Of a stretch of 58,654 nucleotides of DNA, positions 1-58,654 are shown in pieces (positions within the stretch are counted from its first letter, which is position 1; the number at the start of each line of letters is the position of its first letter). The DNA comes from Spongiactinospora gelatinilytica (GTDB lineage Bacteria; Actinomycetota; Actinomycetes; Streptosporangiales; Streptosporangiaceae). The translations under genes were made by a program, and so were the position numbers. Location of the stretch: NCBI RefSeq assembly GCF_003236385.1, contig NZ_POUA01000003.1, positions 1 through 58,654 on the forward strand, read 5' to 3'. The notes beneath the pieces were generated by a model that made no database searches, had not been told where the DNA came from, and saw only the letters and a program-made list of their open reading frames with translations.

Positions 1-1
1 C

Positions 2-898
2 CGTACGGCCGGCCCCCGCCGCCCCCCGCCGCCCAGCGGGCTGATCATCGTGGACAAACCGCCGGGCTGGACCTCCCACGACGTGGTGGCCAAGCTGCGC
101 GGCGTGGCCGGCACCCGCAAGGTCGGCCACGCGGGCACCCTGGACCCGATGGCCACCGGCGTGCTGGTGACCGGGGTGGAGCGGGCCACCCGGCTGCTCG
201 GCCACCTGGCGCTCACCGAGAAGTCCTACGACGGCACGATCCGCCTCGGCAGTTCCACCAACACCGACGACGCCGAGGGCGAGACGGTGGCCACGACCGA
301 CGCCGGGCGGGTCACCGAGGCCGAGATCCTGGCCGGCACGGCCCGGCTGACCGGCCGGATCATGCAGGTGCCGCCGCAGGTCAGCGCGATCAAGGTGAAC
401 GGCGAGCGGGCCTACCGGCGGTCCAGGGCGGGGGAGAACGTCGAGCTGTCGGCCCGCCCGGTGACGGTGTCGGCCTTCCAGGTCGTCGCGATCCGCCGCG
501 AGGGCGCTTTCATGGACGTCGATGTGTCGGTGGACTGTTCGAGCGGTACCTACATCCGCTCACTGGCCCGCGACCTGGGCGACGGGCTGGGCGTGGGCGG
601 CCACCTGACCGCGCTGCGCCGCACCCGGGTCGGGCCCTACTCGCTGGCACTCGCGCACACCATGGACGAACTGGCCAAGGAGTGCGTGATCCTGCCGATC
701 GCCGAGGCGGTGACCGCGGTGTTCCCGCGCCGTGAGCTGACCGAGGAGCAGGCCAGGCTGGTCGCGCACGGCGGGCGTCCGCCGGCGGCGGGCCTCGGTC
801 CCGGCCCGGTGGGGGCCTTCGCCCCCGACGGCACGCTGGTCGCGCTGCTCACCGAGGAGGGCGGGGTCGCCAAGCCGCTCGTGGTGTTCGCCCCGTAG
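2..898 (+). CDS. truB: tRNA pseudouridine(55) synthase TruB, 5'-partial
   Basis: Isomerises U55 to pseudouridine in the T-arm of tRNAs in the cytoplasm. The TruB core reads GLIIVDKPPGWTSHD, and the catalytic Asp is in HAGTLDP at about nt 143. The frame is open from the left edge through a Pro/Arg-rich stretch to the GTG at 50. That GTG encodes the Val of the conserved VDKP core, so it is an internal codon and the true start lies left of the window. The C-terminal part (ELTEEQARLVAHGGR) fits the actinobacterial PUA-like tail. It belongs with ribF, rpsO and pnp downstream but is separated from them by a convergent methyltransferase gene whose stop is 4 bp away. Identity is secure; only the N-terminus is missing. 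Confidence 0.95.
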   Translation, partial: RTAGPRRPPPPSGLIIVDKPPGWTSHDVVAKLRGVAGTRKVGHAGTLDPMATGVLVTGVERATRLLGHLALTEKSYDGTIRLGSSTNTDDAEGETVATTDAGRVTEAEILAGTARLTGRIMQVPPQVSAIKVNGERAYRRSRAGENVELSARPVTVSAFQVVAIRREGAFMDVDVSVDCSSGTYIRSLARDLGDGLGVGGHLTALRRTRVGPYSLALAHTMDELAKECVILPIAEAVTAVFPRRELTEEQARLVAHGGRPPAAGLGPGPVGAFAPDGTLVALLTEEGGVAKPLVVFAP

Positions 899-902
899 CC
901 GG

Positions 903-1937
903 TCAGGGCACCCGGGCGACCAGGATGTCGCGGATGATCGCCTGGTCGACCCGGTGCTCGAAGGCCAGGTACGGTTCGGTGTCGAGCACGTCCAGGCCGC
1001 TTTCGGCGAGCACGCCGGCGAGTTCGGCGCGCGGGGCGACGTAGGTGTTGAACGAGATGCCCACCGCCCCGCCGGGGCGCACCAGCTCCCGCCACAGCGG
1101 CACCGCCCGCCGCAGCAGTGCCATCGGGCTGCGGGACAGGCCCTCGCCGCCGCCGCGGGTGCCGTGCTGCACGCCGTAGGGGGCGTCGGTGACCAGCAGG
1201 TCGAAGGAGCGGGCGCGCAGCAGCTCGCGACTGCGCAGGGTATCGGCGTTGATCATGGTGATCCGGTCCACCTCGCCTGCCCTGTAGCGCTCCTTGGTGC
1301 GCCCGATGTCCACCTGGAAGCGCCGGCCGATCAGGGCGCGCTCGCGCCTGATGGGGGTGGTCTCGGCGGAGTGCTTGAGGCGGTGGTTCTTCAGCCAGGT
1401 GCGCAGGAACGCGGAGTAGGCGTCGAAGTCCTTGCCGTCCACGTCGATGCCGGTGGCGTCGTAGCCGTACATCAGGGCCTGGTTGAGCGTGGTGCCCCGG
1501 CCGCACAGCGGGTCCAGCACCGACAACTTGCGCTCCAGCATGTCGGCGGGGCGGGCGGCCGACACGGCGGTGACGTTGAGCAGCAGCCGGGTGAAGTGCT
1601 CGTTGGTCTTGCCCACGTACTTCAGGATGGTGACCAGGTCACCGGCGAAGGAGTCCAGTGGCCGGACGGCGATCGGGCGCAGCAGCTCGCCCTCGCGCCG
1701 GAACAACGCGTACATCGACGACAGGTTGGACAGGAACCGCACGTCGAGGTCGGTCAGCTCGTCGGCCTCGAAGGTGACGTACGGCACGCCCGCGATGCGG
1801 GTCTCGGCGATGTCGCCGACCCGGCCGCCGAGCGCGGTGCGGTTGAACACGGCCAGCTCACCGAGGGTCAGCCTGATCGCGCTCTCGCCGTAGACGCGGT
1901 TGAAGGCGGGAAGGATCAGAAGCGCGAAAGTTGCCAT
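903..1937 (-). CDS. TRM11-like SAM-dependent RNA methyltransferase
   Basis: 344 aa. The C-terminal half is a Rossmann methyltransferase. Motif I reads LDPLCGRGTTLNQAL, the acidic end of beta2 is GIDVDGKD, and the catalytic motif IV is VTDAPYG, a DPPY variant typical of amino methylation of G or A in RNA or DNA. The N-terminal 150 residues could be a substrate-binding region, as in Trm11/TrmG10. I start at ATG 1937 (MATFALLILPAFNRVYG), where conserved-looking sequence begins; a longer frame to 1985 adds only 16 low-complexity residues. The gene is convergent with truB and divergent from ribF. The RNA substrate (perhaps tRNA G10) cannot be read from the sequence. Confidence 0.8.
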   Translation of the reverse strand: MATFALLILPAFNRVYGESAIRLTLGELAVFNRTALGGRVGDIAETRIAGVPYVTFEADELTDLDVRFLSNLSSMYALFRREGELLRPIAVRPLDSFAGDLVTILKYVGKTNEHFTRLLLNVTAVSAARPADMLERKLSVLDPLCGRGTTLNQALMYGYDATGIDVDGKDFDAYSAFLRTWLKNHRLKHSAETTPIRRERALIGRRFQVDIGRTKERYRAGEVDRITMINADTLRSRELLRARSFDLLVTDAPYGVQHGTRGGGEGLSRSPMALLRRAVPLWRELVRPGGAVGISFNTYVAPRAELAGVLAESGLDVLDTEPYLAFEHRVDQAIIRDILVARVP

Positions 1938-2155
1938 GGACCTTGTACTCGCTGGGAAGGGGTGACCGATGGGCGCGCCCGGCACGAGGATCGGTGCGCG
2001 ATGCGCCGGAGGTTCGTCCGGGTGATTATATGGCCGTCGCCGTACCGAACCTGCGTGCCCGGCGGGCGGCCCGGTGCCGCGCGAAAGTCCGGCACATGGC
2101 AGTCTTGTCCGGGAAGATGTTGGTCGCAGGGATCACCGACAGGATCGAGGTCAAC

Positions 2156-3121
2156 GTGCGAAGCTGGCACGGGCTGGGAAACGTGCCCGAAGACCTGGGC
2201 GGGTCTGTGGTTACGATCGGTGTCTTCGACGGGATTCACCGCGGGCACCAGCGGGTGCTCGGGAGGGTCGCCGAGATCGCGGCCGAGCGGGGGCTGCCCT
2301 CGGTGGTCGTCACCTTCGACGTCCATCCGGAGGAGATCCTGCTCCCCGGCACGCATCCGCCCATGCTCACCACACAGCGGCACCGCATGGAGATCTTCGA
2401 GGACCTCGGCATGGACGAGGTCTGCGTGCTGCCCTTTACCGTGGAGCTGTCCCGGCTCTCGCCGGAGGAGTTCGTGCGGACGGTGCTGGCCGACCGGCTG
2501 CGCCCGGCGGTCGTGGTGACCGGTGAGGCGTTCCGCTTCGGCCACCGCACCTCGGGTGACGTCGAGACGCTGCGCACCCTGGGCGACGAGCACGGCTTCA
2601 CGGTCGAGACCGTCCCGCGCGCCGAGGTCGGCGGGCAGGCGCAGGGCCTGGTGTCGGCGGGCATGGTGCGCGCGCGGGTGGTGGCCGGTGACGTGGAGGC
2701 CGCCGCGGCGGCGCTCGGGCGTCCGCACCGGGTGGAGGGCGTGGTGGTCCGCGGCCACCAGCGGGGACGCAAGCTGGGCGTGCCGACCGCCAACGTCGAG
2801 TCGCCGCCGCACACCGCGATCCCGGCCGACGCCGTGTACGCGGGATGGCTGCGCTGCGTGCCGAGGGACGACGTCCCGGCCGCCTACGGCGGCGAGCGCT
2901 GGCCCGCGGCGATCTCGATCGGCACCAACCCGACCTTCGACGGCGTGGTCCGCACGGTGGAGGCCCACGTGGTGGGCCGCGACGACCTCGATCTGTACGG
3001 CACGCACGTCGCCGTGGAGTTCGGCTACCGGCTGCGCGACCACTCCAAGTTCGAGAGCATCGACGCGTTGATCGAGCAGATGCGCGCGGACATCGCGGAG
3101 ACCCTCAGGCTCACCGGCTGA
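2156..3121 (+). CDS. ribF: Bifunctional riboflavin kinase/FAD synthetase
   Basis: 321 aa. Phosphorylates riboflavin to FMN and adenylylates FMN to FAD. The N-terminal nucleotidyltransferase domain has the GVFDGIHRGH motif. The C-terminal flavokinase domain shows GVPTANV and GTNPTFDG. I chose GTG 2156 because it has a GAGG Shine-Dalgarno 5-6 nt upstream and gives the usual short leader before SVVTIGVFDG. In-frame ATGs at 2117 and 2096 are alternatives. A 10-bp stem-loop follows the stop. Confidence 0.93.
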   Translation: MRSWHGLGNVPEDLGGSVVTIGVFDGIHRGHQRVLGRVAEIAAERGLPSVVVTFDVHPEEILLPGTHPPMLTTQRHRMEIFEDLGMDEVCVLPFTVELSRLSPEEFVRTVLADRLRPAVVVTGEAFRFGHRTSGDVETLRTLGDEHGFTVETVPRAEVGGQAQGLVSAGMVRARVVAGDVEAAAAALGRPHRVEGVVVRGHQRGRKLGVPTANVESPPHTAIPADAVYAGWLRCVPRDDVPAAYGGERWPAAISIGTNPTFDGVVRTVEAHVVGRDDLDLYGTHVAVEFGYRLRDHSKFESIDALIEQMRADIAETLRLTG

Positions 3122-3140
3122 CCGGCAGCGCGTACGGTGC

Positions 3141-3168
3141 CCCGGGGCCGCCCGAGACCGGCCCCGGG
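3141..3168 (+). terminator. Stem-loop after ribF
   Basis: A 10-bp GC stem (CCCGGGGCCG / CGGCCCCGGG) with an 8-nt loop starts 20 nt after the ribF stop. It has no U-tract, as is common for actinobacterial terminators. Confidence 0.6.
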
Positions 3169-3198
3169 CCGTCGATGTGCCGTGGCTGCGATGCGTGA

Positions 3199-3337
3199 TG
3201 GTAGCCTTACATGTCAGCTCGGTTGGGGTGGCGCTGCATGCTGCCCGCCGACTCTGCCACGGCGACTGTAGGCACGCACGGTCGTTTCGGGTTTTTTCGC
3301 ATTTAGCGCGTGCCCTTGGATGAGATAGAGGAGAGCC
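3199..3337 (+). promoter_or_regulatory. Candidate rpsO promoter and leader
   Basis: An extended -10 (TGG TAGCCT, hexamer at 3202-3207) would start an rpsO leader of about 120 nt ending in a GAGGAG ribosome-binding site before GTG 3338. A long leader would leave room for S15 autoregulation as in other bacteria, but I could not define the fold. No good -35 is visible. Confidence 0.4.
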
Positions 3338-3607
3338 GTGTCCCTCGACACCGCCGCGAAGAAGTCGATCATCGCTGAGTATTCCACCGGAGACGGGGAC
3401 ACCGGGTCCCCCGAGGTGCAGATCGCGCTGCTCAGCAAGCGGATCAGCGACCTGACCGAGCACATGAAGGTCCACAAGCACGACTTCCACAGCCAGCGCG
3501 GTCTGCTGCTGCTGGTCGGCCGGCGCCGCCGGCTGCTGAAGTACCTGCAGAGCAATGACATCGGGCGGTACCGCTCGCTCATCGAGCGGCTCGGACTCCG
3601 CCGATAA
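3338..3607 (+). CDS. rpsO: 30S ribosomal protein S15
   Basis: 89 aa, the usual length. Binds the central domain of 16S rRNA early in 30S assembly. The sequence from [16 protein letters not shown] through [17 protein letters not shown] to [12 protein letters not shown] is diagnostic. The GTG start at 3338 has a good GAGGAG site 5-10 nt upstream. It is followed by pnp, the conserved bacterial rpsO-pnp pair, with a strong stem-loop between them. Confidence 0.98.
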
Positions 3608-3612
3608 ACTAG

Positions 3613-3640
3613 GAAGGGAGCGGCGCACGCCGCTCCCTTC
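3613..3640 (+). terminator. rpsO-pnp intergenic stem-loop (terminator / RNase III target)
   Basis: A perfect 12-bp stem (GAAGGGAGCGGC / GCCGCTCCCTTC) with a 4-nt loop lies 5 nt after the rpsO stop. In E. coli and Streptomyces the equivalent hairpin attenuates rpsO readthrough and is cut by RNase III to control pnp. The same role here is inferred from position. Confidence 0.75.
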
Positions 3641-3942
3641 GCGTATCGCCCGCGTGCTGATGAGGCGGCGGAAGAGGAGCGGGACACGACGCTCGGATCG
3701 CACTTCCCGGCCGGATGGGCGATCGGCACAACTGAAGACAACTGAACAACCGAGAAAGGCCCCGCGTCCGCGCAGCAAGCGTGCCCCGTGACGCCTGCGG
3801 GCCGGTCCTCGGTAGTGGCTTCCGGTGGATGACAAGCGCGGCGACTGGCCGTACGAACCGGGCGCTTCGATCGAAGACCGGCGCTGCACCTGACGGGGGA
3901 GATTCAGGACGCGGGAGAGACCGACCGAAGAGGAGGTCCCCC
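3641..3942 (+). promoter_or_regulatory. pnp 5' leader region
   Basis: About 300 nt without a gene between the rpsO hairpin and pnp. It ends in a perfect AGGAGG ribosome-binding site (3931-3936) placed 6 nt before GTG 3943. The frame stays open upstream to 3781, but its composition is not pnp-like. A separate pnp promoter is expected here from other actinomycetes; I could not identify a convincing one. Confidence 0.45.
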
Positions 3943-6291
3943 GTGGAGGGTGTCCACACTACCGAAGCCGTCATCGACAACGGTTCATTCGGGTCGAGAA
4001 CGATCCGCTTCGAGACCGGGCGCCTCGCCCGCCAGGCGGCGGGTTCGTCCGTCGTCTACCTCGATGACGAGACCATGGTCCTGTCCGCGACCACGGCTTC
4101 AAAGCAACCTAAGGAAAGCCTCGACTTCTTCCCGCTGACGGTGGACGTCGAGGAGCGGATGTACGCCGCGGGCCGCATCCCCGGCTCGTTCTTCCGGCGC
4201 GAGGGCCGCCCGTCCGAGGACGCGATCCTCACCTGCCGCCTGATCGACCGGCCGCTGCGCCCGTCCTTCGTCAAGGGCCTGCGCAACGAGATCCAGGTCG
4301 TGGCGACCGTCATGGCGCTGCACCCCGACCACCTGTACGACGTGGTGGCCATCAACGCCGCCTCGCTGTCCACCCAGCTCGCCGGACTGCCCTTCTCCGG
4401 GCCCATCGGCGGCGTGCGGGTCGCGCTGATCGACGGCCGCTGGGTCGGCTTCCCGACCCACCCGGAGCTGGAGCAGGCCACCTTCGACATGGTCGTGGCG
4501 GGCCGGGTGCTCGAAGACGGCGATGTCGCGATCATGATGGTGGAGGCCGAGTCCACCCGCGACACGCTCAAGCTCGTCGCCGGCGGCGCGGTCGCCCCGA
4601 CCGAGGAGACCGTGGCCGAGGGCCTTGAGGCGGCCAAGCCGTTCATCAAGGTGCTGTGCGAGGCGCAAGCCAAGCTGGCCCAGGTGGCCGCCAAGCCGAC
4701 CGCCGAATACCCGATCTTCCTGGACTACCAGGAGGACGCCTACGAGGCGGTCGCGGGCGCGGTCAAGAGCGAGCTGGCCGCGGCGCTGACCATCGCCGCC
4801 AAGCAGGAGCGCGAGACCGAGCTGGACCGCGTCAAGGCGCTCGCCGCCGAGAAGCTGCTGCCCGACTTCGAGGGCAGGGAGAAGGAGCTCGGCGCGGCGT
4901 TCCGGTCACTGACCAAGCAGCTCATGCGCGAGCGGGTGATCCGCGAGGGCGTGCGCATCGACGGGCGCGGTGTGAAGGACATCCGGCAGCTCAGCGCCGA
5001 GGTCCACATCGTGCCCCGGGTGCACGGCTCGGCGCTGTTCGAGCGCGGCGAGACCCAGATCCTGGGCGTCACCACTCTGAACATGCTCCGCATGGAGCAG
5101 ACCATCGACACGCTCAACCCCGAGCGCACCAAGCGCTACATGCACAACTACAACTTCCCGCCCTACTCCACCGGTGAGACCGGCCGGGTGGGCTCGCCCA
5201 AGCGGCGGGAGATCGGGCACGGCGCGCTCGCCGAGCGGGCGCTGATCCCGGTGCTGCCCACGCGCGAGGAGTTCCCGTACGCGATCCGGCAGGTCTCCGA
5301 GGCGGTCGGCTCCAACGGCTCGACCTCCATGGGCTCGGTCTGCGCCTCCACGATGTCGCTGCTGGACGCGGGCGTGCCGCTGGCCAAGATGGTGGCCGGC
5401 ATCGCGATGGGCCTGATCCACGAGGGCGGCGACTACGTCACCCTGACCGACATCCTCGGCGCCGAAGACGCCATGGGCGACATGGACTTCAAGGTCGCCG
5501 GCACCGACGAGGTGATCACCGCCCTGCAGCTCGACACCAAGCTCGACGGCATTCCCGCCAACGTGCTCGGCGCCGCGCTCAAGCAGGCCAAGGCCGCCAG
5601 GCTGGCCATCCTGGACGTGATGCAGGAGGCCATCGACTCCCCGGCGGAGATGAACCCGACCGCGCCGCGGATCATCACGATCAAGGTCCCGGTCGACAAG
5701 ATCGGCGAGGTCATCGGCCCCAAGGGCAAGATGATCAACCAGATCCAGGACGACACGGGCGCCGAGATCACCATCGAGGACGACGGCACGATCTACATCG
5801 GCGCCACCGACGGCCCGTCGGCAGAGGCGGCCCGCAGCTCGATCAACGCGATCGCCAACCCGCACATGCCGGAGGTGGGGGAGCGCTACCTGGGCACGGT
5901 CGTCAAGATCGCCGCCTTCGGCGCGTTCGTCTCGCTGCTGCCCGGCAAGGACGGCCTGCTGCACGTCTCGCAGATCCGCAAGCTGCACGGCGGCAAGCGG
6001 ATCGAGAACGTCGAGGACGTGATGAGCGTCGGCGAGAAGGTCCAGGTGGAGATCGCCGAGATCGACGCCAGGGGCAAGCTGTCGCTGGTCCCGGTCGAGG
6101 TCATCGAGGCCGAGGCACAGAACACCGCCGCGGCCCCCGCTCCGGCCGAGGAGGACGACGAGCGCGCCGAAGGGCGTCCGGAGGGCCGCTCCGGCGGGCG
6201 CGGCGACCAGCCGCAGGACGAGGGACGCGGCGAGCGTCCGCGTCGCCAGCGGGTGCGCACCCGCGGCGGACGGGACGACCGCAACACCTGA
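3943..6291 (+). CDS. pnp: Polyribonucleotide nucleotidyltransferase (PNPase)
   Basis: 782 aa. Phosphorolytic 3'-5' exoribonuclease and, in actinomycetes, RNA 3' polymerase. Two RNase PH-like domains flank an alpha-helical domain. They are followed by a KH domain ([16 protein letters not shown]) and an S1 domain ([20 protein letters not shown]). The last 45 residues are an Arg/Gly/Asp-rich disordered tail typical of actinobacteria. The start is fixed by the AGGAGG site. A terminator-like hairpin follows. It could cooperate with RNase J, encoded 11 kb downstream, in RNA decay. Confidence 0.97.
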
Positions 6292-6300
6292 CCGGGCACC

Positions 6301-6327
6301 GCGAGCCGCGCCGGCCGCGCGGCTCGC
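6301..6327 (+). terminator. Stem-loop after pnp
   Basis: A perfect 11-bp stem (GCGAGCCGCGC / GCGCGGCTCGC) with a 5-nt loop begins 9 nt after the pnp stop. It has no U-tract. Confidence 0.7.
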
Positions 6328-6417
6328 CGGTCCGATGACCCCCCGAGCGAACAACAGGGCGGGCCGGACGGCTGCCGGGTGACCGGCCGCGCCGCCCGGT
6401 CCGCGAGGAGCCGAGCA

Positions 6418-8491
<2,074 letters not shown>

Positions 8492-9496
8492 TCAGGCGCC
8501 GGCGAGGTAGGCGTCCAGCTCGGCGAGGTAGCCGTCCTTGACCTGCCGGGGCAGCCAGGCGATCTCGAAGGCGTTGCGCTGGAGCCGTACCAGCTCCTCC
8601 CTGGTCAGCTCCAGCTCGTCGGCGACCACCGCGAGGTTCTCCGCGACGTAGCCCATGAAGTAGGCCGGGTCGTCGGAGTTGATCGTCACCCGCAGCCCGA
8701 GGTCCAGCATCCGCCGGATCTGCGCGGTCTTCGTCGAGCCGGTCACGTAGCCGTTGGAGATCGGGCACACGGTCAGCCCCAGCCCGCGGTCCTTGATCGC
8801 CGCGACCAGCGCCGGGTCCTCAAGGGCGTTGACGCCGTGGTCGATGCGGTCCACGCCGATGTCGTGGACGGCCTGGCGGATGTGCTCGGTGGCGTCGTCC
8901 TGGTCGACGTCGCAGTGCATGGTCAGCAGGTGGCCCTCGCGCCTGGCCCGCTCGAAGACGGCGGCGAACTTCGCCGGAGGGTTGCCCTTCTCGTCGGAGT
9001 CCAGTCCGACCCCGGCGATCCGGTCCCGGTAGGGCAGGCCGGCCACCAGCGTGGCCATCGCCTCGTCGGCCGGGCGGTCGCGCAGGAAGCACATGATCAG
9101 CCGGGCCCGCACCCCGAGCAGCCGCTCGCCGTCGAGCAGCGCCCGGTGCAGGCCGTCGATCACCGTGGCGAAGGGCACCCCGCGGGAGGCGTGCGCCTGC
9201 GGATCGAAGAAGATCTCCGCGTAGCGGACGTTCTGTTCGGCGGCCTTGCGCAGGTAGGCCGTGGCGAGGTCGTAGAAGTCGGGCTCGGTGCGCAGCACCG
9301 CCATGCTCTCGTAGTAGATCCGCAGGAACGAGGGCAGGCTGTCGAACTCGTAGGCGGCGCGGACCGCGTCGGCCCCGTCGTAGGGCAGCGCGATGCCGTT
9401 CCGCTCGGCCAGCTCCAGCATCAGCGACGGCTCAAGGGTGCCCTCTATGTGCAGGTGCAGCTCGCACTTGGGCAGCCCGGCGATGAAATCCTTCAC
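8492..9496 (-). CDS. Adenine/adenosine deaminase family protein
   Basis: 334 aa amidohydrolase that removes the 6-amino group of a purine. Zinc ligands are visible in HLHIEG, in MHCDVDQ and in INSDDPAYF. HLHIEGTLEP and SDDPAYF resemble the adenine deaminase (fungal Aah1-like) branch more than classic adenosine deaminase. The GTG start has no Shine-Dalgarno and sits 10 bp after the menA stop, so translation is probably coupled. An aminodeoxyfutalosine deaminase role was considered because of menA, but the neighbouring prenyltransferase is of the classical menaquinone type. Confidence 0.85.
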   Translation of the reverse strand: MKDFIAGLPKCELHLHIEGTLEPSLMLELAERNGIALPYDGADAVRAAYEFDSLPSFLRIYYESMAVLRTEPDFYDLATAYLRKAAEQNVRYAEIFFDPQAHASRGVPFATVIDGLHRALLDGERLLGVRARLIMCFLRDRPADEAMATLVAGLPYRDRIAGVGLDSDEKGNPPAKFAAVFERARREGHLLTMHCDVDQDDATEHIRQAVHDIGVDRIDHGVNALEDPALVAAIKDRGLGLTVCPISNGYVTGSTKTAQIRRMLDLGLRVTINSDDPAYFMGYVAENLAVVADELELTREELVRLQRNAFEIAWLPRQVKDGYLAELDAYLAGA

Positions 9497-9506
9497 GTCG
9501 GCCGGC

Positions 9507-10391
9507 CTAGAAGGCCAGGCCCATCGCCAGGAGGAGGCCGAAGACGAGTTGCAGCCGGCCGGTCTGGCGCAGGCAGTCGATCAGGGCCGGGCCCGTCGCG
9601 CCGTGCCGTACGGTGCGGACCGGGCGCGCGGCCACGGCCAGGGCGAGCAGGCAGAGCAGCGCGAGCGGATGGACCACTACGAAGGCCGCGGCCACCGCGA
9701 ACGGCACGAGCATCGTCACGGTGTAGAGCGTGCGGGTGCGCGCGTCGCCGACCAGCACCGCCAGGGTGCGTTTGCCGGCCGCCCGGTCGCCGTCGAGGTC
9801 GCGCAGGTTGTTGACGATCAGCAGCGCGCAGGCCAGCAGCCCCACGGGCACGGCGGCCGCCAGGGCCAGCCAGGGCAGCCGCTCGACCTGCACGTAGGTG
9901 GTGCCGGCCACGGCGACCACGCCGAAGAAGACGAAGACCGACACCTCGCCGAGCGCGCGGTAGCCGTACGGGCGCGAGCCGCCGGTGTAGAACCAGGCCG
10001 CGGCGATGGACAGCGCGCCGACCGCCACCAGCCACCACGCCCTGGTGACCACCACCAGCACGAGCCCGGCGACCGCGGCGGCGGCGAAGCAGGCGATGGC
10101 GGCGGTCAGGACCGCGCGCGGGCTGGCCGCGCCCGAGGCGACCAGGCGCATCGGGCCGACCCTGGCATCGTCGGTGCCGCGCACGCCGTCGCTGTAGTCG
10201 TTGGCGTAGTTGACGCCGATCTGGAGCAGCAGCGCCACGGCGAGGGCCAGCAGGGCCCGCCACCAGACCACGCCGCCCTCGGAGGCGGCGACGCCGGTGC
10301 CCACCACCACGGGGACCACGGCGGCGGGGAACGTGCGGGGGCGGGCCCCCGCGACCCACTGGCCGGGCGTGGCCGAAGTCGTCTCGCTCAC
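9507..10391 (-). CDS. menA: 1,4-dihydroxy-2-naphthoate polyprenyltransferase
   Basis: 294 aa integral membrane UbiA-family enzyme that joins a polyprenyl chain to dihydroxynaphthoate to give demethylmenaquinone. Diagnostic segments are ARPRTFPAAVVPVVVGTG, the first Asp-rich motif QIGVNYANDYSDG and the second, NNLRDLDGDRAAGKRT. About eight hydrophobic helices are visible. The GTG start shares four bases (GTGA) with the stop of the upstream acetyltransferase gene, indicating translational coupling. Confidence 0.94.
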   Translation of the reverse strand: MSETTSATPGQWVAGARPRTFPAAVVPVVVGTGVAASEGGVVWWRALLALAVALLLQIGVNYANDYSDGVRGTDDARVGPMRLVASGAASPRAVLTAAIACFAAAAVAGLVLVVVTRAWWLVAVGALSIAAAWFYTGGSRPYGYRALGEVSVFVFFGVVAVAGTTYVQVERLPWLALAAAVPVGLLACALLIVNNLRDLDGDRAAGKRTLAVLVGDARTRTLYTVTMLVPFAVAAAFVVVHPLALLCLLALAVAARPVRTVRHGATGPALIDCLRQTGRLQLVFGLLLAMGLAF

Positions 10392-10999
10392 GGGCGGATG
10401 TCCGTGGTCATGCGGATCATCCGCACCGGCCGGCCCATGTCGAGCACCCGCTCCGCGCCGTCTTCGCCCCACCCGGAGGACTCCAGGAAGGCCAGCATGG
10501 CGTGGTTGTCGGCGAACACCCAGGCGATCAGCGAGGAGAACTCGTCCTGGCGCAGGTAGTCGACCGTGGCGTGCAGCAGCCTGCTGCCGTGGCCGCGCCT
10601 GATGTGGTCGGGATCGACCAGCAGCGAGAGCAGCTCCGCGGTGACCGTGGGGTCGGTGTCCGGGTCTTCGGCGGGGGCGTGCGAGGCCAGGCCGACGACC
10701 TTCTCCGGGGCGGCCGAGGACGCGGCGGCCGCGATGCCACCGGGCCCGAGCGCCGGGAAGGCGTCGGTGTCGAGGACCCGCTCGATCGCCACCAGCAGCC
10801 GGTGGCGAGGGGTCGGTGGGGAATCGACGGCCTCCTCCCACTGGCGCTGCCACAACTCCTCCGCGGCCGGGCCGGTCATCTGCTCCAGCGGTCCCTCGGG
10901 CAGGAACTCGCGGTATCCCAACCGCCAGGCCCTGATCTGGGCACGGGTAACCGCCACCACGTCTTCGTGGCGCGCCACCCGCACGCCTACGTCTGCCAT
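10388..10999 (-). CDS. GNAT family N-acetyltransferase
   Basis: 203 aa. The acetyl-CoA-binding loop is seen as DPDHIRRGHGSRLLHATVDYL (motif A, RxxGxG/S). The C-terminal NHAMLAFLESSGW is the usual GNAT beta6-alpha4 region. I chose ATG 10999 because GAAGGAGC lies about 9 nt upstream. First gene of the minus-strand operon with menA and the deaminase. Substrate unknown; the operon position does not by itself imply a role in menaquinone synthesis. Confidence 0.85.
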   Translation of the reverse strand: MADVGVRVARHEDVVAVTRAQIRAWRLGYREFLPEGPLEQMTGPAAEELWQRQWEEAVDSPPTPRHRLLVAIERVLDTDAFPALGPGGIAAAASSAAPEKVVGLASHAPAEDPDTDPTVTAELLSLLVDPDHIRRGHGSRLLHATVDYLRQDEFSSLIAWVFADNHAMLAFLESSGWGEDGAERVLDMGRPVRMIRMTTDIRP

Positions 11000-11133
11000 C
11001 TCGGCCCCGCTCCTTCGCAATGCCGTCGTGCCGCCTGGACCTGGCCGCGAGAGATCTGTCCGGTGGCGTGGCGCGATCGTCGAACCGGAGGAGTCCGCGG
11101 TGCAGGCACTCCAACCGTATCGGGGAATCGCGG

Positions 11134-11664
11134 TCAAGAAGGACGCGTACGGTGCTGTCTTGCTCGGTAAGCGCGGGTTTTTGTGCGATTGCCGCAGACT
11201 CGCATCGAACACCAGGCCCTTGAGCGGTTCTTGGAGGCGTCGATGAACGCCCACCGGCAGGTGCCCTCGGCGCACACCTTGAGCCGCCGCCAGGTGCCGT
11301 CGGCCTGGGCGCGGGCCACCGCGGCGGCGATGGCGGCGAGGCCGCCCCTGACGCCCGCCGCCAGCGGGGCGAGGCCCGGCCCGGCCGGGGTGAGGCGGAC
11401 GCGCAGCGGCAACGCCCGCAGCGCCTCCTCCAGGGCCTCCTGCGCATCCCCCTGGAGGAGACCCGCCATGAGGGCCCTGCGCAGGCCCTCACGCAGGCAC
11501 ACGGCCAGTGTGAGGTCGTCGTCGGTCGCCCGGTCGCCCGGGGCGGTCAGCGCGCGCTCGCGCAGCCACACCGACAGCTCGGCGGGGGAGGCGAGGTCGT
11601 CAGTGTCGTCTTCGACGTCGTAGGTGTTGACGAAGTCGCGTACGAGCTCGGCTGCGCTCGTCAT
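11134..11664 (-). CDS. CGNR zinc-finger / ABATE domain protein
   Basis: 176 aa. An N-terminal ABATE-like helical domain (starting AAELVRDFVNTYD) is followed by a C-terminal zinc-binding motif with Cys in CAEGTC and in WCSMRVCGNR. This is the hallmark of the actinobacterial CGNR family, regarded as stress-related or transcription-associated regulators. GGAGGTGA sits 7-8 nt before ATG 11664. It is followed by about 130 bp with nothing recognisable. The DNA target is unknown. Confidence 0.85.
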   Translation of the reverse strand: MTSAAELVRDFVNTYDVEDDTDDLASPAELSVWLRERALTAPGDRATDDDLTLAVCLREGLRRALMAGLLQGDAQEALEEALRALPLRVRLTPAGPGLAPLAAGVRGGLAAIAAAVARAQADGTWRRLKVCAEGTCRWAFIDASKNRSRAWCSMRVCGNRTKTRAYRARQHRTRPS

Positions 11665-11711
11665 GTCCTGGTCACCTCCGGGGGACACTGTATGCCAGCT
11701 CGGGGACGTTT

Positions 11712-13154
11712 CTACGGCACCACCGGCCCGCCGGTCCGCGCGGTCGAAAGGCGCAGGGCCACGGCCAGCCGGCGCACGCCCTCGTCCAGCTCGGTGGTGT
11801 GGGCGGCGGCGATGTGGGTGACCCGGATGTACGGCCCTGGCGGCTCGGCCGGGTAGAAGATGCGGCCCGGGCTGATCAGCACCCCTTCGCGGCGCGCGGC
11901 GTCCACCAGCGCGGCGTCGTCGAGGTCGGGCGGCAGCCGCAGCCACAGGTGCAGGCCGCCCTGAGGGATGTGGTGGATCTCCAGCTCGGGGGCGCGGGCG
12001 GCGAGCGAGGCGACCAGGGCGTCGCGCCGGGCCGCGATCTGGGCGGCCATCGCCGCGATGTGCCTGCCCCACGCCGGGGAGCCGGTCAGCTCGACCACCG
12101 TCTCCTGCAGCGGGCGCGCGACGAAGAACGACTCCACGACCTGGGCGGCGCGCAGCCGGTGGGCGGCCGGGCCGCGCGCGGTGACCCCCGCCACCCGCAG
12201 GCTGGGCGCGACGGCCTTGCTGAGCGAGTTGACGTGGACCACCGTGCCGTGCGTGTCCAGGGTCACCATGGACGGCGGCAGCGGCGCGGCGGAGAGGTAG
12301 CGGGCGTAGTCGTCCTCGATCACGAACGCCCCGGCGGCCCTGGCCACCGCGAGCACCTGCTCGCGCCGGTCGCGGGGCAGCACCGCGCCGGTGGGGTTGT
12401 GCGGGCCGGGCTGGCAGTAGAAGACCCTGGCCCCGGTGATCGCGAACGCCTCGGCGAGCAGGTCGGGGCGCACGCCGTACCGGTCGATGGGGACGGGGTG
12501 CGCGCGCAGGCCCAGGGTGCGCGCCGCGGCGAGCGCCCCCGGGTAGGTCGGGGTCTCGACGAGCACCGGCGCGCCGGACGCGGCGAGGGCGCGCAGCGCG
12601 TGGGTGAGCGCCGCCTGACCACCGCCGGCGATCACCACGTCCGCAGGCGTCACGTCGCCGCCCGCCTCGGCCGCGAACCAGCGGCGCAGCTCGGGGATGC
12701 CGGACAGCGGGGGCATGCCCCAGGAGGCCGCCCGCCGTACGGCACGCGTGGCCGCGGCGGTGAGCGCCTTGGCCGGGCTCAACGCCGGATTGAGGTAGCC
12801 GCTGGTCAGCGGGATCGCGTTGTCGTCGGCGAACGGCGTGAGCGGCGGCATCAGCAGGGGCACCACGCCGGAGTCGTCCACCACCCGGTCGCCGAGCGCG
12901 ACCGTCTGCCAGGACAGGTCGGCGCTCTCGCCCCGGGGCGCGGCGGGGCGGGCCACGTAGGTGCCGCTGCCCGGCCTGGTCACCACCCGGCCCTCGGCGG
13001 CGAGCACGGCCAGCGCCCGGGAGACGGTCACCGGGCTCACGCCGTGCGCCCGCACCAGCTCGCGGCTGGACGGCAGGCGGTCGCCCGGGCGCAGGCCCTC
13101 GGTCAGCCCGCGCAGCACCGCCGCCAGCGAGGCGATACTGCTATCGTCTTTCAT
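11712..13154 (-). CDS. MocR/GabR-type GntR regulator with aminotransferase domain
   Basis: 480 aa. An N-terminal winged helix (LPSSRELVRAHGVSPVTVSRAL) is fused to a fold-type I PLP-dependent aminotransferase-like domain. Visible features are CQPGPHNPTGAVLP, EDDYARYL and the PLP lysine in NSLSKAVAPSLR. MocR proteins sense PLP or amino-type ligands and control neighbouring genes, here most likely the divergent EamA transporter. ATG 13154 overlaps the transporter start (shared CATG). A TACTCT -10 on this strand lies 8 nt upstream, so the mRNA may be leaderless. Confidence 0.93.
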   Translation of the reverse strand: MKDDSSIASLAAVLRGLTEGLRPGDRLPSSRELVRAHGVSPVTVSRALAVLAAEGRVVTRPGSGTYVARPAAPRGESADLSWQTVALGDRVVDDSGVVPLLMPPLTPFADDNAIPLTSGYLNPALSPAKALTAAATRAVRRAASWGMPPLSGIPELRRWFAAEAGGDVTPADVVIAGGGQAALTHALRALAASGAPVLVETPTYPGALAAARTLGLRAHPVPIDRYGVRPDLLAEAFAITGARVFYCQPGPHNPTGAVLPRDRREQVLAVARAAGAFVIEDDYARYLSAAPLPPSMVTLDTHGTVVHVNSLSKAVAPSLRVAGVTARGPAAHRLRAAQVVESFFVARPLQETVVELTGSPAWGRHIAAMAAQIAARRDALVASLAARAPELEIHHIPQGGLHLWLRLPPDLDDAALVDAARREGVLISPGRIFYPAEPPGPYIRVTHIAAAHTTELDEGVRRLAVALRLSTARTGGPVVP

Positions 13155-13176
13155 GAGGAACAAGAGTAGCGCTACT
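13133..13176. promoter_or_regulatory. MocR/EamA divergent promoter with palindromes
   Basis: Both start codons share CATG at 13152-13155. Around it lie a perfect palindrome AGTAGCGCTACT (13165-13176), which overlaps the candidate MocR -10 (TACTCT, minus strand, 13163-13168), and an inverted repeat CGATA-n4-TATCG (13133-13146), which overlaps a TATCGT -10 for the transporter. They are plausible MocR operators; each also lies inside coding sequence. Confidence 0.5.
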
Positions 13177-14079
13177 GCCGGTGTCACGATAGCGATCGGC
13201 GAGCCGCCGGACCGCGCGGCCTGGCGGGGCACCGCGCTGGCCGCACTGGGCGTGCTGGCCTTCTCCGGCACGCTGCCCGCCACGGGGTTCGCGTTGCGCG
13301 GCTTCGACCCCTACCTGGTGGGCGTCGGCCGCGCGGTCGGCGCGGGGCTGATCGCCCTGGCCTGTCTGCTGGCCCGGCGGGAGCCGCTGCTGCCACCCCG
13401 GCGCGACCTGCCCGGTTACGCGGTCATCGCGGCGGGCATCGTGTTCGGGTTCCCGATCTTCAGCGCGCTCGCGCTGGGGCTGGGCGCGAGCAGTTCGCAC
13501 GGGGCCGTGGTGATCGGGCTGCTGCCCGCGACGACCGCCGCCGTGGCGTTCCTGCGGGCCGGTGAACGCCCGAGGCTCCGCTTCTGGATCGCGTGCGGGG
13601 CCGGTGCCGTGGTGGTGACGGCCTTCGCGCTGTACGGCGGCGGCGGGCACATCACCCTGGCCGACCTGCTGCTGCTCGCCGCGCTGCTGGCGGCGGCGGC
13701 CGGATACACCGAGGGCGGGCGGATGTCGCGGCGCACGCCGGGGTGGCGGGTCATCTCCTACGCGCTGGTCCTCTCGCTGCCGCTCACGATCCCGCTGACG
13801 GCCGTGCTGGCGGCGGTGACCGAGGTACGTCCCGGCGGGGCCGCGCTGGCGGGGTTCGCCTACGTGACGGTGGTGTCGATGTTCCTGGGCTTCATCCCGT
13901 GGTACGCGGGGCTGGCGGCGGGCGGAATCGCCCGGGCCGGGCAGGTCCAGCTCATCCAGCCCAGCCTGACTCTGGTCTGGTCGTGGTGGCTGCTCGCGGA
14001 GCCCGTCGGGGTGGTCACGGTGGCGGGCGCGCTGGCCGTACTGGCGTGTGTCGCCATCACGCAGCACAGTCGCGCTTGA
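13153..14079 (+). CDS. EamA/DMT family transporter
   Basis: 308 aa, ten hydrophobic segments in two EamA repeats, a drug/metabolite exporter architecture. The second repeat ends in QLIQPSLTLVWSWWLLAEPVG, typical of the family. The substrate is unknown. A MocR regulator next to an EamA exporter is common and suggests an amino-acid or vitamin-like substrate. There is no Shine-Dalgarno before ATG 13153, which overlaps the MocR start. No good alternative in-frame start lies between it and the first helix. Confidence 0.85.
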   Translation: MRNKSSATAGVTIAIGEPPDRAAWRGTALAALGVLAFSGTLPATGFALRGFDPYLVGVGRAVGAGLIALACLLARREPLLPPRRDLPGYAVIAAGIVFGFPIFSALALGLGASSSHGAVVIGLLPATTAAVAFLRAGERPRLRFWIACGAGAVVVTAFALYGGGGHITLADLLLLAALLAAAAGYTEGGRMSRRTPGWRVISYALVLSLPLTIPLTAVLAAVTEVRPGGAALAGFAYVTVVSMFLGFIPWYAGLAAGGIARAGQVQLIQPSLTLVWSWWLLAEPVGVVTVAGALAVLACVAITQHSRA

Positions 14080-14143
14080 AAGCCATGACATGGAGTCGCA
14101 GGATGAGAGGCAGGGTGTAATAGCCGTTGACGAGGGGTGCAGC

Positions 14144-15166
14144 ATGGCGGACCTCAGAGTTCCCGAGGGCGGGTTCTGGCCGGCACCGGAGATCCCCCAG
14201 CCGAACATCTATCCGATGGAATGGCGGGTCGACACCGAAAAGCTCGCGGCGATCTACGAGAAGTCCAAGCGGGTGGTGTGGAACCCCGCCGACCTGCCCT
14301 GGGACTCCCTCGACCCCGCCGACTTCACCCGCGAGCAGCGGCTCGGCATCATGTACTGGTTCTCGGTGCTCGCCAACTTCGACGCCAGCGGGCCCGCCGT
14401 GTTCGCCAGGGCGACCATCCACGCGTTCGAGAAGCACGAGGAAGACCCCGTGCGCAAGTGCTTCTTCTCGATCACCCGCGACGAGATGAACCACGAGGAG
14501 TGCTGTCAGCGGGCCATCGCCAGGCTGTGGCCGGGCGGGCCGCTGGACTGGGCCCCGGCCGACGACCTGGAGCGCGCGGCCCACAACAACATCGGCTGGC
14601 TCTACCACAACGGCGGGCGCTACTGGAACGGCTACAACGCGGCCGTGGGCAGGTACACCCTGCCCGTGCTGTTCACCAGCTTCATGATGGGCGAGATGGC
14701 CGCCTCGACGTTGTTCCGCGGCATGTCCTCGGGGACCGAGCACCCGGTGTTCCGCGAGGTCTTCGAGCGGATCGGCCGGGACGAGTCACGACATCTCCAG
14801 ATCTGCATGACGATCCTGGAGAAGGAGTGGCCAGGCCTCACCGACGACATCCGCTCGACGATCACCCGGCAGTTGCGGGCGGGGTTCGTCTTCCTCTCGA
14901 TGATCCTCTGGGAGCCGCCCGAGGGCTTCTGGGACCTTCCGCCGTACTTCATGCACAACCACCGTGTGCTGATGGACCACGCCCGCGACGCGGGCCTCGG
15001 CGTGCTGTCCTACGCGGAACAGGCGGAGAACTGGCGGACGGCGATGGCCCGGGTGCGGGCCATCGTGGAGCGCTGGGGCATCGAGTTCCCGGCCATCCCC
15101 GAACTGGACATCGACGGCGTGGAGGTGGACGTCATCGACCCAGAGGACATCATCCCGGTCTTCTGA
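14144..15166 (+). CDS. Ferritin-like diiron-carboxylate protein, function unknown
   Basis: 340 aa, mostly helical. The residues fit a carboxylate-bridged diiron site: Glu96 in HAFEKHEE, Glu114-x-x-His117 in RDEMNHEE, Glu184 in FMMGEMA and Glu214-x-x-His217 in GRDESRH, that is two ExxH motifs and two single Glu as in R2-like and AurF-like oxygenases. GAGGGG lies 7 nt before ATG 14144. A palindrome CCATG-A-CATGG (14083-14093) lies about 50 bp upstream. I cannot name the substrate; an N-oxygenase, desaturase-like or oxidase role is possible. It appears monocistronic. Confidence 0.75.
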   Translation: MADLRVPEGGFWPAPEIPQPNIYPMEWRVDTEKLAAIYEKSKRVVWNPADLPWDSLDPADFTREQRLGIMYWFSVLANFDASGPAVFARATIHAFEKHEEDPVRKCFFSITRDEMNHEECCQRAIARLWPGGPLDWAPADDLERAAHNNIGWLYHNGGRYWNGYNAAVGRYTLPVLFTSFMMGEMAASTLFRGMSSGTEHPVFREVFERIGRDESRHLQICMTILEKEWPGLTDDIRSTITRQLRAGFVFLSMILWEPPEGFWDLPPYFMHNHRVLMDHARDAGLGVLSYAEQAENWRTAMARVRAIVERWGIEFPAIPELDIDGVEVDVIDPEDIIPVF

Positions 15167-15175
15167 CCCGCGGGC

Positions 15176-15925
15176 TCAGGGGCGCACCGGCAGGTTGTAG
15201 ACCACCCGGAACCGGTCGCCGGACATCACGATGTCACTGGTCTCCACGGGTCGGTCGCCGGCCAGGTGGGTGCGCTCGACGTGCAGCACGTTGACCCCGG
15301 CAGGCAGGTCGAGCGCGTCGCGCTCGGCCGGCTCGGGGATGCGGGTCCGGACGCTCTCGACGATCTCCGAGACGGTCAGTCCGGCGGCGGCCATCCTGGC
15401 GATGACGCCCTGGCGGCCGTTGCTGCCCTCGGCGGGCATCGCCTGGTCGGGCGGCGGGGGCGCGAGGTCGGCCGGCTCGTAGGAGAAGGCGAGCTGCACC
15501 GGCTTGCCGTTGCTGCGGAACAGATAGCGGGCGCGGACCACGGGGGCCGCCTCGCGCAGCCGCAGCCGCTCGGCGATGCCCCGGCTGGCCACGCCCCGCT
15601 CCAGCCGCCACACCCAGGTGACATCGACCCCATAGGGGGCGAGGTCGGCGGCGAGCGGCGCGTGGTGGTCGCTCCACCGGGCGCGGTGCAGCGGCACCAG
15701 CACCGGCCGCGGCCGGACGTAGTGGCCCGACCCGACCCGGCCGACGATCAGCCCCTCGGCGGCGAGCACTCGCAGCGCGTGCCGGGCGGCGGTCTCGCCG
15801 ACGCCGTACCTGCGGGTGAGCTGCGCCCGCGAGGGGATCAGGGCGCCGGGTGGAAGCGTGCCGTCGATGATCTGACGCCGTAGATCTTCGACAATGCGCA
15901 GGTAGACCGGATCGGAACTGGCCAT
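15176..15925 (-). CDS. GntR family regulator, HutC/UTRA type
   Basis: 249 aa. The N-terminal winged helix is LIPSRAQLTRRYGVGETAARHALRVL, followed by a UTRA ligand-binding domain (RARYLFRSNGKPVQLAFSYEP; VLHVERTHLAGDRPVETSD). ATG 15925 has AGGG upstream; ATG 15931 is an alternative adding two residues. The ligand is unknown. It is convergent with the diiron gene and divergent from dapA. TATAAG on the minus strand (16011-16016 region) could be its -10. Confidence 0.88.
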   Translation of the reverse strand: MASSDPVYLRIVEDLRRQIIDGTLPPGALIPSRAQLTRRYGVGETAARHALRVLAAEGLIVGRVGSGHYVRPRPVLVPLHRARWSDHHAPLAADLAPYGVDVTWVWRLERGVASRGIAERLRLREAAPVVRARYLFRSNGKPVQLAFSYEPADLAPPPPDQAMPAEGSNGRQGVIARMAAAGLTVSEIVESVRTRIPEPAERDALDLPAGVNVLHVERTHLAGDRPVETSDIVMSGDRFRVVYNLPVRP

Positions 15926-15931
15926 GTCCAT

Positions 15932-16275
15932 CCCTGTGTGTGCCCGTTGCTCAATCTTGTCGTATCGAGGGGGCGACGCAGGGTAACCGGTTCCGGCTGG
16001 AGTTCCAACTTATAGGACGGCGATACGGGTGAAAATATTTCAGCTTGTGTGTAACGCCACGGTAAGGGACAGCGATTCTTGGGGTAGAGGTCGTCGATGT
16101 GTGTACCCCCGAGCACATATCGGCGGCCTCTTTTTCACCGGCTCTGGCCGCGGCCGTCCGGGGCCTTCCCGGGGGCGGCCGAGGTCACCGCCGGGCAGGC
16201 CGCGCAGGCGGCGAACGGCGCGGGCCGGGGTGGCGGGGTCCACTGTCCCCGCCGTTCCGGGGTACCGTTCGGTCT
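15932..16275 (+). other. GntR-dapA intergenic region with intrinsic-terminator-like fold
   Basis: 344 bp without a credible ORF. It contains an AT-rich patch around 16001-16045 (TTATAGGA; AAAATATTT) and then a terminator-like hairpin at 16087-16135. The region between could encode a short RNA or an attenuated leader. I could not match it to a riboswitch class by eye. Confidence 0.4.
16087..16135 (+). terminator. Hairpin plus U5 upstream of dapA
   Basis: The left arm GAGGTCGTCG pairs along its whole length (with two G-U pairs) to CGGCGGCCTC, which is followed by TTTTT. An inner stem ATGTG/CACAT extends it, leaving a 2-nt bulge. This is the clearest rho-independent terminator shape in the window. 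No plus-strand gene precedes it, so it would end an RNA that starts in the intergenic region. Confidence 0.55.
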
Positions 16276-16276
16276 A
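16263..16276 (+). promoter_or_regulatory. Candidate leaderless promoter of dapA
   Basis: TACCGT (16263-16268) is followed by exactly 7 nt and then the ATG, with no Shine-Dalgarno. The geometry is the same as at dapB. A weak -35 (TCCACT, 16239-16244) lies 18 nt upstream of the -10. Confidence 0.5.
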
Positions 16277-17193
16277 TGGCATCGCCCACTCGAACTCCGG
16301 ACGCCCCTTTCGGCCGCATGCTGACCGCCATGGTGACGCCGTTCACCCCGGACGGCGCCCTCGACTACGACGGCGCCCAGCGCCTCGCCGCCTATCTGGT
16401 CGACGAGCAGCGCAATGACGGCCTCATCGTGAGCGGGACGACGGGCGAGTCGCCCGTCACCAGCGACGAGGAGAAAGAGCGGCTGCTGCGCGCGGTGGTG
16501 GAGGCGGTCGGTGATCGCGCCACCGTCGTCGCCGGGGCGGGCACCTACGACACCCACCACAGCATCGAGCTGGCCAGGCGATCCGAGCGCGCGGGCGCGC
16601 ACGGGCTGCTGCTCGTCACGCCCTACTACAGCAAGCCGCCCCAGGAGGGCGTCTACCGGCACTTCACGGCGATCGCCGACACGACCGGCCTGCCCGTGAT
16701 GCTCTATGACATCCCCGGGCGCACCGGCACGCCGATCGCCACCGAGACGCTCATCAGGCTCGCCCAGCACGAGCGCATCATCGCCGTGAAGGACGCCAAG
16801 GGCGACCTGTTCGCCGGGTCCCAGGTCATGGTCGCGACCGACCTCGTCTACTACTCCGGCGACGACACGCTCAACCTGCCCTGGCTCTCCGTGGGCGGGG
16901 CCGGGTTCGTCAGCGTCATCGGGCACGTGGCCGGGGCCGTCCTGGCCCAGATGATCGAGCGCCACCTCGCCGGCGACCCGGCCGGCGCGCTCGCGCTCCA
17001 CCGGCAGTTGCTGCCGGTCGTGGACGGGATCATGATGCGCGCGGGCGGTGCGATCATGAGCAAGGCCGCCCTGCGCCTGGTGGGGCGGGCCGCGGGCCCG
17101 GTGCGCCCGCCGCTGGTGGAGGCGACGCAAGAACAGATCGCCGAGCTGCGGGCCTGCCTCGTGGCGGGCGGGGTGAAGCTGTCGGACATCTGA
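16276..17193 (+). CDS. dapA: 4-hydroxy-tetrahydrodipicolinate synthase
   Basis: 305 aa class I aldolase condensing pyruvate with aspartate semialdehyde, the first committed step to lysine and diaminopimelate. GTTGESPVT is the substrate loop, YDIPGRTG contains the catalytic Tyr, and the Schiff-base Lys is in IIAVKDAKGD. ATG 16276 fits the family start (FGRMLTAMVTPF follows). A longer frame to 16099 is upstream low-complexity sequence. RNase J follows after 89 bp, a conserved actinobacterial order. Confidence 0.96.
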   Translation: MASPTRTPDAPFGRMLTAMVTPFTPDGALDYDGAQRLAAYLVDEQRNDGLIVSGTTGESPVTSDEEKERLLRAVVEAVGDRATVVAGAGTYDTHHSIELARRSERAGAHGLLLVTPYYSKPPQEGVYRHFTAIADTTGLPVMLYDIPGRTGTPIATETLIRLAQHERIIAVKDAKGDLFAGSQVMVATDLVYYSGDDTLNLPWLSVGGAGFVSVIGHVAGAVLAQMIERHLAGDPAGALALHRQLLPVVDGIMMRAGGAIMSKAALRLVGRAAGPVRPPLVEATQEQIAELRACLVAGGVKLSDI

Positions 17194-17282
17194 TCATGGG
17201 GAGGAATCACCGGTTTGAACAACAGTAGCCACAGCGGGTGGTCCGGTGAACACACCACCGGCACGGCACGGGGGGAGCGCGC

Positions 17283-18968
17283 ATGAGCCATCCGCATCCC
17301 GACCTCGGCCCGCCGCCGCCACTGCCCGCGGGCGCGCTGCGCATCGTGGCGCTCGGCGGCCTCGGGGAGATCGGCCGCAACATGGCGGTCTTCGAGTTCG
17401 GCGGCCGCCTTCTGGTCGTCGACTGCGGCGTGCTCTTCCCCGAACCCGACCAGCCGGGGGTCGACCTGATCCTCCCGGACTTCGACTACATCCGTGACCG
17501 CCTGGACGACATCGAGGCGGTGATCCTCACCCACGCGCACGAGGACCACATCGGCGCGGTGCCGTACCTGCTGCGCGAGCGGCCGGACATCACGCTGGTG
17601 GGGTCGCGGCTCACCCTCGCGCTGATCGAGAGCAAGCTCACCGAGCACCGCATCCAGCCGGTCAAGCACGAGGTCGTCGAGGGCGAGCGGCACGCGTTCG
17701 GCCCCTTCCAGTGCGAGTTCTTCGCGGTCAACCACTCGATCCCGGACGCGCTGGCCGTCTCGCTGCGCACGGAGGCGGGCATCGTCCTGCACACCGGCGA
17801 CTTCAAGATGGACCAGTTGCCGATGGACGGCAGGCTGACCGACCTCGGCGGGTTCGCCAGGCTCGGCGCCGAGGGCGTCGACCTGTTGATGTCCGACTCC
17901 ACCAACTCCGAGGTGCCCGGCTTCGTCACCAGCGAGCGCGAGATCGCCCCGGTGATAGACGACGTGTTCCGCGGCGCCGAGCAGCGGATCATCGTCGCCT
18001 GCTTCGCCTCGCACGTGCACCGGGTGCAGCAGGTGCTGGACGCGGCCGACAAGCACGGCCGCAAGGTCGCCTTCATGGGCCGGTCGATGGTGCGCAACAT
18101 GGGCGTGGCCCGCGACCTCGGCTACCTGAAGGTCCCGCCCGGCCTGATGCTGGACGCCAAGGAGATCGAGCAGTGGCCGCCCAAGGACGTGGTGCTGATC
18201 TGCACCGGGTCGCAGGGCGAGCCGATGGCGGCGCTGTCGCGGATGGCCAACCGTGACCACCCGATCCGGATCGCCGAGGGCGACACCGTCCTGCTGGCCT
18301 CCTCGCTCGTACCGGGCAACGAGACCGCGGTGAACAAGGTCATCAACGGCCTGACCCGCTGGGGCGCCAGGGTGATCCACAAGGGCAACGCCCGGGTGCA
18401 CGTCTCCGGCCACGCCGCCGCGGGCGAGCTGCTCTACGTGCTCAACCTCACCAGGCCGTCCAACTTCATGCCGGTACACGGCGAGTGGCGGCACCTGCGG
18501 GCGCACGCCAGGCTGGCGGCGCTGACCGGGGTGCCGGAAGACCACATCGTCATCGCCGAGGACGGCGTGGTGGTGGACCTGCTCGACGGCCGGGCCAAGA
18601 TCGTGGGCGCGGTCAAGGCCGGGTACGTCTACGTGGACGGCAGCTCCGTGGGCGGCGTGACCGACGTGGCCCTGAAGGACCGGCGCATCCTCGGCGACGA
18701 GGGGTTCATCTCCATCGTCATCGTGGTCGACTCGACCACGGGCAAGCTCACCGGCGGCCCCGAGGTGCACGCCAGGGGCTCGGGGATCGACCTCGACGCC
18801 TTCGAGGCGGTCATCCCGCAACTGGAGCACGCCCTTGAGGAGGCGGCCCTCGACGGGGTCGCCGACGTGCAGCAGATGCGCCGGGTGGTCCGCCGCACGG
18901 TGGGCCGCTGGGTGAGCGACACCTACCGCAGACGGCCGATGATCATCCCCGTGGTGGTCGAGGTCTGA
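17283..18968 (+). CDS. rnj: Ribonuclease J
   Basis: 561 aa metallo-beta-lactamase/beta-CASP nuclease with 5'-3' exo- and endoribonuclease activity in mRNA decay and rRNA maturation. Zinc-binding motifs are THAHEDHIGA (about residues 83-92), HTGDFKMD and the C-terminal HVSGHAAAGEL. The beta-CASP Ser/Gly segment is CTGSQGEPMAAL. A GGGGGAGC site precedes ATG 17283. A large symmetrical hairpin follows the stop. Confidence 0.96.
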   Translation: MSHPHPDLGPPPPLPAGALRIVALGGLGEIGRNMAVFEFGGRLLVVDCGVLFPEPDQPGVDLILPDFDYIRDRLDDIEAVILTHAHEDHIGAVPYLLRERPDITLVGSRLTLALIESKLTEHRIQPVKHEVVEGERHAFGPFQCEFFAVNHSIPDALAVSLRTEAGIVLHTGDFKMDQLPMDGRLTDLGGFARLGAEGVDLLMSDSTNSEVPGFVTSEREIAPVIDDVFRGAEQRIIVACFASHVHRVQQVLDAADKHGRKVAFMGRSMVRNMGVARDLGYLKVPPGLMLDAKEIEQWPPKDVVLICTGSQGEPMAALSRMANRDHPIRIAEGDTVLLASSLVPGNETAVNKVINGLTRWGARVIHKGNARVHVSGHAAAGELLYVLNLTRPSNFMPVHGEWRHLRAHARLAALTGVPEDHIVIAEDGVVVDLLDGRAKIVGAVKAGYVYVDGSSVGGVTDVALKDRRILGDEGFISIVIVVDSTTGKLTGGPEVHARGSGIDLDAFEAVIPQLEHALEEAALDGVADVQQMRRVVRRTVGRWVSDTYRRRPMIIPVVVEV

Positions 18969-18989
18969 CCGGCGGGCACCGGCACACCG

Positions 18990-19027
18990 GAGGGACGGCG
19001 GGCGTGAATGCACGCCCGCAGTCCCTC
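18990..19027. terminator. Bidirectional stem-loop between rnj and the exported phosphoesterase gene
   Basis: Outer stem GAGGGAC/GTCCCTC and inner stem CGGGCGTG/CACGCCCG are separated by 2-nt internal loops and capped by AATG. It lies between convergent genes, so it can serve both strands. Confidence 0.75.
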
Positions 19028-19182
19028 TGTCGGCGGACCTTCCGCAGCGCGCGGTCACGCGGATCGGCCGGCAGTGTGCGCCCCCGATGCTCACTTGCCG
19101 CCCACCGCCCCGCCGCGGGCGCCTCTCACGGGGGCGTGCCCCCGGATGCCGAGACGCCCGCGTCGCGGGAAAGGTCCGGCGG

Positions 19183-22100
19183 CTACCTGACCTTGACGGT
19201 CGCCTCGCGGCTGACGCCGCTGACCGACACCGACAGAGTCGCGGTGCCGGGCCTGCGGGCGGTCAGCCTGCCGGTCGCCGGGTCGAAGACCGCCACATGG
19301 TGACCGCGTGCCGTACGCGGGTCGCCGATGTGCAGGGTGCGCCCGCCCGACCAGGCCACGCCGACCGGGTAGGCCGCCGGCACCTGCCGCCCGCCCTGGG
19401 TGACGACGGCGGACACCGCCGCCGACGCGCCCCTGGCCAGCTCGGCGGGCGCGGTGAGGGTCAGCGCGTCCACGTGCGGCCTGGTCTGCGCGGTGAGCCA
19501 GCGCGGCCCGCCCGCGAACGGCAGCATCTTGGCGGCCAGCCGGTCCAGCCGCGACACCGGGTCCACGGCGAACATGGTCCAGCCGGTGAAGCCGCCCTGA
19601 CCCGGCTCGGTGGCCGGGGTTTTGGCGGAGTTGCCGTTCACCAGGTACGGCACGCCGTCCACCCGGGAGGCGTGGAAGGTGCCGACGTGCCCGCCGACGA
19701 ACGCCGCGCCCTTGCCGGTCCGGTGCTGGAAGTCGGCCAGCCACCGCTCCACCAGCGCGGCCTCCTTGCGGTCGCCGAGCCGGCTGCCCTTGCCGGGGGT
19801 GGGGTCGCGCGGCGGGTGGTGCTCGATCAGCACGAACGAGCCGATCGAGTCGTCGCGGGCCGCCTCGTCCAGCGCCCGGCGCAGCCGTTCGATCTGGTCG
19901 AAGCCGCCGCCCCTGATCGTGCCGAGCGAGGTGTCCAGGGTGACGAACCTGGTGCCCTTGTGGTCGAAGGTGCGGTGGGTGTCGCCGAAGCGGGCCTTGA
20001 AGTTGGCGATGCTCGCGCCCATCACCTCGTGGTTGCCGGGCACGTAGTAGTACGGCAGCGCGCCGCCCAGTTCCTCGTCCAGGATCCGCTTGGCGAGCTG
20101 GAAGTCGGCCTCCGACGCCTCGTCCACCAGGTCACCCGCGATCACCAGGAACTCCGGCCCGGCCGCCTTGATCTCGCGCAGCGTGCGCCGCGCGCCCGCC
20201 ACCAGCGGGGAGTCCGGGTCGCGTGCGACGAACTGCGCGTCGGACATGACCGCGAAGCGCCAGTCGCGGCGGTCCAGCTCGCCGGAGACCAGCCGGTCCT
20301 TGACGGCGTCCGGCTCGGGGGCCTCGATGGACGGGGCGACCTGCGCGTACACCTCGTCGATCAGCACGTCGCCGGTGTACTGCCGGTCGGCCTTCAGCTC
20401 GATCGTGTAGAAGCGGCTGACCGAGACCGGCTGCGGCAGCCCTGCGGGCACCGGGATCTCGATCTCCTTCCAGCCCTGCCAGGTGATGTACGGGCCGTAG
20501 ACCGAGGTCGCCTTGCCCGCCGCGTCGATGACGGTGAACGCCGTCCACTCGCCGCGCCCGTGGCCGTAGACCGACAGGCCGAAGGCGCGGGTCTGACCGG
20601 GCAGGCCGAGGCTCTGCGGGGCGATGGCGTACGCGGTGCGGGTCGCGGTGGACTTGGTGAAGTCGTAGGACAGCTTCAGCCCGGGGCCGGTACGGCCTTC
20701 CGCGACCGGTTCGACGGCGGCGGTGCCGCGCGCCGAGCCCGCCTTCCACCGGGCGCCGTCGCTCATGTCGGCCAGCACCCGCTTCTCCACGCCCACGGTC
20801 ACCGCGACGGTGGCGGTGTGCCCGCCGGCCCTGACGGTGATCAGGGCGGCCCCGGAGGGGCGCTTGGCGGAGATCGTGTACCCGCCGGACTCGCCCGGCT
20901 CGACGGCGAGCAGCGCGGTGTCGTACTCCAGCCGGACGTCGGCGGGCTCGACCGGGGCCGAGTTGCCGTGCTGGTCGTAGCCGACGACGCCGAAGGCGGT
21001 CTTGCCCGAGGCGTCCGCGATGTTGACCGACGGGTGGGTGGTGTCCAGCCGGGCCAGCGGGCCCAGGACCTCCAGCTCGACGCTGCCGCGCACCCGGCCG
21101 GAGCGGGCGGTCACGGTGGCGGTGCCGGGCAGCGCGGCGCGGAACACGCCGTCGCCGCCCGCCCGGCCGTGGGTGGCCGTCCAGCGGATGTCGCGGGGCG
21201 CGCCGGCCGGGCCGTACACCTCGTCGTGGCCGGTGGCGGCGATCGTGCGGGTCATGCCGAGGAAGACCCGGTCGGGACGGCCGCCGGCGACCGGGCCGGT
21301 GCCCGGGGCAACCGTGGGGTCCACGGCGGGGCGCACCCAAAGGCCGTGCAGCCTGCCGCTGCCCTTGGGGCGGTGGATCGCCAGGCCGTTGGGCACCAGG
21401 CGCTCGGTGCCGTCGTTGGGCTCGTTCTCGATCCGCACGCGCTCGGCGCCGGGCTCGCGGACCGCCATGGTGGCCGAGCCACCGCCGTCGATCTCCAGGC
21501 CGACGTGCGCGCCGAGCGCGACGAGCCGGTCGGCCATCTCCGAAAGGGACGCGCCGCGGCTGTTGACGGTGCGGTTGCCGTCCACCGTGACCAGGTACAT
21601 CTTGGTGCCGTCTGCGTTGAAGCCGAGCGCCATCCTGGCGGCCAGGGTCGTGTCGTCGGCGGGCTGCGCCGCGCCGTCCTTGACCAGCAGGCTCCGGCCG
21701 CCGATGGCGGTCCGCGCCGGGCCGGTGTCCTGGCTCGGCCGGGGGCGGTAGGTGATCTCGACGGGGTCGCCGGGGGCGAGCGCGGCGAGCTTGGCGGCTG
21801 CGGCCTCGCGGCCGAGCAGGACGGTCGCCCCGGCCGGGACTTCGCCCTCACCCGCGCCTGGGGTCACCCGCTCGACCTTGCCGTCCCTGATCAGGGCCTC
21901 GGTCACCTGGGTCACGCCCGGTACCGCCCTGGTGCGCGAGAACGCGCCCCAGCGGGAGTCGTAGGCCCCGATGCCGCCCTGGGGGAGGTCGGTGGCGTTG
22001 AGCCGGTCCAGCTTGACCCGCTCGCCGCGGGGGAGTGCGACCGTGCCCTCGAAGAGCATGTCGAGCACGCGCCCGACGCCCTTGGCGTCGATGGTGGCGG

Positions 22101-22614
22101 CCCTGTTCCAGTCGGCGGACGGGGACTTGATCAGCTTGCCGTCCTGGACGGCCACGCCGAGCGGCGCGCCGGAGTTGTTGATGTCGAAGAAGTCGCCGTT
22201 CACGGCGGCCACCGCGCCGGCCTTGTCGGCCATTTCGGTGATCTTGCCGGTTGCGGCGACCTCGCCGGTGTCGAGGTAGCCGACCGTGTTGCCCCTTTTG
22301 AGGTCGATGGTCAGCGCGTCGGAGCGTTGCCAGCCGCGCGGGTCGAGGGTGTCGATCGAGTCGATCTCCACGCCGGGCGCGACGGGCCTTTCGGTGTGGA
22401 AGGTCTCGACCCGGGAGCCCGCGGCGGCGGCCGGGCCGGCCAGCGTGGTGGCCGCGGGCGGGTGCGACGACGCGCCCATGGCCTGGGACGCGGTGTCGGC
22501 GACGGGATCGGACGGCGGCGCGGCCGTGGCGGTGGCGGGTAGTGCCACCAGGCCGAGTACGGCCGCGGCCAGCAGGGCCGCGGTACGGCCCCGGGGAGAG
22601 CGATGCCTGGACAG
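19183..22614 (-). CDS. Exported phosphodiester glycosidase / metallophosphatase
   Basis: 1,143 aa from a proposed CTG start at 22614. The N-terminus (MSRHRSPRGRTAALLAAAVLG...) is then a complete Sec signal peptide ending near ATATAAPP. GGAGGT lies 4 nt upstream. The first canonical start, GTG 22548, would cut away the basic region and half the hydrophobic core. Domains in order: NAGPA-like phosphodiester glycosidase (NGDFFDINNSG near 140; EIDGGGSATMAV near 365), Ig/Big-like linker domains, a calcineurin-type metallophosphatase at roughly 780-1,020 (SDAQF, GDLVDE, GNHEV, HHPP, GGHVG) and a C-terminal Big-like domain. It probably acts on exported phosphodiester-linked glycans. Convergent with rnj, divergent from the epimerase gene. 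Confidence 0.85.
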   Translation of the reverse strand: MSRHRSPRGRTAALLAAAVLGLVALPATATAAPPSDPVADTASQAMGASSHPPAATTLAGPAAAAGSRVETFHTERPVAPGVEIDSIDTLDPRGWQRSDALTIDLKRGNTVGYLDTGEVAATGKITEMADKAGAVAAVNGDFFDINNSGAPLGVAVQDGKLIKSPSADWNRAATIDAKGVGRVLDMLFEGTVALPRGERVKLDRLNATDLPQGGIGAYDSRWGAFSRTRAVPGVTQVTEALIRDGKVERVTPGAGEGEVPAGATVLLGREAAAAKLAALAPGDPVEITYRPRPSQDTGPARTAIGGRSLLVKDGAAQPADDTTLAARMALGFNADGTKMYLVTVDGNRTVNSRGASLSEMADRLVALGAHVGLEIDGGGSATMAVREPGAERVRIENEPNDGTERLVPNGLAIHRPKGSGRLHGLWVRPAVDPTVAPGTGPVAGGRPDRVFLGMTRTIAATGHDEVYGPAGAPRDIRWTATHGRAGGDGVFRAALPGTATVTARSGRVRGSVELEVLGPLARLDTTHPSVNIADASGKTAFGVVGYDQHGNSAPVEPADVRLEYDTALLAVEPGESGGYTISAKRPSGAALITVRAGGHTATVAVTVGVEKRVLADMSDGARWKAGSARGTAAVEPVAEGRTGPGLKLSYDFTKSTATRTAYAIAPQSLGLPGQTRAFGLSVYGHGRGEWTAFTVIDAAGKATSVYGPYITWQGWKEIEIPVPAGLPQPVSVSRFYTIELKADRQYTGDVLIDEVYAQVAPSIEAPEPDAVKDRLVSGELDRRDWRFAVMSDAQFVARDPDSPLVAGARRTLREIKAAGPEFLVIAGDLVDEASEADFQLAKRILDEELGGALPYYYVPGNHEVMGASIANFKARFGDTHRTFDHKGTRFVTLDTSLGTIRGGGFDQIERLRRALDEAARDDSIGSFVLIEHHPPRDPTPGKGSRLGDRKEAALVERWLADFQHRTGKGAAFVGGHVGTFHASRVDGVPYLVNGNSAKTPATEPGQGGFTGWTMFAVDPVSRLDRLAAKMLPFAGGPRWLTAQTRPHVDALTLTAPAELARGASAAVSAVVTQGGRQVPAAYPVGVAWSGGRTLHIGDPRTARGHHVAVFDPATGRLTARRPGTATLSVSVSGVSREATVKVR

Positions 22615-22832
22615 GGGGACCTCCGATGAGGACTGAATCGAGCATCGGAAGTCAACTAGAACACGGTTGACGGAAAATACCCAGAGATCATGAACTAGAG
22701 GCGAAAAGTTTCATAGGGTGATACGCCAGGTGTTCACCGCCCGGCTGGTGAAACCGCGCGCAGTGGGGCCGCCCATGACCGTCGGTGTCCTGCGTGATAG
22801 GAGTTGACCAGCGGTATCAGGGTGGGGGAGCC
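22615..22832. promoter_or_regulatory. Divergent intergenic region with GTCAAC/GTTGAC repeat
   Basis: 218 bp between the exported phosphoesterase gene and the epimerase gene. An inverted repeat GTCAAC-n9-GTTGAC lies at 22651-22671, 37 bp upstream of the proposed CTG start. One GTTCACC (22732-22738) resembles a single Pho-box unit, but a tandem array is lacking. Confidence 0.35.
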
Positions 22833-23855
22833 ATGCGCAAAGAACAGTTCGGCACGCTTGCCTCCGGTCGGCCGGTCGAGCGGTTCACACTCGACGGCGG
22901 CGACCGGCTGCGCGTCGCGGTGCTGACGTACGGCGGGATCATCCAGGCGATCGAGACGCCCGACGCGGCCGGGCGCATGGCGGGCGTGGCGCTCGGCTTC
23001 GACACCCTGGACGGGTACCTGGAACGCAGTCCCTACTTCGGGGCGCTGGTCGGCCGGTACGCCAACCGCATCGGCGGCGCGGCGTTCACCCTCGACGGCA
23101 CCGTCCGCGACCTCGCCCCCAACGTGCCGCCCGACACGCTGCACGGCGGGTGGCAGGGCTTCGACAAGCGGATCTGGGACGCCGAGCCGGACGGTGACGG
23201 CTCGCTCGCGCTGTCCTACGTGAGCCCCGACGGCGAGGAGGGCTATCCGGGCACGCTGAGCGTCCGGGTGGTCTACACCGTCACCCCGCGGGGAGAGCTG
23301 CGCATCGAGTACCGGGCCACCACCGACGCGCCCACGGTGCTCAACCTGACCAACCACTCCTACTTCAACCTCGCCGGAGCGGGCAATGGCGACGTGCTGG
23401 ACCATGTGGTCACCATCGACGCCGACCACTACCTGCCTGAGGACGACCGGCAGATCCCGACGGGTGAGGTGGCCCCGGTGGCGGGCACGCCGTTCGACTT
23501 CACCCGGGCCCGCCGGATCGGCGAGCGCATCGGCGCGGACCACCCGCAGCTTCGCATCGGCAAGGGCTATGACCACTGCTGGGTGTTCAACGACGGCGAC
23601 GGTGTGCGGGCGCGGGTGGAGGAGCCGGTCTCGGGGCGGTCGCTGGAGGTCCTGACGACCGAGCCGGGGGTGCAGTTCTACACGGGTAACATGCTCGGGT
23701 CGGACGGCACGCCGTACGCGCCGCACGCGGCGTTGTGCCTGGAGACCCAGCACTTCCCCGACTCGCCCAACCGGCCGGAGTTCCCCTCCGCGGTGCTGCG
23801 GCCCGGGGAGAAGTTCGTCTCGGTCACGACCTACAGGTTCGGGACGGTCGCGTAG
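22833..23855 (+). CDS. galM: Aldose 1-epimerase (galactose mutarotase)
   Basis: 340 aa. Interconverts alpha and beta anomers of hexoses. Family motifs are GRYANRIGGAAF, NLTNHSYFNLAG (catalytic His), GYDHCWVF and ETQHFPDSPNRPEF. ATG 22833 has GGGGGAG 2-7 nt upstream; the longer frame from 22785 is not supported. No signal peptide, so cytoplasmic. It is convergent with the sugar kinase gene, 6 bp between stops, which suggests sugar catabolism, though the two genes are not co-transcribed. Confidence 0.92.
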   Translation: MRKEQFGTLASGRPVERFTLDGGDRLRVAVLTYGGIIQAIETPDAAGRMAGVALGFDTLDGYLERSPYFGALVGRYANRIGGAAFTLDGTVRDLAPNVPPDTLHGGWQGFDKRIWDAEPDGDGSLALSYVSPDGEEGYPGTLSVRVVYTVTPRGELRIEYRATTDAPTVLNLTNHSYFNLAGAGNGDVLDHVVTIDADHYLPEDDRQIPTGEVAPVAGTPFDFTRARRIGERIGADHPQLRIGKGYDHCWVFNDGDGVRARVEEPVSGRSLEVLTTEPGVQFYTGNMLGSDGTPYAPHAALCLETQHFPDSPNRPEFPSAVLRPGEKFVSVTTYRFGTVA

Positions 23856-23861
23856 CGGGGG

Positions 23862-24779
23862 TCAACGGGCGAGCAGCCGCTCGACGTCCTCGGGCGTGGC
23901 CACCCTGCCGGTGCCGCCCTGCCCGGCCAGGCTGACCGCGGCGGCGGCGGTACCGGCCGCGACGGCGGCGGGCAGGCTCTCGCCTCTGGCCAGCCAGGCG
24001 GCGAGCGCCCCCGCGAAATTGTCGCCCGCGCCGGTCTGGTCCACGATGGTGGGCGCGGTACGGGCGGGCACGAGCACCGGCGGGGCGTCGCGCCCGGCGA
24101 GCAGCACCCCGCGCTCGCCCATGGTCACCGCCACGGCGGGCGCGCCGAGGTCCAGGCACGCGCGGGCGGTCTTCTCGTGGTCGCCGACACCGAGCAGCGC
24201 GGTGCTGTCGCCGGGGCTGGAGATCTTGACCAGCGCGGTGTGCGGGGCGATGTCGCGCAGCACCTGGGCGGCCTGGGCAGGGGTGGTCAGCCGGGCGCGG
24301 AAGTTGGGGTCGTAGACGACCCGGCCCGAGGCGAGGCGGGCGGCGTGCCGCACGGCCTGGGCGCACGACTCGGAGATGGCCGCGGCGATGCCGCTGAGCA
24401 GCACCACCTTGGCCGAGGCGACGGGGGAGCGGTCCACGTCCGCGGGGCTCAGCCGGGTGGCCGCGCTGCCCTGGCGCAGGTAGCTGAAGGCCCGCTCGCC
24501 GGAGGGGTCCGCGCCGACCGCGTACGCGCCGGTGGGCCCGCCGCCGCGGATCATCCAGCCGGTGTCCACCCCGCGCTCGGCGGCGAACCTGATCAGGCGC
24601 TCGCCGAACTCGTCGTCGCCCACACGGGTGACCAGCGCGACCCGCGCGCCCAGGGCCGCCGCCGCGACGGACGCGTTGAGCGCGTCACCGGAGAAGGACA
24701 GGCGGAAGAGCTCCGCGTCGGTCAGCGGCCGCTCGGAGGAGAACTCCACCAGCGGCTCGCCCAGCACCACCACGTCCAC
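23862..24779 (-). CDS. PfkB family sugar kinase (2-keto-3-deoxygluconokinase-like)
   Basis: 305 aa ribokinase-family kinase. The C-terminal signature DQTGAGDNFAGALAAWL holds the anion hole and catalytic Asp. The N-terminal GEPLVEFSSE and FSGDALNASVAAAALG resemble KDG kinases (substrate Gly-Asp-Asn). GTG 24779 has GAAGGAGC 7 nt upstream. Fructokinase or another sugar is possible. A palindrome ACATCATGT (24811-24819) and AT-rich sequence lie upstream and may be its operator. Confidence 0.85.
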   Translation of the reverse strand: MDVVVLGEPLVEFSSERPLTDAELFRLSFSGDALNASVAAAALGARVALVTRVGDDEFGERLIRFAAERGVDTGWMIRGGGPTGAYAVGADPSGERAFSYLRQGSAATRLSPADVDRSPVASAKVVLLSGIAAAISESCAQAVRHAARLASGRVVYDPNFRARLTTPAQAAQVLRDIAPHTALVKISSPGDSTALLGVGDHEKTARACLDLGAPAVAVTMGERGVLLAGRDAPPVLVPARTAPTIVDQTGAGDNFAGALAAWLARGESLPAAVAAGTAAAAVSLAGQGGTGRVATPEDVERLLAR

Positions 24780-24953
24780 GGTCCGGCTCCTTCGCCCGCT
24801 TCAAGTAGCGACATCATGTAGTGAAATATGGTCGTTTGTCACACAACGGGGCGTCACGAGATTATGCCGTACGCCCCTTCGCGCCCGATCTCTGCGATGT
24901 CCGGGACGCTCGCCGGTACGGCGCGCCTAGCCGCATCCGGCGTGCCTCCCGCG

Positions 24954-24967
24954 TAACTTGTTCATCA
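24954..24967 (+). promoter_or_regulatory. Candidate leaderless promoter of ftsK
   Basis: TAACTT (24954-24959) lies 7 nt before ATG 24967 with no Shine-Dalgarno, the same geometry as dapA and dapB. Confidence 0.45.
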
Positions 24968-27561
24968 TGGCCACCCGTACGTCCAAGGGCGCCCAGCGGG
25001 GACCCCAGAACCAGAAGGGCACCGCGAAGCGCTCGACCTCGTCGAGAACCGGGCAGCGATCCGGGGCCCGCACGACGCCCGCCAAGCGCGGCGCCGCCAC
25101 CGGGCGGACCAGGGCCGCCCAGGGCCAGGGCGCCCTGCACCAGGACCCGGTCAGCTGGGTCTTCGGGATGCTCGGCAGGCTGTTCGCCGGCGTGTGGCTG
25201 CTGTTCGCGCACGGTGTCGGCAGCGCGGCCCGCGCGCTCGGCCACACCGCGCGCGACCTCGACCCCGCGCACCGCCGCGACGGCCTCGGCCTGGCGGTGC
25301 TCGCCGGGGCCATCACGCTGGCCGCGATGACCTGGCGGGAGACCCAGGGGGCCGCCTCCGAGCTGGTGAACGCCGTCCTGCGGGGCGTGTTCGGCTCGCT
25401 GGCCTGGGCGGTGCCCATCATGCTCGCCCTGCTGGCCTGGCGGTTCCTGCGCCACCCCGACCAGAACGCCGACACCGGCCGGATGGTGATCGGGTGGGCC
25501 GCCCTGGTCATCGGCGTGCTCGGCGTGGTCCACGTGGTCAACGACACGCCCTATCCGGCCGGCGGCGACAACGACACCATGGAGAAGGTCTCCGCTGCGG
25601 GCGGGATGATCGGCTTCATCGTCTCCGCGCCGCCGGACAGCATCCTGCCGTCGTTCATCACGATCCCGCTGCTGTTGCTCCTGTCCGGGTTCGGGGTGCT
25701 GGTGATCACCGCCACGCCGGTGCACCGGGTGCCGGAGCGGCTCGCGGAGATCCGCCACATGCTGTTCCACAAGGAGGGCGACGGCAAGGCCGGCGGCGAG
25801 CGCAAGCGCGCGCCGAAGGCGGCGGGCAGGGCCAAGGGCCGGGCGAAGGGCGCCGGCGAGGAGCAGGGCGAGCACGTCAAGCCCTACGACACGCCGATCA
25901 TGCGGGACGGCGACGAGCGCCGCGAGGGCCACTCGCCGGAGATCGTGCCGGGGCTCGTGGACGAGCCGGAGCCGACCGTACCGCGGCCGGCCGAGCCCGC
26001 CCGGGCCGAGCCGTCTGACCAGACCGAACCACTGGAGCCGCCCGCGCCCACCCCCGCGCCGCGCAAGGTCGAGCAGCTCGTGCTGTCGCCGCAGGCCGGC
26101 CCCTACGCCCTGCCCGACGTCGCCGCGCTGCGATCGGGAACCGCGCCCAAGCCGCAGACCAAGGCCAACACGGTCGTGGTCAACGCGCTGACCAGCGTCC
26201 TTGAGCAGTTCTCGATCGACGCGCAGGTGATCGGGTTCACCCGGGGGCCGACGGTGACCCGGTACGAGATCGAGCTGGGCCCCGCGGTGAAGGTGGAGAA
26301 GGTCACCGCGCTCACGAAGAACATCGCCTACGCCGTCAAGTCCGCCGATGTCCGGATCTTGTCGCCCATTCCCGGCAAGTCGGCGATCGGGGTGGAGATC
26401 CCCAACACCGACAAGGACCTGGTCTCGCTCGGCGACGTGCTGCGCTCCTCGGTCGCGCAGGCCGACCACCACCCGATGATCGTCGGCCTCGGCAAAGACG
26501 TCGAGGGCCGCACGATCGTGGCCAACCTCGCCAAGATGCCGCACCTGCTGATCGCGGGCGCGACCGGCGCCGGTAAGTCCGTCTGCGTCAACGGCCTGAT
26601 CTCCTCGATCCTGATGCGCGCCACCCCGGACGAGGTCCGCATGGTGCTGGTCGACCCCAAACGGGTCGAACTGAGCGTGTACGAGGGCATCCCGCACCTG
26701 ATCACGCCGATCATCACCAACCCCAAGAAGGCCGCCGAGGCGCTGGAGTGGGTCGTCGGCGAGATGGACCGCCGCTACGACGACCTGGCCGCCAGCGGCT
26801 TCCGGCACGTCGATGAGTTCAACAAGGCGGTCCGGGCGGGCAAGCTGGTCCCGCCGCCGGGCAGCGAGCGGGTCTACCAGCCCTACCCCTACCTGCTGGT
26901 GATCATCGACGAGCTGTCCGACCTGATGATGGTCGCCCCCCGCGACGTGGAAGACTCCATCGTCCGCATCACCCAGCTCGCCCGCGCGGCGGGCATCCAC
27001 CTGGTGATCGCCACCCAGCGCCCGAGCGTGGACGTCGTCACCGGCCTGATCAAGGCCAACGTGCCGTCCCGGCTGGCCTTCGCCACCTCCTCGCTGTCGG
27101 ACTCGCGGGTCATCCTGGACCAGCCGGGCGCCGAGAAGCTGGTGGGGCAGGGCGACGCGCTGTTCCTGCCGATGGGCGCGAGCAAGCCGATGCGGCTGCA
27201 GAACGCGTTCATCTCGGAGAAGGAGATCACCGAGGTCGTCGGGCACTGCAAGGGCCAGATGCAGGCCGAGTACCGCGACGACGTGGCCGTCGCGGCCAGT
27301 GCCAAGCGGGAGATCGACGAGGACATCGGCGACGACCTCGACCTGCTGATCCAGGCCGCCGAGCTGGTGGTGACCACGCAGTTCGGCTCGACCTCGATGC
27401 TCCAGCGCAAGCTGCGGGTCGGCTTCGCCAAGGCGGGGCGGCTGATGGACCTGCTGGAGAGCCGCGAGGTGGTCGGGCCCAGCGAGGGCTCCAAGGCCCG
27501 CGAAGTGCTGGTCAAACCGGACGATCTGCCGGGCCTGCTGGCGATCCTGCGCGGAGAGTGA
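24967..27561 (+). CDS. ftsK: FtsK/SpoIIIE family DNA translocase
   Basis: 864 aa. Septal DNA pump that clears chromosomes from closing septa. A basic N-terminus is followed by four membrane segments between about residues 65 and 250, then a Pro/Ala/Glu linker. The motor has Walker A GATGAGKSV (about 532-540) and Walker B LLVIIDELSDL, and a C-terminal gamma winged helix (AAELVVTTQFGSTSMLQRKLRVGFAKAGRLMDLLE) for KOPS recognition. Start is ATG 24967 rather than the upstream in-frame codon at 24958. Confidence 0.96.
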   Translation: MATRTSKGAQRGPQNQKGTAKRSTSSRTGQRSGARTTPAKRGAATGRTRAAQGQGALHQDPVSWVFGMLGRLFAGVWLLFAHGVGSAARALGHTARDLDPAHRRDGLGLAVLAGAITLAAMTWRETQGAASELVNAVLRGVFGSLAWAVPIMLALLAWRFLRHPDQNADTGRMVIGWAALVIGVLGVVHVVNDTPYPAGGDNDTMEKVSAAGGMIGFIVSAPPDSILPSFITIPLLLLLSGFGVLVITATPVHRVPERLAEIRHMLFHKEGDGKAGGERKRAPKAAGRAKGRAKGAGEEQGEHVKPYDTPIMRDGDERREGHSPEIVPGLVDEPEPTVPRPAEPARAEPSDQTEPLEPPAPTPAPRKVEQLVLSPQAGPYALPDVAALRSGTAPKPQTKANTVVVNALTSVLEQFSIDAQVIGFTRGPTVTRYEIELGPAVKVEKVTALTKNIAYAVKSADVRILSPIPGKSAIGVEIPNTDKDLVSLGDVLRSSVAQADHHPMIVGLGKDVEGRTIVANLAKMPHLLIAGATGAGKSVCVNGLISSILMRATPDEVRMVLVDPKRVELSVYEGIPHLITPIITNPKKAAEALEWVVGEMDRRYDDLAASGFRHVDEFNKAVRAGKLVPPPGSERVYQPYPYLLVIIDELSDLMMVAPRDVEDSIVRITQLARAAGIHLVIATQRPSVDVVTGLIKANVPSRLAFATSSLSDSRVILDQPGAEKLVGQGDALFLPMGASKPMRLQNAFISEKEITEVVGHCKGQMQAEYRDDVAVAASAKREIDEDIGDDLDLLIQAAELVVTTQFGSTSMLQRKLRVGFAKAGRLMDLLESREVVGPSEGSKAREVLVKPDDLPGLLAILRGE

Positions 27562-27635
27562 CCCCCGATGTGCGGTACGCGAGCCGTTGCTGGTTGAATG
27601 TGACTTACTACGCAACGTCAGGGGGAGGCGTTCGT

Positions 27636-28382
27636 ATGGATGGGCGTAGCGAGAGCATCGGATCGGTACTGGCGCGTGCGCGGCGGTCCGCGGGGTTGAC
27701 GGTCGGGCAGGTGAGCGCGCGGACACGCATCAGCGAGTCGCTCATCCACGCGCTGGAACGCGACGACTTCTCCCCGTGCGGGGGCGACTTCTACGGACGC
27801 GGGCACGTGCGCAACATCGCCAAGGCGGTGGGCCTGGATCCGGAGGCCGTGGTGCGCGCGTACGACGAGGCGGCGGGCGGCGGGCCGGCGCCGGTGCGCG
27901 CCTCGGCCGTGTTCCAGGCCGACCGGCGGATCAGGTTGCGCGAGCGGCGCTCGCTCAACTGGAGCATGGCCCTGGCCATCGCGCTCGGCATCGCGATCGT
28001 GTTCGGCGTGGTGCGGCTGATGGGCGGCGCGGGCGACGTCAACGTGGCCGAGGTCCGGCCGGCCCCGCCCAAGCCGAGCGCCTCGCCGCCCGCCGTGCCG
28101 CCGCGCAACGCGGCCGCCGCGGCGCCCGTCCGGCCGGGCGACATGGTCGTGGTGGAGGTCAGGGCGAGCAAGACCACCCGGGTGACCGCTCGTGACGCCA
28201 AGGATCGCACGCTGTTCTCCGGGCGGCTGAAGCGCGGCGCGACCGCCACCTGGCGGGCCAGGTCGGAGGTCGTCCTGGAGATCGGCAACGCCGGGGCGGT
28301 GTCCGTGCGGGTCAACGGCAAGGACCTCGGGGTCCCCGGCCCGCTCGGGGAAACGGTCACCCGTACCTACAAACCCCGCTGA
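27636..28382 (+). CDS. RodZ-like helix-turn-helix membrane protein (DUF4115)
   Basis: 248 aa. An N-terminal HTH of the RodZ type ([26 protein letters not shown], then [18 protein letters not shown]) precedes one membrane span ([19 protein letters not shown]), a Pro/Ala linker and a C-terminal DUF4115 beta domain. GGGGGAGG sits 7 nt before ATG 27636. It lies between ftsK and rimO, as in other actinomycetes. A cytoskeleton-linked role as for E. coli RodZ is inferred from domain order only. Confidence 0.85.
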
Positions 28383-28498
28383 GCCGCGGTTGCCGGGCGG
28401 ACACTTGCCGTTATCTTCGGGTCTATCCGCTATATCGGGCACAACCTCGCCGGGGCGGGGCTCAGGTAGGGGGCAACTGCCGATACCGTAGTGTCACC

Positions 28499-29911
28499 AT
28501 GTCATCCCGCCGAACCGCATCGCTGATCACACTGGGCTGCGCGCGCAACGAGGTCGACTCCGAGGAGCTCGCCGCGCGACTTGAGGCTGCCGGTTGGCGC
28601 CTCGGCGACGACGATCCCGACGTGATCGTCGTCAACACCTGCGGCTTCATCGAGTCGGCGAAGAAGGATTCGATCGACACGATCCTCGCCGCCGCCGACG
28701 CGGGCGCCAAAGTGGTGGCCGCGGGCTGTATGGCCGAGCGGTACGGCGAGCAGCTCGCCGACGCCCTGCCCGAAGCGTCCGCGGTGCTGTCCTTCGACGA
28801 CTACACCGAGATCGGCGCCCGCCTCGACGACGTCGTCGCGGGCCGCCCGCTGGCGGCGCACAGCCCGCGCGACCGCCGCACCCTGCTGCCCATCTCCCCG
28901 GTCCAGCGCGCCGCCGCCGCGCCCGCGCACGCCATTCCCGGCCACGGTGAGCTGCCTCCGGGCATCGCCCCGGCCAGCGGCCCCAGGCCGCTGCGCAAAC
29001 GCATGGACGACGGCCCGGTGGCCGCGCTCAAGCTGGCCTCCGGCTGCGACCGGCGCTGCACCTTCTGCGCCATCCCCTCCTTCCGCGGCGCCTACGTCTC
29101 GCGCCGCCCCGACGAGCTGCTCGCCGAGGCCGCCTGGCTGGCCCGGGAGGGGGTCAAGGAGCTCGTCCTGGTCAGCGAGAACTCCACCTCCTACGGCAAG
29201 GACCTCGGCGACCTGCGCGCGCTGGAGAAGCTGCTGCCCGCGCTGGCCGAGGTCGAGGGCGTGGAGCGGGTGCGGGTGAGCTACCTGCAGCCCGCCGAGC
29301 TGCGGCCGGGGCTGCTCAGCGTGATCGCCGCCACCGAGGGCGTGGCGCCCTACTTCGACCTGTCCTTCCAGCACGCCAGCGGCACCGTGCTGCGCCGGAT
29401 GCGGCGCTTCGGCGACCCGCGGCGCTTCCTGGAGCTGCTGGAGCGCATCCGCGCCGAGGCCCCGGAGGCCGGTGTGCGCTCCAACTTCATCGTCGGCTTC
29501 CCCGGCGAGACCGAGGAGGAGTTCGCCGAGCTGACCGGCTTCCTCCAGGAGGCCAGGCTCGACGTGGCCGGCGTGTTCGGCTACTCCGACGAGGAGGGCA
29601 CCGAGGCCGCCGGGATGGCCGGCAAGCTGGACCAGGAGGTCGTGGACGCCCGGGTGGCCGCCCTCACCGAGCTGGCCGAGGAGCTGACCGCCCAGCGGGC
29701 CGAGGAGCGCATCGGCACCGAGGTCGACGTGCTGATCGAGGCCGACCTCGGCGACGGCGGCTATGAGGGCCGGGCCGCCCACCAGGGCCCGGAGGTGGAC
29801 GGGTCGGTGACGGTCCAGGGCATCGGCCTGCGGCCCGGCGAGATCGTCCGCGCCGTGGTGGTGGACGCCGAGGGAGTCGATCTCATCGCCCGGATCAAGG
29901 CCGGTCCATGA
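28499..29911 (+). CDS. rimO: Ribosomal protein S12 methylthiotransferase RimO
   Basis: 470 aa radical-SAM enzyme that methylthiolates an Asp of S12. The N-terminal UPF0004 domain has its three cluster cysteines in [16 protein letters not shown] and AAGCMAERY. The radical-SAM CxxxCxxC is CDRRCTFC (near 183-190). A C-terminal TRAM domain follows. TACCGT lies 9 nt before ATG 28499 and no Shine-Dalgarno is seen, so it may be near-leaderless. The stop overlaps the pgsA start (ATGA). Confidence 0.95.
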
Positions 29912-30501
29912 CCGAGACGCCGGACGCGACGACGCCGGCCAAAGGCCGCCGCGTGAGCCCGTGGAACGTCGCCAACGTTCTCACGGTCGTCCGTCTGGTG
30001 CTCGTCCCCTTCTTCGTCGCCTGCCTGTTCCTGCCGGGCACCGGCTGGCGGGTGGCGGCGCTCGTGCTGTTCGTGATCGCGTCGCTGACCGACCGGCTGG
30101 ACGGCGAGCTGGCCAGGCGCTACGGCCTGGTCACCGACTTCGGCAAGATCGCCGACCCGATCGCCGACAAGGCGCTGATCGGCGCGGCGCTGATCAGCCT
30201 GTCCCTGCTGGACGAGCTGCCCTGGTGGGTGACCGCGGCCATCGTGGTCAGGGAGCTGGGGGTCACGCTGCTGCGGTTCGCGGTGATCAGGCACGGCGTG
30301 ATCCCGGCGAGCTACGGCGGCAAGGTCAAGACCGTGCTCCAGGTCGTCGCGATCGGCCTCTACATCTGGCCCGGCGTCTATGACCCGCTGCGCTGGATTT
30401 TGATGGCGGGCGCGCTGGCGGTGACGCTCGTCACAGGAATCGACTACGTCGTGCGCGCGGTGCGCCTTCAGCAGGTGGCCCGTAAGGCCCGTGGCGGGTG
30501 A
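29908..30501 (+). CDS. pgsA: CDP-diacylglycerol-glycerol-3-phosphate 3-phosphatidyltransferase
   Basis: 197 aa membrane enzyme. Makes phosphatidylglycerophosphate from CDP-diacylglycerol and glycerol-3-phosphate. The CDP-alcohol phosphotransferase motif is visible as [11 protein letters not shown] then [10 protein letters not shown] (D-x2-DG-x2-AR-x8-G-x3-D-x3-D), with several hydrophobic helices. Translationally coupled to rimO. cinA, usually next in actinomycetes, is absent. Confidence 0.93.
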
Positions 30502-30852
30502 ACATGGATCACTTGAATGAGATTCGGGTACAGACAGCGGAGAAAGCGGTTGATCTGCTGATAGATGAGCGTGAGGCGAACATGAGGGAACATTCCCGGT
30601 GATTACCGTGTTACGTCACCAGCGAACATGCTCCTTACGGTCTGCCGCCACGTCGGTGGATGCGGGTACGGTGGAGCTGTGAGTGAGGTCCGTAAGCCAT
30701 CGGCGAAAAGCGACTACAGCGGGAGCCCGGCCGGCGGGCCCACGGGAACGGTGATGACGGCGAGGAGCATGTACGAGGGTCACAGAGATGGGCGGCACGA
30801 ACCGATCGCGCGAAGTGGTGTGAAGGCACCCGCACCGGGGAGGGAACGACAG
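30502..30852 (+). other. AT-richer gap between pgsA and the ClgR-like gene
   Basis: 351 bp, visibly less GC-rich than its surroundings in the first 100 bp. It contains a possible 32-codon ORF (30504-30602) and two copies of GCGAACATG (30576-30584, 30622-30630). GCGAAC resembles half of the GTTCGC/GCGAAC-type sites bound by ClgR proteins, but no full inverted pair was found. Confidence 0.4.
30504..30602 (+). CDS. Possible 32-aa small protein
   Basis: ATG 2 nt after the pgsA stop opens a 32-codon frame encoding a charged, probably helical peptide (MDHLNEIRVQTAEKAVDLLI, then DEREANMREHSR). Codons use far more A/T at third positions than neighbouring genes. The Shine-Dalgarno is weak (GGCGGGTGA). 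It could be a chance ORF or a remnant; no homology is recognised. Confidence 0.2.
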   Translation: MDHLNEIRVQTAEKAVDLLIDEREANMREHSR

Positions 30853-31209
30853 ATGGTCCTGCTGCGACAACTGCTCGGTGACGTGCTACGGCGACTTCGC
30901 GTGCGGCAGGGCCGCACGTTGCGAGAGGTCTCTACGCTGGCGCGCGTCTCGCTCGGCTACCTCTCGGAGGTCGAGCGCGGTCAGAAGGAGGCGTCCTCCG
31001 AGCTGCTCGCGTCCATCTGTGGCGCACTCGGGGTCCCCCTGTCACAGGTGCTGCGCGAGGTCTCCGACCAGTTCGCGCTCGCCGAGCTGCAGGCCGCCCC
31101 CGTCATGGCCGACGTGCCCGAGCACGAGCGCCTGTCCATCGGCGAGGGTGTCGGGAGCGGTATCTCCAGCACCGTCTTCCCCGAGGTCAAGGACATGGTC
31201 GCGGCCTGA
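30853..31209 (+). CDS. clgR: ClgR-like XRE family transcriptional regulator
   Basis: 118 aa. The HTH reads RLRVRQGRTLREVSTLARVSLGYLSEVERGQKEASSELL, the hallmark of ClgR/PspC-type activators that induce clp protease and stress genes in actinomycetes. I start at ATG 30853 (MVLLRQLLGDVLRR), which has GGGAGGGAA upstream. The frame is open to 30628, but the extra residues do not look conserved. Its place downstream of pgsA matches other actinomycetes, except that cinA is missing. Confidence 0.87.
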   Translation: MVLLRQLLGDVLRRLRVRQGRTLREVSTLARVSLGYLSEVERGQKEASSELLASICGALGVPLSQVLREVSDQFALAELQAAPVMADVPEHERLSIGEGVGSGISSTVFPEVKDMVAA

Positions 31210-31225
31210 GGGCCGCGTTGACCGG

Positions 31226-32029
31226 CTACCGCGGCTGGCAGGCGGGGCACCAGTAGACCAGCCGCTCTGGCGAGCGTGTCGCGGGCGCGCCGCCCAGGTG
31301 GGTCACGCCCACCCGTGTGCCGCAGCGCCGGCACGGCCGTCCGCCGCGGCCGTAGACCCAGGTGCCCCTGCCCGGTCGCCGATCACCCGTCGTGACCGTC
31401 GCGGCGCGTTCCCGGCCGGCCAAGAGCAGTCGGTGCGCCAGGTCCGCCAGGCGTTCCAGGTCGTCCACCCGCGCGACCGGCCGCCACGGTGAGATCCCGG
31501 CCAGAAAGAGCGTCTCGGCCCGGTAGATCGTCCCGATCCCGGCGAGGTTGCGCTGGTCGAGCAGGGCCTCGCCGATCGTGTTCTCCGCACCAGCGTCGGC
31601 CCAGGCGGCGAGCCGTGCCGCGGCGAGCGCCGCGTCCCAGTCGGGGCCCAGCAGATCCGGCCCCAGATGGCCGACCACATCGTCCTCACGCGCGGTGGGC
31701 AGCAGGTCCACCACGCCCAGCCGCACGCCCACGGCGACCTGGGCGGCGTTGCCGAGCACCAGGCGCACCACGTCGCCCGGCGGGAGGCGGCGCCCCGCGG
31801 GGAGCACCCGCCAGGAGCCGTCCATCCGCAGGTGGGTGTGCACGGTCAGCCCGCCGTCCACGCGGGTCAGCAGATGTTTGCCCCGGGAGACCGTCTCGAT
31901 GACCGTACGGCCGGTCAGATCGGCCGTGGCGTGCTTGGGGACCCGGAAGTCACTGCGGGTCAGCACGCGGCCGTCCAGCGCCGCGCGCAGGCGTACGGCG
32001 GTGCGGTAGACGGCGTCGCCCTCCGGCAC
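31226..32029 (-). CDS. Fpg/Nei family DNA glycosylase (endonuclease VIII-like)
   Basis: 267 aa base-excision repair enzyme removing oxidised bases. The N-terminal MPEGD contains the catalytic Pro2 and Glu3 after Met removal. The H2TH region is NTIGEALLDQRNLAGIGTIYR, and the C-terminal zinc finger has CRRCGTRVG...CPACQ. MPEGD rather than MPELP favours Nei over Fpg. The GTG start lies 26 bp after the Rrf2 gene on the same strand, so the two may be co-transcribed. Confidence 0.92.
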   Translation of the reverse strand: MPEGDAVYRTAVRLRAALDGRVLTRSDFRVPKHATADLTGRTVIETVSRGKHLLTRVDGGLTVHTHLRMDGSWRVLPAGRRLPPGDVVRLVLGNAAQVAVGVRLGVVDLLPTAREDDVVGHLGPDLLGPDWDAALAAARLAAWADAGAENTIGEALLDQRNLAGIGTIYRAETLFLAGISPWRPVARVDDLERLADLAHRLLLAGRERAATVTTGDRRPGRGTWVYGRGGRPCRRCGTRVGVTHLGGAPATRSPERLVYWCPACQPR

Positions 32030-32055
32030 GGCTCACACCCTTCCCGCGGGCGGGG

Positions 32056-32505
32056 TCAGTCCCAGGCCGCGGGGTCGGCGGCCAGCTTGCGCACCCGGTC
32101 GGGCAGCGTGCCCGAGCAGACGTTGGCCAGCGTCACCTCTTCCAGGATCGCCCGCTCGCTGGCGCGCAGCGCGATCCACACCTCCTGGAGCGACTCGGCC
32201 GCGCCCCGGTAGCCCACGTGCTCGGGGCGCTCGCCCCGGACGTTGGCCAGCGGGCCGTCCACGGCACGGATGACGTCGGCGAGGGAGATCTCGGTGGCCG
32301 GGCGGGCCAGCACGTAGCCCCCCTCTGGTCCGCGCTGGCCACGAACGAGCCCGGCACGGCGCATCTGGAGCAGGATGTTCTCCAAGTACTTGGGGGGCAT
32401 GTCCTGCTCCTTGGCCAGCTCGCCCACCGTGGTCGGGCCGGCACCTGCGGCGGCGAGCTCGGCGGCGGCGCGTAGGGCGTAGTCGACACGAGCGGAAAGG
32501 CGCAT
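32056..32505 (-). CDS. Rrf2 family transcriptional regulator
   Basis: 149 aa. The winged helix reads MRLSARVDYALRAAAELA then TVGELAKEQDMPPKYLENILLQMRRAGLV and the wing RGPEGGYVLARPA. Only one Cys is present (ANVCSGT), so the three-Cys Fe-S site of IscR/NsrR is absent and it is probably a CymR-like or other non-cluster member. ATG 32505 is used instead of the longer frame to 32640; GATAAT lies 7 nt upstream, suggesting a leaderless mRNA. Ligand and target are unknown. Confidence 0.9.
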   Translation of the reverse strand: MRLSARVDYALRAAAELAAAGAGPTTVGELAKEQDMPPKYLENILLQMRRAGLVRGQRGPEGGYVLARPATEISLADVIRAVDGPLANVRGERPEHVGYRGAAESLQEVWIALRASERAILEEVTLANVCSGTLPDRVRKLAADPAAWD

Positions 32506-32518
32506 GTTGTCGATTATC
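32505..32518 (-). promoter_or_regulatory. Candidate leaderless promoter of the Rrf2 gene
   Basis: On the minus strand GATAAT (32513-32518) is separated by 7 nt from the ATG. A weak -35 containing GAC lies about 18 nt further upstream. Confidence 0.45.
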
Positions 32519-32691
32519 CCGCCTGGAGAACAGTGGTCGGGCGCAGGGGCCGCCGGAAGGGCATTCTGACCTTGGCGCTGACCGTGGCGGATGGCCCATC
32601 CCGGACGCCGGGGCATCCGCCGCGCGCAGTTGATCGACACTCCGGCGAGGTGTGTTCTAGCGTGGACGAGGGTCCGTTACGCTGGGCGTGC

Positions 32692-32715
32692 AACTAACAG
32701 GAAGCCTTACTAATG
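32692..32715. promoter_or_regulatory. ROK-type operator-like site C upstream of rok1
   Basis: AACTAACAGGAAGCCTTACT, followed by AATG, is AT-rich against the local background and matches sites A and B. Read on the minus strand its core is TTAGTAAGGCTTCCTGTTAG. A TACGCT -10 at 32678-32683 would place the start of transcription just upstream, so binding here would block rok1. Confidence 0.55.
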
Positions 32716-32778
32716 ACTCCGCCAGCTAATCTGTGCTCGATGAAGGCGGCGGGAACACGGCGATCAGAGAGCATGGGT

Positions 32779-33957
32779 ATGGAGCGACGTCCTGGGGTGC
32801 CCAGGTTGCTGCGGGAGATCAACGATCGGGCCGCCCTGGAGCTGCTGCTGTCCTCTGGTCCCCTCACGCGGGGCCAGATCGGCGAGATGACCGGCCTTTC
32901 CAAGGTGACCGCGTCCCAGACGCTGGCCCGGCTGGAGGATCGCGGCCTGGTCGAGGTGGTCGGCGAGCTCGCCGGAGGCCGAGGTCCCAACGCCGCCCTG
33001 TACGCGGTGGTCGCCTCCTCCGCGTACGTCGCGGGGCTCGACGTCGGCCCGGAGAGCGTCACCACCGCCGTCGCCGACATCCACGGTGACATCGTGGCCG
33101 AGGTGACCGTGACCCCCGACGGTCACGAGGATCCGGTGGCCGTGGTCCACAGCGGTGTGGTCAAGGCGTGCCGTTCGGCGAAGGTGTCGCTGGCCAAACT
33201 GCGCGGGGTCGTGATCGGCACACCGGGCGTGGTCGATCCGCGCAGCGGCGACGTGCGCTTCTCCTTCGACCTGCCCGGCTGGCACGAGGGCATCCACGAG
33301 GCGCTGGCGCGCGACCTGCGCCGCGAGGTCGTCATCGAGAACGACGTCAACCTCGCCGCGGTCGCCGAGTACGCGGGCGGCGCGGCGCGCGAGGCCGACG
33401 ACTTCGTGCTCGTCTGGGTGGGCCGGGGGCTCGGCCTGGCCGTGATGCTGGGCGGCCGGCTGCACCGGGGCCGCTCGGGCAGCGCCGGTGAGATCGGCTA
33501 CCTGCCGGTGCCCGGGGTGCCGCTGGCTGAGGACGTGCGGGCCATCCCCGGCCGGTTGCCCTCGCTGGCCGGCGGCCTGCAGTCGCTGGTCAGCGTGGAG
33601 GCGGTGACCGAGCTGGCCGAGACCTACGGGTTCACCGGGGCCCGGCAGGCCGAGTGCGTGGCGGCGGCGGTCAAGGCGGGGCCGGAGGGCGAGCCGCTGC
33701 TCGACGAGATCGCCGCGAGGCTCGCGCTGGGGGTCGCCTCGGTGTGCGTGGTGCTCGACCCCGGACTGGTGGTCCTGGGCGGCGATGTGAGCCGTGCGGG
33801 CGGCACGGCGCTGTCCTCCCGCGTGGAGGAGGCGGTCGCGCGGATCTGCCCCATCCGTCCCCAGGTGGTGCCGAGCGAGCAGACCGGCAACCCGGTGCTG
33901 CGCGGCGCAGTCCTGGCGGCGTTGGAGCGTGCCCGCGAGGAGGTCTTCTCTTCCTAG
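32779..33957 (+). CDS. ROK family transcriptional repressor (rok1)
   Basis: 392 aa. An N-terminal winged helix (SGPLTRGQIGEMTGLSKVTASQTLARLE) is fused to a ROK sugar-binding domain (VIGTPGVVDPRSGDVRF, VIENDVNLAAVAEY, GRSGSAGEIGYLPV). The consensus ExGH reads EIGY and the CxCGxxGCxE zinc motif is absent. I chose ATG 32779 because it aligns exactly with the start of rok2 (M-x-RRPG). Upstream ATGs at 32773, 32743 and 32713 are less likely, the last lying in the operator-like site. Convergent with nagZ-1 (6 bp). Probable repressor of the adjacent amino-sugar genes. Confidence 0.9.
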   Translation: MERRPGVPRLLREINDRAALELLLSSGPLTRGQIGEMTGLSKVTASQTLARLEDRGLVEVVGELAGGRGPNAALYAVVASSAYVAGLDVGPESVTTAVADIHGDIVAEVTVTPDGHEDPVAVVHSGVVKACRSAKVSLAKLRGVVIGTPGVVDPRSGDVRFSFDLPGWHEGIHEALARDLRREVVIENDVNLAAVAEYAGGAAREADDFVLVWVGRGLGLAVMLGGRLHRGRSGSAGEIGYLPVPGVPLAEDVRAIPGRLPSLAGGLQSLVSVEAVTELAETYGFTGARQAECVAAAVKAGPEGEPLLDEIAARLALGVASVCVVLDPGLVVLGGDVSRAGGTALSSRVEEAVARICPIRPQVVPSEQTGNPVLRGAVLAALERAREEVFSS

Positions 33958-33963
33958 GGGGCC

Positions 33964-35481
33964 TTACGACGGCTGTCCGGCGCTCCTGCCGGACAGCACC
34001 TCGGCGGCGGCGGTGCCACACGCCCGGGAGGACCCGAAGGTCGCGATGTGGTGCGCGCCCGGGGTGGCCGGGCTGGGGCGGCCCATCTCCACGATCACGG
34101 CGTCCGGCCGGTGAGAAAGCACGGTCTCGATCGCCGCGGCCACCCAGCCGTGCCTGGTCGCGTCGCGGCACGCGACCACCAGCGGCCGGCCCAGCGCGAA
34201 CGCGATCTCAAAGCCCAGCAGCCCGGCCTGCCCCGGGTCCAGGCGCACCGCCGTGGTGCCCGGCATGAGCCCCGCGAGCGGCCCGGCCACGCCCCATCCG
34301 GTGTTGCGGTCCACCGCCAGGCTGGTGACCGAGTTCAGCTCGATGACGTGCGGAGGTACGGCCAGCGGCAACGGCCCCGCGTGCTCCTTGGAGGTCAGCC
34401 GCACGGCCCTGCGCGCCGCCGCGACCCCGACCCCCGGTTCGGCCTCTCCGCAGCCCTGGCGCGGCACGGCGGCCCAGGCGGCCAGCGCCCGCACCCGGGC
34501 GGCGGCCTCAGCCAGCCGTTCCTCGGGCAGCGCGCCCTCGCGGACCGCGCCCACGATCGCGTTGCGCAGCATGTCCACCAGCCCGGGGGAGGTGTTCTCG
34601 CCGCCCACGCAGATCACGTCGGCGCCGGCGGCCAGCGCGCGTACCGCGGTCATGCCGAGGCCGTAGCGCAGCGACAGCGAGGGCATCTCGATGCCGTCGG
34701 TGACGATCAGGCCCTCGAAGCCGAGTTCGCCGCGGAGCAGGTCGGTGAGGATGCGCGCGCTCATCGTGGCCGGCCAGTGCGGGTCGAGCGCCGGGACGAG
34801 CAGGTGCCCGGTCATGATCGAGCGCACGCCCGCCCGGATCGCGGTGCGGAACGGCGAGAGCGCGACCCTGGCCAGTTCGCCGGCCGAGGCGGTGACCGCG
34901 GGCAGGTCGTCGTGGGAGTCGACGGTCGTGCCGCCGTGCCCGGGGAAGTGCTTGGCGCAGGCGGCCACCCCCGCCTCCTGTAGGCCGGTGACCCAGGCGC
35001 GGGTGTGCCGGGCGACCAGCCACGGATCGCCGCCGAAGGCCCGGGTGCCGACGACCGGGTTGTCGGCGTAGTTGACGTCGGCCACCGGCGCGTAGTTGAG
35101 CGTGATGCCCGCCCGGGCGAGCGCGCCGCCCACATCGCGCGCCACGGCCTCGGTGAGGCCGGGGTCGTCCACCGCGCCGAGCGCCAGGTTGCCGGGGCGC
35201 GAGCTGCCGGCCGCCACCTCCAGCCGGGTGACGTCACCGGCCTCCTCGTCGGTCGCGATGACGATCTCGGGGTTTTCCGCTCGCAGGGCCGCGGTGAGTC
35301 TGGCAAGCTGGTCGGGACCGGTGATGTTCCGGGCGAAAAGCGTGACGCCGCCGAGCCCGAGGCCCAGGCGGCGCCGGATCCAGTCGGGCGGGGTGGTGCC
35401 GATGAACCCTGGTTGCAGTACACAGTCGGCGAGTCGTGCCAGGTCGGCGCTCGCGACGTCTCGGGCGGTCTCGATGGTCAT
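33964..35481 (-). CDS. GH3 beta-N-acetylhexosaminidase, NagZ-like (1)
   Basis: 505 aa. The GH3 catalytic barrel has the NagZ substrate/acid motif KHFPGHGGTTVDSHDDLP and the nucleophile Asp in LIVTDGIEMPSL. The extra C-terminal domain of about 150 aa ends in a Rossmann-like stretch. No signal peptide, so it would cleave imported beta-GlcNAc disaccharides or muropeptides in the cytoplasm. ATG 35481 is preceded by GGAGACGGAG; the longer frame to 35565 runs into the operator-like site. Encoded last in the sugar set but with its own upstream site B. Confidence 0.88.
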   Translation of the reverse strand: MTIETARDVASADLARLADCVLQPGFIGTTPPDWIRRRLGLGLGGVTLFARNITGPDQLARLTAALRAENPEIVIATDEEAGDVTRLEVAAGSSRPGNLALGAVDDPGLTEAVARDVGGALARAGITLNYAPVADVNYADNPVVGTRAFGGDPWLVARHTRAWVTGLQEAGVAACAKHFPGHGGTTVDSHDDLPAVTASAGELARVALSPFRTAIRAGVRSIMTGHLLVPALDPHWPATMSARILTDLLRGELGFEGLIVTDGIEMPSLSLRYGLGMTAVRALAAGADVICVGGENTSPGLVDMLRNAIVGAVREGALPEERLAEAAARVRALAAWAAVPRQGCGEAEPGVGVAAARRAVRLTSKEHAGPLPLAVPPHVIELNSVTSLAVDRNTGWGVAGPLAGLMPGTTAVRLDPGQAGLLGFEIAFALGRPLVVACRDATRHGWVAAAIETVLSHRPDAVIVEMGRPSPATPGAHHIATFGSSRACGTAAAEVLSGRSAGQPS

Positions 35482-35557
35482 CGTGTCTCCGTCTCCGTGA
35501 CGCGAGGGGCGGCGGCCATGTTTCGGCCGCATCACCTGTTTAGCATCGACTCCTCTA

Positions 35558-35580
35558 TTAAACAAGAAACTTTACTAACA
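35558..35580. promoter_or_regulatory. ROK-type operator-like site B upstream of nagZ-1
   Basis: On the minus strand it reads TTAGTAAAGTTTCTTGTTTA, next to a TTTAAT -10-like hexamer (35557-35562). Its core AAGAAAC-T-TTACTA on the plus strand recurs at the NRPS promoter (site D). It lies in the 131-bp gap between the two hexosaminidase genes. Confidence 0.55.
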
Positions 35581-35612
35581 AATATCTGCCGAGGCCCTTG
35601 TCAAAGCACCTG

Positions 35613-37106
35613 TCAGGATGTCGTGGCAGCCTTGACGAGGTCGGGGAAGAGAAGTTCGGCGGCGGCCCGGGCGTTGGGGCGCGCGGCGCCGTACGTCGCG
35701 ATGTAGACCGCGCTGTCCGGACGCCAGACAGGCAGTCCCATCTCCACGACCGCGGCGTCCGGGCGGGCCGCCACCAGCGCCGCCATCAGGGCCCGGCTCG
35801 ACTCATGCCGGTGGGCGTCCTTGGTCACGATCACCAGTGAGCGGTCCTTGGCGCGTTCCAGGAGGGATTCCGGTTCCTCCTGGCCGGGGGTGACCCGGAC
35901 GACCTCGGCGGCCTGCAGCCACGGCGCGAACCCCCACGGCACCTCGCCCACCGCGATGGTCGGCGGCGTTTCCAGCTCCACGACCAGCGGATCGACCGGC
36001 GCCGGCGGCGTCCCGGTGAGGCTGAGCGCACGCCGGGCCGCGGCCAGGCCGATGACCTGCCCGCCGGGCACGGCGGGCCGGGGCTCGGCGAACCACGCGT
36101 GCAGCGCCGCCACGCGCGCGGCCGACTCCGCCAGCCGCTCGACCGGCAGGCGGCCGTCCTGGGCGGCCTGCGCGATGCCCGCGATGACCGCACGGACGTC
36201 GTCATAGGTCGGCAGCGGGCCGAGGCAGAGCAGGTCGGCCCCGGCGGCCAGGGACATCACCGCGCCACCGGCCAGGCCGTAGGCGTCGGTGATCGCCCGC
36301 ATGTCCAGCGCGTCGGAGACGATCACGCCGGCGAAGCCCAGCTCCTCGCGGAGCAGGCCGGTCAGCGCGGCGGAGGAGAGCGTGGCGGGTGCCTCACCGG
36401 TCAGGACGGGCACCCGGACGTGGGCGGTCATCACCGACCTGGCCCCCGCCCCGATCGCCGCCCGGAACGGCACCAGCTCACGTGCGCGCAGTACGTCGAG
36501 CCCGGCGTCCACCAGTGGGATCTCCAGGTGGGAGTCCTGCAAGGTGGCGCCGTGCCCGGGGAAGTGTTTTACGCAGGCGGCGACTCCGGCCGCCTGCAGG
36601 CCCTCCACGGCGGCCACGGTGTGCCTGGCCACCAGCGTGGGGTCGTTTCCGAAGGCGCGGGTGCCGATCACCGGGTTGTCGTCGGCGGTGTTCACGTCGG
36701 CGTCCGGCGCCATGTTCAGGTTGATCCCGCACAGGGCGAGTTCGCCGGCGATCGCGTGGTAGACCTCGCGGGTGAGTCCCACGTCGTCCACCGCGCCCAG
36801 GGCGGCGTTGCCCGGGTAGGGGCTTCCGGTGTGGTAGGCGAGCCGGGTGACGTCGCCGCCTTCCTCGTCCAGCGAGATGACCAGGTCGCCGGCCTCGCGC
36901 AGGCGGCCGGTCAGCGCGGACAACTGGGCGGGATCGGCCACGTTGAAGCCGAACAGGGTGACGCCGCCGAGGCCGCGTTCGGTCTCGGCGAGCACCCACT
37001 CGGGGACGGTGGTGCCCTGGAAGGCGACGAGCAGGGGGCCGGCGGCCAGGCGGTACAGCTCCCGGTCGATCGGCCCGGTCGGGCGGCTCGCGGAGTTTTC
37101 GGGCAT
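35613..37106 (-). CDS. GH3 beta-N-acetylhexosaminidase, NagZ-like (2)
   Basis: 497 aa paralogue of the neighbouring enzyme with the same layout: KHFPGHGATLQDSHLEIP, nucleophile region VIVSDALDMRAITD, and a C-terminal domain ending IATYGAARPNARAAAELLF. No signal peptide. TAGGAGCC precedes ATG 37106. It lies 111 bp after the second permease gene, so it is probably in the transporter operon. Two divergent copies suggest different linkage or substrate preferences, such as chitobiose against GlcNAc-anhydroMurNAc. Confidence 0.88.
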   Translation of the reverse strand: MPENSASRPTGPIDRELYRLAAGPLLVAFQGTTVPEWVLAETERGLGGVTLFGFNVADPAQLSALTGRLREAGDLVISLDEEGGDVTRLAYHTGSPYPGNAALGAVDDVGLTREVYHAIAGELALCGINLNMAPDADVNTADDNPVIGTRAFGNDPTLVARHTVAAVEGLQAAGVAACVKHFPGHGATLQDSHLEIPLVDAGLDVLRARELVPFRAAIGAGARSVMTAHVRVPVLTGEAPATLSSAALTGLLREELGFAGVIVSDALDMRAITDAYGLAGGAVMSLAAGADLLCLGPLPTYDDVRAVIAGIAQAAQDGRLPVERLAESAARVAALHAWFAEPRPAVPGGQVIGLAAARRALSLTGTPPAPVDPLVVELETPPTIAVGEVPWGFAPWLQAAEVVRVTPGQEEPESLLERAKDRSLVIVTKDAHRHESSRALMAALVAARPDAAVVEMGLPVWRPDSAVYIATYGAARPNARAAAELLFPDLVKAATTS

Positions 37107-37217
37107 GGCTCGGCTCCTACGGATGGTTCGGAGTGACGGACGGTACGGCAGGCCGGCATGGCGGCTCGGGCCTTGTGGGCCGCGAGCCGTCAGAGACCGG
37201 TGGGAAGGGAGAGGGGA

Positions 37218-38069
37218 TCAGCCCTTGACGGCGCCCGCGACGAGGCCGGAGACCATGCGCCGCTGCACCAGGAGGAAGAACACGAGGACCGGGATGGTCA
37301 TCAGCGTGGACGCGGCCATGATCCCGCCCCAGTCGGTGGAGCGCTGGCCGATGAAGAACGACAGCGCCCTCGGCATCGTGTAGTTGCTGGTCTCGTTGAT
37401 CAGGGTCAGCGCGAACACGAACTCGTTCCACGCGGTGATGAACGAGAAGATGCTGGTCGCGACCAGACCGGGGGCGACGAGCGGGAACAGCACCTTCCAG
37501 AAGGTGGTGAATCGGGTCGCCCCGTCGATCCATGCCGCCTCCTCCAGATCCTTGGGGACCGCGGCGACGAAGGTGCGCAGCATCCACACCGAGAACGGCA
37601 GGGTCAGCCCGATGTTGACCACGATGAGGCCGATCAACTGGTCGTACATGCCCAGCCGCCGGACCATCAGGAACAGCGGGATGAGCAGCGCCTCGGCGGG
37701 CACCATCTGCACGATGAGCAGCAGCACCAGGAACGACGTGCGGAACCTGAACCTGAACCGCGCCACCGCCGTCGCGGCGAGCAGCGCGAAGACCGCGCCC
37801 ACCAGCACGGTGGTGACCGCGACGATGGCGCTGTTGAGCAGGTACTCCCAGATCGAGTGCCCGGCGACGCCCTTGGTGAACACCCGCTCGACGTGGTCCA
37901 GGGTGGGGGAGAGCGGGACCGGCATGAACTCGGTCGTGTAGATCTCGTCGTTCGGCTTGAACGCGGTCGCGACCATCCAGTAGACGGGGAAGACCGCGAA
38001 CAGGAACACCGCGATCGCGCCGGCGTTGAGACCGTACTTGGCAAGGCGCTTGCGCGCGAGTGGCGTCAT
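37218..38069 (-). CDS. Carbohydrate ABC transporter permease (MalG/CUT1 type)
   Basis: 283 aa, six membrane helices. The ATPase-docking EAA loop reads EEAAWIDGATRFTTFWKVLFPLVAPG. ATG 38069 overlaps the stop of the upstream permease gene (ATGA). Second inner-membrane subunit of the sugar importer. No ATPase gene is present in the locus. Confidence 0.93.
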   Translation of the reverse strand: MTPLARKRLAKYGLNAGAIAVFLFAVFPVYWMVATAFKPNDEIYTTEFMPVPLSPTLDHVERVFTKGVAGHSIWEYLLNSAIVAVTTVLVGAVFALLAATAVARFRFRFRTSFLVLLLIVQMVPAEALLIPLFLMVRRLGMYDQLIGLIVVNIGLTLPFSVWMLRTFVAAVPKDLEEAAWIDGATRFTTFWKVLFPLVAPGLVATSIFSFITAWNEFVFALTLINETSNYTMPRALSFFIGQRSTDWGGIMAASTLMTIPVLVFFLLVQRRMVSGLVAGAVKG

Positions 38070-39088
38070 CGGACGTCCTCCGCTTTGACGATCTGCCGGA
38101 CGTAGACGAACGTGATCAGCAGCAGCACCACCGTGAGCACCACCGCGATGGCCGAGCCGAGTCCCATGTCCGGAGGCGGGCTGAACGCCTCGATGTAGCT
38201 CCACAGCGACAGGTTGAACGCCTCACGCGGCATGTTGGTGCCGCCGGCGATCAGGAAGAGCTGGGTGAAGACCTTGAAGTCCCAGATGATCTGCAGGACG
38301 ATCAGGACGGAGAAGACCGGCTTCAGCAGCGGGAAGGTGATCTTCCGGAACGTCCCGATGCCGGTCGAGCCGTCCACCCTGGCCGCCTCGTACAGCTCCG
38401 ACGGGATGCTCTTCAGCCCGGCGAGCACCGAGACCGCCACGAACGGGAACGACGCCCAGAGCACCGCCATCACCAGCACGAGGTAGATGGTGAGCGGCTC
38501 GTTCAGCCATGGCTGGCCGGACCAGTCGGAGCGGCCGAAGACCAGCGATGACAGCCAGTCGGGCAGCAGGTTGAGCGCCCAGTTGATGATCCCGGAGTCG
38601 GCGTCGAACAGCCATTTCCAGATGATCGCCTGTGAGGTGGGCGGCACCGCCCAGGCGGCCATGATGCCCACGACCACGACCGTGGACATGGCCCGGCCGA
38701 GCCGGTTGAGCAGCAGGCCCACCAGCGTGCCGACCACCAGAGTGAGCGCCCCGGTGACCACCGCGAACACGACGGTGTTGCGCAGGGAGGTCCAGAACAG
38801 GTCCGACTGGAGGACCGTGGTGTAGTTCTCGAAGTCGTTCCACTCCGCGGGGACCGGGTTCTTCGGCCTGATCTGCTTCAGTCCCACCTTCTGGAAGGAC
38901 ATGACGACCATCTGGAACAGCGGGTAGAGCAGCAGTGCCGCGATGACGATGAGGCCGGGTATCAGGAGCGCGTAGGGGACCAGCTTCGGCGACATGCCGC
39001 TGGTCCTGCGCGGCGGCCTTCTTCTGGGGCCCCGCGACGGGGCGGGGGGATCTCCCCCGCCCCGGGCGATGGTTCGTGTGTGTGCCAT
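38066..39088 (-). CDS. Carbohydrate ABC transporter permease (MalF/CUT1 type)
   Basis: 340 aa. A basic, Pro-rich cytoplasmic N-terminus precedes six helices. The EAA loop is YEAARVDGSTGIGTFRKITFPLLKP. It starts 2 bp after the binding-protein stop and has little Shine-Dalgarno, so translation is probably coupled. Pairs with the MalG-type permease. Confidence 0.93.
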   Translation of the reverse strand: MAHTRTIARGGGDPPAPSRGPRRRPPRRTSGMSPKLVPYALLIPGLIVIAALLLYPLFQMVVMSFQKVGLKQIRPKNPVPAEWNDFENYTTVLQSDLFWTSLRNTVVFAVVTGALTLVVGTLVGLLLNRLGRAMSTVVVVGIMAAWAVPPTSQAIIWKWLFDADSGIINWALNLLPDWLSSLVFGRSDWSGQPWLNEPLTIYLVLVMAVLWASFPFVAVSVLAGLKSIPSELYEAARVDGSTGIGTFRKITFPLLKPVFSVLIVLQIIWDFKVFTQLFLIAGGTNMPREAFNLSLWSYIEAFSPPPDMGLGSAIAVVLTVVLLLITFVYVRQIVKAEDVR

Positions 39089-39090
39089 GG

Positions 39091-40437
39091 TTACTGCTGG
39101 TTCAGGATCTCTTCGAGTTCCTTGTTGGCCGCCGCGAGGGCCGCGTCGACGTCCTTCTCACCCTTGATCACCGCGCGCGCCGCGTTCTGCAGCACGGCCT
39201 TGGTGTCGTTGGCCTCCGCCCACTGCGGGTCGGCGGGGAAGCCCTTGGCGACCTTGAAGGTCTCCGCGAACGCCTTCTGGGCCGGGTCGTTGGCGTACTC
39301 GGCGAGGGCGTCGGGGTAGAGGGGGAGCAGGCCGTTCTCCTTGGCGTACCGGCCGCCGAACTCCTGGCCCGCGGCGAGCTTGACGTACTCCGCGGCCAGT
39401 TCGGGGTTCTCGGTGTCCTTCCAGACGGCGATGTCGTTGCCGCCCTGGAACGCCGGCGCCGGGCCCGTCCCTTCCTTGTTCGGGATGGAGAAGAAGGCCA
39501 TCTGGTCGGCCTTGATCTTGCCCTTGCTCTGCTCCTCGATGGAGGCGATGTCCCAGCCGCCGGTGACGAACATGCCGACCTTGCCGGCCGCGAAGCGCTG
39601 CGCGATCTCGATCGAGTTCAGGTTCAGGCGGGACTTACCTGACACGCCCTCCTTGGCCACCAGGTCGGTGTAGAACTGGAAGCCCTCCTTGAAGGCGGGC
39701 TCGGTCAGCTTGCCGACCCACTTGCCGCCCTCGAAGGCGGCGAAGTCGCCGCCCGCCGACCACACGAACGGCGAGAGCGACATGTTGGCGTCCGAACCGC
39801 CGTTGAAGGCCAGGCCGTCGACGTCGGAGCCCTTCTCCTTCTGGATCTTCTTGGCGGCCGCGATGAGGTCTTCCCAGGTCTTGGGCTCCTCGATCTTCAG
39901 CTCGCTGAACCAGTCCTTGCGATAGAGGACGGCGCGGGTGCCGCCGCCCCACGGCACGGCGTAGATCTTGCCGTCGATGGTCTCGTAGCCCCACAGGTTC
40001 TGCGGGATCTGCTGGAAGTCCGGGGTGCCCTTGGCGACCTCGGTGATGTCGGCGAGGGCCTCCTGGGCCACCCAGGCCGACACCTGGTCGTTGCCGAACT
40101 CGGTGACGTCCGGGCCCTCGCCGCTGGCGAGCGCGGCCGTCCACTTCTTCTGGGAGTCCGGCCACGGCACCCAGGTCAGCTCGACCTTGGCGCCGGTCTG
40201 CTGCTCGAACTTGCCGTTGAGGTCGTTCATGTACTTCTCGAAGACCTCGTTGGGCGCCCCGAGGCGCCACACCTTCAGCGTCTTGCCCGCGTACTGAGGC
40301 CCGGACGCGGAGGAGGAGGCGGACTCGGACGGCTTCTCCGCCTCGGTCCCGCCACTGCTGCCGCCACCACAGGCGGCGACACTCAGAGCAAGCACGGCGG
40401 ACGTCGCGGTCGCAACCGTGATCTTTGAGATTCTCAC
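39091..40437 (-). CDS. Sugar ABC transporter substrate-binding lipoprotein
   Basis: 448 aa. A type II signal peptide ends in the lipobox LSVAAC, followed by GGGSSGG and a Ser/Glu-rich linker. The rest is a type I solute-binding fold of the CUT1 family (VWRLGAPNEVFEKY, AVPWGGGTRAVLYRKDWF, GMFVTGGWDIA). GTG 40437 has GGGAG about 9 nt upstream. Context (two NagZ enzymes, ROK repressors) favours N-acetylglucosamine oligosaccharides or muropeptide sugars as ligand, as for NgcE/DasA systems, but the ligand is not proven. First gene of the minus-strand operon. Confidence 0.92.
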   Translation of the reverse strand: MRISKITVATATSAVLALSVAACGGGSSGGTEAEKPSESASSSASGPQYAGKTLKVWRLGAPNEVFEKYMNDLNGKFEQQTGAKVELTWVPWPDSQKKWTAALASGEGPDVTEFGNDQVSAWVAQEALADITEVAKGTPDFQQIPQNLWGYETIDGKIYAVPWGGGTRAVLYRKDWFSELKIEEPKTWEDLIAAAKKIQKEKGSDVDGLAFNGGSDANMSLSPFVWSAGGDFAAFEGGKWVGKLTEPAFKEGFQFYTDLVAKEGVSGKSRLNLNSIEIAQRFAAGKVGMFVTGGWDIASIEEQSKGKIKADQMAFFSIPNKEGTGPAPAFQGGNDIAVWKDTENPELAAEYVKLAAGQEFGGRYAKENGLLPLYPDALAEYANDPAQKAFAETFKVAKGFPADPQWAEANDTKAVLQNAARAVIKGEKDVDAALAAANKELEEILNQQ

Positions 40438-40594
40438 TTGGGTTTCTCCCTTCCCGGCTTCGCGTCGGGGGTCGCGCGTTCGGGGGTGCGGGCCCTGGCA
40501 GACCACCCCGCACCAGGTCGATGGCGACCTCGGACGGTCGGCGCTGTGACATCCCGAGGCGGGATCACTTGCCTGCGGGGTGACTCTCGCTAAA

Positions 40595-40614
40595 CTAACA
40601 AGAAAGTTTCTTAA
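40595..40614. promoter_or_regulatory. ROK-type operator-like site A between the binding-protein gene and rok2
   Basis: Contains the perfect palindrome AAGAAA-G-TTTCTT (40600-40612) within CTAACAAGAAAGTTTCTTAA. It overlaps a minus-strand TAGTTT -10 (40592-40597) for the transporter operon and sits 45 bp before the rok2 start, so it could repress both. Confidence 0.6.
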
Positions 40615-40633
40615 AAAAAACGCTCGTTAGCGT
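40613..40633 (-). terminator. Small hairpin with U8 on the minus strand
   Basis: Read on the minus strand, ACGCT-AACG-AGCGT is followed by eight Ts. The stem is only 5 bp, but the U-run is striking in this GC-rich DNA. It lies just upstream of the transporter promoter and may stop antisense transcription from rok2. Confidence 0.3.
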
Positions 40634-40658
40634 ATCGTGACGAGAGGGGGGCCGATCC

Positions 40659-41834
40659 TTGTCCCGACGCCCGGGAACACCTCGGTTGCTGCGCCAGTTG
40701 AACGACCGCGCCGCGCTGGAGCTCCTGCTCTCCGACGGCCCGCTCACCCGCGCCGAACTGGGTGAGCGAACCGGACTTTCCAAGGTTACGGCCGGACAGC
40801 TTCTGGCGCGCCTGGAGGGGCGCGGATTGGTGGCGCCCGTCGGCGAACAGGCGGGCGGGCGCGGCCCCAACGCGGCCCTGTACGGCGTGGTCCCCTCCAG
40901 CGCGTACGTGGCCGGCCTGGTGGTCCTGCCCGACCGCGTCACCGCAGGTGTCGCGGACATCACCGGCGAGTTGATCGCCCAGATCGCCGTCGATCCCAAC
41001 GGCCACGGCGACCCGGTCAGGATCGTGCACAACGCCCTGCAGCGGGTCTGCCAGACCGCGCGGGTGTCGATGGCCCAACTGCGCGCCTGTGTGATAGGAA
41101 CCAGGGGCGTGGTCGATCCGCGCACCGGTGACGTGCGGTTCTCCTTCGACCTGCCGTCCTGGCACGAGGGCGTGCTGGCCGCGCTGAGCGCCAGCCTGCG
41201 CCGGCCCGTCGTGATCGAGAACGACGTCAACCTCGCGGTGATTGCGGAGCGTGAGCACGGGGCCGCCCGCGGCCTGTCGGACTTCGTGCTGGTGTGGGCC
41301 GGCATCGGCCAGGGACTCGGCGTGATGTTCGGCGGGCGGCTGCACCGCGGCAGCAGCGGCGGCGCGGGCGAGATCGGCTGGCTGCCGGTCCCCGGCGAAC
41401 CGCTGCCCGTCGATGTCGGCGCACCTCAGTCCGGGTCCTTCCAGCGCCTGGTGGGCGGGGAGGCCATCGCGGGCCTCGCCGCCGCCAACGGCCTGACCGG
41501 CGACACCATCAGCGAGCAGGTCGCCGCCGCCGTGGCCGATCCAACCGGTGCCAACGGCGACTTCATCGAGGAGGTCGCCGGACGGCTGGCGATCGGCGTC
41601 GCCGCGGTGACCGTGGTGCTCGATCCCGGTCTGGTCGTGCTGACCGGAGACGTGGGCAGGTCGGGCGGCAAGGCCCTCGCGGTCAAGGTCGAGGAGGCCG
41701 TGGCCCGCATCTGCCCGAGCCGCCCGCAGGTCAGGGTGACCGAGGTCGAGGGCGACCCGGTACTGCGCGGCGCCATCCTCGCGGCGCTGCAGCGCGCCCG
41801 CGAGGAGGTCTTCACCAGCACGGTGGACACCTGA
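40659..41834 (+). CDS. ROK family transcriptional repressor (rok2)
   Basis: 391 aa. Close paralogue of rok1: the DNA-recognition segment GLSKVTAGQLLARLE differs at two positions from GLSKVTASQTLARLE of rok1, so both may bind the same operators. The sugar-binding half (VIGTRGVVDPRTGDVRF, VIENDVNLAVIAE, GEIGWLPVPG) again lacks the ExGH His and the zinc Cys motif. TTG 40659 has GAGAGGGGGG about 8 nt upstream. Divergent from the binding-protein gene across site A. Confidence 0.9.
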   Translation: MSRRPGTPRLLRQLNDRAALELLLSDGPLTRAELGERTGLSKVTAGQLLARLEGRGLVAPVGEQAGGRGPNAALYGVVPSSAYVAGLVVLPDRVTAGVADITGELIAQIAVDPNGHGDPVRIVHNALQRVCQTARVSMAQLRACVIGTRGVVDPRTGDVRFSFDLPSWHEGVLAALSASLRRPVVIENDVNLAVIAEREHGAARGLSDFVLVWAGIGQGLGVMFGGRLHRGSSGGAGEIGWLPVPGEPLPVDVGAPQSGSFQRLVGGEAIAGLAAANGLTGDTISEQVAAAVADPTGANGDFIEEVAGRLAIGVAAVTVVLDPGLVVLTGDVGRSGGKALAVKVEEAVARICPSRPQVRVTEVEGDPVLRGAILAALQRAREEVFTSTVDT

Positions 41835-41835
41835 A

Positions 41836-41863
41836 GCCGCCTGCGGCGGACGCCGCAGGCGGC
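41836..41863. terminator. Bidirectional stem-loop between rok2 and the dimethylformamidase-like gene
   Basis: A perfect 13-bp stem (GCCGCCTGCGGCG / CGCCGCAGGCGGC) with a 2-nt spacer (short effective loop) lies between convergent genes. It marks the left border of the peptide cluster. Confidence 0.75.
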
Positions 41864-41864
41864 G

Positions 41865-43760
41865 TCAGACCGTCCGCCACCGCAGCGGCACGGCCGGCCC
41901 CGCCGTGACCAGGTGCCCCGCGTGCGCGGTGAACGTCGTGCTCACCACGCAGGAATCGCTGCGCGAAAGCGTGCGCCACTCGTCCTCGTCGCCGCCCGGC
42001 GGCAGGCGGGTGTGGATCGCACCGCCCGCGTCCATCGCGTACAGGCGGCCGGTCATGCCGCTGAGCGCGACCGCGTCCGCCGAGGGGCCGATGTCCGCCC
42101 AGGCGCCGCTCGGCGCGTCGGCGAACGCCAGGCAGTACAGCCGTCCCGCCGTGGTCGCCGTGTAGAAGCGGCCGTCGGCGATGGCCAGGGCGACGGTGCC
42201 GGCCGGGGCGCGGCACACGTCGGTCCAGCCGCCGGGGCCCGCGGGCAGCGGCCGGTGGCGCAGCACTCCGCTCGGCGTCACGCCGTACAGGCCGATGCCC
42301 AGGCCGGCCGCGGCCTCCCGGGGCACGTCCAGGCAGCGCACCCCGCCCGCGTCGGCGATCGGCCGCCACGGCAGGTTCTGCCCGCACAGTTCGCGGACGT
42401 GCAGGATGCCGCCCGCGCCCACCCCGAACAGCGACCTGCCGTACCCGGCCAGGGCCACCATGTCGGCCGCCGGGCCGATGACCTCCCACTCGGCGGTGCC
42501 GGCCGGAGCCGACAGCCGGTCGATCACGTTGCGGGTGATCCGGTCCACCACCGGGTCGTCCAGCGCGTTGCCCCAGTTGATCGTGGCGGCGTTGAAGACC
42601 GTGCCGCGCCCGCTGGTGAACACGCCCATGGTGGCCGCGCCACCCTGGCCGTAGGCGCTCCAGTGCCGCAGGTCGGCCGTGGCCAGCACCACGAACGAGG
42701 ACGGCGTGCCGTCCCTGGCGGTCACCCGGGGCACGCCCATGACCTCGGTGTACTCCGCGGCGTCGGTCTCATATCCGAGCGTGCCCTGCCCGAACGGGTC
42801 GCCGTCGGCCAGCCCGGTCCCCTCGAACACCCAGTGCTCGGCGAACCTGACCGTGTAGGACTCCTTGAGGATCAGCGGCATGTACGGCCCCCAGGCCCCC
42901 GCGCCCTGCCGGAAGCTGACACCGGTCAGCGTGTTCTCCGGCCGGTTGACCGGGGCGGCCGACCACTCGGTGGTGATGAGCCGGGGATCGGGGGAGGGGT
43001 CGGTCATCGGGTCGCGGTGGCACACCATGGTGCGCCGGTCGTCCTCCAGCCGGATCTGCCACCAGCAGGTGTTCCCGGCGAAGAACGCGATGTTGCCGCC
43101 CCGCCGGACGAACTCCTCGGCCGCGTCCCGCATGCCCGCCGACCAGTACTCGTCGTGCCCGCTGACGATCAGCAGCCGGTAGCCGTTCAGCAGGTCCAGT
43201 CCGTCGTGCAGGTCCAGGTTGGAGCAGAGGTCCACGGTGTAGCCGGACGGGCGCAGCCAGCGCAGCATGCCCTCCTCCCAGCGTTCGGGCGGCGGCCCGC
43301 CGCCCGGCCGGTCGAAGGTGACCCGGGAGGCCCGGGTGGGCTCCTCGGTCCAGTAGATGCTCTGGCCCGGCTCGCCCGCCCGGTTGTAGGCCTGCCAGGT
43401 GGTGAACGGCACCGACAGCAGTACCGGTGAGCGCGGCACGGCCGGCCGGAGTACGAAGTAGACCTCGTTGGGCGGCGAGGCCGCCGTGCCGGGCAGTTCC
43501 TGCTCCCTGGGCCACGGCAGGTCGGCGTCGGCCTGGCCGGGGGCCAGGAAACGGGCCCGGTACAGCGAGCTGTGCCAGTCCGCGGGGATCGTGAGGGTCC
43601 ACTCGGGGCCGTCCACCCGCGCCGACAGCACCCGCCGGTCATCGGTCGCGTCGGCCACGCTGACCCGTACCGGCAGGTCGGACGGCTCGGCCTGGACGTG
43701 GAAGAGCAGCGATTCGCCGTGCGCACAGGACGTGGCCGCGGCGTACGCGGTCACCGTCAT
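41865..43760 (-). CDS. N,N-dimethylformamidase beta-subunit-like protein with C-terminal beta-propeller
   Basis: 631 aa, no signal peptide. Residues 1 to about 410 match the dimethylformamidase large-subunit-like family: LLIVSGHDEYWSAGMRDA, NIAFFAGNTCWWQIRLEDD and TSGRGTVFNAATINWGNAL. The last 220 residues contain four to five tectonin-like repeats with the pattern W..IG..A..VAL.....LY.....G.L, suggesting a small propeller. ATG 43760 overlaps the stop of the C-domain gene (ATGA), so it is the last gene of the NRPS minus-strand operon. Possible roles are C-N hydrolysis in tailoring or self-protection; this is inferred from family and place only. Confidence 0.8.
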   Translation of the reverse strand: MTVTAYAAATSCAHGESLLFHVQAEPSDLPVRVSVADATDDRRVLSARVDGPEWTLTIPADWHSSLYRARFLAPGQADADLPWPREQELPGTAASPPNEVYFVLRPAVPRSPVLLSVPFTTWQAYNRAGEPGQSIYWTEEPTRASRVTFDRPGGGPPPERWEEGMLRWLRPSGYTVDLCSNLDLHDGLDLLNGYRLLIVSGHDEYWSAGMRDAAEEFVRRGGNIAFFAGNTCWWQIRLEDDRRTMVCHRDPMTDPSPDPRLITTEWSAAPVNRPENTLTGVSFRQGAGAWGPYMPLILKESYTVRFAEHWVFEGTGLADGDPFGQGTLGYETDAAEYTEVMGVPRVTARDGTPSSFVVLATADLRHWSAYGQGGAATMGVFTSGRGTVFNAATINWGNALDDPVVDRITRNVIDRLSAPAGTAEWEVIGPAADMVALAGYGRSLFGVGAGGILHVRELCGQNLPWRPIADAGGVRCLDVPREAAAGLGIGLYGVTPSGVLRHRPLPAGPGGWTDVCRAPAGTVALAIADGRFYTATTAGRLYCLAFADAPSGAWADIGPSADAVALSGMTGRLYAMDAGGAIHTRLPPGGDEDEWRTLSRSDSCVVSTTFTAHAGHLVTAGPAVPLRWRTV

Positions 43761-45091
43761 CCGGCGTGGACCTTCCGCGCCGCGGCCCGTGCGGCCGCCT
43801 CCACCAGCAGGTCCTCCAGCCCGCGCAGCCAGGACTCCATCCCGGCTTTGGGCAGGTAGCGGGTGTCGGCGGTCACCGAGATGCCGAGCCCCGCGCCCTC
43901 GCCGGTGATGTGCACACAGAACCGGCAGTTCAGCCGATCCTGGCTGATCGGCCAGGTGAGCGTGGAGGAGCCGAGCGCGGCGTGGATCTCGCCGGGCTCC
44001 CAGTCGCGCGGCGGCGGCTCGGCGAAGCGCATGTCGTTGAAGCAGCAGTACGGCTGGACCTCGGCGCCCCTGGCGGCGCTCGCCCGCGCGGTCGCCGCCG
44101 CCCGGCCCGCCGGGTCGTGGTAGGCGTGCCGGTAGGCGCGCAGCGCGGCGGGCCTGGCCGCCCGCAGCAGGTCATCGAACCGCTCGGCGGTGACGTCGCA
44201 GACGAACAGGCCCTCCTGGGACAGTGTGGTCACCGCGTTCCTGGTGTCGGCGCGGAACCGGTTGCCCACGATCGGCAGCATCGCGCACAGCTCCTGGCCG
44301 GTGACCCTGCCGACCATGGCGGCGCTCGCCGCGAGCAGTACCGCTCCGGTCGTCGCGCCGTGCAGCACGGCGAGCCGCTGCGCGGCCATGGCGGCGGCCC
44401 GCGAGGTCAGCAGCGCCCGCCAGATCGGCGGCCCGGAAGGTTCGGCGACCTGGGCCGGGAACATCGAGACGGGGATGCGAGAGAACTCCCGCTCCCAGTA
44501 CTCGTCGGCGGCCCGCGCCAGGCGCAGGCCCTCCGCGGAGTTCTGCCGGCGGGCCAGTTCGGCCGGCTGGGTGGGTGGCGGGCCGCCCGCCGTGCCGCGC
44601 AGCAGCAGCAGCAGACGAAGGTCGCGTACCGCGATCTCGGCCCCGAGGCCGTCGGCCGCCATGTGACAGAAGACCAGCACGACATGGCCGACCGTGCCCT
44701 CGCAGATCACCACGCCGACCCGCAGCGGGCGCTCGTCGCGGTAGTCGAAGGCCGATGACTCCATCCGGGCCTGCAACTCGGCGGCGACGGCCGCCTCCTC
44801 CCCGCGCGCCGCGTGGACGATCCCCACCACCGGCTCCGCGCTCTCGCCGACGATCTGCACCGGGCCGGGGCCGATGGTGGTGCGCAGCGCCTGGTGCCGG
44901 TCGGTCAGCAGGCCGACGGCCCGGCGGACGTCCGCGACGCCCAGCTGGCGGATCGAGCGGGGCACCGCGAGCACCCGGCCGAAGTTGAAGTAGCGGTCGT
45001 CGGGCGCGGTGCGTTCGATCGCCGCCCAGATCGCCCGCTGCCCCCAGGTGAGCGGCTCAGTGAGCGGCCCGGTGAGCGGCTCGCCGGTCAC
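43757..45091 (-). CDS. Stand-alone condensation-like domain with altered active site
   Basis: 444 aa, a single NRPS condensation domain. The N-terminal core is LTWGQRAIW. The catalytic HHxxxDG reads CHMAADG: the second (catalytic) His and the DG remain, the first His is Cys. The GTG start shares GTGA with the free PCP stop. It may condense, cyclise or transfer an acyl chain on the adjacent free PCP; an inactive platform role is also possible. Confidence 0.8.
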   Translation of the reverse strand: MTGEPLTGPLTEPLTWGQRAIWAAIERTAPDDRYFNFGRVLAVPRSIRQLGVADVRRAVGLLTDRHQALRTTIGPGPVQIVGESAEPVVGIVHAARGEEAAVAAELQARMESSAFDYRDERPLRVGVVICEGTVGHVVLVFCHMAADGLGAEIAVRDLRLLLLLRGTAGGPPPTQPAELARRQNSAEGLRLARAADEYWEREFSRIPVSMFPAQVAEPSGPPIWRALLTSRAAAMAAQRLAVLHGATTGAVLLAASAAMVGRVTGQELCAMLPIVGNRFRADTRNAVTTLSQEGLFVCDVTAERFDDLLRAARPAALRAYRHAYHDPAGRAAATARASAARGAEVQPYCCFNDMRFAEPPPRDWEPGEIHAALGSSTLTWPISQDRLNCRFCVHITGEGAGLGISVTADTRYLPKAGMESWLRGLEDLLVEAAARAAARKVHAG

Positions 45092-45372
45092 CGGGCCCGC
45101 CCGGTGATGTGGGCGGTGAGCAGGTCCAGGTCCTCGAGCGCGGCCAGCGACTCGTCGGAGAAGTCCACGTCCACGCCGAATTCGCGCTCGATGGCGTCGA
45201 TCAGCCGCATCTGCGCCAGCGAGGTGACGCCGAGCGCCGACAGCGGCAACTCGGTGGCCAGCGCCTCCGCCGCGGAGACCTCGCCGTCGCTGGCCGTGGC
45301 CACCAGTTCGGCCAGTCGTTCCTTCGTCTCGCGCGCGGCGCCCGCCGGGGCACGCCTCCCCACTGTGCTCAC
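45088..45372 (-). CDS. Stand-alone peptidyl/acyl carrier protein
   Basis: 94 aa. The phosphopantetheine attachment Ser is in LSALGVTSLAQMRLIDAIE, and an acidic helix II/III follows (FGVDVDFSDESLAAL). GVTSL is closer to acyl-carrier style than to the GGHSL of the NRPS modules nearby. GTG 45372 begins 1 nt after the MbtH stop. There is no cognate A domain in the gene, so it must be loaded in trans, for example by the AMP-ligase or the dehydrogenase complex. Confidence 0.85.
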   Translation of the reverse strand: MSTVGRRAPAGAARETKERLAELVATASDGEVSAAEALATELPLSALGVTSLAQMRLIDAIEREFGVDVDFSDESLAALEDLDLLTAHITGRAR

Positions 45373-45373
45373 G

Positions 45374-45541
45374 TCATGGCTCCCTGTGTGGTCGCATGTC
45401 GGTCCAGGTCCGCTCGATGTGGTCCAGGCACGCCTGCCGGTCGCCGGTGACGCCGGTGGGGTCCCATCCGGCGGGGGGCTCCCGATCGGCGGGCCAGATC
45501 GAGTACTGCTTCTCGTGGTTGACCACCACCAGATGGGTCAT
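45374..45541 (-). CDS. MbtH-like protein
   Basis: 55 aa. It begins MTHLVVVNHEKQYSIWP and has the family hallmarks WPADREPPAGW, a single Cys in QACLDHIE, and the C-terminal WTDMRP. MbtH proteins bind and activate adenylation domains. ATG 45541 lies 3 nt after the NRPS stop and the gene ends 1 nt before the PCP start, so it is an integral operon member. Its A-domain partner is most likely the adjacent C-A-PCP protein. Confidence 0.95.
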   Translation of the reverse strand: MTHLVVVNHEKQYSIWPADREPPAGWDPTGVTGDRQACLDHIERTWTDMRPHREP

Positions 45542-45544
45542 CGC

Positions 45545-48500
45545 TCAGTCCCGCTCCTTCGCAAGGCGCGCGGCCTCCTCGTCGGTCAGTCGGTCGATCT
45601 CGGCCGTCAGCAGGTCCGTGACGGCCTGGGCGAGGTCCGCGACGGCGCCGGCGGCGAAGATCGTGCGGATCGGCACCTCGACCTCGGTCAGCGCCCGGAT
45701 GCCCGCGATCACCCGGGTGGCCAGCAGCGAGTGGCCGCCGAGCGCGAAGAAGTCGTCGTGCGCGCCGACCTTCTCCAGGCCGAGGACCTCGGCGTACACG
45801 TCGGCGACCAGCTCTTCGGCGTCGGTGCGCGGCGGCACGTAGGCGGTGCTCTCGGGCACCGGGCGGGCGTCGCCGGGCAGCGCGGCGCGGTCCACCTTGC
45901 CGTTCGGGGTCAGTGGCAGCGCCTCGGCCCGCACGAACGCGCCCGGCACCATGTACGGCGGCAGCGTGGCCGCCGCGTGCGTTCGCAACTCCGCCACCGG
46001 GGCGTCGCCGACGACGAACGCCACCAGCGTCTCCTCCTGGACCACCACGACCGACTGCCGAACGCCGGGGTGGGCGTCCAGCACGGCCTCGATCTCGCCG
46101 GGCTCGATCCGGTGGCCGCGCAGTTTGACCTGGTGGTCGGTACGGCCGAGGCAGTCCAGGGTGCCGTCGGCGCGGCGGCGGGCCAGGTCGCCGGTGCGGT
46201 ACAGGCGGGCGCCCGGCGGGCCGTACGGGTCGGGGACGAACCGGTCGGCGGTCAGCCCGGGGCGGCGCAGGTAGCCGTCCGCCACGCCCGCCCCGCCGAT
46301 CAGCAGCTCACCGGGGACACCGATGGGGGCCGGCCGGCCGTGCCGGTCCACGACGTGGCAGGTGGTGTTGGCGATCGGCCGGCCGATGGCGACGTCGCCG
46401 GGCGCGTCCGGCACCTGCCAGGCGGTGGACCAGATCGTGGTCTCGGTCGGGCCGTACATGTTGAACAGCCGCCGCGCGTTCGGCCGCAGTTCGGCGGCCA
46501 GCGCGGGCGGCAGCGGCTCGCCGCCGGCCAGGGCCGTGTCCACGCGCAGGCCCGGCAGCATCCGCCAGCCGGACGGTGTGGCCTGTACGTGCGTGACGCC
46601 GTGCCGGGCCGCGAGCGCGGCCACGGCATCGCCGTCGCGGGCGTCGATCCCGCCCGCCATGACCACCCTGCCGCCGGTGACCAGCGGGAGGAACAGTTCC
46701 AGTGCGGAGATGTCGAAGGACAGCGAGGTCAGCGCGAGCCAGGTGTCGCCGGGGCCGCCGTCCAGCAGCGTCCGCATGGCGAGCAGGAAGTTGGTCAGCG
46801 CCCGGTGCGGCACGACGACGCCCTTGGGCCGCCCGGTGGACCCGGAGGTGTAGATCACGTAGGCGGGGTCCTCCGGGCGCGCGCCGAGGGTCTCGCACGT
46901 GGCGCCGGGCACGGCGAGCCGCCGTACGTCCTCGTCGGTGAGCACTCGGGCGACCTGCGCGTCCTCCAGCAGGTACGCCACGCGGGTCGCCGGATAGTCC
47001 GGATCGACCGGCAGGTACGCCGCCCCGCTCATCGCCACGCCGAGCAGCGCCACCGGCGTCTCCGGCCCGCGTCCCGTGATGATCGCCACGAGGTCGCCGC
47101 GGCCGATGCCGTCCTCGGCCAGCCTGGCGGCGAGGCCCGCCGCCCGCGCGGCGAGTTCGGCGTAGGTCAGCTCGCCCTCGTCGTGGACGACGGCCACGGC
47201 GTCCGGCGTGGCGGCGGCGTGGTTCAGCATCAGCCCGACGACCGTGACCGGCGGCAGGTCGGCGGCGGTGTCGTTGCACGCGCCGAGCAGCAGGTCGCGT
47301 TCGGCGCGGGGGAGCAGCGGGAGCGTGGAGACCGGCCGCCGAGGATCCTCCGCGACGGCTTCCAGCAGCACCAGGTAGCGAGCGGTCATCCGCTCGACGG
47401 TGCCCTGGTCGAACAGGTCCGTGCTGAAGATGGCGTGGCCGGTCAGGGCTCCGTCGTCGCGGGGATAGAGGTCCATCGACAGGTCGAACCTGGCCGGGTG
47501 CCAGCCGTGCGGGACCGGCGCCGCGGTCAGGCCGGGCAGCGGGTCCCCGGTGTCGCCGTGGGTGTGGACCGCGAACATGGTCTGGAACAGCGGTGTCCTG
47601 CTCAGGTCGCGGTCCAGGCCGAGCGCGCCGACCAGTCGTTCAAAGGGCACCTCACGGTGCGCGAGCGCGGCCAGGACGCCTCTCCGTGTCCTGGCCAGCA
47701 GCTCGGCGAACACCGGATCGCCCGACAGGTCGGCGCGCAGCGCGAGGGTGGTGGAGAACATCCCGATCAGGTTCTCCACCTCGGGGCGGTCCCGCCCGGC
47801 CGCCGGGGTGCCGACGCAGAAGTCGTCCTGCCCGCTGTGACGGGCCAGCAGCACCTGGTAGGCGGCCAGCAGCACCATGTACGGCGTGCAGCGCTCCCGC
47901 CTGGCCAGCCGGTTGACCGCGGCGGACAGGCCGGGCGGAATCTCGAAGATCACCTCTCCGCCCGAAGGGGTCCGGACGGCGGGCCGGGGGCGGTCGGCGG
48001 GCAGGTCCAGCGAAGGCGTGCCGGCCAGCCGTCCGGCCCACCAGGAGACGTCGGTGTCCTGCTCCCGCTCGGCCCGCACGTGGTCGGCGTAGCGCAGCGG
48101 CAGTTCCTCCAGCGTGCCGCCGGCGTACAGCTCGGCCACCTCGCGGCGCAGCACGTTGATGGACCAGCCGTCGGCGTTGATGTGGTGCAGCACCACGCAG
48201 AGGACGTGGTCGTCGGCGGCCAGGCGGATCAGCGTGACCCGCAGCGGTGGCCGCGCGGCCAGGTCGAAGGCGGTGTTGGTGCGGTCGGCGACGATGGCCA
48301 GCGCGGCGCGTACGCCGTCCGCGTCCACCCGCTCGATCTCCACGAGGGCGGGCGGCTCGATGACCGCCGTGGGCCTGCCGTCCTCCGCCTCGGGGTAGCG
48401 GGTGCGCAGTGGCTCATGCCGGGCCACGACCTCGGTGAACGCGGCCTGGAGCCGGGTGGTGTCGAGCCCGCCACGCAGCCGGTAGGCGTAGTGCGTCGTG

Positions 48501-48577
48501 TAGGAGGGGTCCTGCGGGTCGAGGCGGTGCAGGAACCACAGTCTCTCCTGGCCGAACGACAGCGGGCCGCTAGTCAC
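45545..48577 (-). CDS. Nonribosomal peptide synthetase, C-A-PCP
   Basis: 1,010 aa single module. C domain at about 1-430 with intact HHINADG at 131-137. A domain at about 450-860 with YTSGSTGRPKG, NMYGPTE and the NGKVDR lysine. PCP near 935-1,005 with DDFFALGGHSLLA. No thioesterase. Aligning by eye to GrsA, the ten-residue code reads D-I-L-Q-A-A-M-I-W-K, closest to the glycine-type code DILQLGLIWK. The C domain at the start means it extends an acyl or peptidyl chain. GTG 48577 has GGGAG 8 nt upstream. First gene of the minus arm; operator-like site E lies just upstream. Confidence 0.94.
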   Translation of the reverse strand: MTSGPLSFGQERLWFLHRLDPQDPSYTTHYAYRLRGGLDTTRLQAAFTEVVARHEPLRTRYPEAEDGRPTAVIEPPALVEIERVDADGVRAALAIVADRTNTAFDLAARPPLRVTLIRLAADDHVLCVVLHHINADGWSINVLRREVAELYAGGTLEELPLRYADHVRAEREQDTDVSWWAGRLAGTPSLDLPADRPRPAVRTPSGGEVIFEIPPGLSAAVNRLARRERCTPYMVLLAAYQVLLARHSGQDDFCVGTPAAGRDRPEVENLIGMFSTTLALRADLSGDPVFAELLARTRRGVLAALAHREVPFERLVGALGLDRDLSRTPLFQTMFAVHTHGDTGDPLPGLTAAPVPHGWHPARFDLSMDLYPRDDGALTGHAIFSTDLFDQGTVERMTARYLVLLEAVAEDPRRPVSTLPLLPRAERDLLLGACNDTAADLPPVTVVGLMLNHAAATPDAVAVVHDEGELTYAELAARAAGLAARLAEDGIGRGDLVAIITGRGPETPVALLGVAMSGAAYLPVDPDYPATRVAYLLEDAQVARVLTDEDVRRLAVPGATCETLGARPEDPAYVIYTSGSTGRPKGVVVPHRALTNFLLAMRTLLDGGPGDTWLALTSLSFDISALELFLPLVTGGRVVMAGGIDARDGDAVAALAARHGVTHVQATPSGWRMLPGLRVDTALAGGEPLPPALAAELRPNARRLFNMYGPTETTIWSTAWQVPDAPGDVAIGRPIANTTCHVVDRHGRPAPIGVPGELLIGGAGVADGYLRRPGLTADRFVPDPYGPPGARLYRTGDLARRRADGTLDCLGRTDHQVKLRGHRIEPGEIEAVLDAHPGVRQSVVVVQEETLVAFVVGDAPVAELRTHAAATLPPYMVPGAFVRAEALPLTPNGKVDRAALPGDARPVPESTAYVPPRTDAEELVADVYAEVLGLEKVGAHDDFFALGGHSLLATRVIAGIRALTEVEVPIRTIFAAGAVADLAQAVTDLLTAEIDRLTDEEAARLAKERD

Positions 48578-48601
48578 GTACCGTCTCCCACGCTGTTTCG
48601 G

Positions 48602-48628
48602 AAGGATTCTTTCCGGAAAGATTCTTAA
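48602..48628. promoter_or_regulatory. Operator-like site E before the minus-strand NRPS gene
   Basis: AAGGATTCTTTCC then GGAAAGATTCTTAA, an imperfect palindrome ending 25 bp from the NRPS start. It matches site D at about 20 of 26 aligned positions. Its minus-strand half TTAAGAATCTTTC matches site A (TTAAGAAACTTTC) at all but one position. Confidence 0.6.
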
Positions 48629-48744
48629 CTGTTTCCGGCTGGGGCCCAGTGTTCCACGGGCTTCGCGGCTGCCGCAAGCCCTGTCTCACAAGGGGTTGCG
48701 GCTCTCCGGAGCCCATGTAAAACTGTCGATCTCGCCGAAAAGGA

Positions 48745-48778
48745 AAGGTTTCTTTCCAGAAAGAAACCTTACTATTCC
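48745..48778. promoter_or_regulatory. Operator-like site D and promoter of the plus-strand NRPS operon
   Basis: A perfect palindrome with 12-bp arms AAGGTTTCTTTC / GAAAGAAACCTT and a 2-nt spacer (48745-48770), followed directly by the -10-like TACTAT (48770-48775). AAGAAACCTTACTA matches site B at 13 of 14 bases. Binding here should occlude the promoter. The AMP-ligase start lies 65 bp downstream of TACTAT. Confidence 0.65.
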
Positions 48779-48839
48779 GCTTCGCGCAACAGTCAAGACG
48801 GTGTTGACAGATGGCTACGTGACGCCCGGGGGCTCACCC

Positions 48840-50276
48840 ATGAGTGCGATCTCCAACCTCACCATTCCCGACCTTCTCCATGCCCGCGCTCAGGCCGACC
48901 CCGAGCGGGAGGCGCTGATCGTCCACGGAGGCGGCAGCGGCGCGTTCGGCGCCCGCCCGGGCTCGCTCACCTTCGCCGAATGGGACCGCGGCGCCGCCGA
49001 GGTGGCCCGCGGCCTGGCCGGCCGCGGCGTCGGCCGCGGCGACCGCGTCGGACTGGTCTTCGGAAACGGCGACTGGATCGACTACGCGGTGGCCTTCTGC
49101 GGGGTGACCGCCGCCGGGGCAGTGGCCGTACCGCTGTCGGACCGGCTGGCCGAAGCCGAGATCGACGCGGCGCTCGCGCACTGCGGCGCGGCGACCGTGC
49201 TGCGGCCCGGCGACCTGCCGCTCGGCGGCGGCGCCGAGCCGAAGGCCGCGCGTCCCGGCGACGTCGCGCAGATCCTGCTGACCTCCGGCACCACCGGCCG
49301 GCCCAAGGGCGTGGCCGCCACGCACGCCAACCTCACCTTCGGCCACGGCGGGCGCAGGCGGCCGTTCGCCCACTCCGCCCACCTCGCGCACGCCTTCCCG
49401 ATCGGCACCAACGCCGGGCAGACCATGCTGGTCACCGCCCTGTCCGCGCACCCGGCCACGGTCACCCTGCCCCGCTTCACGCCGGGGAGATTCGCGGCAC
49501 TGATCGAGGAGTACCACGCGGGCACGGTGTTCCTCGTGCCCGCCATGGCGGTCGAACTGCTCGCCGCGGGTGTGCAGGACCGCCACGACCTGTCGTGCGT
49601 GCGCCTGCTCGGCTCGGCCGCCGCGCCGCTGCCCGCCCCGGTCGCCGAACGGCTGTGCACCGCCTTCCCGCGCGCCGCCATCGTCAACTACTACACCTCG
49701 ACCGAGTCCTACCCGGCCCAGACGATCATGATGTACGACCCCGATCGCCCCGGCAGCGTCGGCCAGGCCGTCGGCGGCGGCACCGTCAAGATCGCCACCG
49801 CGGCCGGGGAGCCGGTGCCCGCCGGCGTGACCGGCGAGGTGTGGCTGCGCTCGCCGGCCGCCCCGCGCGCCTACTGGGCCGACGAGCGGGGCAGTCGCGA
49901 GGTGTTCCGCGACGGCTGGGTGCGGATGGGCGACCTCGGGCGGCTCGACGAGGAGGGCTACCTCTACCTGGTGGACCGCGAGAGCGATGTGATCAAGTCG
50001 GGCGCGTTCAAGGTCTCCACCCTGCACGTGGAGGAGACCGCGCACGAGTGCCCCGGGGTCCGCGAGGCCGCCGCGTTCGGCGTGCCGCACCCCACGCTCG
50101 GCATGTCCGTCGCGCTCGCCCTCGTCGGCTCGGTGACCCCACAGGAACTGCGGCTCTTCCTCGCCGACCGGCTCGCCCCGCATGAACGTCCCGCCCGGGT
50201 CGTCCTGATGGACGCCCTCCCCAGAAACCACGCGGGCAAGGTGGACAAGCGCCTCCTGCGAGAAGGAGCACGATGA
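48840..50276 (+). CDS. AMP-dependent acyl/aryl ligase (stand-alone adenylation enzyme)
   Basis: 478 aa ANL-family enzyme. Core motifs are ILLTSGTTGRPKGVAATHANL, the adenine motif NYYTSTESYPAQ, the hinge WVRMGDLGRLDEEGYLYLVDR and the catalytic Lys in NHAGKVDK. The pocket does not give an amino-acid code; a fatty, aryl or other carboxylate is more likely. ATG 48840 has GGGGG upstream; the frame is open to 48696 but that stretch holds the operator. The stop overlaps the C-PCP start (ATGA), suggesting it loads the PCP of the next protein or the free PCP. Confidence 0.88.
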   Translation: MSAISNLTIPDLLHARAQADPEREALIVHGGGSGAFGARPGSLTFAEWDRGAAEVARGLAGRGVGRGDRVGLVFGNGDWIDYAVAFCGVTAAGAVAVPLSDRLAEAEIDAALAHCGAATVLRPGDLPLGGGAEPKAARPGDVAQILLTSGTTGRPKGVAATHANLTFGHGGRRRPFAHSAHLAHAFPIGTNAGQTMLVTALSAHPATVTLPRFTPGRFAALIEEYHAGTVFLVPAMAVELLAAGVQDRHDLSCVRLLGSAAAPLPAPVAERLCTAFPRAAIVNYYTSTESYPAQTIMMYDPDRPGSVGQAVGGGTVKIATAAGEPVPAGVTGEVWLRSPAAPRAYWADERGSREVFRDGWVRMGDLGRLDEEGYLYLVDRESDVIKSGAFKVSTLHVEETAHECPGVREAAAFGVPHPTLGMSVALALVGSVTPQELRLFLADRLAPHERPARVVLMDALPRNHAGKVDKRLLREGAR

Positions 50277-51748
50277 TCGGCACGACGACCGTGGACGCGG
50301 TCCAGCACGGCATGTGGATCAACGAACGGCTGGGCGCGGGCTCGGCCTACCACGTGCCCGTGGTGGTCAGGCTGCGCGGCCCGCTCGACCGGGGCGCGCT
50401 GATCAGGGCGTGCGCGGCCGTGCTGGAACGGCACCCGGTGCTGTCCGGGCGCGTCGAGGAGGACGACGGCGTGCCGTACCTGCGGAGCGGCGACGCCCCC
50501 GTGGAGGTCGCCCACATCGCCGCCGAGGGCGAGGCGCTGAGCGAGATCCTGCGCCGGGAGGTGGTGCGGCCGTTCGACCTCGCGGCGGGGCCGCTGGTCC
50601 GCTTCACCATGGTCGGCGAGTCACCGCTGCGGCACCTGCTGCTCGTCGTGGCCCACCACCTCGTCTTCGACGGCAGGTCCAAGGATCTGCTGGTCGCCGA
50701 GCTGGCCGCGGCCTACGGCGGCGCCCGGCCGCCGGTGTTTCCGGTGCCCGAGGTGTCGGGCTCGGACGCCGAGCCCGCCCCCGGCTTCTGGGACACGCGC
50801 TGGCGCGAACCGGGCCCGGTCGCGCTGCCCGGCGTGCCGGGGCGCTCCCGGGGCACCGCCCCGGGCCGTACCGTCGCCTTCGAGACCGACACCGATTTCG
50901 CGATCCCCGGGCTGACCAGGTTCGAGGTCCTCACCGCCGCCCTGCACGCGCTGCTGCGTTCCTACGGCAACCAGGACGTCGTCACCGCGATCGACCTGAG
51001 CACCCGCCGCCCCGGCGACGCCGCGGTGATCGGGTCGTTCGTCAACGAGTTGCCGCTGTTCAGCCGCCCCGAGGCGGGCATGCCGTTCGCGGACTTCGCC
51101 GCCGGGCTGCGCGCCGAACTCCGTGCGCTCTACGCCCACCGGCACCTCCCGCTCGCCCGCGCGGTGCCCGGCCTGCGCCCGCACGCGGCGCTCGCGCCGG
51201 TCTCGATCAGCTACCGCAGGCGCGAGGAGCCCGAACCGGACTTCGCCGGGCTCGACGCGTCGGTCGAATGGCTGGCCGCCAACCACGCGGTCAGGGGATC
51301 GCTCCAACTGCAGTTCCTGGACACCGCGGGCGGCCTGACCGGCTCGCTGCGGTACGACCCCGAGGAGGTCCCCGATGCGGGGACGGTCGCCGGGGACCTG
51401 GTGGCGCTGCTGGACCGGGTGGCCGCCGCCCCGGACGCGCCGCTGTCCAAGCTGCTGGACATCCGCGCCGCGCACGTGGCCGAAGCCGTTTCCGCCGCTC
51501 CGGTGACCGAAGCGCCCGCCGAGGTGGACGACCCGCTCGTGGGCGAGGTCGCCGGGATCTGGGAGGAGGTCCTGGGCATCTCGCCGATCGGTCCGCACGA
51601 CGACATCTTCGACCTGGGCGCGCACTCGCTGACCATCACCCAGATCATCGCCAGAATGCGCAAGCGGCTGAAGCTGGAGGTGCCGCTGGACGCCTTCTTC
51701 GAGACGCCGACCATCGCCGGGGTGCTCCAGGCGGTCCGCAATGACTGA
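50273..51748 (+). CDS. NRPS condensation-PCP didomain protein
   Basis: 491 aa. The C domain with AHHLVFDG (HHxxxDG intact) occupies about 1-400. The PCP with DDIFDLGAHSLTITQI occupies about 415-490. No A domain, so its carrier must be loaded in trans. Overlaps the AMP-ligase gene by 4 bp and the E1alpha gene by 8 bp. The coupling to both neighbours makes the ligase or the dehydrogenase complex its likely loading partner. Confidence 0.9.
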   Translation: MIGTTTVDAVQHGMWINERLGAGSAYHVPVVVRLRGPLDRGALIRACAAVLERHPVLSGRVEEDDGVPYLRSGDAPVEVAHIAAEGEALSEILRREVVRPFDLAAGPLVRFTMVGESPLRHLLLVVAHHLVFDGRSKDLLVAELAAAYGGARPPVFPVPEVSGSDAEPAPGFWDTRWREPGPVALPGVPGRSRGTAPGRTVAFETDTDFAIPGLTRFEVLTAALHALLRSYGNQDVVTAIDLSTRRPGDAAVIGSFVNELPLFSRPEAGMPFADFAAGLRAELRALYAHRHLPLARAVPGLRPHAALAPVSISYRRREEPEPDFAGLDASVEWLAANHAVRGSLQLQFLDTAGGLTGSLRYDPEEVPDAGTVAGDLVALLDRVAAAPDAPLSKLLDIRAAHVAEAVSAAPVTEAPAEVDDPLVGEVAGIWEEVLGISPIGPHDDIFDLGAHSLTITQIIARMRKRLKLEVPLDAFFETPTIAGVLQAVRND

Positions 51749-52679
51749 CCTGCTCGACCGGCCGCCGGGCGGCCTGCCGTACCCCGGCGGCGACGGCGAC
51801 GACCTCGAACTGATGCTGATGATCCGGGCGTTCGAGTACAAGCTGCTCGACCTGTTCGCCGCCGGGATGCTCAACGGCACCACGCACACCTGCCTCGGGC
51901 AGGAGCACGTGCCGGTCGCGCTGTCCCCGCTGATGGACCCGCGCGACCACGTCTTCAGCAACCACCGGGGCCACGGCCACTACCTGGCCAGGTACCGCGA
52001 CCCGCACGGCCTGCTCGCCGAGATCATGGGCCGGGAGGGCGCGGTCTGCGGGGGAGTGGGCGGCAGCCAGCACATCCACCGCGACCGGTACATGTCCACC
52101 GGCGTGCAGGGGGAGAGCCTGCCGGTCGCGGCTGGCGTCGCGCTGCACCTCTCGCGCGCCGAGCCGGGCGCCGCGGCCTGGGCCTACATCGGCGACGGCA
52201 CGTTCGGCGAGGGCGCGGTCTACGAGGCGCTGAACATCGCGGCGCTGTGGCGGCTGCCGGTCGTGGTCGTGGTGGAGAACAACGGCATCGCCCAGTCCAC
52301 GCCCACGAGCGCGCACCTGGCCGGGACGATCGCCGGGCGGGCCGCCGCCTTCGGCGTTCCGCACCTCGCGATCGGCTCCACCGACCCCGCGGAGATCCGC
52401 GACATCGTCGCCGGACCGCTGGGGCACGTACGGGCCGGGCGCGGGCCGCTGGTGCTGGAGTTCCGCACCCATCGGCTCGGCCCGCACAGCAAGGGCGACG
52501 ACACACGCGATGAACAGGCGCTGCGCGAGGCCCGCGCGGGCGACTGGTACCACCGTTACGCCGCGGCCGACCCCGCCGGGCTGGCCAGGGTGGAGTCCGA
52601 GCAGCGCGCGTACGTGGCGGCGGTGGCCGACGAGGTCGCCGCCCGCCCGCCGTCCACCGGGCGGGCCGCGTGCGGGTAG
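51741..52679 (+). CDS. 2-oxoacid dehydrogenase E1 component, alpha subunit
   Basis: 312 aa thiamine-diphosphate enzyme. The TPP/Mg motif runs from IGDGTFGEG to VVENN (GDG-x-NN), with RGHGHYLAR upstream. Together with E1beta it decarboxylates a 2-oxoacid and transfers the acyl group to lipoyl-E2. The ATG is within the end of the C-PCP gene. It resembles PDH/acetoin-dehydrogenase E1alpha in length. The substrate cannot be read from the sequence. Confidence 0.93.
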   Translation: MTDLLDRPPGGLPYPGGDGDDLELMLMIRAFEYKLLDLFAAGMLNGTTHTCLGQEHVPVALSPLMDPRDHVFSNHRGHGHYLARYRDPHGLLAEIMGREGAVCGGVGGSQHIHRDRYMSTGVQGESLPVAAGVALHLSRAEPGAAAWAYIGDGTFGEGAVYEALNIAALWRLPVVVVVENNGIAQSTPTSAHLAGTIAGRAAAFGVPHLAIGSTDPAEIRDIVAGPLGHVRAGRGPLVLEFRTHRLGPHSKGDDTRDEQALREARAGDWYHRYAAADPAGLARVESEQRAYVAAVADEVAARPPSTGRAACG

Positions 52680-53653
52680 CCGACAACCTCAACGCGGCGC
52701 TGCACGACCTGCTCGACCGCGACCCCCGGGCCTACCTGCTCGGAGAGGACATCACCGACCAGTACGGCGGCGCCTTCAAGATCTCCCGTGGCCTGTCCGA
52801 GCGCTTCCCCGGCCGGGTGCTGTCCACCCCGATCAGCGAGGGCGCGCTCACCGGCATGGCCGCCGGGCTCGCCCTGGCCGGGGACACCGCCATCGCCGAG
52901 ATCATGTTCGGCGACTTCGTCACCCTCGCCTTCGACCAGCTCGTCAACTTCGCCGCCAAGTCGGTGACCATGTACGGCAAGCGGCTGCCGCTGCGCATGG
53001 TCGTGCGCTGCCCCAGCGGCGGCGGGCGCGGATACGGCCCCACGCACAGCCAGAGCCCGCAAAAACACCTGCTCGGCGTGCCCGGCCTGGCGATCTACGA
53101 GGTCTCGCCGTTCCATGACAACCACGCCGTGTTCGGCGCGATGCTGGACCGCGGCGAACCCTGCGTGCTGTTCGAGGACAAGGTCCTCTACACCCGCCCG
53201 ATGTACCCGGCGGCCGAGCCGTTCCGGCTGACCCCGCCCGAGACCCCGGACGGCTTCGCGCGCGTCGCCCTTCCCGGCGGCGACCCCGACTGCGTGATCA
53301 TCGCCACCGGCGGCACCGCCCACAAGGCGCTCGCCGCGATGCGCGCGCTGCTGCTGGAGGACGAGATCACCGCCGCCCTCCTGGTGCCGTCGCGCCTGTA
53401 TCCCTTCGACTTCCCCGCGGCGATCGGCGCGGCGAACACCGTGTTCGTGGTCGAGGAGAGCACGGCGGGCGGCACGTGGGGCGCGGAGGTCGCGCACGTA
53501 CTGCACGGCCGCATGTGGGACCGCCTGGCCCGGCCCGTGCAACTGGTCCACTCCGCGGACTCCATCATTCCCACCGCCGCCCACCTCGAAGAACGCGTGC
53601 TGGTCAGCGAATCGTCGATCCACCGAGCCATCAGAAAGGCCCTCCGTGGCTGA
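52670..53653 (+). CDS. 2-oxoacid dehydrogenase E1 component, beta subunit
   Basis: 327 aa. The N-terminal pyrimidine-binding region is YLLGEDITDQYGGAFKISRGL, with FPGRVLSTPISEGALTGMAAGLA and RCPSGGGRGYGPTHSQS, and a transketolase C-terminal domain (VFVVEESTAGGTWGAEVA). GTG 52670 overlaps the alpha gene by 10 bp, and the end overlaps E2 by 8 bp. No E3 (dihydrolipoyl dehydrogenase) gene is present in the window; a housekeeping E3 could serve. Confidence 0.93.
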   Translation: MRVADNLNAALHDLLDRDPRAYLLGEDITDQYGGAFKISRGLSERFPGRVLSTPISEGALTGMAAGLALAGDTAIAEIMFGDFVTLAFDQLVNFAAKSVTMYGKRLPLRMVVRCPSGGGRGYGPTHSQSPQKHLLGVPGLAIYEVSPFHDNHAVFGAMLDRGEPCVLFEDKVLYTRPMYPAAEPFRLTPPETPDGFARVALPGGDPDCVIIATGGTAHKALAAMRALLLEDEITAALLVPSRLYPFDFPAAIGAANTVFVVEESTAGGTWGAEVAHVLHGRMWDRLARPVQLVHSADSIIPTAAHLEERVLVSESSIHRAIRKALRG

Positions 53654-54740
53654 CATCCGCGTCCCCAAGCTGAACAACAACGACGCCGAGTACCTCCTGG
53701 TCGAATGGCTCGTCGAGGACGGCGCGCCGATCCGCTCCGGCGACCCCATGGTGATCGTGGAGACCTCCAAGGCGGCCGAGGAGCTGACCGCCGAGGAGTC
53801 CGGCCACCTGCACCACGGCGTGCCGGCGGGCACGTGGTGCCGGCCCGCCCAGTCCATCGCGCACATCACCGCCTCGGCCGCCGCTCCGGCGCGGCGGGAG
53901 CCGGCCGCGGTACCCGGGCCCGCCGTACCCGAGGCGGACGGCCCGCTCATCACCGAACCGGCGCGGGCCCTGATGAACGAAATGGGCATCACCGAGGACG
54001 CGGTCCGCGCGCTCGGCGTCGCGGTCGTGCGGCGGACCGACGTCGAACGGCTCGCCGTGCCCCCCGCCCGGCCCGCCGACACCCTTGGCCCGGCGGGCGG
54101 GAAGCGCCGCCCGCTGTCGCGTGTGCAGCGGGCGGTCGGCCGCGCCGTCGAGACCTCGCACCAGACCATCCCCGCCGCCTACACCGCCGTGCGGATGGAC
54201 CTCGGGCCGCTGCTGGCCCGCGCCACCCGCCTGACCAGGGAGACCCGCCGGCCGGTGGGCCTCGCCGAGCTGTTCGTGATGGCGGTCGCCGAGACCTACG
54301 CCGACCACCCGATGTTCTTCGCCACCCTCACCCCGGACGGCACCGCCGCCGACATCCCCGACGCGCCGCACATCGGCGTCACCGTGGACGCGGGGGAGGG
54401 CCTGTACGTTCCGGTGGTCCACGACGCCGCCAGGATGGGCGTCAAGGAGCTGGCCACGCTGCTGATGAAGTACCGGGTGGCCGCCGCGGGCGGCGAGTTC
54501 ACCGAGCGGGAGCTGAGCGGCGCCGGCATGGTGATCACCCTGCACACCGAGCCCGACGTCGTGCTCGCCATCCCCTACGTGCTGCCCGGCACGGCCTGCG
54601 CGCTCGCGGTCACCCCGCCCTCGGACGGCACCCGCGCGACCATCGGCATCGCCTACGACCACCGGCTGATCAACGGCCGGGACGCCGCGCTCTACATGGG
54701 CCGCCTCAAGCAGATCATCGAGACTCCGGAGACCGCGTGA
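53646..54740 (+). CDS. 2-oxoacid dehydrogenase E2 component (dihydrolipoyl acyltransferase)
   Basis: 364 aa. One lipoyl domain at 1-75 with the attachment Lys42 in ETSKAAEEL, then an Ala/Pro linker, a peripheral-subunit-binding domain (ITEPARALMNEMGITEDAV) and an acyltransferase domain. The active-site signature reads DHRLING: the catalytic His is kept but the Asp of the usual DHRxxDG is Asn. The stop overlaps the start of the terminal NRPS gene (GTGA), placing acyl-thioester chemistry directly within the peptide operon. Confidence 0.9.
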   Translation: MADIRVPKLNNNDAEYLLVEWLVEDGAPIRSGDPMVIVETSKAAEELTAEESGHLHHGVPAGTWCRPAQSIAHITASAAAPARREPAAVPGPAVPEADGPLITEPARALMNEMGITEDAVRALGVAVVRRTDVERLAVPPARPADTLGPAGGKRRPLSRVQRAVGRAVETSHQTIPAAYTAVRMDLGPLLARATRLTRETRRPVGLAELFVMAVAETYADHPMFFATLTPDGTAADIPDAPHIGVTVDAGEGLYVPVVHDAARMGVKELATLLMKYRVAAAGGEFTERELSGAGMVITLHTEPDVVLAIPYVLPGTACALAVTPPSDGTRATIGIAYDHRLINGRDAALYMGRLKQIIETPETA

Positions 54741-57700
54741 CCACCCTCTCGCCGGACAAGAAGGCCCTGCTCGCGCAGCGGCTGCGGCGGCGTACCCGGG
54801 CGCGGGTCATCACCCCCCGCGACCCTGACACGCAGCCGCCGCTGACGCCCGCCCAGGAGCGGCTGTGGTTCCTGGAGCAGTACCGGCCGGGTACCACCGC
54901 CTACACGATCCCGCTGGTCGTGCGCGTACAGGGCGAGCTGACCGGCCCCCGCGTCGCGGCCGCCCTGGCCGGGGTCGCCGCCCGGCACGAGGCGCTGCGG
55001 ATGCGCTTTCCCACCGACGGCGAGGGGCGGCCCCGCGTCGTGATCGACCCCGAGCCCCGGGTCGAGCTGACCGTCTTGGAGCTCCCCGGCGAGGACGCGG
55101 CCCGCGCGGCGGGCACGGCGCTGCTCGCCCGCACCTTCGGCCTGGAGTCCGGGCCGCTGTGGCGGGCGGCGCTGGTGACGATCGCGCCCGGCGACCACCT
55201 GCTGGTGCTGGCCGTCCACCACCTGGTGGCGGACGGCTGGTCGGCGGACCTGATCCTTCGCGAGGTGCTGACGCTGTGCGGCGGGGACGCCGAGCCGGAG
55301 CCGCCGGGGGCGCAGTACGGCGACTACGCGCTGTGGGAACGCGGCAGGGACCACGACGGCGAACTGACCTACTGGCGCGAACGGCTGGCCGGGCTGCCCG
55401 CCCTGGACCTGCCCACCGACCTGCCGCGGCCCGCCGAGCAGAGCAGCGCCGGGGCCGGGCACGAGTTCCACATCGACGCCGCGCTGACCGGGCGGATCGC
55501 CGCCCTCGCCGCCGAGTGCGGGGCCACGCCGTACATGGTGCTGCTGGCCGCGTTGCAGGTGCTGCTGGCCAGGCACAGCGGGCAGGCCGACTTCGCGGTC
55601 GGCTCGCCGGTCGCCGGGCGTGACGTGCCCGAACTCGACGGCGCGGTCGGCATGTTCGTCAACACCCTGGTGCTGCGCGCCGACCTGGCCGGCGACCCGT
55701 CGTTCCGCGACCTGCTGGCGCGCACCAGGGAGACCGCGCTGGACGCCTACGCCCACCAGGCCCTGCCCTTCGATCGGCTGGTCGGCGACCTGAACGTGGC
55801 CCGCGACGTGAGCCGCACGCCGCTGTTCCAGGTGATGTTCGCGCTGCAGAACTACGGGGCCGCCGCCGCGGCGCCGGTCGGCGGATACTCCGTGACCGGG
55901 GTGACGCTGCCGCCCGCCGCGTCCCGTTTCGACCTGTCGTTCTACCTGCACGAGACGCCGGACGGCCTGAGCGGTTACGTCATCTACAACAGCGACCTGT
56001 TCCTGCCCGGCACGATCGAGCGGATGGCCGCGCGCTACGCCAGGCTGCTGCGGTCCATCGCCGACGCGCCGCAGACCCCGCTCTCCCGGCTGGACCTGCT
56101 CACCGCCGAGGAACGGGCGGCGCTCGACCGCTTCAGCCTGCCCGCGGAACCGCTCCCCGAGCCCGCCGGGTCACTGCCGGAACTGATCGCCGCGCAGGCC
56201 GCCGCCACCCCGGACACCACCGCGATCGTCTGCGGCGGGGAGAGCCTGACCTACGCCGAACTCGACCTGCGGACCGGGCGGCTCGCCGCCCACCTGCGCG
56301 CCGCGGGCGTCGGTCCCGACGTGCGGGTGGGCGTCTGCCTGGACCAGTCCGCAGACCTCGCCGTCGCCGTGCTGGGCGTACTTCGGGCGGGCGGCGCGTA
56401 CATCCCGATCGACCCCGCCTATCCGCGCGACCGGATCGGCTACATGCTCCAGGACGCCGACGCCCGGGCCGTGATCACCGTCCCCGAGCACACGGACCTC
56501 CTCACCGGCCAGGTGATCCTGATCGGCGACGTCCCCGCCGACCTCGATCCGCTCCCCGTGCGGAGCGCGTCGCCGGAGGACCTGGCGTACGTGATCTACA
56601 CCTCCGGGACCACCGGGCGGCCCAAGGGCGTCGGCATCCAGCACCGCCAGGTGGTCAACTACCTGGCGGGCGTACGGCAGCGGCTCGGCGTGCCCGAGGG
56701 CGCGGACTTCACTCTGGCGCAGTCGCTGTCGTTCGACTTCGGCGTGACGATCTTCTACCTGGCCCTGCTCACCGGCGGCCGGCTGCACCTGGTCTCGCCC
56801 CGCACCCCCGCCGTCGAACTGGCCGAACGCTTCAGCCGCACCGACTACCTGAAGATCACCCCGTCCCACCTGGCGTCCCTTCAGGCGGAGGCCCCCGAGG
56901 CGGACCTGCTGCCGCGGCGCACGCTGATCCTCGGCGGCGAGGCGTCGCGCGCCGACTGGGCCGCCGGCCTCACCGCCTCGTGCGGGGTCGTCAACCACTA
57001 CGGGCCCACCGAGGCGACCGTCGGCATCACCACGTACGCCGTCCCGAGTACGCCGGGCGTGGGCGGCATGCTGCCCATCGGCCGCCCGCTGCCCGGGGCC
57101 CGGGTCTACGTACTGGACGAGAACTTCGCGCCCGCCCCCATCGGCGTGCCCGGCGAGGTCTACCTGGGCGGCGACCGGCTGGCCCGCGGCTACCTCGGCC
57201 GCCCCGCACTCACCGCCGAGCGGTTCCTGCCCGACCCGTTCGGCGAGCCCGGCGCGCGGATGTACCGCACCGGCGACATCGGCCGCTGGTCGCCCGAGGG
57301 CGACCTGCACTTCCTCGGCCGCCGCGACCTCCAGGTCAAGGTGCGCGGGTACCGCGTCGAGCTCGCCGAGATCGAGGCCGTGCTCGAAGACCTCCCCGGC
57401 ATCGACCAGGCGGTCGTGGAGGCCCGCGCCGACCGGCTGGTCGCCTACCTGGTCGGGGCCGCGACGAACGTCGGCGACCTGCGCTCCGACCTCGCCGGCA
57501 GACTGCCCGACTACATGGTCCCCGCCCGCTACGTGTGGCTGGACGAACTCCCGCTGAAGTCGCACGGCAAGGTGGACCGCGCCGCGCTGCCCGACCCGGG
57601 CGACGAGCGCCCCGACCAGGAGACCGGCTTCGTGGAGCCGGAGACGCCGCTGGAGGAGGCGGTCGCCGGGATCTGGGCGGGGGTGCTGGGGCTGGCGCGG

Positions 57701-58654
57701 GTCGGCGTCCTGGACGACTTCTTCGACCTCGGCGGGCACTCGCTGCTCGCGGCCCAGCTCGTCACCCGGCTGCGGCACGCCGTACCGCCGGGCGGACGCC
57801 AGCCCACCATCCTGGACGTCTTCAAGCACCCCACCGTGCGGCGGCTGGCCAAGGTCATGGAGGCGGGCGCGGCGGGCGCGTCCGATCGGCTGCTGCACCG
57901 GCTCACCCCCGCCGGACGGCGGGTCGCGGCGACGGCGGTGTGCGTGCCGTACGGCGGCGGCAGCGCGGTCATCTACCAGCCGCTCGCCGACGCCCTGCCG
58001 GACGACTGGGACCTGTACTCCGTCGCGGTCCCCGGCAACGAACTGGGCGAAACCGCCCGGCCCTCGGCCGAGGTCGCCGAACAGTGCGCCACGGAGATCC
58101 TGGAGTCGGTGCGGGGGCCGATCGTGCTGTACGGGCACTGCGGCCTCGGCGTCACCCTCACCGTCGAGGTCGCCCGCAGGCTGGAGGCGGCCGGACGCGA
58201 GGTCGAGGCGGTCTACCTGGGCGGGATCTTCCCGTTCTCCCGCCCGGCCGGTCCGCTGGCACGGCTCGCGACCCGGATGGACCGGCTGCGCAGCGACCGC
58301 TTCTGGGCCAACGCCCTGCGCGCCTCCGGCCTTGACGTGGACGAACTCGCCCCCGACCAGCTCAAGCTGATCATCGAGAACCGCCGCCAGAGCACGCGCG
58401 AGGCCGAGGAGTACTTCGCCCGCCTCTTCCGCGAGGGAATGCCACCGCTGCGTGCCCCGGTCATCTCGGTGGCGGGCGAGCGGGACCCGGCCATGGAGTT
58501 CCACCAGGAGCGCTACCCGGAGTGGCACCTGATCGCCTCCACCGTGGGCCTGGTCGTCCTGGACGAGGCCAACCACTTCTTCCTCAAATACCGAGCGACC
58601 GAGCTGGCCGCCATCCTCACCACCGTCCACCCCTCCCTCCCCACCGGCACCCTC
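54737..58654 (+). CDS. Nonribosomal peptide synthetase, C-A-PCP-TE, 3'-partial
   Basis: At least 1,306 aa; no stop before the window edge. C domain with VHHLVADG near 160, A domain with YTSGTTGRPKG near 620 and NHYGPTE, PCP with DDFFDLGGHSLLA near 1,000, and a thioesterase-like alpha/beta hydrolase from about 1,060. The eye-aligned A-domain code is D-F-T-K-L-L-H-V-G-K, nearest to Asp/Asn-type codes (DLTK...). The TE nucleophile motif is GHCGLG, so Cys1135 replaces the usual Ser; Asp1250 (GERDP) and His1280 (EANHFF) complete the triad. Coupled to E2. Likely the releasing module, unless more domains follow off the edge. Confidence 0.93.
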   Translation, partial: MTTLSPDKKALLAQRLRRRTRARVITPRDPDTQPPLTPAQERLWFLEQYRPGTTAYTIPLVVRVQGELTGPRVAAALAGVAARHEALRMRFPTDGEGRPRVVIDPEPRVELTVLELPGEDAARAAGTALLARTFGLESGPLWRAALVTIAPGDHLLVLAVHHLVADGWSADLILREVLTLCGGDAEPEPPGAQYGDYALWERGRDHDGELTYWRERLAGLPALDLPTDLPRPAEQSSAGAGHEFHIDAALTGRIAALAAECGATPYMVLLAALQVLLARHSGQADFAVGSPVAGRDVPELDGAVGMFVNTLVLRADLAGDPSFRDLLARTRETALDAYAHQALPFDRLVGDLNVARDVSRTPLFQVMFALQNYGAAAAAPVGGYSVTGVTLPPAASRFDLSFYLHETPDGLSGYVIYNSDLFLPGTIERMAARYARLLRSIADAPQTPLSRLDLLTAEERAALDRFSLPAEPLPEPAGSLPELIAAQAAATPDTTAIVCGGESLTYAELDLRTGRLAAHLRAAGVGPDVRVGVCLDQSADLAVAVLGVLRAGGAYIPIDPAYPRDRIGYMLQDADARAVITVPEHTDLLTGQVILIGDVPADLDPLPVRSASPEDLAYVIYTSGTTGRPKGVGIQHRQVVNYLAGVRQRLGVPEGADFTLAQSLSFDFGVTIFYLALLTGGRLHLVSPRTPAVELAERFSRTDYLKITPSHLASLQAEAPEADLLPRRTLILGGEASRADWAAGLTASCGVVNHYGPTEATVGITTYAVPSTPGVGGMLPIGRPLPGARVYVLDENFAPAPIGVPGEVYLGGDRLARGYLGRPALTAERFLPDPFGEPGARMYRTGDIGRWSPEGDLHFLGRRDLQVKVRGYRVELAEIEAVLEDLPGIDQAVVEARADRLVAYLVGAATNVGDLRSDLAGRLPDYMVPARYVWLDELPLKSHGKVDRAALPDPGDERPDQETGFVEPETPLEEAVAGIWAGVLGLARVGVLDDFFDLGGHSLLAAQLVTRLRHAVPPGGRQPTILDVFKHPTVRRLAKVMEAGAAGASDRLLHRLTPAGRRVAATAVCVPYGGGSAVIYQPLADALPDDWDLYSVAVPGNELGETARPSAEVAEQCATEILESVRGPIVLYGHCGLGVTLTVEVARRLEAAGREVEAVYLGGIFPFSRPAGPLARLATRMDRLRSDRFWANALRASGLDVDELAPDQLKLIIENRRQSTREAEEYFARLFREGMPPLRAPVISVAGERDPAMEFHQERYPEWHLIASTVGLVVLDEANHFFLKYRATELAAILTTVHPSLPTGTL

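Follow-up and report, generated by a model that had tools for sequence, protein, structure and literature searches.

The window analysed here, one whole contig of 58,654 bases from an 8.05 Mb genome in 957 contigs, contains a cluster of non-ribosomal peptide synthetase (NRPS) genes in which three consecutive open reading frames (51741-54740) encode E1alpha, E1beta and a lipoyl-bearing E2 (Table 1). On the plus strand the order is AMP-ligase, C-PCP, E1alpha, E1beta, E2 and C-A-PCP-TE, and every junction overlaps by a few bases, which makes translational coupling plausible. The reading frames, overlaps and Pfam domains bear out the initial annotation, which had placed the three genes, translationally coupled, between a C-PCP and a C-A-PCP-TE gene and had counted two carriers without an A domain; we identify these as the PCP of the C-PCP protein and a free carrier protein. 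That annotation mentioned neither the AMP-ligase nor the genes at 41865-48577, which make up the left arm of the cluster; farther left lie sugar-transport and housekeeping genes.

Table 1. Features of the E1/E2 cassette and the surrounding cluster, with the evidence for each assignment.
Feature	Position	Strand	Basis
E1alpha, ThDP-binding subunit, glycolyl-family type (QncN/NapB/SclQ2-like)	51741..52679	+	Pfam E1_dh 155 bits; signature motifs
E1beta, pyrimidine-binding and transketolase C-terminal domains (SclQ3 / N-terminal QncL-like)	52670..53653	+	Pfam Transket_pyr 81 bits, Transketolase_C 45 bits; motifs
E2, lipoyl domain, PSBD-like helices and acyltransferase core (SclQ4 / C-terminal QncL-like)	53646..54740	+	Pfam Biotin_lipoyl 31.8 bits, 2-oxoacid_dh 100 bits; AlphaFold2 model
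Codon of lipoyl-acceptor lysine K42 (ETSKA)	53769..53771	+	invariant in 30 sequences
Codon of catalytic histidine H339 (DHRxxNG)	54660..54662	+	invariant in 30 sequences
C-PCP protein	50273..51748	+	Pfam Condensation and PP-binding
PCP of C-PCP, favoured candidate glycolyl acceptor	51533..51739 (ends 2 bases before E1alpha start)	+	carrier position in relatives; clade of its own
Stand-alone acyl/aryl-acid AMP-ligase, overlaps C-PCP	48840..50276	+	Pfam; PDB sequence matches; accompanies C-PCP in relatives
C-A-PCP-TE NRPS, cut by contig end	54737..58654	+	Pfam Condensation, AMP-binding, PP-binding, Thioesterase
C-A-PCP NRPS	45545..48577	-	Pfam
MbtH-like protein	45374..45541	-	Pfam
Free carrier protein, alternative candidate glycolyl acceptor or acyl carrier	45088..45372	-	Pfam PP-binding; TSL motif
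Stand-alone condensation domain	43757..45091	-	Pfam
N,N-dimethylformamidase-like amidohydrolase	41865..43760	-	Pfam; PDB matches

In a PDB sequence search, the nearest solved relatives of the AMP-ligase are fatty-acyl and aryl-CoA ligases. The A-domain codes, read by eye at the code positions, are DILQLGMIWK for C-A-PCP and DFTKIGHVGK for C-A-PCP-TE, which we take to be Gly-like and Asp/Asn-like, respectively. The terminal C-A-PCP-TE gene runs on in frame into an MFS transporter in relatives, and in Spongiactinospora rosea, the nearest named relative in the genome scan described below (E2 96% identical), it is not followed by a further NRPS gene, so that the product is probably small.

E2 is a separate protein of 364 residues, and the fusion to T and C domains known from pepteridine was not found in the window. 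The lipoyl lysine and the catalytic histidine are both invariant across the alignment. An AlphaFold2 model built from 24 sequences (mean pLDDT 84.7, pTM 0.60) comprises a lipoyl domain, a helical segment resembling a peripheral-subunit-binding domain (PSBD) and a core matching the E2 acyltransferase cores of the PDB, and contains no feature discriminating CoA from a carrier as acceptor. The N of DHRxxNG, mostly D in housekeeping E2s, had been considered as a mark of a changed acceptor, a reading which was dropped because the title of PDB entry 1dpb gives Asn614 of Azotobacter E2p as the equivalent catalytic residue, and because the pattern of the genome scan (DHRxxN) itself included that N. 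The best E2 paralogues of the same genome are about 28% identical over the core. Pfam detected no E3 gene among the identified cluster genes, and thus no dedicated E3 in the operon, a trait of 2-oxoacid dehydrogenase complexes; elsewhere in the genome, on contig C110, a housekeeping E2 has a gene for an E3-superfamily flavin oxidoreductase in its vicinity.

A search of 296 Streptomyces genomes returned 12 with a close E1alpha, six of which hold loci (L211-L216) whose E1 is 57-62% identical to the window E1alpha. Each of these loci carries E1alpha, a small ACP and E1beta; E2, lipoyl domain included, is fused in frame to E1beta in the five which have E2 inside the fetched stretch, and an intact KAS III gene adjoins in five of the six. 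L216 additionally contains KAS III, a UvrA-like protein and an FAD monooxygenase, which is the gene content described for the nap/din clusters (PMC7570522), and from this we infer the label nap-like. Among plasmids, the best matches beyond close cassettes were a biosynthetic locus from Paenibacillus and, from the renieramycin pathway, RenH, the latter 46% identical over most of E1alpha.

In an IQ-TREE phylogeny, with which an earlier tree is concordant, the E1alpha of the cassette falls together with nap-like E1 and with RenH in a single group (support 100/99), inside which branching is weakly resolved, while all ten acetoin dehydrogenase, PDH and BCKDH-type sequences fall outside; E1alpha is thus not placed within the acetoin dehydrogenase clade. 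The motifs GTTHTCLGQE, SNHRGHGH, GGSQH, STGVQG and HSKGDDTR of the window E1alpha are common to nap-like E1 and RenH and are lacking in acetoin dehydrogenase, PDH and BCKDH. In the forms GT(T/V)HTC(L/I)GQE, SNHR(G/C)HGH, GGSQH and HSKGDDTR they are also present in Paenibacillus, and the E1beta motifs PYGGAFK and RGYGPTHSQ have the same spread, being found in the window, the nap-like loci, RenH and Paenibacillus and not in the outgroup. Neither the trees nor the motif comparison revealed a grouping with, or the active-site motifs of, the PDH, BCKDH or OGDH families, and NCBIfam PDH models score far under their cut-offs on the window proteins. The signature motifs correlate with the donor, in the choice of which they have a putative role. 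These comparisons support the assignment of the window set to the NapB/NapD, QncN/QncL and SclQ family, the nap-like loci being matched by sequence and the named members by published description.

The cassette is widespread. E2 relatives (E <= 1e-30) are held by 66 of the 201 sampled genomes of the organism's family, about one third. In all of the first 40 regions of 20 kb around E2 matches, E1alpha, E1beta and E2 occur together beside NRPS-type genes, and E1/E2 lie next to NRPS genes in most of 80 additional loci. A scan of one genome per species identified 225 E2 relatives, the best 80 of which were taken; these belong to Streptosporangiaceae and, more rarely, to Streptomyces, Actinacidiphila, Streptacidiphilus, Dactylosporangium, Hamadaea and Actinomadura. 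Together with four plasmid loci they amount to 84 loci with E1beta in 84, E2 in 84, E1alpha in 83, C-PCP in 62 and the AMP-ligase in 61, counts which are not independent since the loci are related. The grouping of E1alpha, E1beta and E2 is not a matter of chance, the three being together in nearly all related loci. The usual gene order in relatives is AMP-ligase, C-PCP, E1alpha, E1beta, E2. In some loci, for example L064 and L070, E1alpha heads its own operon away from C-PCP, and a few (e.g. L141, L162, L136) are PKS clusters instead of NRPS; nearly all relatives examined adjoin genes of one type or the other. The cluster family carrying the cassette appears to be large and so far unstudied, and a literature search for described products of such a gene order found only scleric acid and the tetrahydroisoquinolines.

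In the scleric acid cluster of Streptomyces sclerotialus, SclQ1-4 are an ACP, a QncN-like ThDP protein of 305 residues, a QncL-N-like protein of 338 residues and a QncL-C-like lipoyl/acyltransferase protein of 386 residues (PMC6335953). As in the window, ThDP, pyrimidine/transketolase-C and lipoyl-acyltransferase proteins of similar sizes are separately encoded in an NRPS cluster, whereas the window has C-PCP and the AMP-ligase where the scleric acid cluster has a discrete ACP, SclQ1, and a ligase of the ATP-grasp type. They are proposed to turn a ketose phosphate into ACP-bound glycolyl, and deletion of sclQ1-4 lowers scleric acid to a residual level, with production restored by glycolic acid feeding (PMC6335953, PMC13307308); in the product, the glycolyl oxygen bears a benzoyl group and an amide bond connects glycolyl to an amino acid (PMC6335953). 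NapB/NapC/NapD, QncN/QncM/QncL and DinU/DinT/DinS of dnacin also share with the window a homologous E1, lipoyl and acyltransferase domains and a dedicated carrier, and the E1 signature motifs are common to the nap-like loci. In these systems, however, E1beta is joined to E2 in one protein and KAS III is encoded alongside, while in the window the subunits are separate and KAS III was not detected. The dnacin homologues of NapB/NapD are said to charge an ACP with a hydroxyethyl unit that comes from xylulose 5-phosphate (PMC7570522). In renieramycin, E1alpha and E1beta domains and a lipoyl-E2 likewise serve an NRPS pathway, but in a divergent bacterium and as an E1alpha-E1beta fusion (RenH) and a lipoyl-E2 protein (RenI).

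The initial annotation had named NapB/NapD and QncN/QncL as precedents, a choice supported by the E1alpha clade and motifs shared with nap-like E1. Its suggestion of novelty for a complete E1alpha/E1beta/E2 set that includes a lipoyl domain does not hold, since QncL has lipoyl and acyltransferase domains and SclQ2-4 are the same split set (PMC6335953), and the nap-like E1beta-lipoyl-E2 fusions found here carry both domains as well. For pepteridine, an E2 had already been proposed to prime a carrier protein and not CoA, with earlier cases cited (PMC5384830).

Gene order, domains, key residues, phylogenetic membership and the conserved NRPS context together make it very probable that the three genes constitute a glycolyl-supply module of the NapB/NapD, QncN/QncL and SclQ2-4 kind, acting by the mechanism proposed below, of which we infer the donor, acyl identity, acceptor, ester formation and role of E3. 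E1alpha/E1beta would use ThDP to cleave a ketose phosphate, or an equivalent donor such as hydroxypyruvate, capture two of its carbons as a (di)hydroxyethyl unit and reductively acylate the lipoyl arm of E2; glycolyl derived from a ketose phosphate is the likely acyl group, and donor specificity in the window E1 could have drifted from that of the family. The E2 core would hand glycolyl to the phosphopantetheine of a carrier protein, the favoured one being the PCP at the end of C-PCP. The coupled AMP-ligase would activate an acid, which the C domain of C-PCP would attach to the hydroxyl of glycolyl. Chain extension would fall to two NRPS modules, one with a Gly-like and one with an Asp/Asn-like code. 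Dihydrolipoyl reoxidation is probably left to a housekeeping E3.

As regards the acceptor, 83 of 124 loci, duplicates included, have a same-strand carrier domain whose end is no more than 300 bases upstream of E1alpha. PKS-type loci have a stand-alone ACP there, with KAS III encoded next to it, and in the relatives of the window it is the PCP of C-PCP. The window too has a dedicated carrier beside E1, fused to a C domain unlike NapC, QncM and SclQ1. Most C-PCP carriers in this position (46 of 52) form one clade in the carrier tree (support 0.84). KAS III genes were found in none of the 54 loci scored with C-PCP versus 12 of the 41 without (Fisher p ~1e-5, relatedness ignored). This pattern favours C-PCP as a putative stand-in for ACP plus KAS III, and the fused carrier beside E1alpha together with the absence of KAS III suggests that glycolyl may be loaded directly onto that PCP and be O-acylated. 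The full proposal, in which lipoyl-E2 hands glycolyl directly to the PCP of a C-PCP protein, with neither a free ACP nor KAS III taking part, and the C domain of that protein esterifies it with the acid from the AMP-ligase, in a widespread family of acyl-glycolyl peptides, is put forward tentatively, at somewhat less than an even chance.

The same glycolyl module might instead load the free carrier, with the AMP-ligase charging the PCP of C-PCP. The TSL motif of that carrier recalls NapC-type ACPs, and the AMP-ligase adjoins C-PCP even where E1alpha is elsewhere. Conversely, the acceptor for a C domain is normally the PCP downstream of it, and that PCP would then have to bear a nucleophile. 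An HMM of NapC-like ACPs gives scores that fail to distinguish the two carriers (free carrier 9.8 bits, fused PCPs of relatives <10 bits), neither window carrier being clearly similar to these ACPs; we regard this arrangement as rather unlikely.

A true 2-oxoacid dehydrogenase variant, delivering an ordinary acyl group (acetyl, propionyl or branched) to a carrier, is improbable. It would accord with the overall E1/E2 fold, with the PDH-type nearest PDB relatives, and with pepteridine, where Plu2796 and its E1 are likewise PDH-like and proposed to prime an NRPS carrier directly, from 2-oxoacid donors (acetyl/propionyl) and with E2 fused to T and C (PMC5384830), a parallel drawn by published description. 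The window E1, however, sits in the glycolyl clade and not with PDH or BCKDH, and its RGHGH segment is closest to that of acetoin dehydrogenase, which cleaves a hydroxyketone; the acetoin complex itself differs in forming a separate clade, using CoA as acceptor and residing in catabolic operons. The 2-oxoacid donor assumed by the initial annotation is accordingly not supported, the E1 belonging to a family whose studied members use ketose, and clade and motifs alike disfavour it.

Slightly less probable still is that E2 acylates CoA only, with glycolyl-CoA or the free acid as the true precursor, activated by the adjoining AMP-ligase. E2 retains the fold and catalytic residues of a CoA acyltransferase, and free glycolic acid can be used in the making of scleric acid (PMC6335953), but dedicated carriers adjoin E1alpha throughout the family, and ACP loading is assigned to related sets (PMC6335953, PMC7570522). 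A general catabolic complex merely located in the cluster, conceivable in that the complete lipoyl domain and PSBD-like segment could work with an E3, is rejected as very improbable given the distance from the genome's own E2s, the lack of an identified E3 gene in the cluster and the conserved NRPS linkage; the window set is not a close copy of such a complex, and the same divergence and neighbourhood, with the E1 clade, sustain the earlier view of a dedicated acyl supplier.

The chemistry of glycolyl loading has precedents in naphthyridinomycin, quinocarcin and scleric acid. New are the presence of cassette relatives in about one third of the sampled genomes of the family, the usual C-fused carrier beside E1alpha and the absence of KAS III, and the presentation of the acceptor carrier as C-PCP is possibly a new way. 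The building-block prediction is corrected to glycolyl from a ketose in place of an acyl derived from a 2-oxoacid, which decides which product to seek. A rare route of two-carbon supply is also shown to be common, mainly in one recurrent gene arrangement and, if the fused PCP is the acceptor, glycolyl would enter the NRPS more simply than by the route through ACP plus KAS III.

The C-A-PCP-TE gene which follows E2 in the window (54737-58654) is cut by the contig end at the point where, in its relatives, there is an in-frame extension. In the related locus L039 and about 60 others, the reading frame runs on beyond the TE into an MFS transporter, crossing first a TWWL-like motif, which is conserved, and then a variable linker of low complexity, a continuation of about 450-740 residues altogether. 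The extended gene of the relatives is an apparent NRPS-TE-exporter fusion, and a literature search found no description of such a fusion. Related TE-MFS stretches are also present on megaplasmids of Streptomyces clavuligerus and Embleya.

Features of the window and of the related locus L039
Feature	Location	Content or support
Left portion, first group	within window 16099-41834	DHDPS family, RNase J, FtsK, RodZ-like, radical SAM methylthiotransferase, CDP-alcohol phosphatidyltransferase
Left portion, after CDP-alcohol phosphatidyltransferase	within window 16099-41834	GH3 hydrolases (two), sugar ABC transporter, ROK regulators
N,N-dimethylformamidase-beta-like amidohydrolase	window 41865-43760	Pfam, distant PDB relatives
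C-A-PCP-TE gene of relative with MFS extension	L039:10600-16725	Pfam MFS_1 confirmed in L039

The left portion of the contig is non-biosynthetic in gene content. The amidohydrolase has DMFase and N-acetyl-beta-phenylalanine acylase as distant structural relatives; many related loci keep it next to the lone C domain and the free carrier, and it could act in the trimming or release of an amide.

Paenibacillus polymyxa plasmid p-YT9A (L160) carries divergent E1alpha/E1beta/E2 genes and two ACPs in a PKS/thioester-reductase cluster, which places the same E1/E2 module beyond Actinomycetota; a Streptomyces sp. NBC_01136 plasmid (L161) has MbtH, ACP, E1alpha, E1beta and E2 adjoining hybrid NRPS/PKS genes, a version of the cassette with a stand-alone ACP. 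The 11.85 Mb Nonomuraea gerenzanensis record NZ_LT559118.1, classed as a plasmid in the plasmid collection, is probably a chromosome.

The order KAS III, ACP, E1alpha, E1beta, E2 was found within PKS clusters of Streptomyces noursei (L141), Streptantibioticus cattleyicolor (L162) and Actinomadura spongiicola (L136), and this arrangement suggests polyketides with a glycolyl starter.

Follow-up and report, generated by a model that had tools for sequence, protein, structure and literature searches.

The window, by which we mean the whole stretch of DNA analysed, was one whole contig of 58,654 bases. A biosynthetic cluster was located from about 41.9 kb to the contig end, and its features are listed in Table 1. 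The last gene encodes a peptide synthetase (NRPS) for which Pfam gave the domain order Condensation, AMP-binding, PP-binding and Thioesterase (C-A-T-TE). Its reading frame reaches the contig end without a stop. Residues of this protein were numbered from the GTG at 54737. GTDB genomes were scanned with the window thioesterase (TE), which yielded 58 related loci at 50 to 97% identity.

Table 1. Features of the cluster and of the NRPS gene at the contig end.
Feature	Position	Strand	Basis and remarks
N,N-dimethylformamidase beta-like (DMFA2-like) protein	41865..43760	-	PF20254
Stand-alone condensation-like protein	43757..45091	-	PF00668, 56.6 bits
Stand-alone carrier protein	45088..45372	-	PF00550
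C-A-T NRPS module	45545..48577	-	Pfam; code by eye D-I-L-Q-L-G-M-I-W
Acyl-AMP ligase	48696..50276	+	PF00501 + PF13193; start uncertain
C-T didomain without adenylation domain	50273..51748	+	Pfam
E1 alpha-like subunit	51741..52679	+	NCBIfam TIGR03182, 180 bits, below cut-off of 394
E1 beta-like subunit	52670..53653	+	NCBIfam NF006667, 146 bits, below cut-off of 321
E2-like lipoyl/2-oxoacid acyltransferase	53646..54740	+	PF00198 + PF00364
NRPS gene, C-A-T-TE	54737..58654	+	Pfam; GTG start; 3' end missing at contig end
Condensation domain (residues 35-463)	54839..56125	+	PF00668, 334 bits
Adenylation domain	56189..57571	+	PF00501 + PF13193
Thiolation (peptidyl carrier) domain	57659..57853	+	PF00550
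TE domain with Cys nucleophile	57938..58615	+	PF00975; best match ObiF1
Cys1135, nucleophile	58139..58141	+	codon TGC; aligns with ObiF1 Cys1146
Gly1163, replaces usual Asp at position I	58223..58225	+	aligns with ObiF1 Gly1173
Asp1250, position II	58484..58486	+	codon GAC; aligns with ObiF1 Asp1254
His1280	58574..58576	+	codon CAC; aligns with ObiF1 His1284

The ligase, C-T, E1 alpha, E1 beta and E2 genes were found all together in 29 of the 58 loci, within the fetched flanks. In the window, the E1 alpha, E1 beta and lipoyl-E2 genes (51741-54740) sit inside the peptide synthetase cluster, and the E2 motif reads HRLING where HRxxDG is usual. This E1/E2 set may serve to charge a carrier domain with an acyl unit. 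The adenylation code of the C-A-T module on the minus strand is presumably Gly-like.

The minus-strand genes for the carrier, the stand-alone condensation protein and the DMFA2-like protein stand in a row (41865-45372). A DMFA2-like gene lay near 12 of the 58 loci, and a VanX/D-Ala-D-Ala dipeptidase-like gene was seen near the DMFA2-like gene in ten loci (L038-L044, L047, L060 and L061; about 15.4-16.5 kb). A separate condensation-like gene was present near 24 of the 58 loci. Between 32713 and 41831 the window encodes two regulators of the ROK type, and a gene of glycosyl hydrolase family 3 lies in the same interval along with genes resembling sugar ABC transporters. Comparable ABC and ROK genes are found beside some of the relatives.

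Active site and nearest relatives of the thioesterase

The bases at 58133-58141 read GGG CAC TGC (Gly-His-Cys) and lie within TAC GGG CAC TGC GGC CTC GGC, which encodes YGHCGLG. The initial annotation had proposed a Cys nucleophile in this motif, followed by Asp1250 and His1280; the codons agree for all three residues and the Cys was recovered in all 58 related loci. Position I, where Asp usually stands, is occupied by Gly. The Cys, this Gly, the Asp and the His were invariant in 58 of 58 loci, and the Cys was kept throughout an alignment whose identity to the window drops as low as 50%. The Cys-Asp-His triad looks functional, because none of its three residues varies among these loci. Canonical EntF-like type I TEs have a Ser nucleophile and Asp at position I, where the window has Cys1135 and Gly1163. 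Type II (editing) TEs are stand-alone Ser proteins, and the window has a Cys TE inside an NRPS.

A structural model of the TE was prepared (mean pLDDT 84.3) and compared with solved structures. The nearest was ObiF1 (Z 28.4, rmsd 2.6, 241 aligned residues, about 30% identity), followed by the SulM TE (Z 27.0, rmsd 2.6, 236 aligned residues, 20% identity). Type II TEs came next in the list, with Z of 22.6 or less. A sequence profile search also placed ObiF1 first (E 4.5e-39); by sequence the type II TE BorB (2.4e-22) outranks SulM (1.7e-17). These results support a genuine alpha/beta-hydrolase TE with a Cys triad, whose nearest solved relatives by predicted fold, ObiF1 and SulM, are Cys TEs that form strained rings.

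ObiF and ObiF1 (obafluorin, a beta-lactone) share with the window TE the Cys nucleophile, an Asp on a later strand, a Gly where Asp usually stands, an RYxxW-type motif after the catalytic Asp and the C-A-T-TE module. In the accessible text of PMC6668435, ObiF1 Cys1146, Gly1173, Asp1254 and His1284 were probed by mutation, and the C1146S variant yielded the hydrolysed product (acid) only. According to the same text, the ObiF TE is followed by an MbtH-like domain, plus an aryl-A domain in P. fluorescens. The window's relatives, in contrast, run into an MFS exporter at this point in 58 of 58 loci, and the ten genes scanned in the window's cluster include no transaldolase.

SulM (sulfazecin, a monobactam with a beta-lactam ring) likewise has a Cys nucleophile and Asp at position II. 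The terminal A domain of SulM-type systems activates 2,3-diaminopropionate; the terminal code of the window is presumably Asp-like. The accessible text of PMC11298585 gives a Gln-Cys-Asn motif as the mark of a SulM-type TE; the window motif is His-Cys-Gly, and family scans of its ten cluster genes returned no sulfotransferase. Assignment as a SulM-type monobactam TE was rejected, as both the motif and the sulfotransferase are absent. The type II TEs RifR and BorB resemble the window TE in fold and in the position of the Asp but are stand-alone, use a Ser nucleophile and fall on another branch of the tree described below.

The fused exporter and its distribution

The TE had been described in the initial annotation as terminal. 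This reading was rejected, since in all 58 related loci the same frame runs on for 435-737 aa beyond the TE, into an MFS transporter; the window is cut by the contig end. A conventional TE further downstream in the same protein, which had been named as a possible alternative site of release, was not found in the relatives, where the transporter takes this place instead. A profile of the post-TE part matched 58 of 58 loci. Pfam MFS_1 and MFS_3 exceeded their cut-offs in the five loci scanned (of the 58) and in three of three second-clade proteins; in these eight fused proteins, all relatives of the window, MFS_1 scored 57-112 bits against a cut-off of 33.4. Transporter motif A was matched by pattern in 57 of 58 loci, and the remaining one (L004) is one residue off the pattern yet reads GAVADRFDRRR. 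The nearest NCBIfam families were the TIGR00900 H+ antiporters, the Mef macrolide pumps and the enterobactin exporter EntS, all below cut-off (197.9 bits against 319.6 for TIGR00900); unlike these, the transporter here is fused to a peptide synthetase. An AlphaFold2 model of the carrier-TE-linker-MFS segment of L005 (mean pLDDT 77.9, pTM 0.58) had a disordered linker and a helical part that matches MFS structures. A phmmer search of the MFS part against the PDB returned 0 matches.

We searched the 957 contigs of the window's assembly for the MFS part of its own gene without finding it; one search gave best matches of 25-28% identity and another gave only weak partial matches. The window TE is 97% identical to that of L004, which continues into an MFS part, and for this reason we infer that the full window gene has the C-A-T-TE(Cys)-MFS architecture seen in the relatives. 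The same motif and the same fusion were present in two plasmid-collection records, from S. clavuligerus and Embleya. An apparent variant with the MFS part inside the synthetase and an A domain after it (L179) was dropped; its frame stops after the MFS part and the A domain is a separate overlapping frame.

In one locus (L175, genome G533) an unfused MFS of the same family adjoins E1/E2 genes, which supports a role of the MFS part as exporter of the product. The same locus has an ORF that by eye resembles a flavin-dependent halogenase. The MFS part ends in a conserved C-terminal tail with [LV]PDA (for example in L005); a longer pattern fits 62 of the 81 complete proteins, and [LV]PDA is present in the 19 others as well. 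This tail is possibly a docking element. Within the otherwise variable TE-MFS linker, a Trp-Trp motif was seen in 53 of 88 distinct fused proteins.

Epsilon-poly-L-lysine synthetase likewise combines peptide synthesis and membrane-spanning parts in a single polypeptide, but these parts are not known to be an MFS transporter and the enzyme is not known to have a TE. Among the papers listed by an open-access literature search, none was on an NRPS-MFS fusion. The words "MFS", "transporter", "exporter" and "efflux" do not occur in the accessible text of a review of unusual NRPSs.

A TE profile was run against all loci retrieved, among them 79 additional matches from the family. This census gave 249 matches, 207 of them distinct; one of the distinct ones is the window, where the contig ends before any MFS part. 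MFS-fused TEs made up 178 of the distinct matches. Asp and His were kept in all 178, position I was Gly in 150 and Ala in 28, and the nucleophile was Cys in 177. A sequencing error or lone mutation as the source of the Cys was rejected, as the residue is shared by these 177 TEs and by all 58 related loci. The sole Ser among the fused TEs (L164/L197, genome G439) lies in GHSSVG with codon AGC, and the terminal adenylation code of this protein differs too (D-T-E-D-type). Since one fused TE has Ser, the Cys is not strictly required by the fused architecture. Without an MFS part there were seven distinct Cys TEs (L064, L065, L074, L080, L126, L127 and L128) and 21 other matches, which carry Ser, mostly in an S-M-G or S-L-G setting as in type II TEs, apart from L129, whose nucleophile was unreadable.

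A phylogeny with Ser and Cys TEs had been proposed as a check, and a maximum-likelihood tree was made from 118 distinct TEs. The window was counted as fused, rows were removed if they shared an identical core or if their nucleophile could not be read, and L164 was outside the tree. The MFS-fused TEs formed one clade (89 rows, support 98/92), with a single change to fusion in 99% of bootstrap trees, and the type II Ser TEs were separate (100/100). The sister of the fused clade was ObiF1 with L126 and L127, weakly supported (94/73) and with long branches flagged. Four Ser TEs nest among Cys rows, so the tree implies more than one Ser/Cys exchange. L126 and L127 (L148, L149), which group with ObiF1, are C-A-T-TE proteins that have GQC at the elbow and lack an MFS part; they are further candidates for strained-ring TEs.

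Fused TEs occur commonly in the window's family and seldom outside it. Of 297 family genomes sampled, 156 matched at E of 1e-15 or less, in 39 of 68 genera, a threshold that also lets in type II TEs. About 120 of the 297 (count by eye) had a best match of 4.4e-58 or less, the range in which inspected loci are fused. The statement in the initial annotation that Cys thioesterases are rare is not supported by this count. In a phylum-wide sample, 9 of 396 genomes matched at 1e-15 and none of these was fused except the window's own genome. At 1e-60, a class-wide search with the MFS part matched 23 of 394 genomes. Six had at least four matches each, and a few of these matches sit in short frames and are unfused.

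Terminal residue, release and alternatives

The terminal adenylation code of the window was read by eye as D-F-T-K-I-G-H-V-G. By motif anchors, D-F-T-K-[I/L/V/M]-G-H-V-G was recovered in 49 of the 58 loci and D-F-L-K-x-A-S-V-A in seven; the remaining two have a code that is presumably Ser-like, and the D-F-T-K-type code is presumably Asp-like. A TauD/TfdA hydroxylase gene was present at the stop of the fused gene in seven of the 58 loci (L051-L057; about 80 bases after it in L057), all of a subclade other than the window's. TauD genes also occurred near the non-fused TEs L073, L075, L128 and L135. In the accessible part of a review (PMC8949500), TauD domains are described as always adjoining Asp-selective A domains and acting on the tethered residue. 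In the window, the ten genes of the cluster that were examined include no hydroxylase or transaldolase, nor anything else that would plainly supply a beta-hydroxyl group. TauD matches in the window's genome lay on other contigs only.

From the domain order, the conserved triad and the in-frame MFS part of the relatives, all directly observed, we infer the following steps of release, ring closure and export, and we give this reading about an even chance. The TE would serve for release in a peptide synthetase with an exporter of its own, in the order C-A-T-TE(Cys)-MFS. The acyl-peptidyl chain would pass from the carrier to Cys1135 and be held there as a thioester, not an oxoester. This thioester would then be attacked from within the chain, most likely by a nucleophile of the last residue (Asp-type or hydroxylated), and a small ring would close, as in ObiF. 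The tethered MFS, a 12-helix transporter of drug-antiporter type, would take over the product and pump it out. Export by a tethered transporter would reduce the contact of a reactive product with the cytoplasm.

A beta-lactone is our best guess for the subclade with a TauD hydroxylase and for the subclade with a Ser-type adenylation code; the adjacent TauD gene in seven loci fits such a product. Strained-ring chemistry in the window's own cluster may be conjectured only, because this cluster encodes no hydroxylase. For the window's subclade, a different closure is possible, and a serious rival is hydrolysis or the closure of a larger ring.

Taken for the whole group, this rival holds that the Cys TE is a hydrolase or larger-ring cyclase and that it yields a linear or macrocyclic peptide of the ordinary kind, which the fused MFS just exports. 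Most members have no obvious beta-nucleophile, because the terminal code is Asp-like in 49 of 58 loci and TauD is linked in seven others only, and a Ser form (L164) exists within the fused clade. We nevertheless consider it somewhat unlikely, as both of the nearest solved structures, ObiF1 and SulM, close four-membered rings. Plain hydrolysis is further opposed by the long conservation of the Cys, because the C1146S exchange turned ObiF into a hydrolase (accessible text of PMC6668435).

It is improbable that the TE edits or transfers in the manner of type II enzymes while release is left to another component, such as the stand-alone condensation protein (43757-45091). The triad layout of the TE is that of RifR and other type II TEs, which come right after SulM in the structure list, and a separate condensation-like gene recurs near 24 of the 58 loci; however, in the whole proteins scanned the TE sits immediately behind the last carrier domain, and the type II TEs are a separate Ser group in the tree. 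Neutral drift to a Cys without functional meaning, in a partly degenerate TE, has the one Ser case of the fused clade (L164) in its favour but is very improbable given Cys in 177 and Asp and His in all of the 178 distinct fused TEs, and a Cys that stays invariant although identity to the window falls to 50%.

Implications for the Streptosporangiaceae

Strained rings are drug warheads. If the fused clade makes such rings as ObiF1 and SulM do, its 177 distinct Cys TEs would be many new candidates. The fusion also offers a way to test whether a reactive product is channelled, in its producers, from the synthase into the exporter, and the natural Ser variant in the clade, with its changed terminal adenylation code, provides a built-in comparison.

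We tentatively propose, with less than even confidence, that these proteins are a large unrecognised class of assembly lines in which a reactive small-ring peptide would be released by a Cys TE and transferred directly to a covalently fused exporter. Several such lines would be present per genome across the Streptosporangiaceae, with the ring and the terminal residue varying between paralogues. The architecture of the encoded proteins suggests that members of the Streptosporangiaceae make, release and export a small, possibly reactive peptide with one giant protein.
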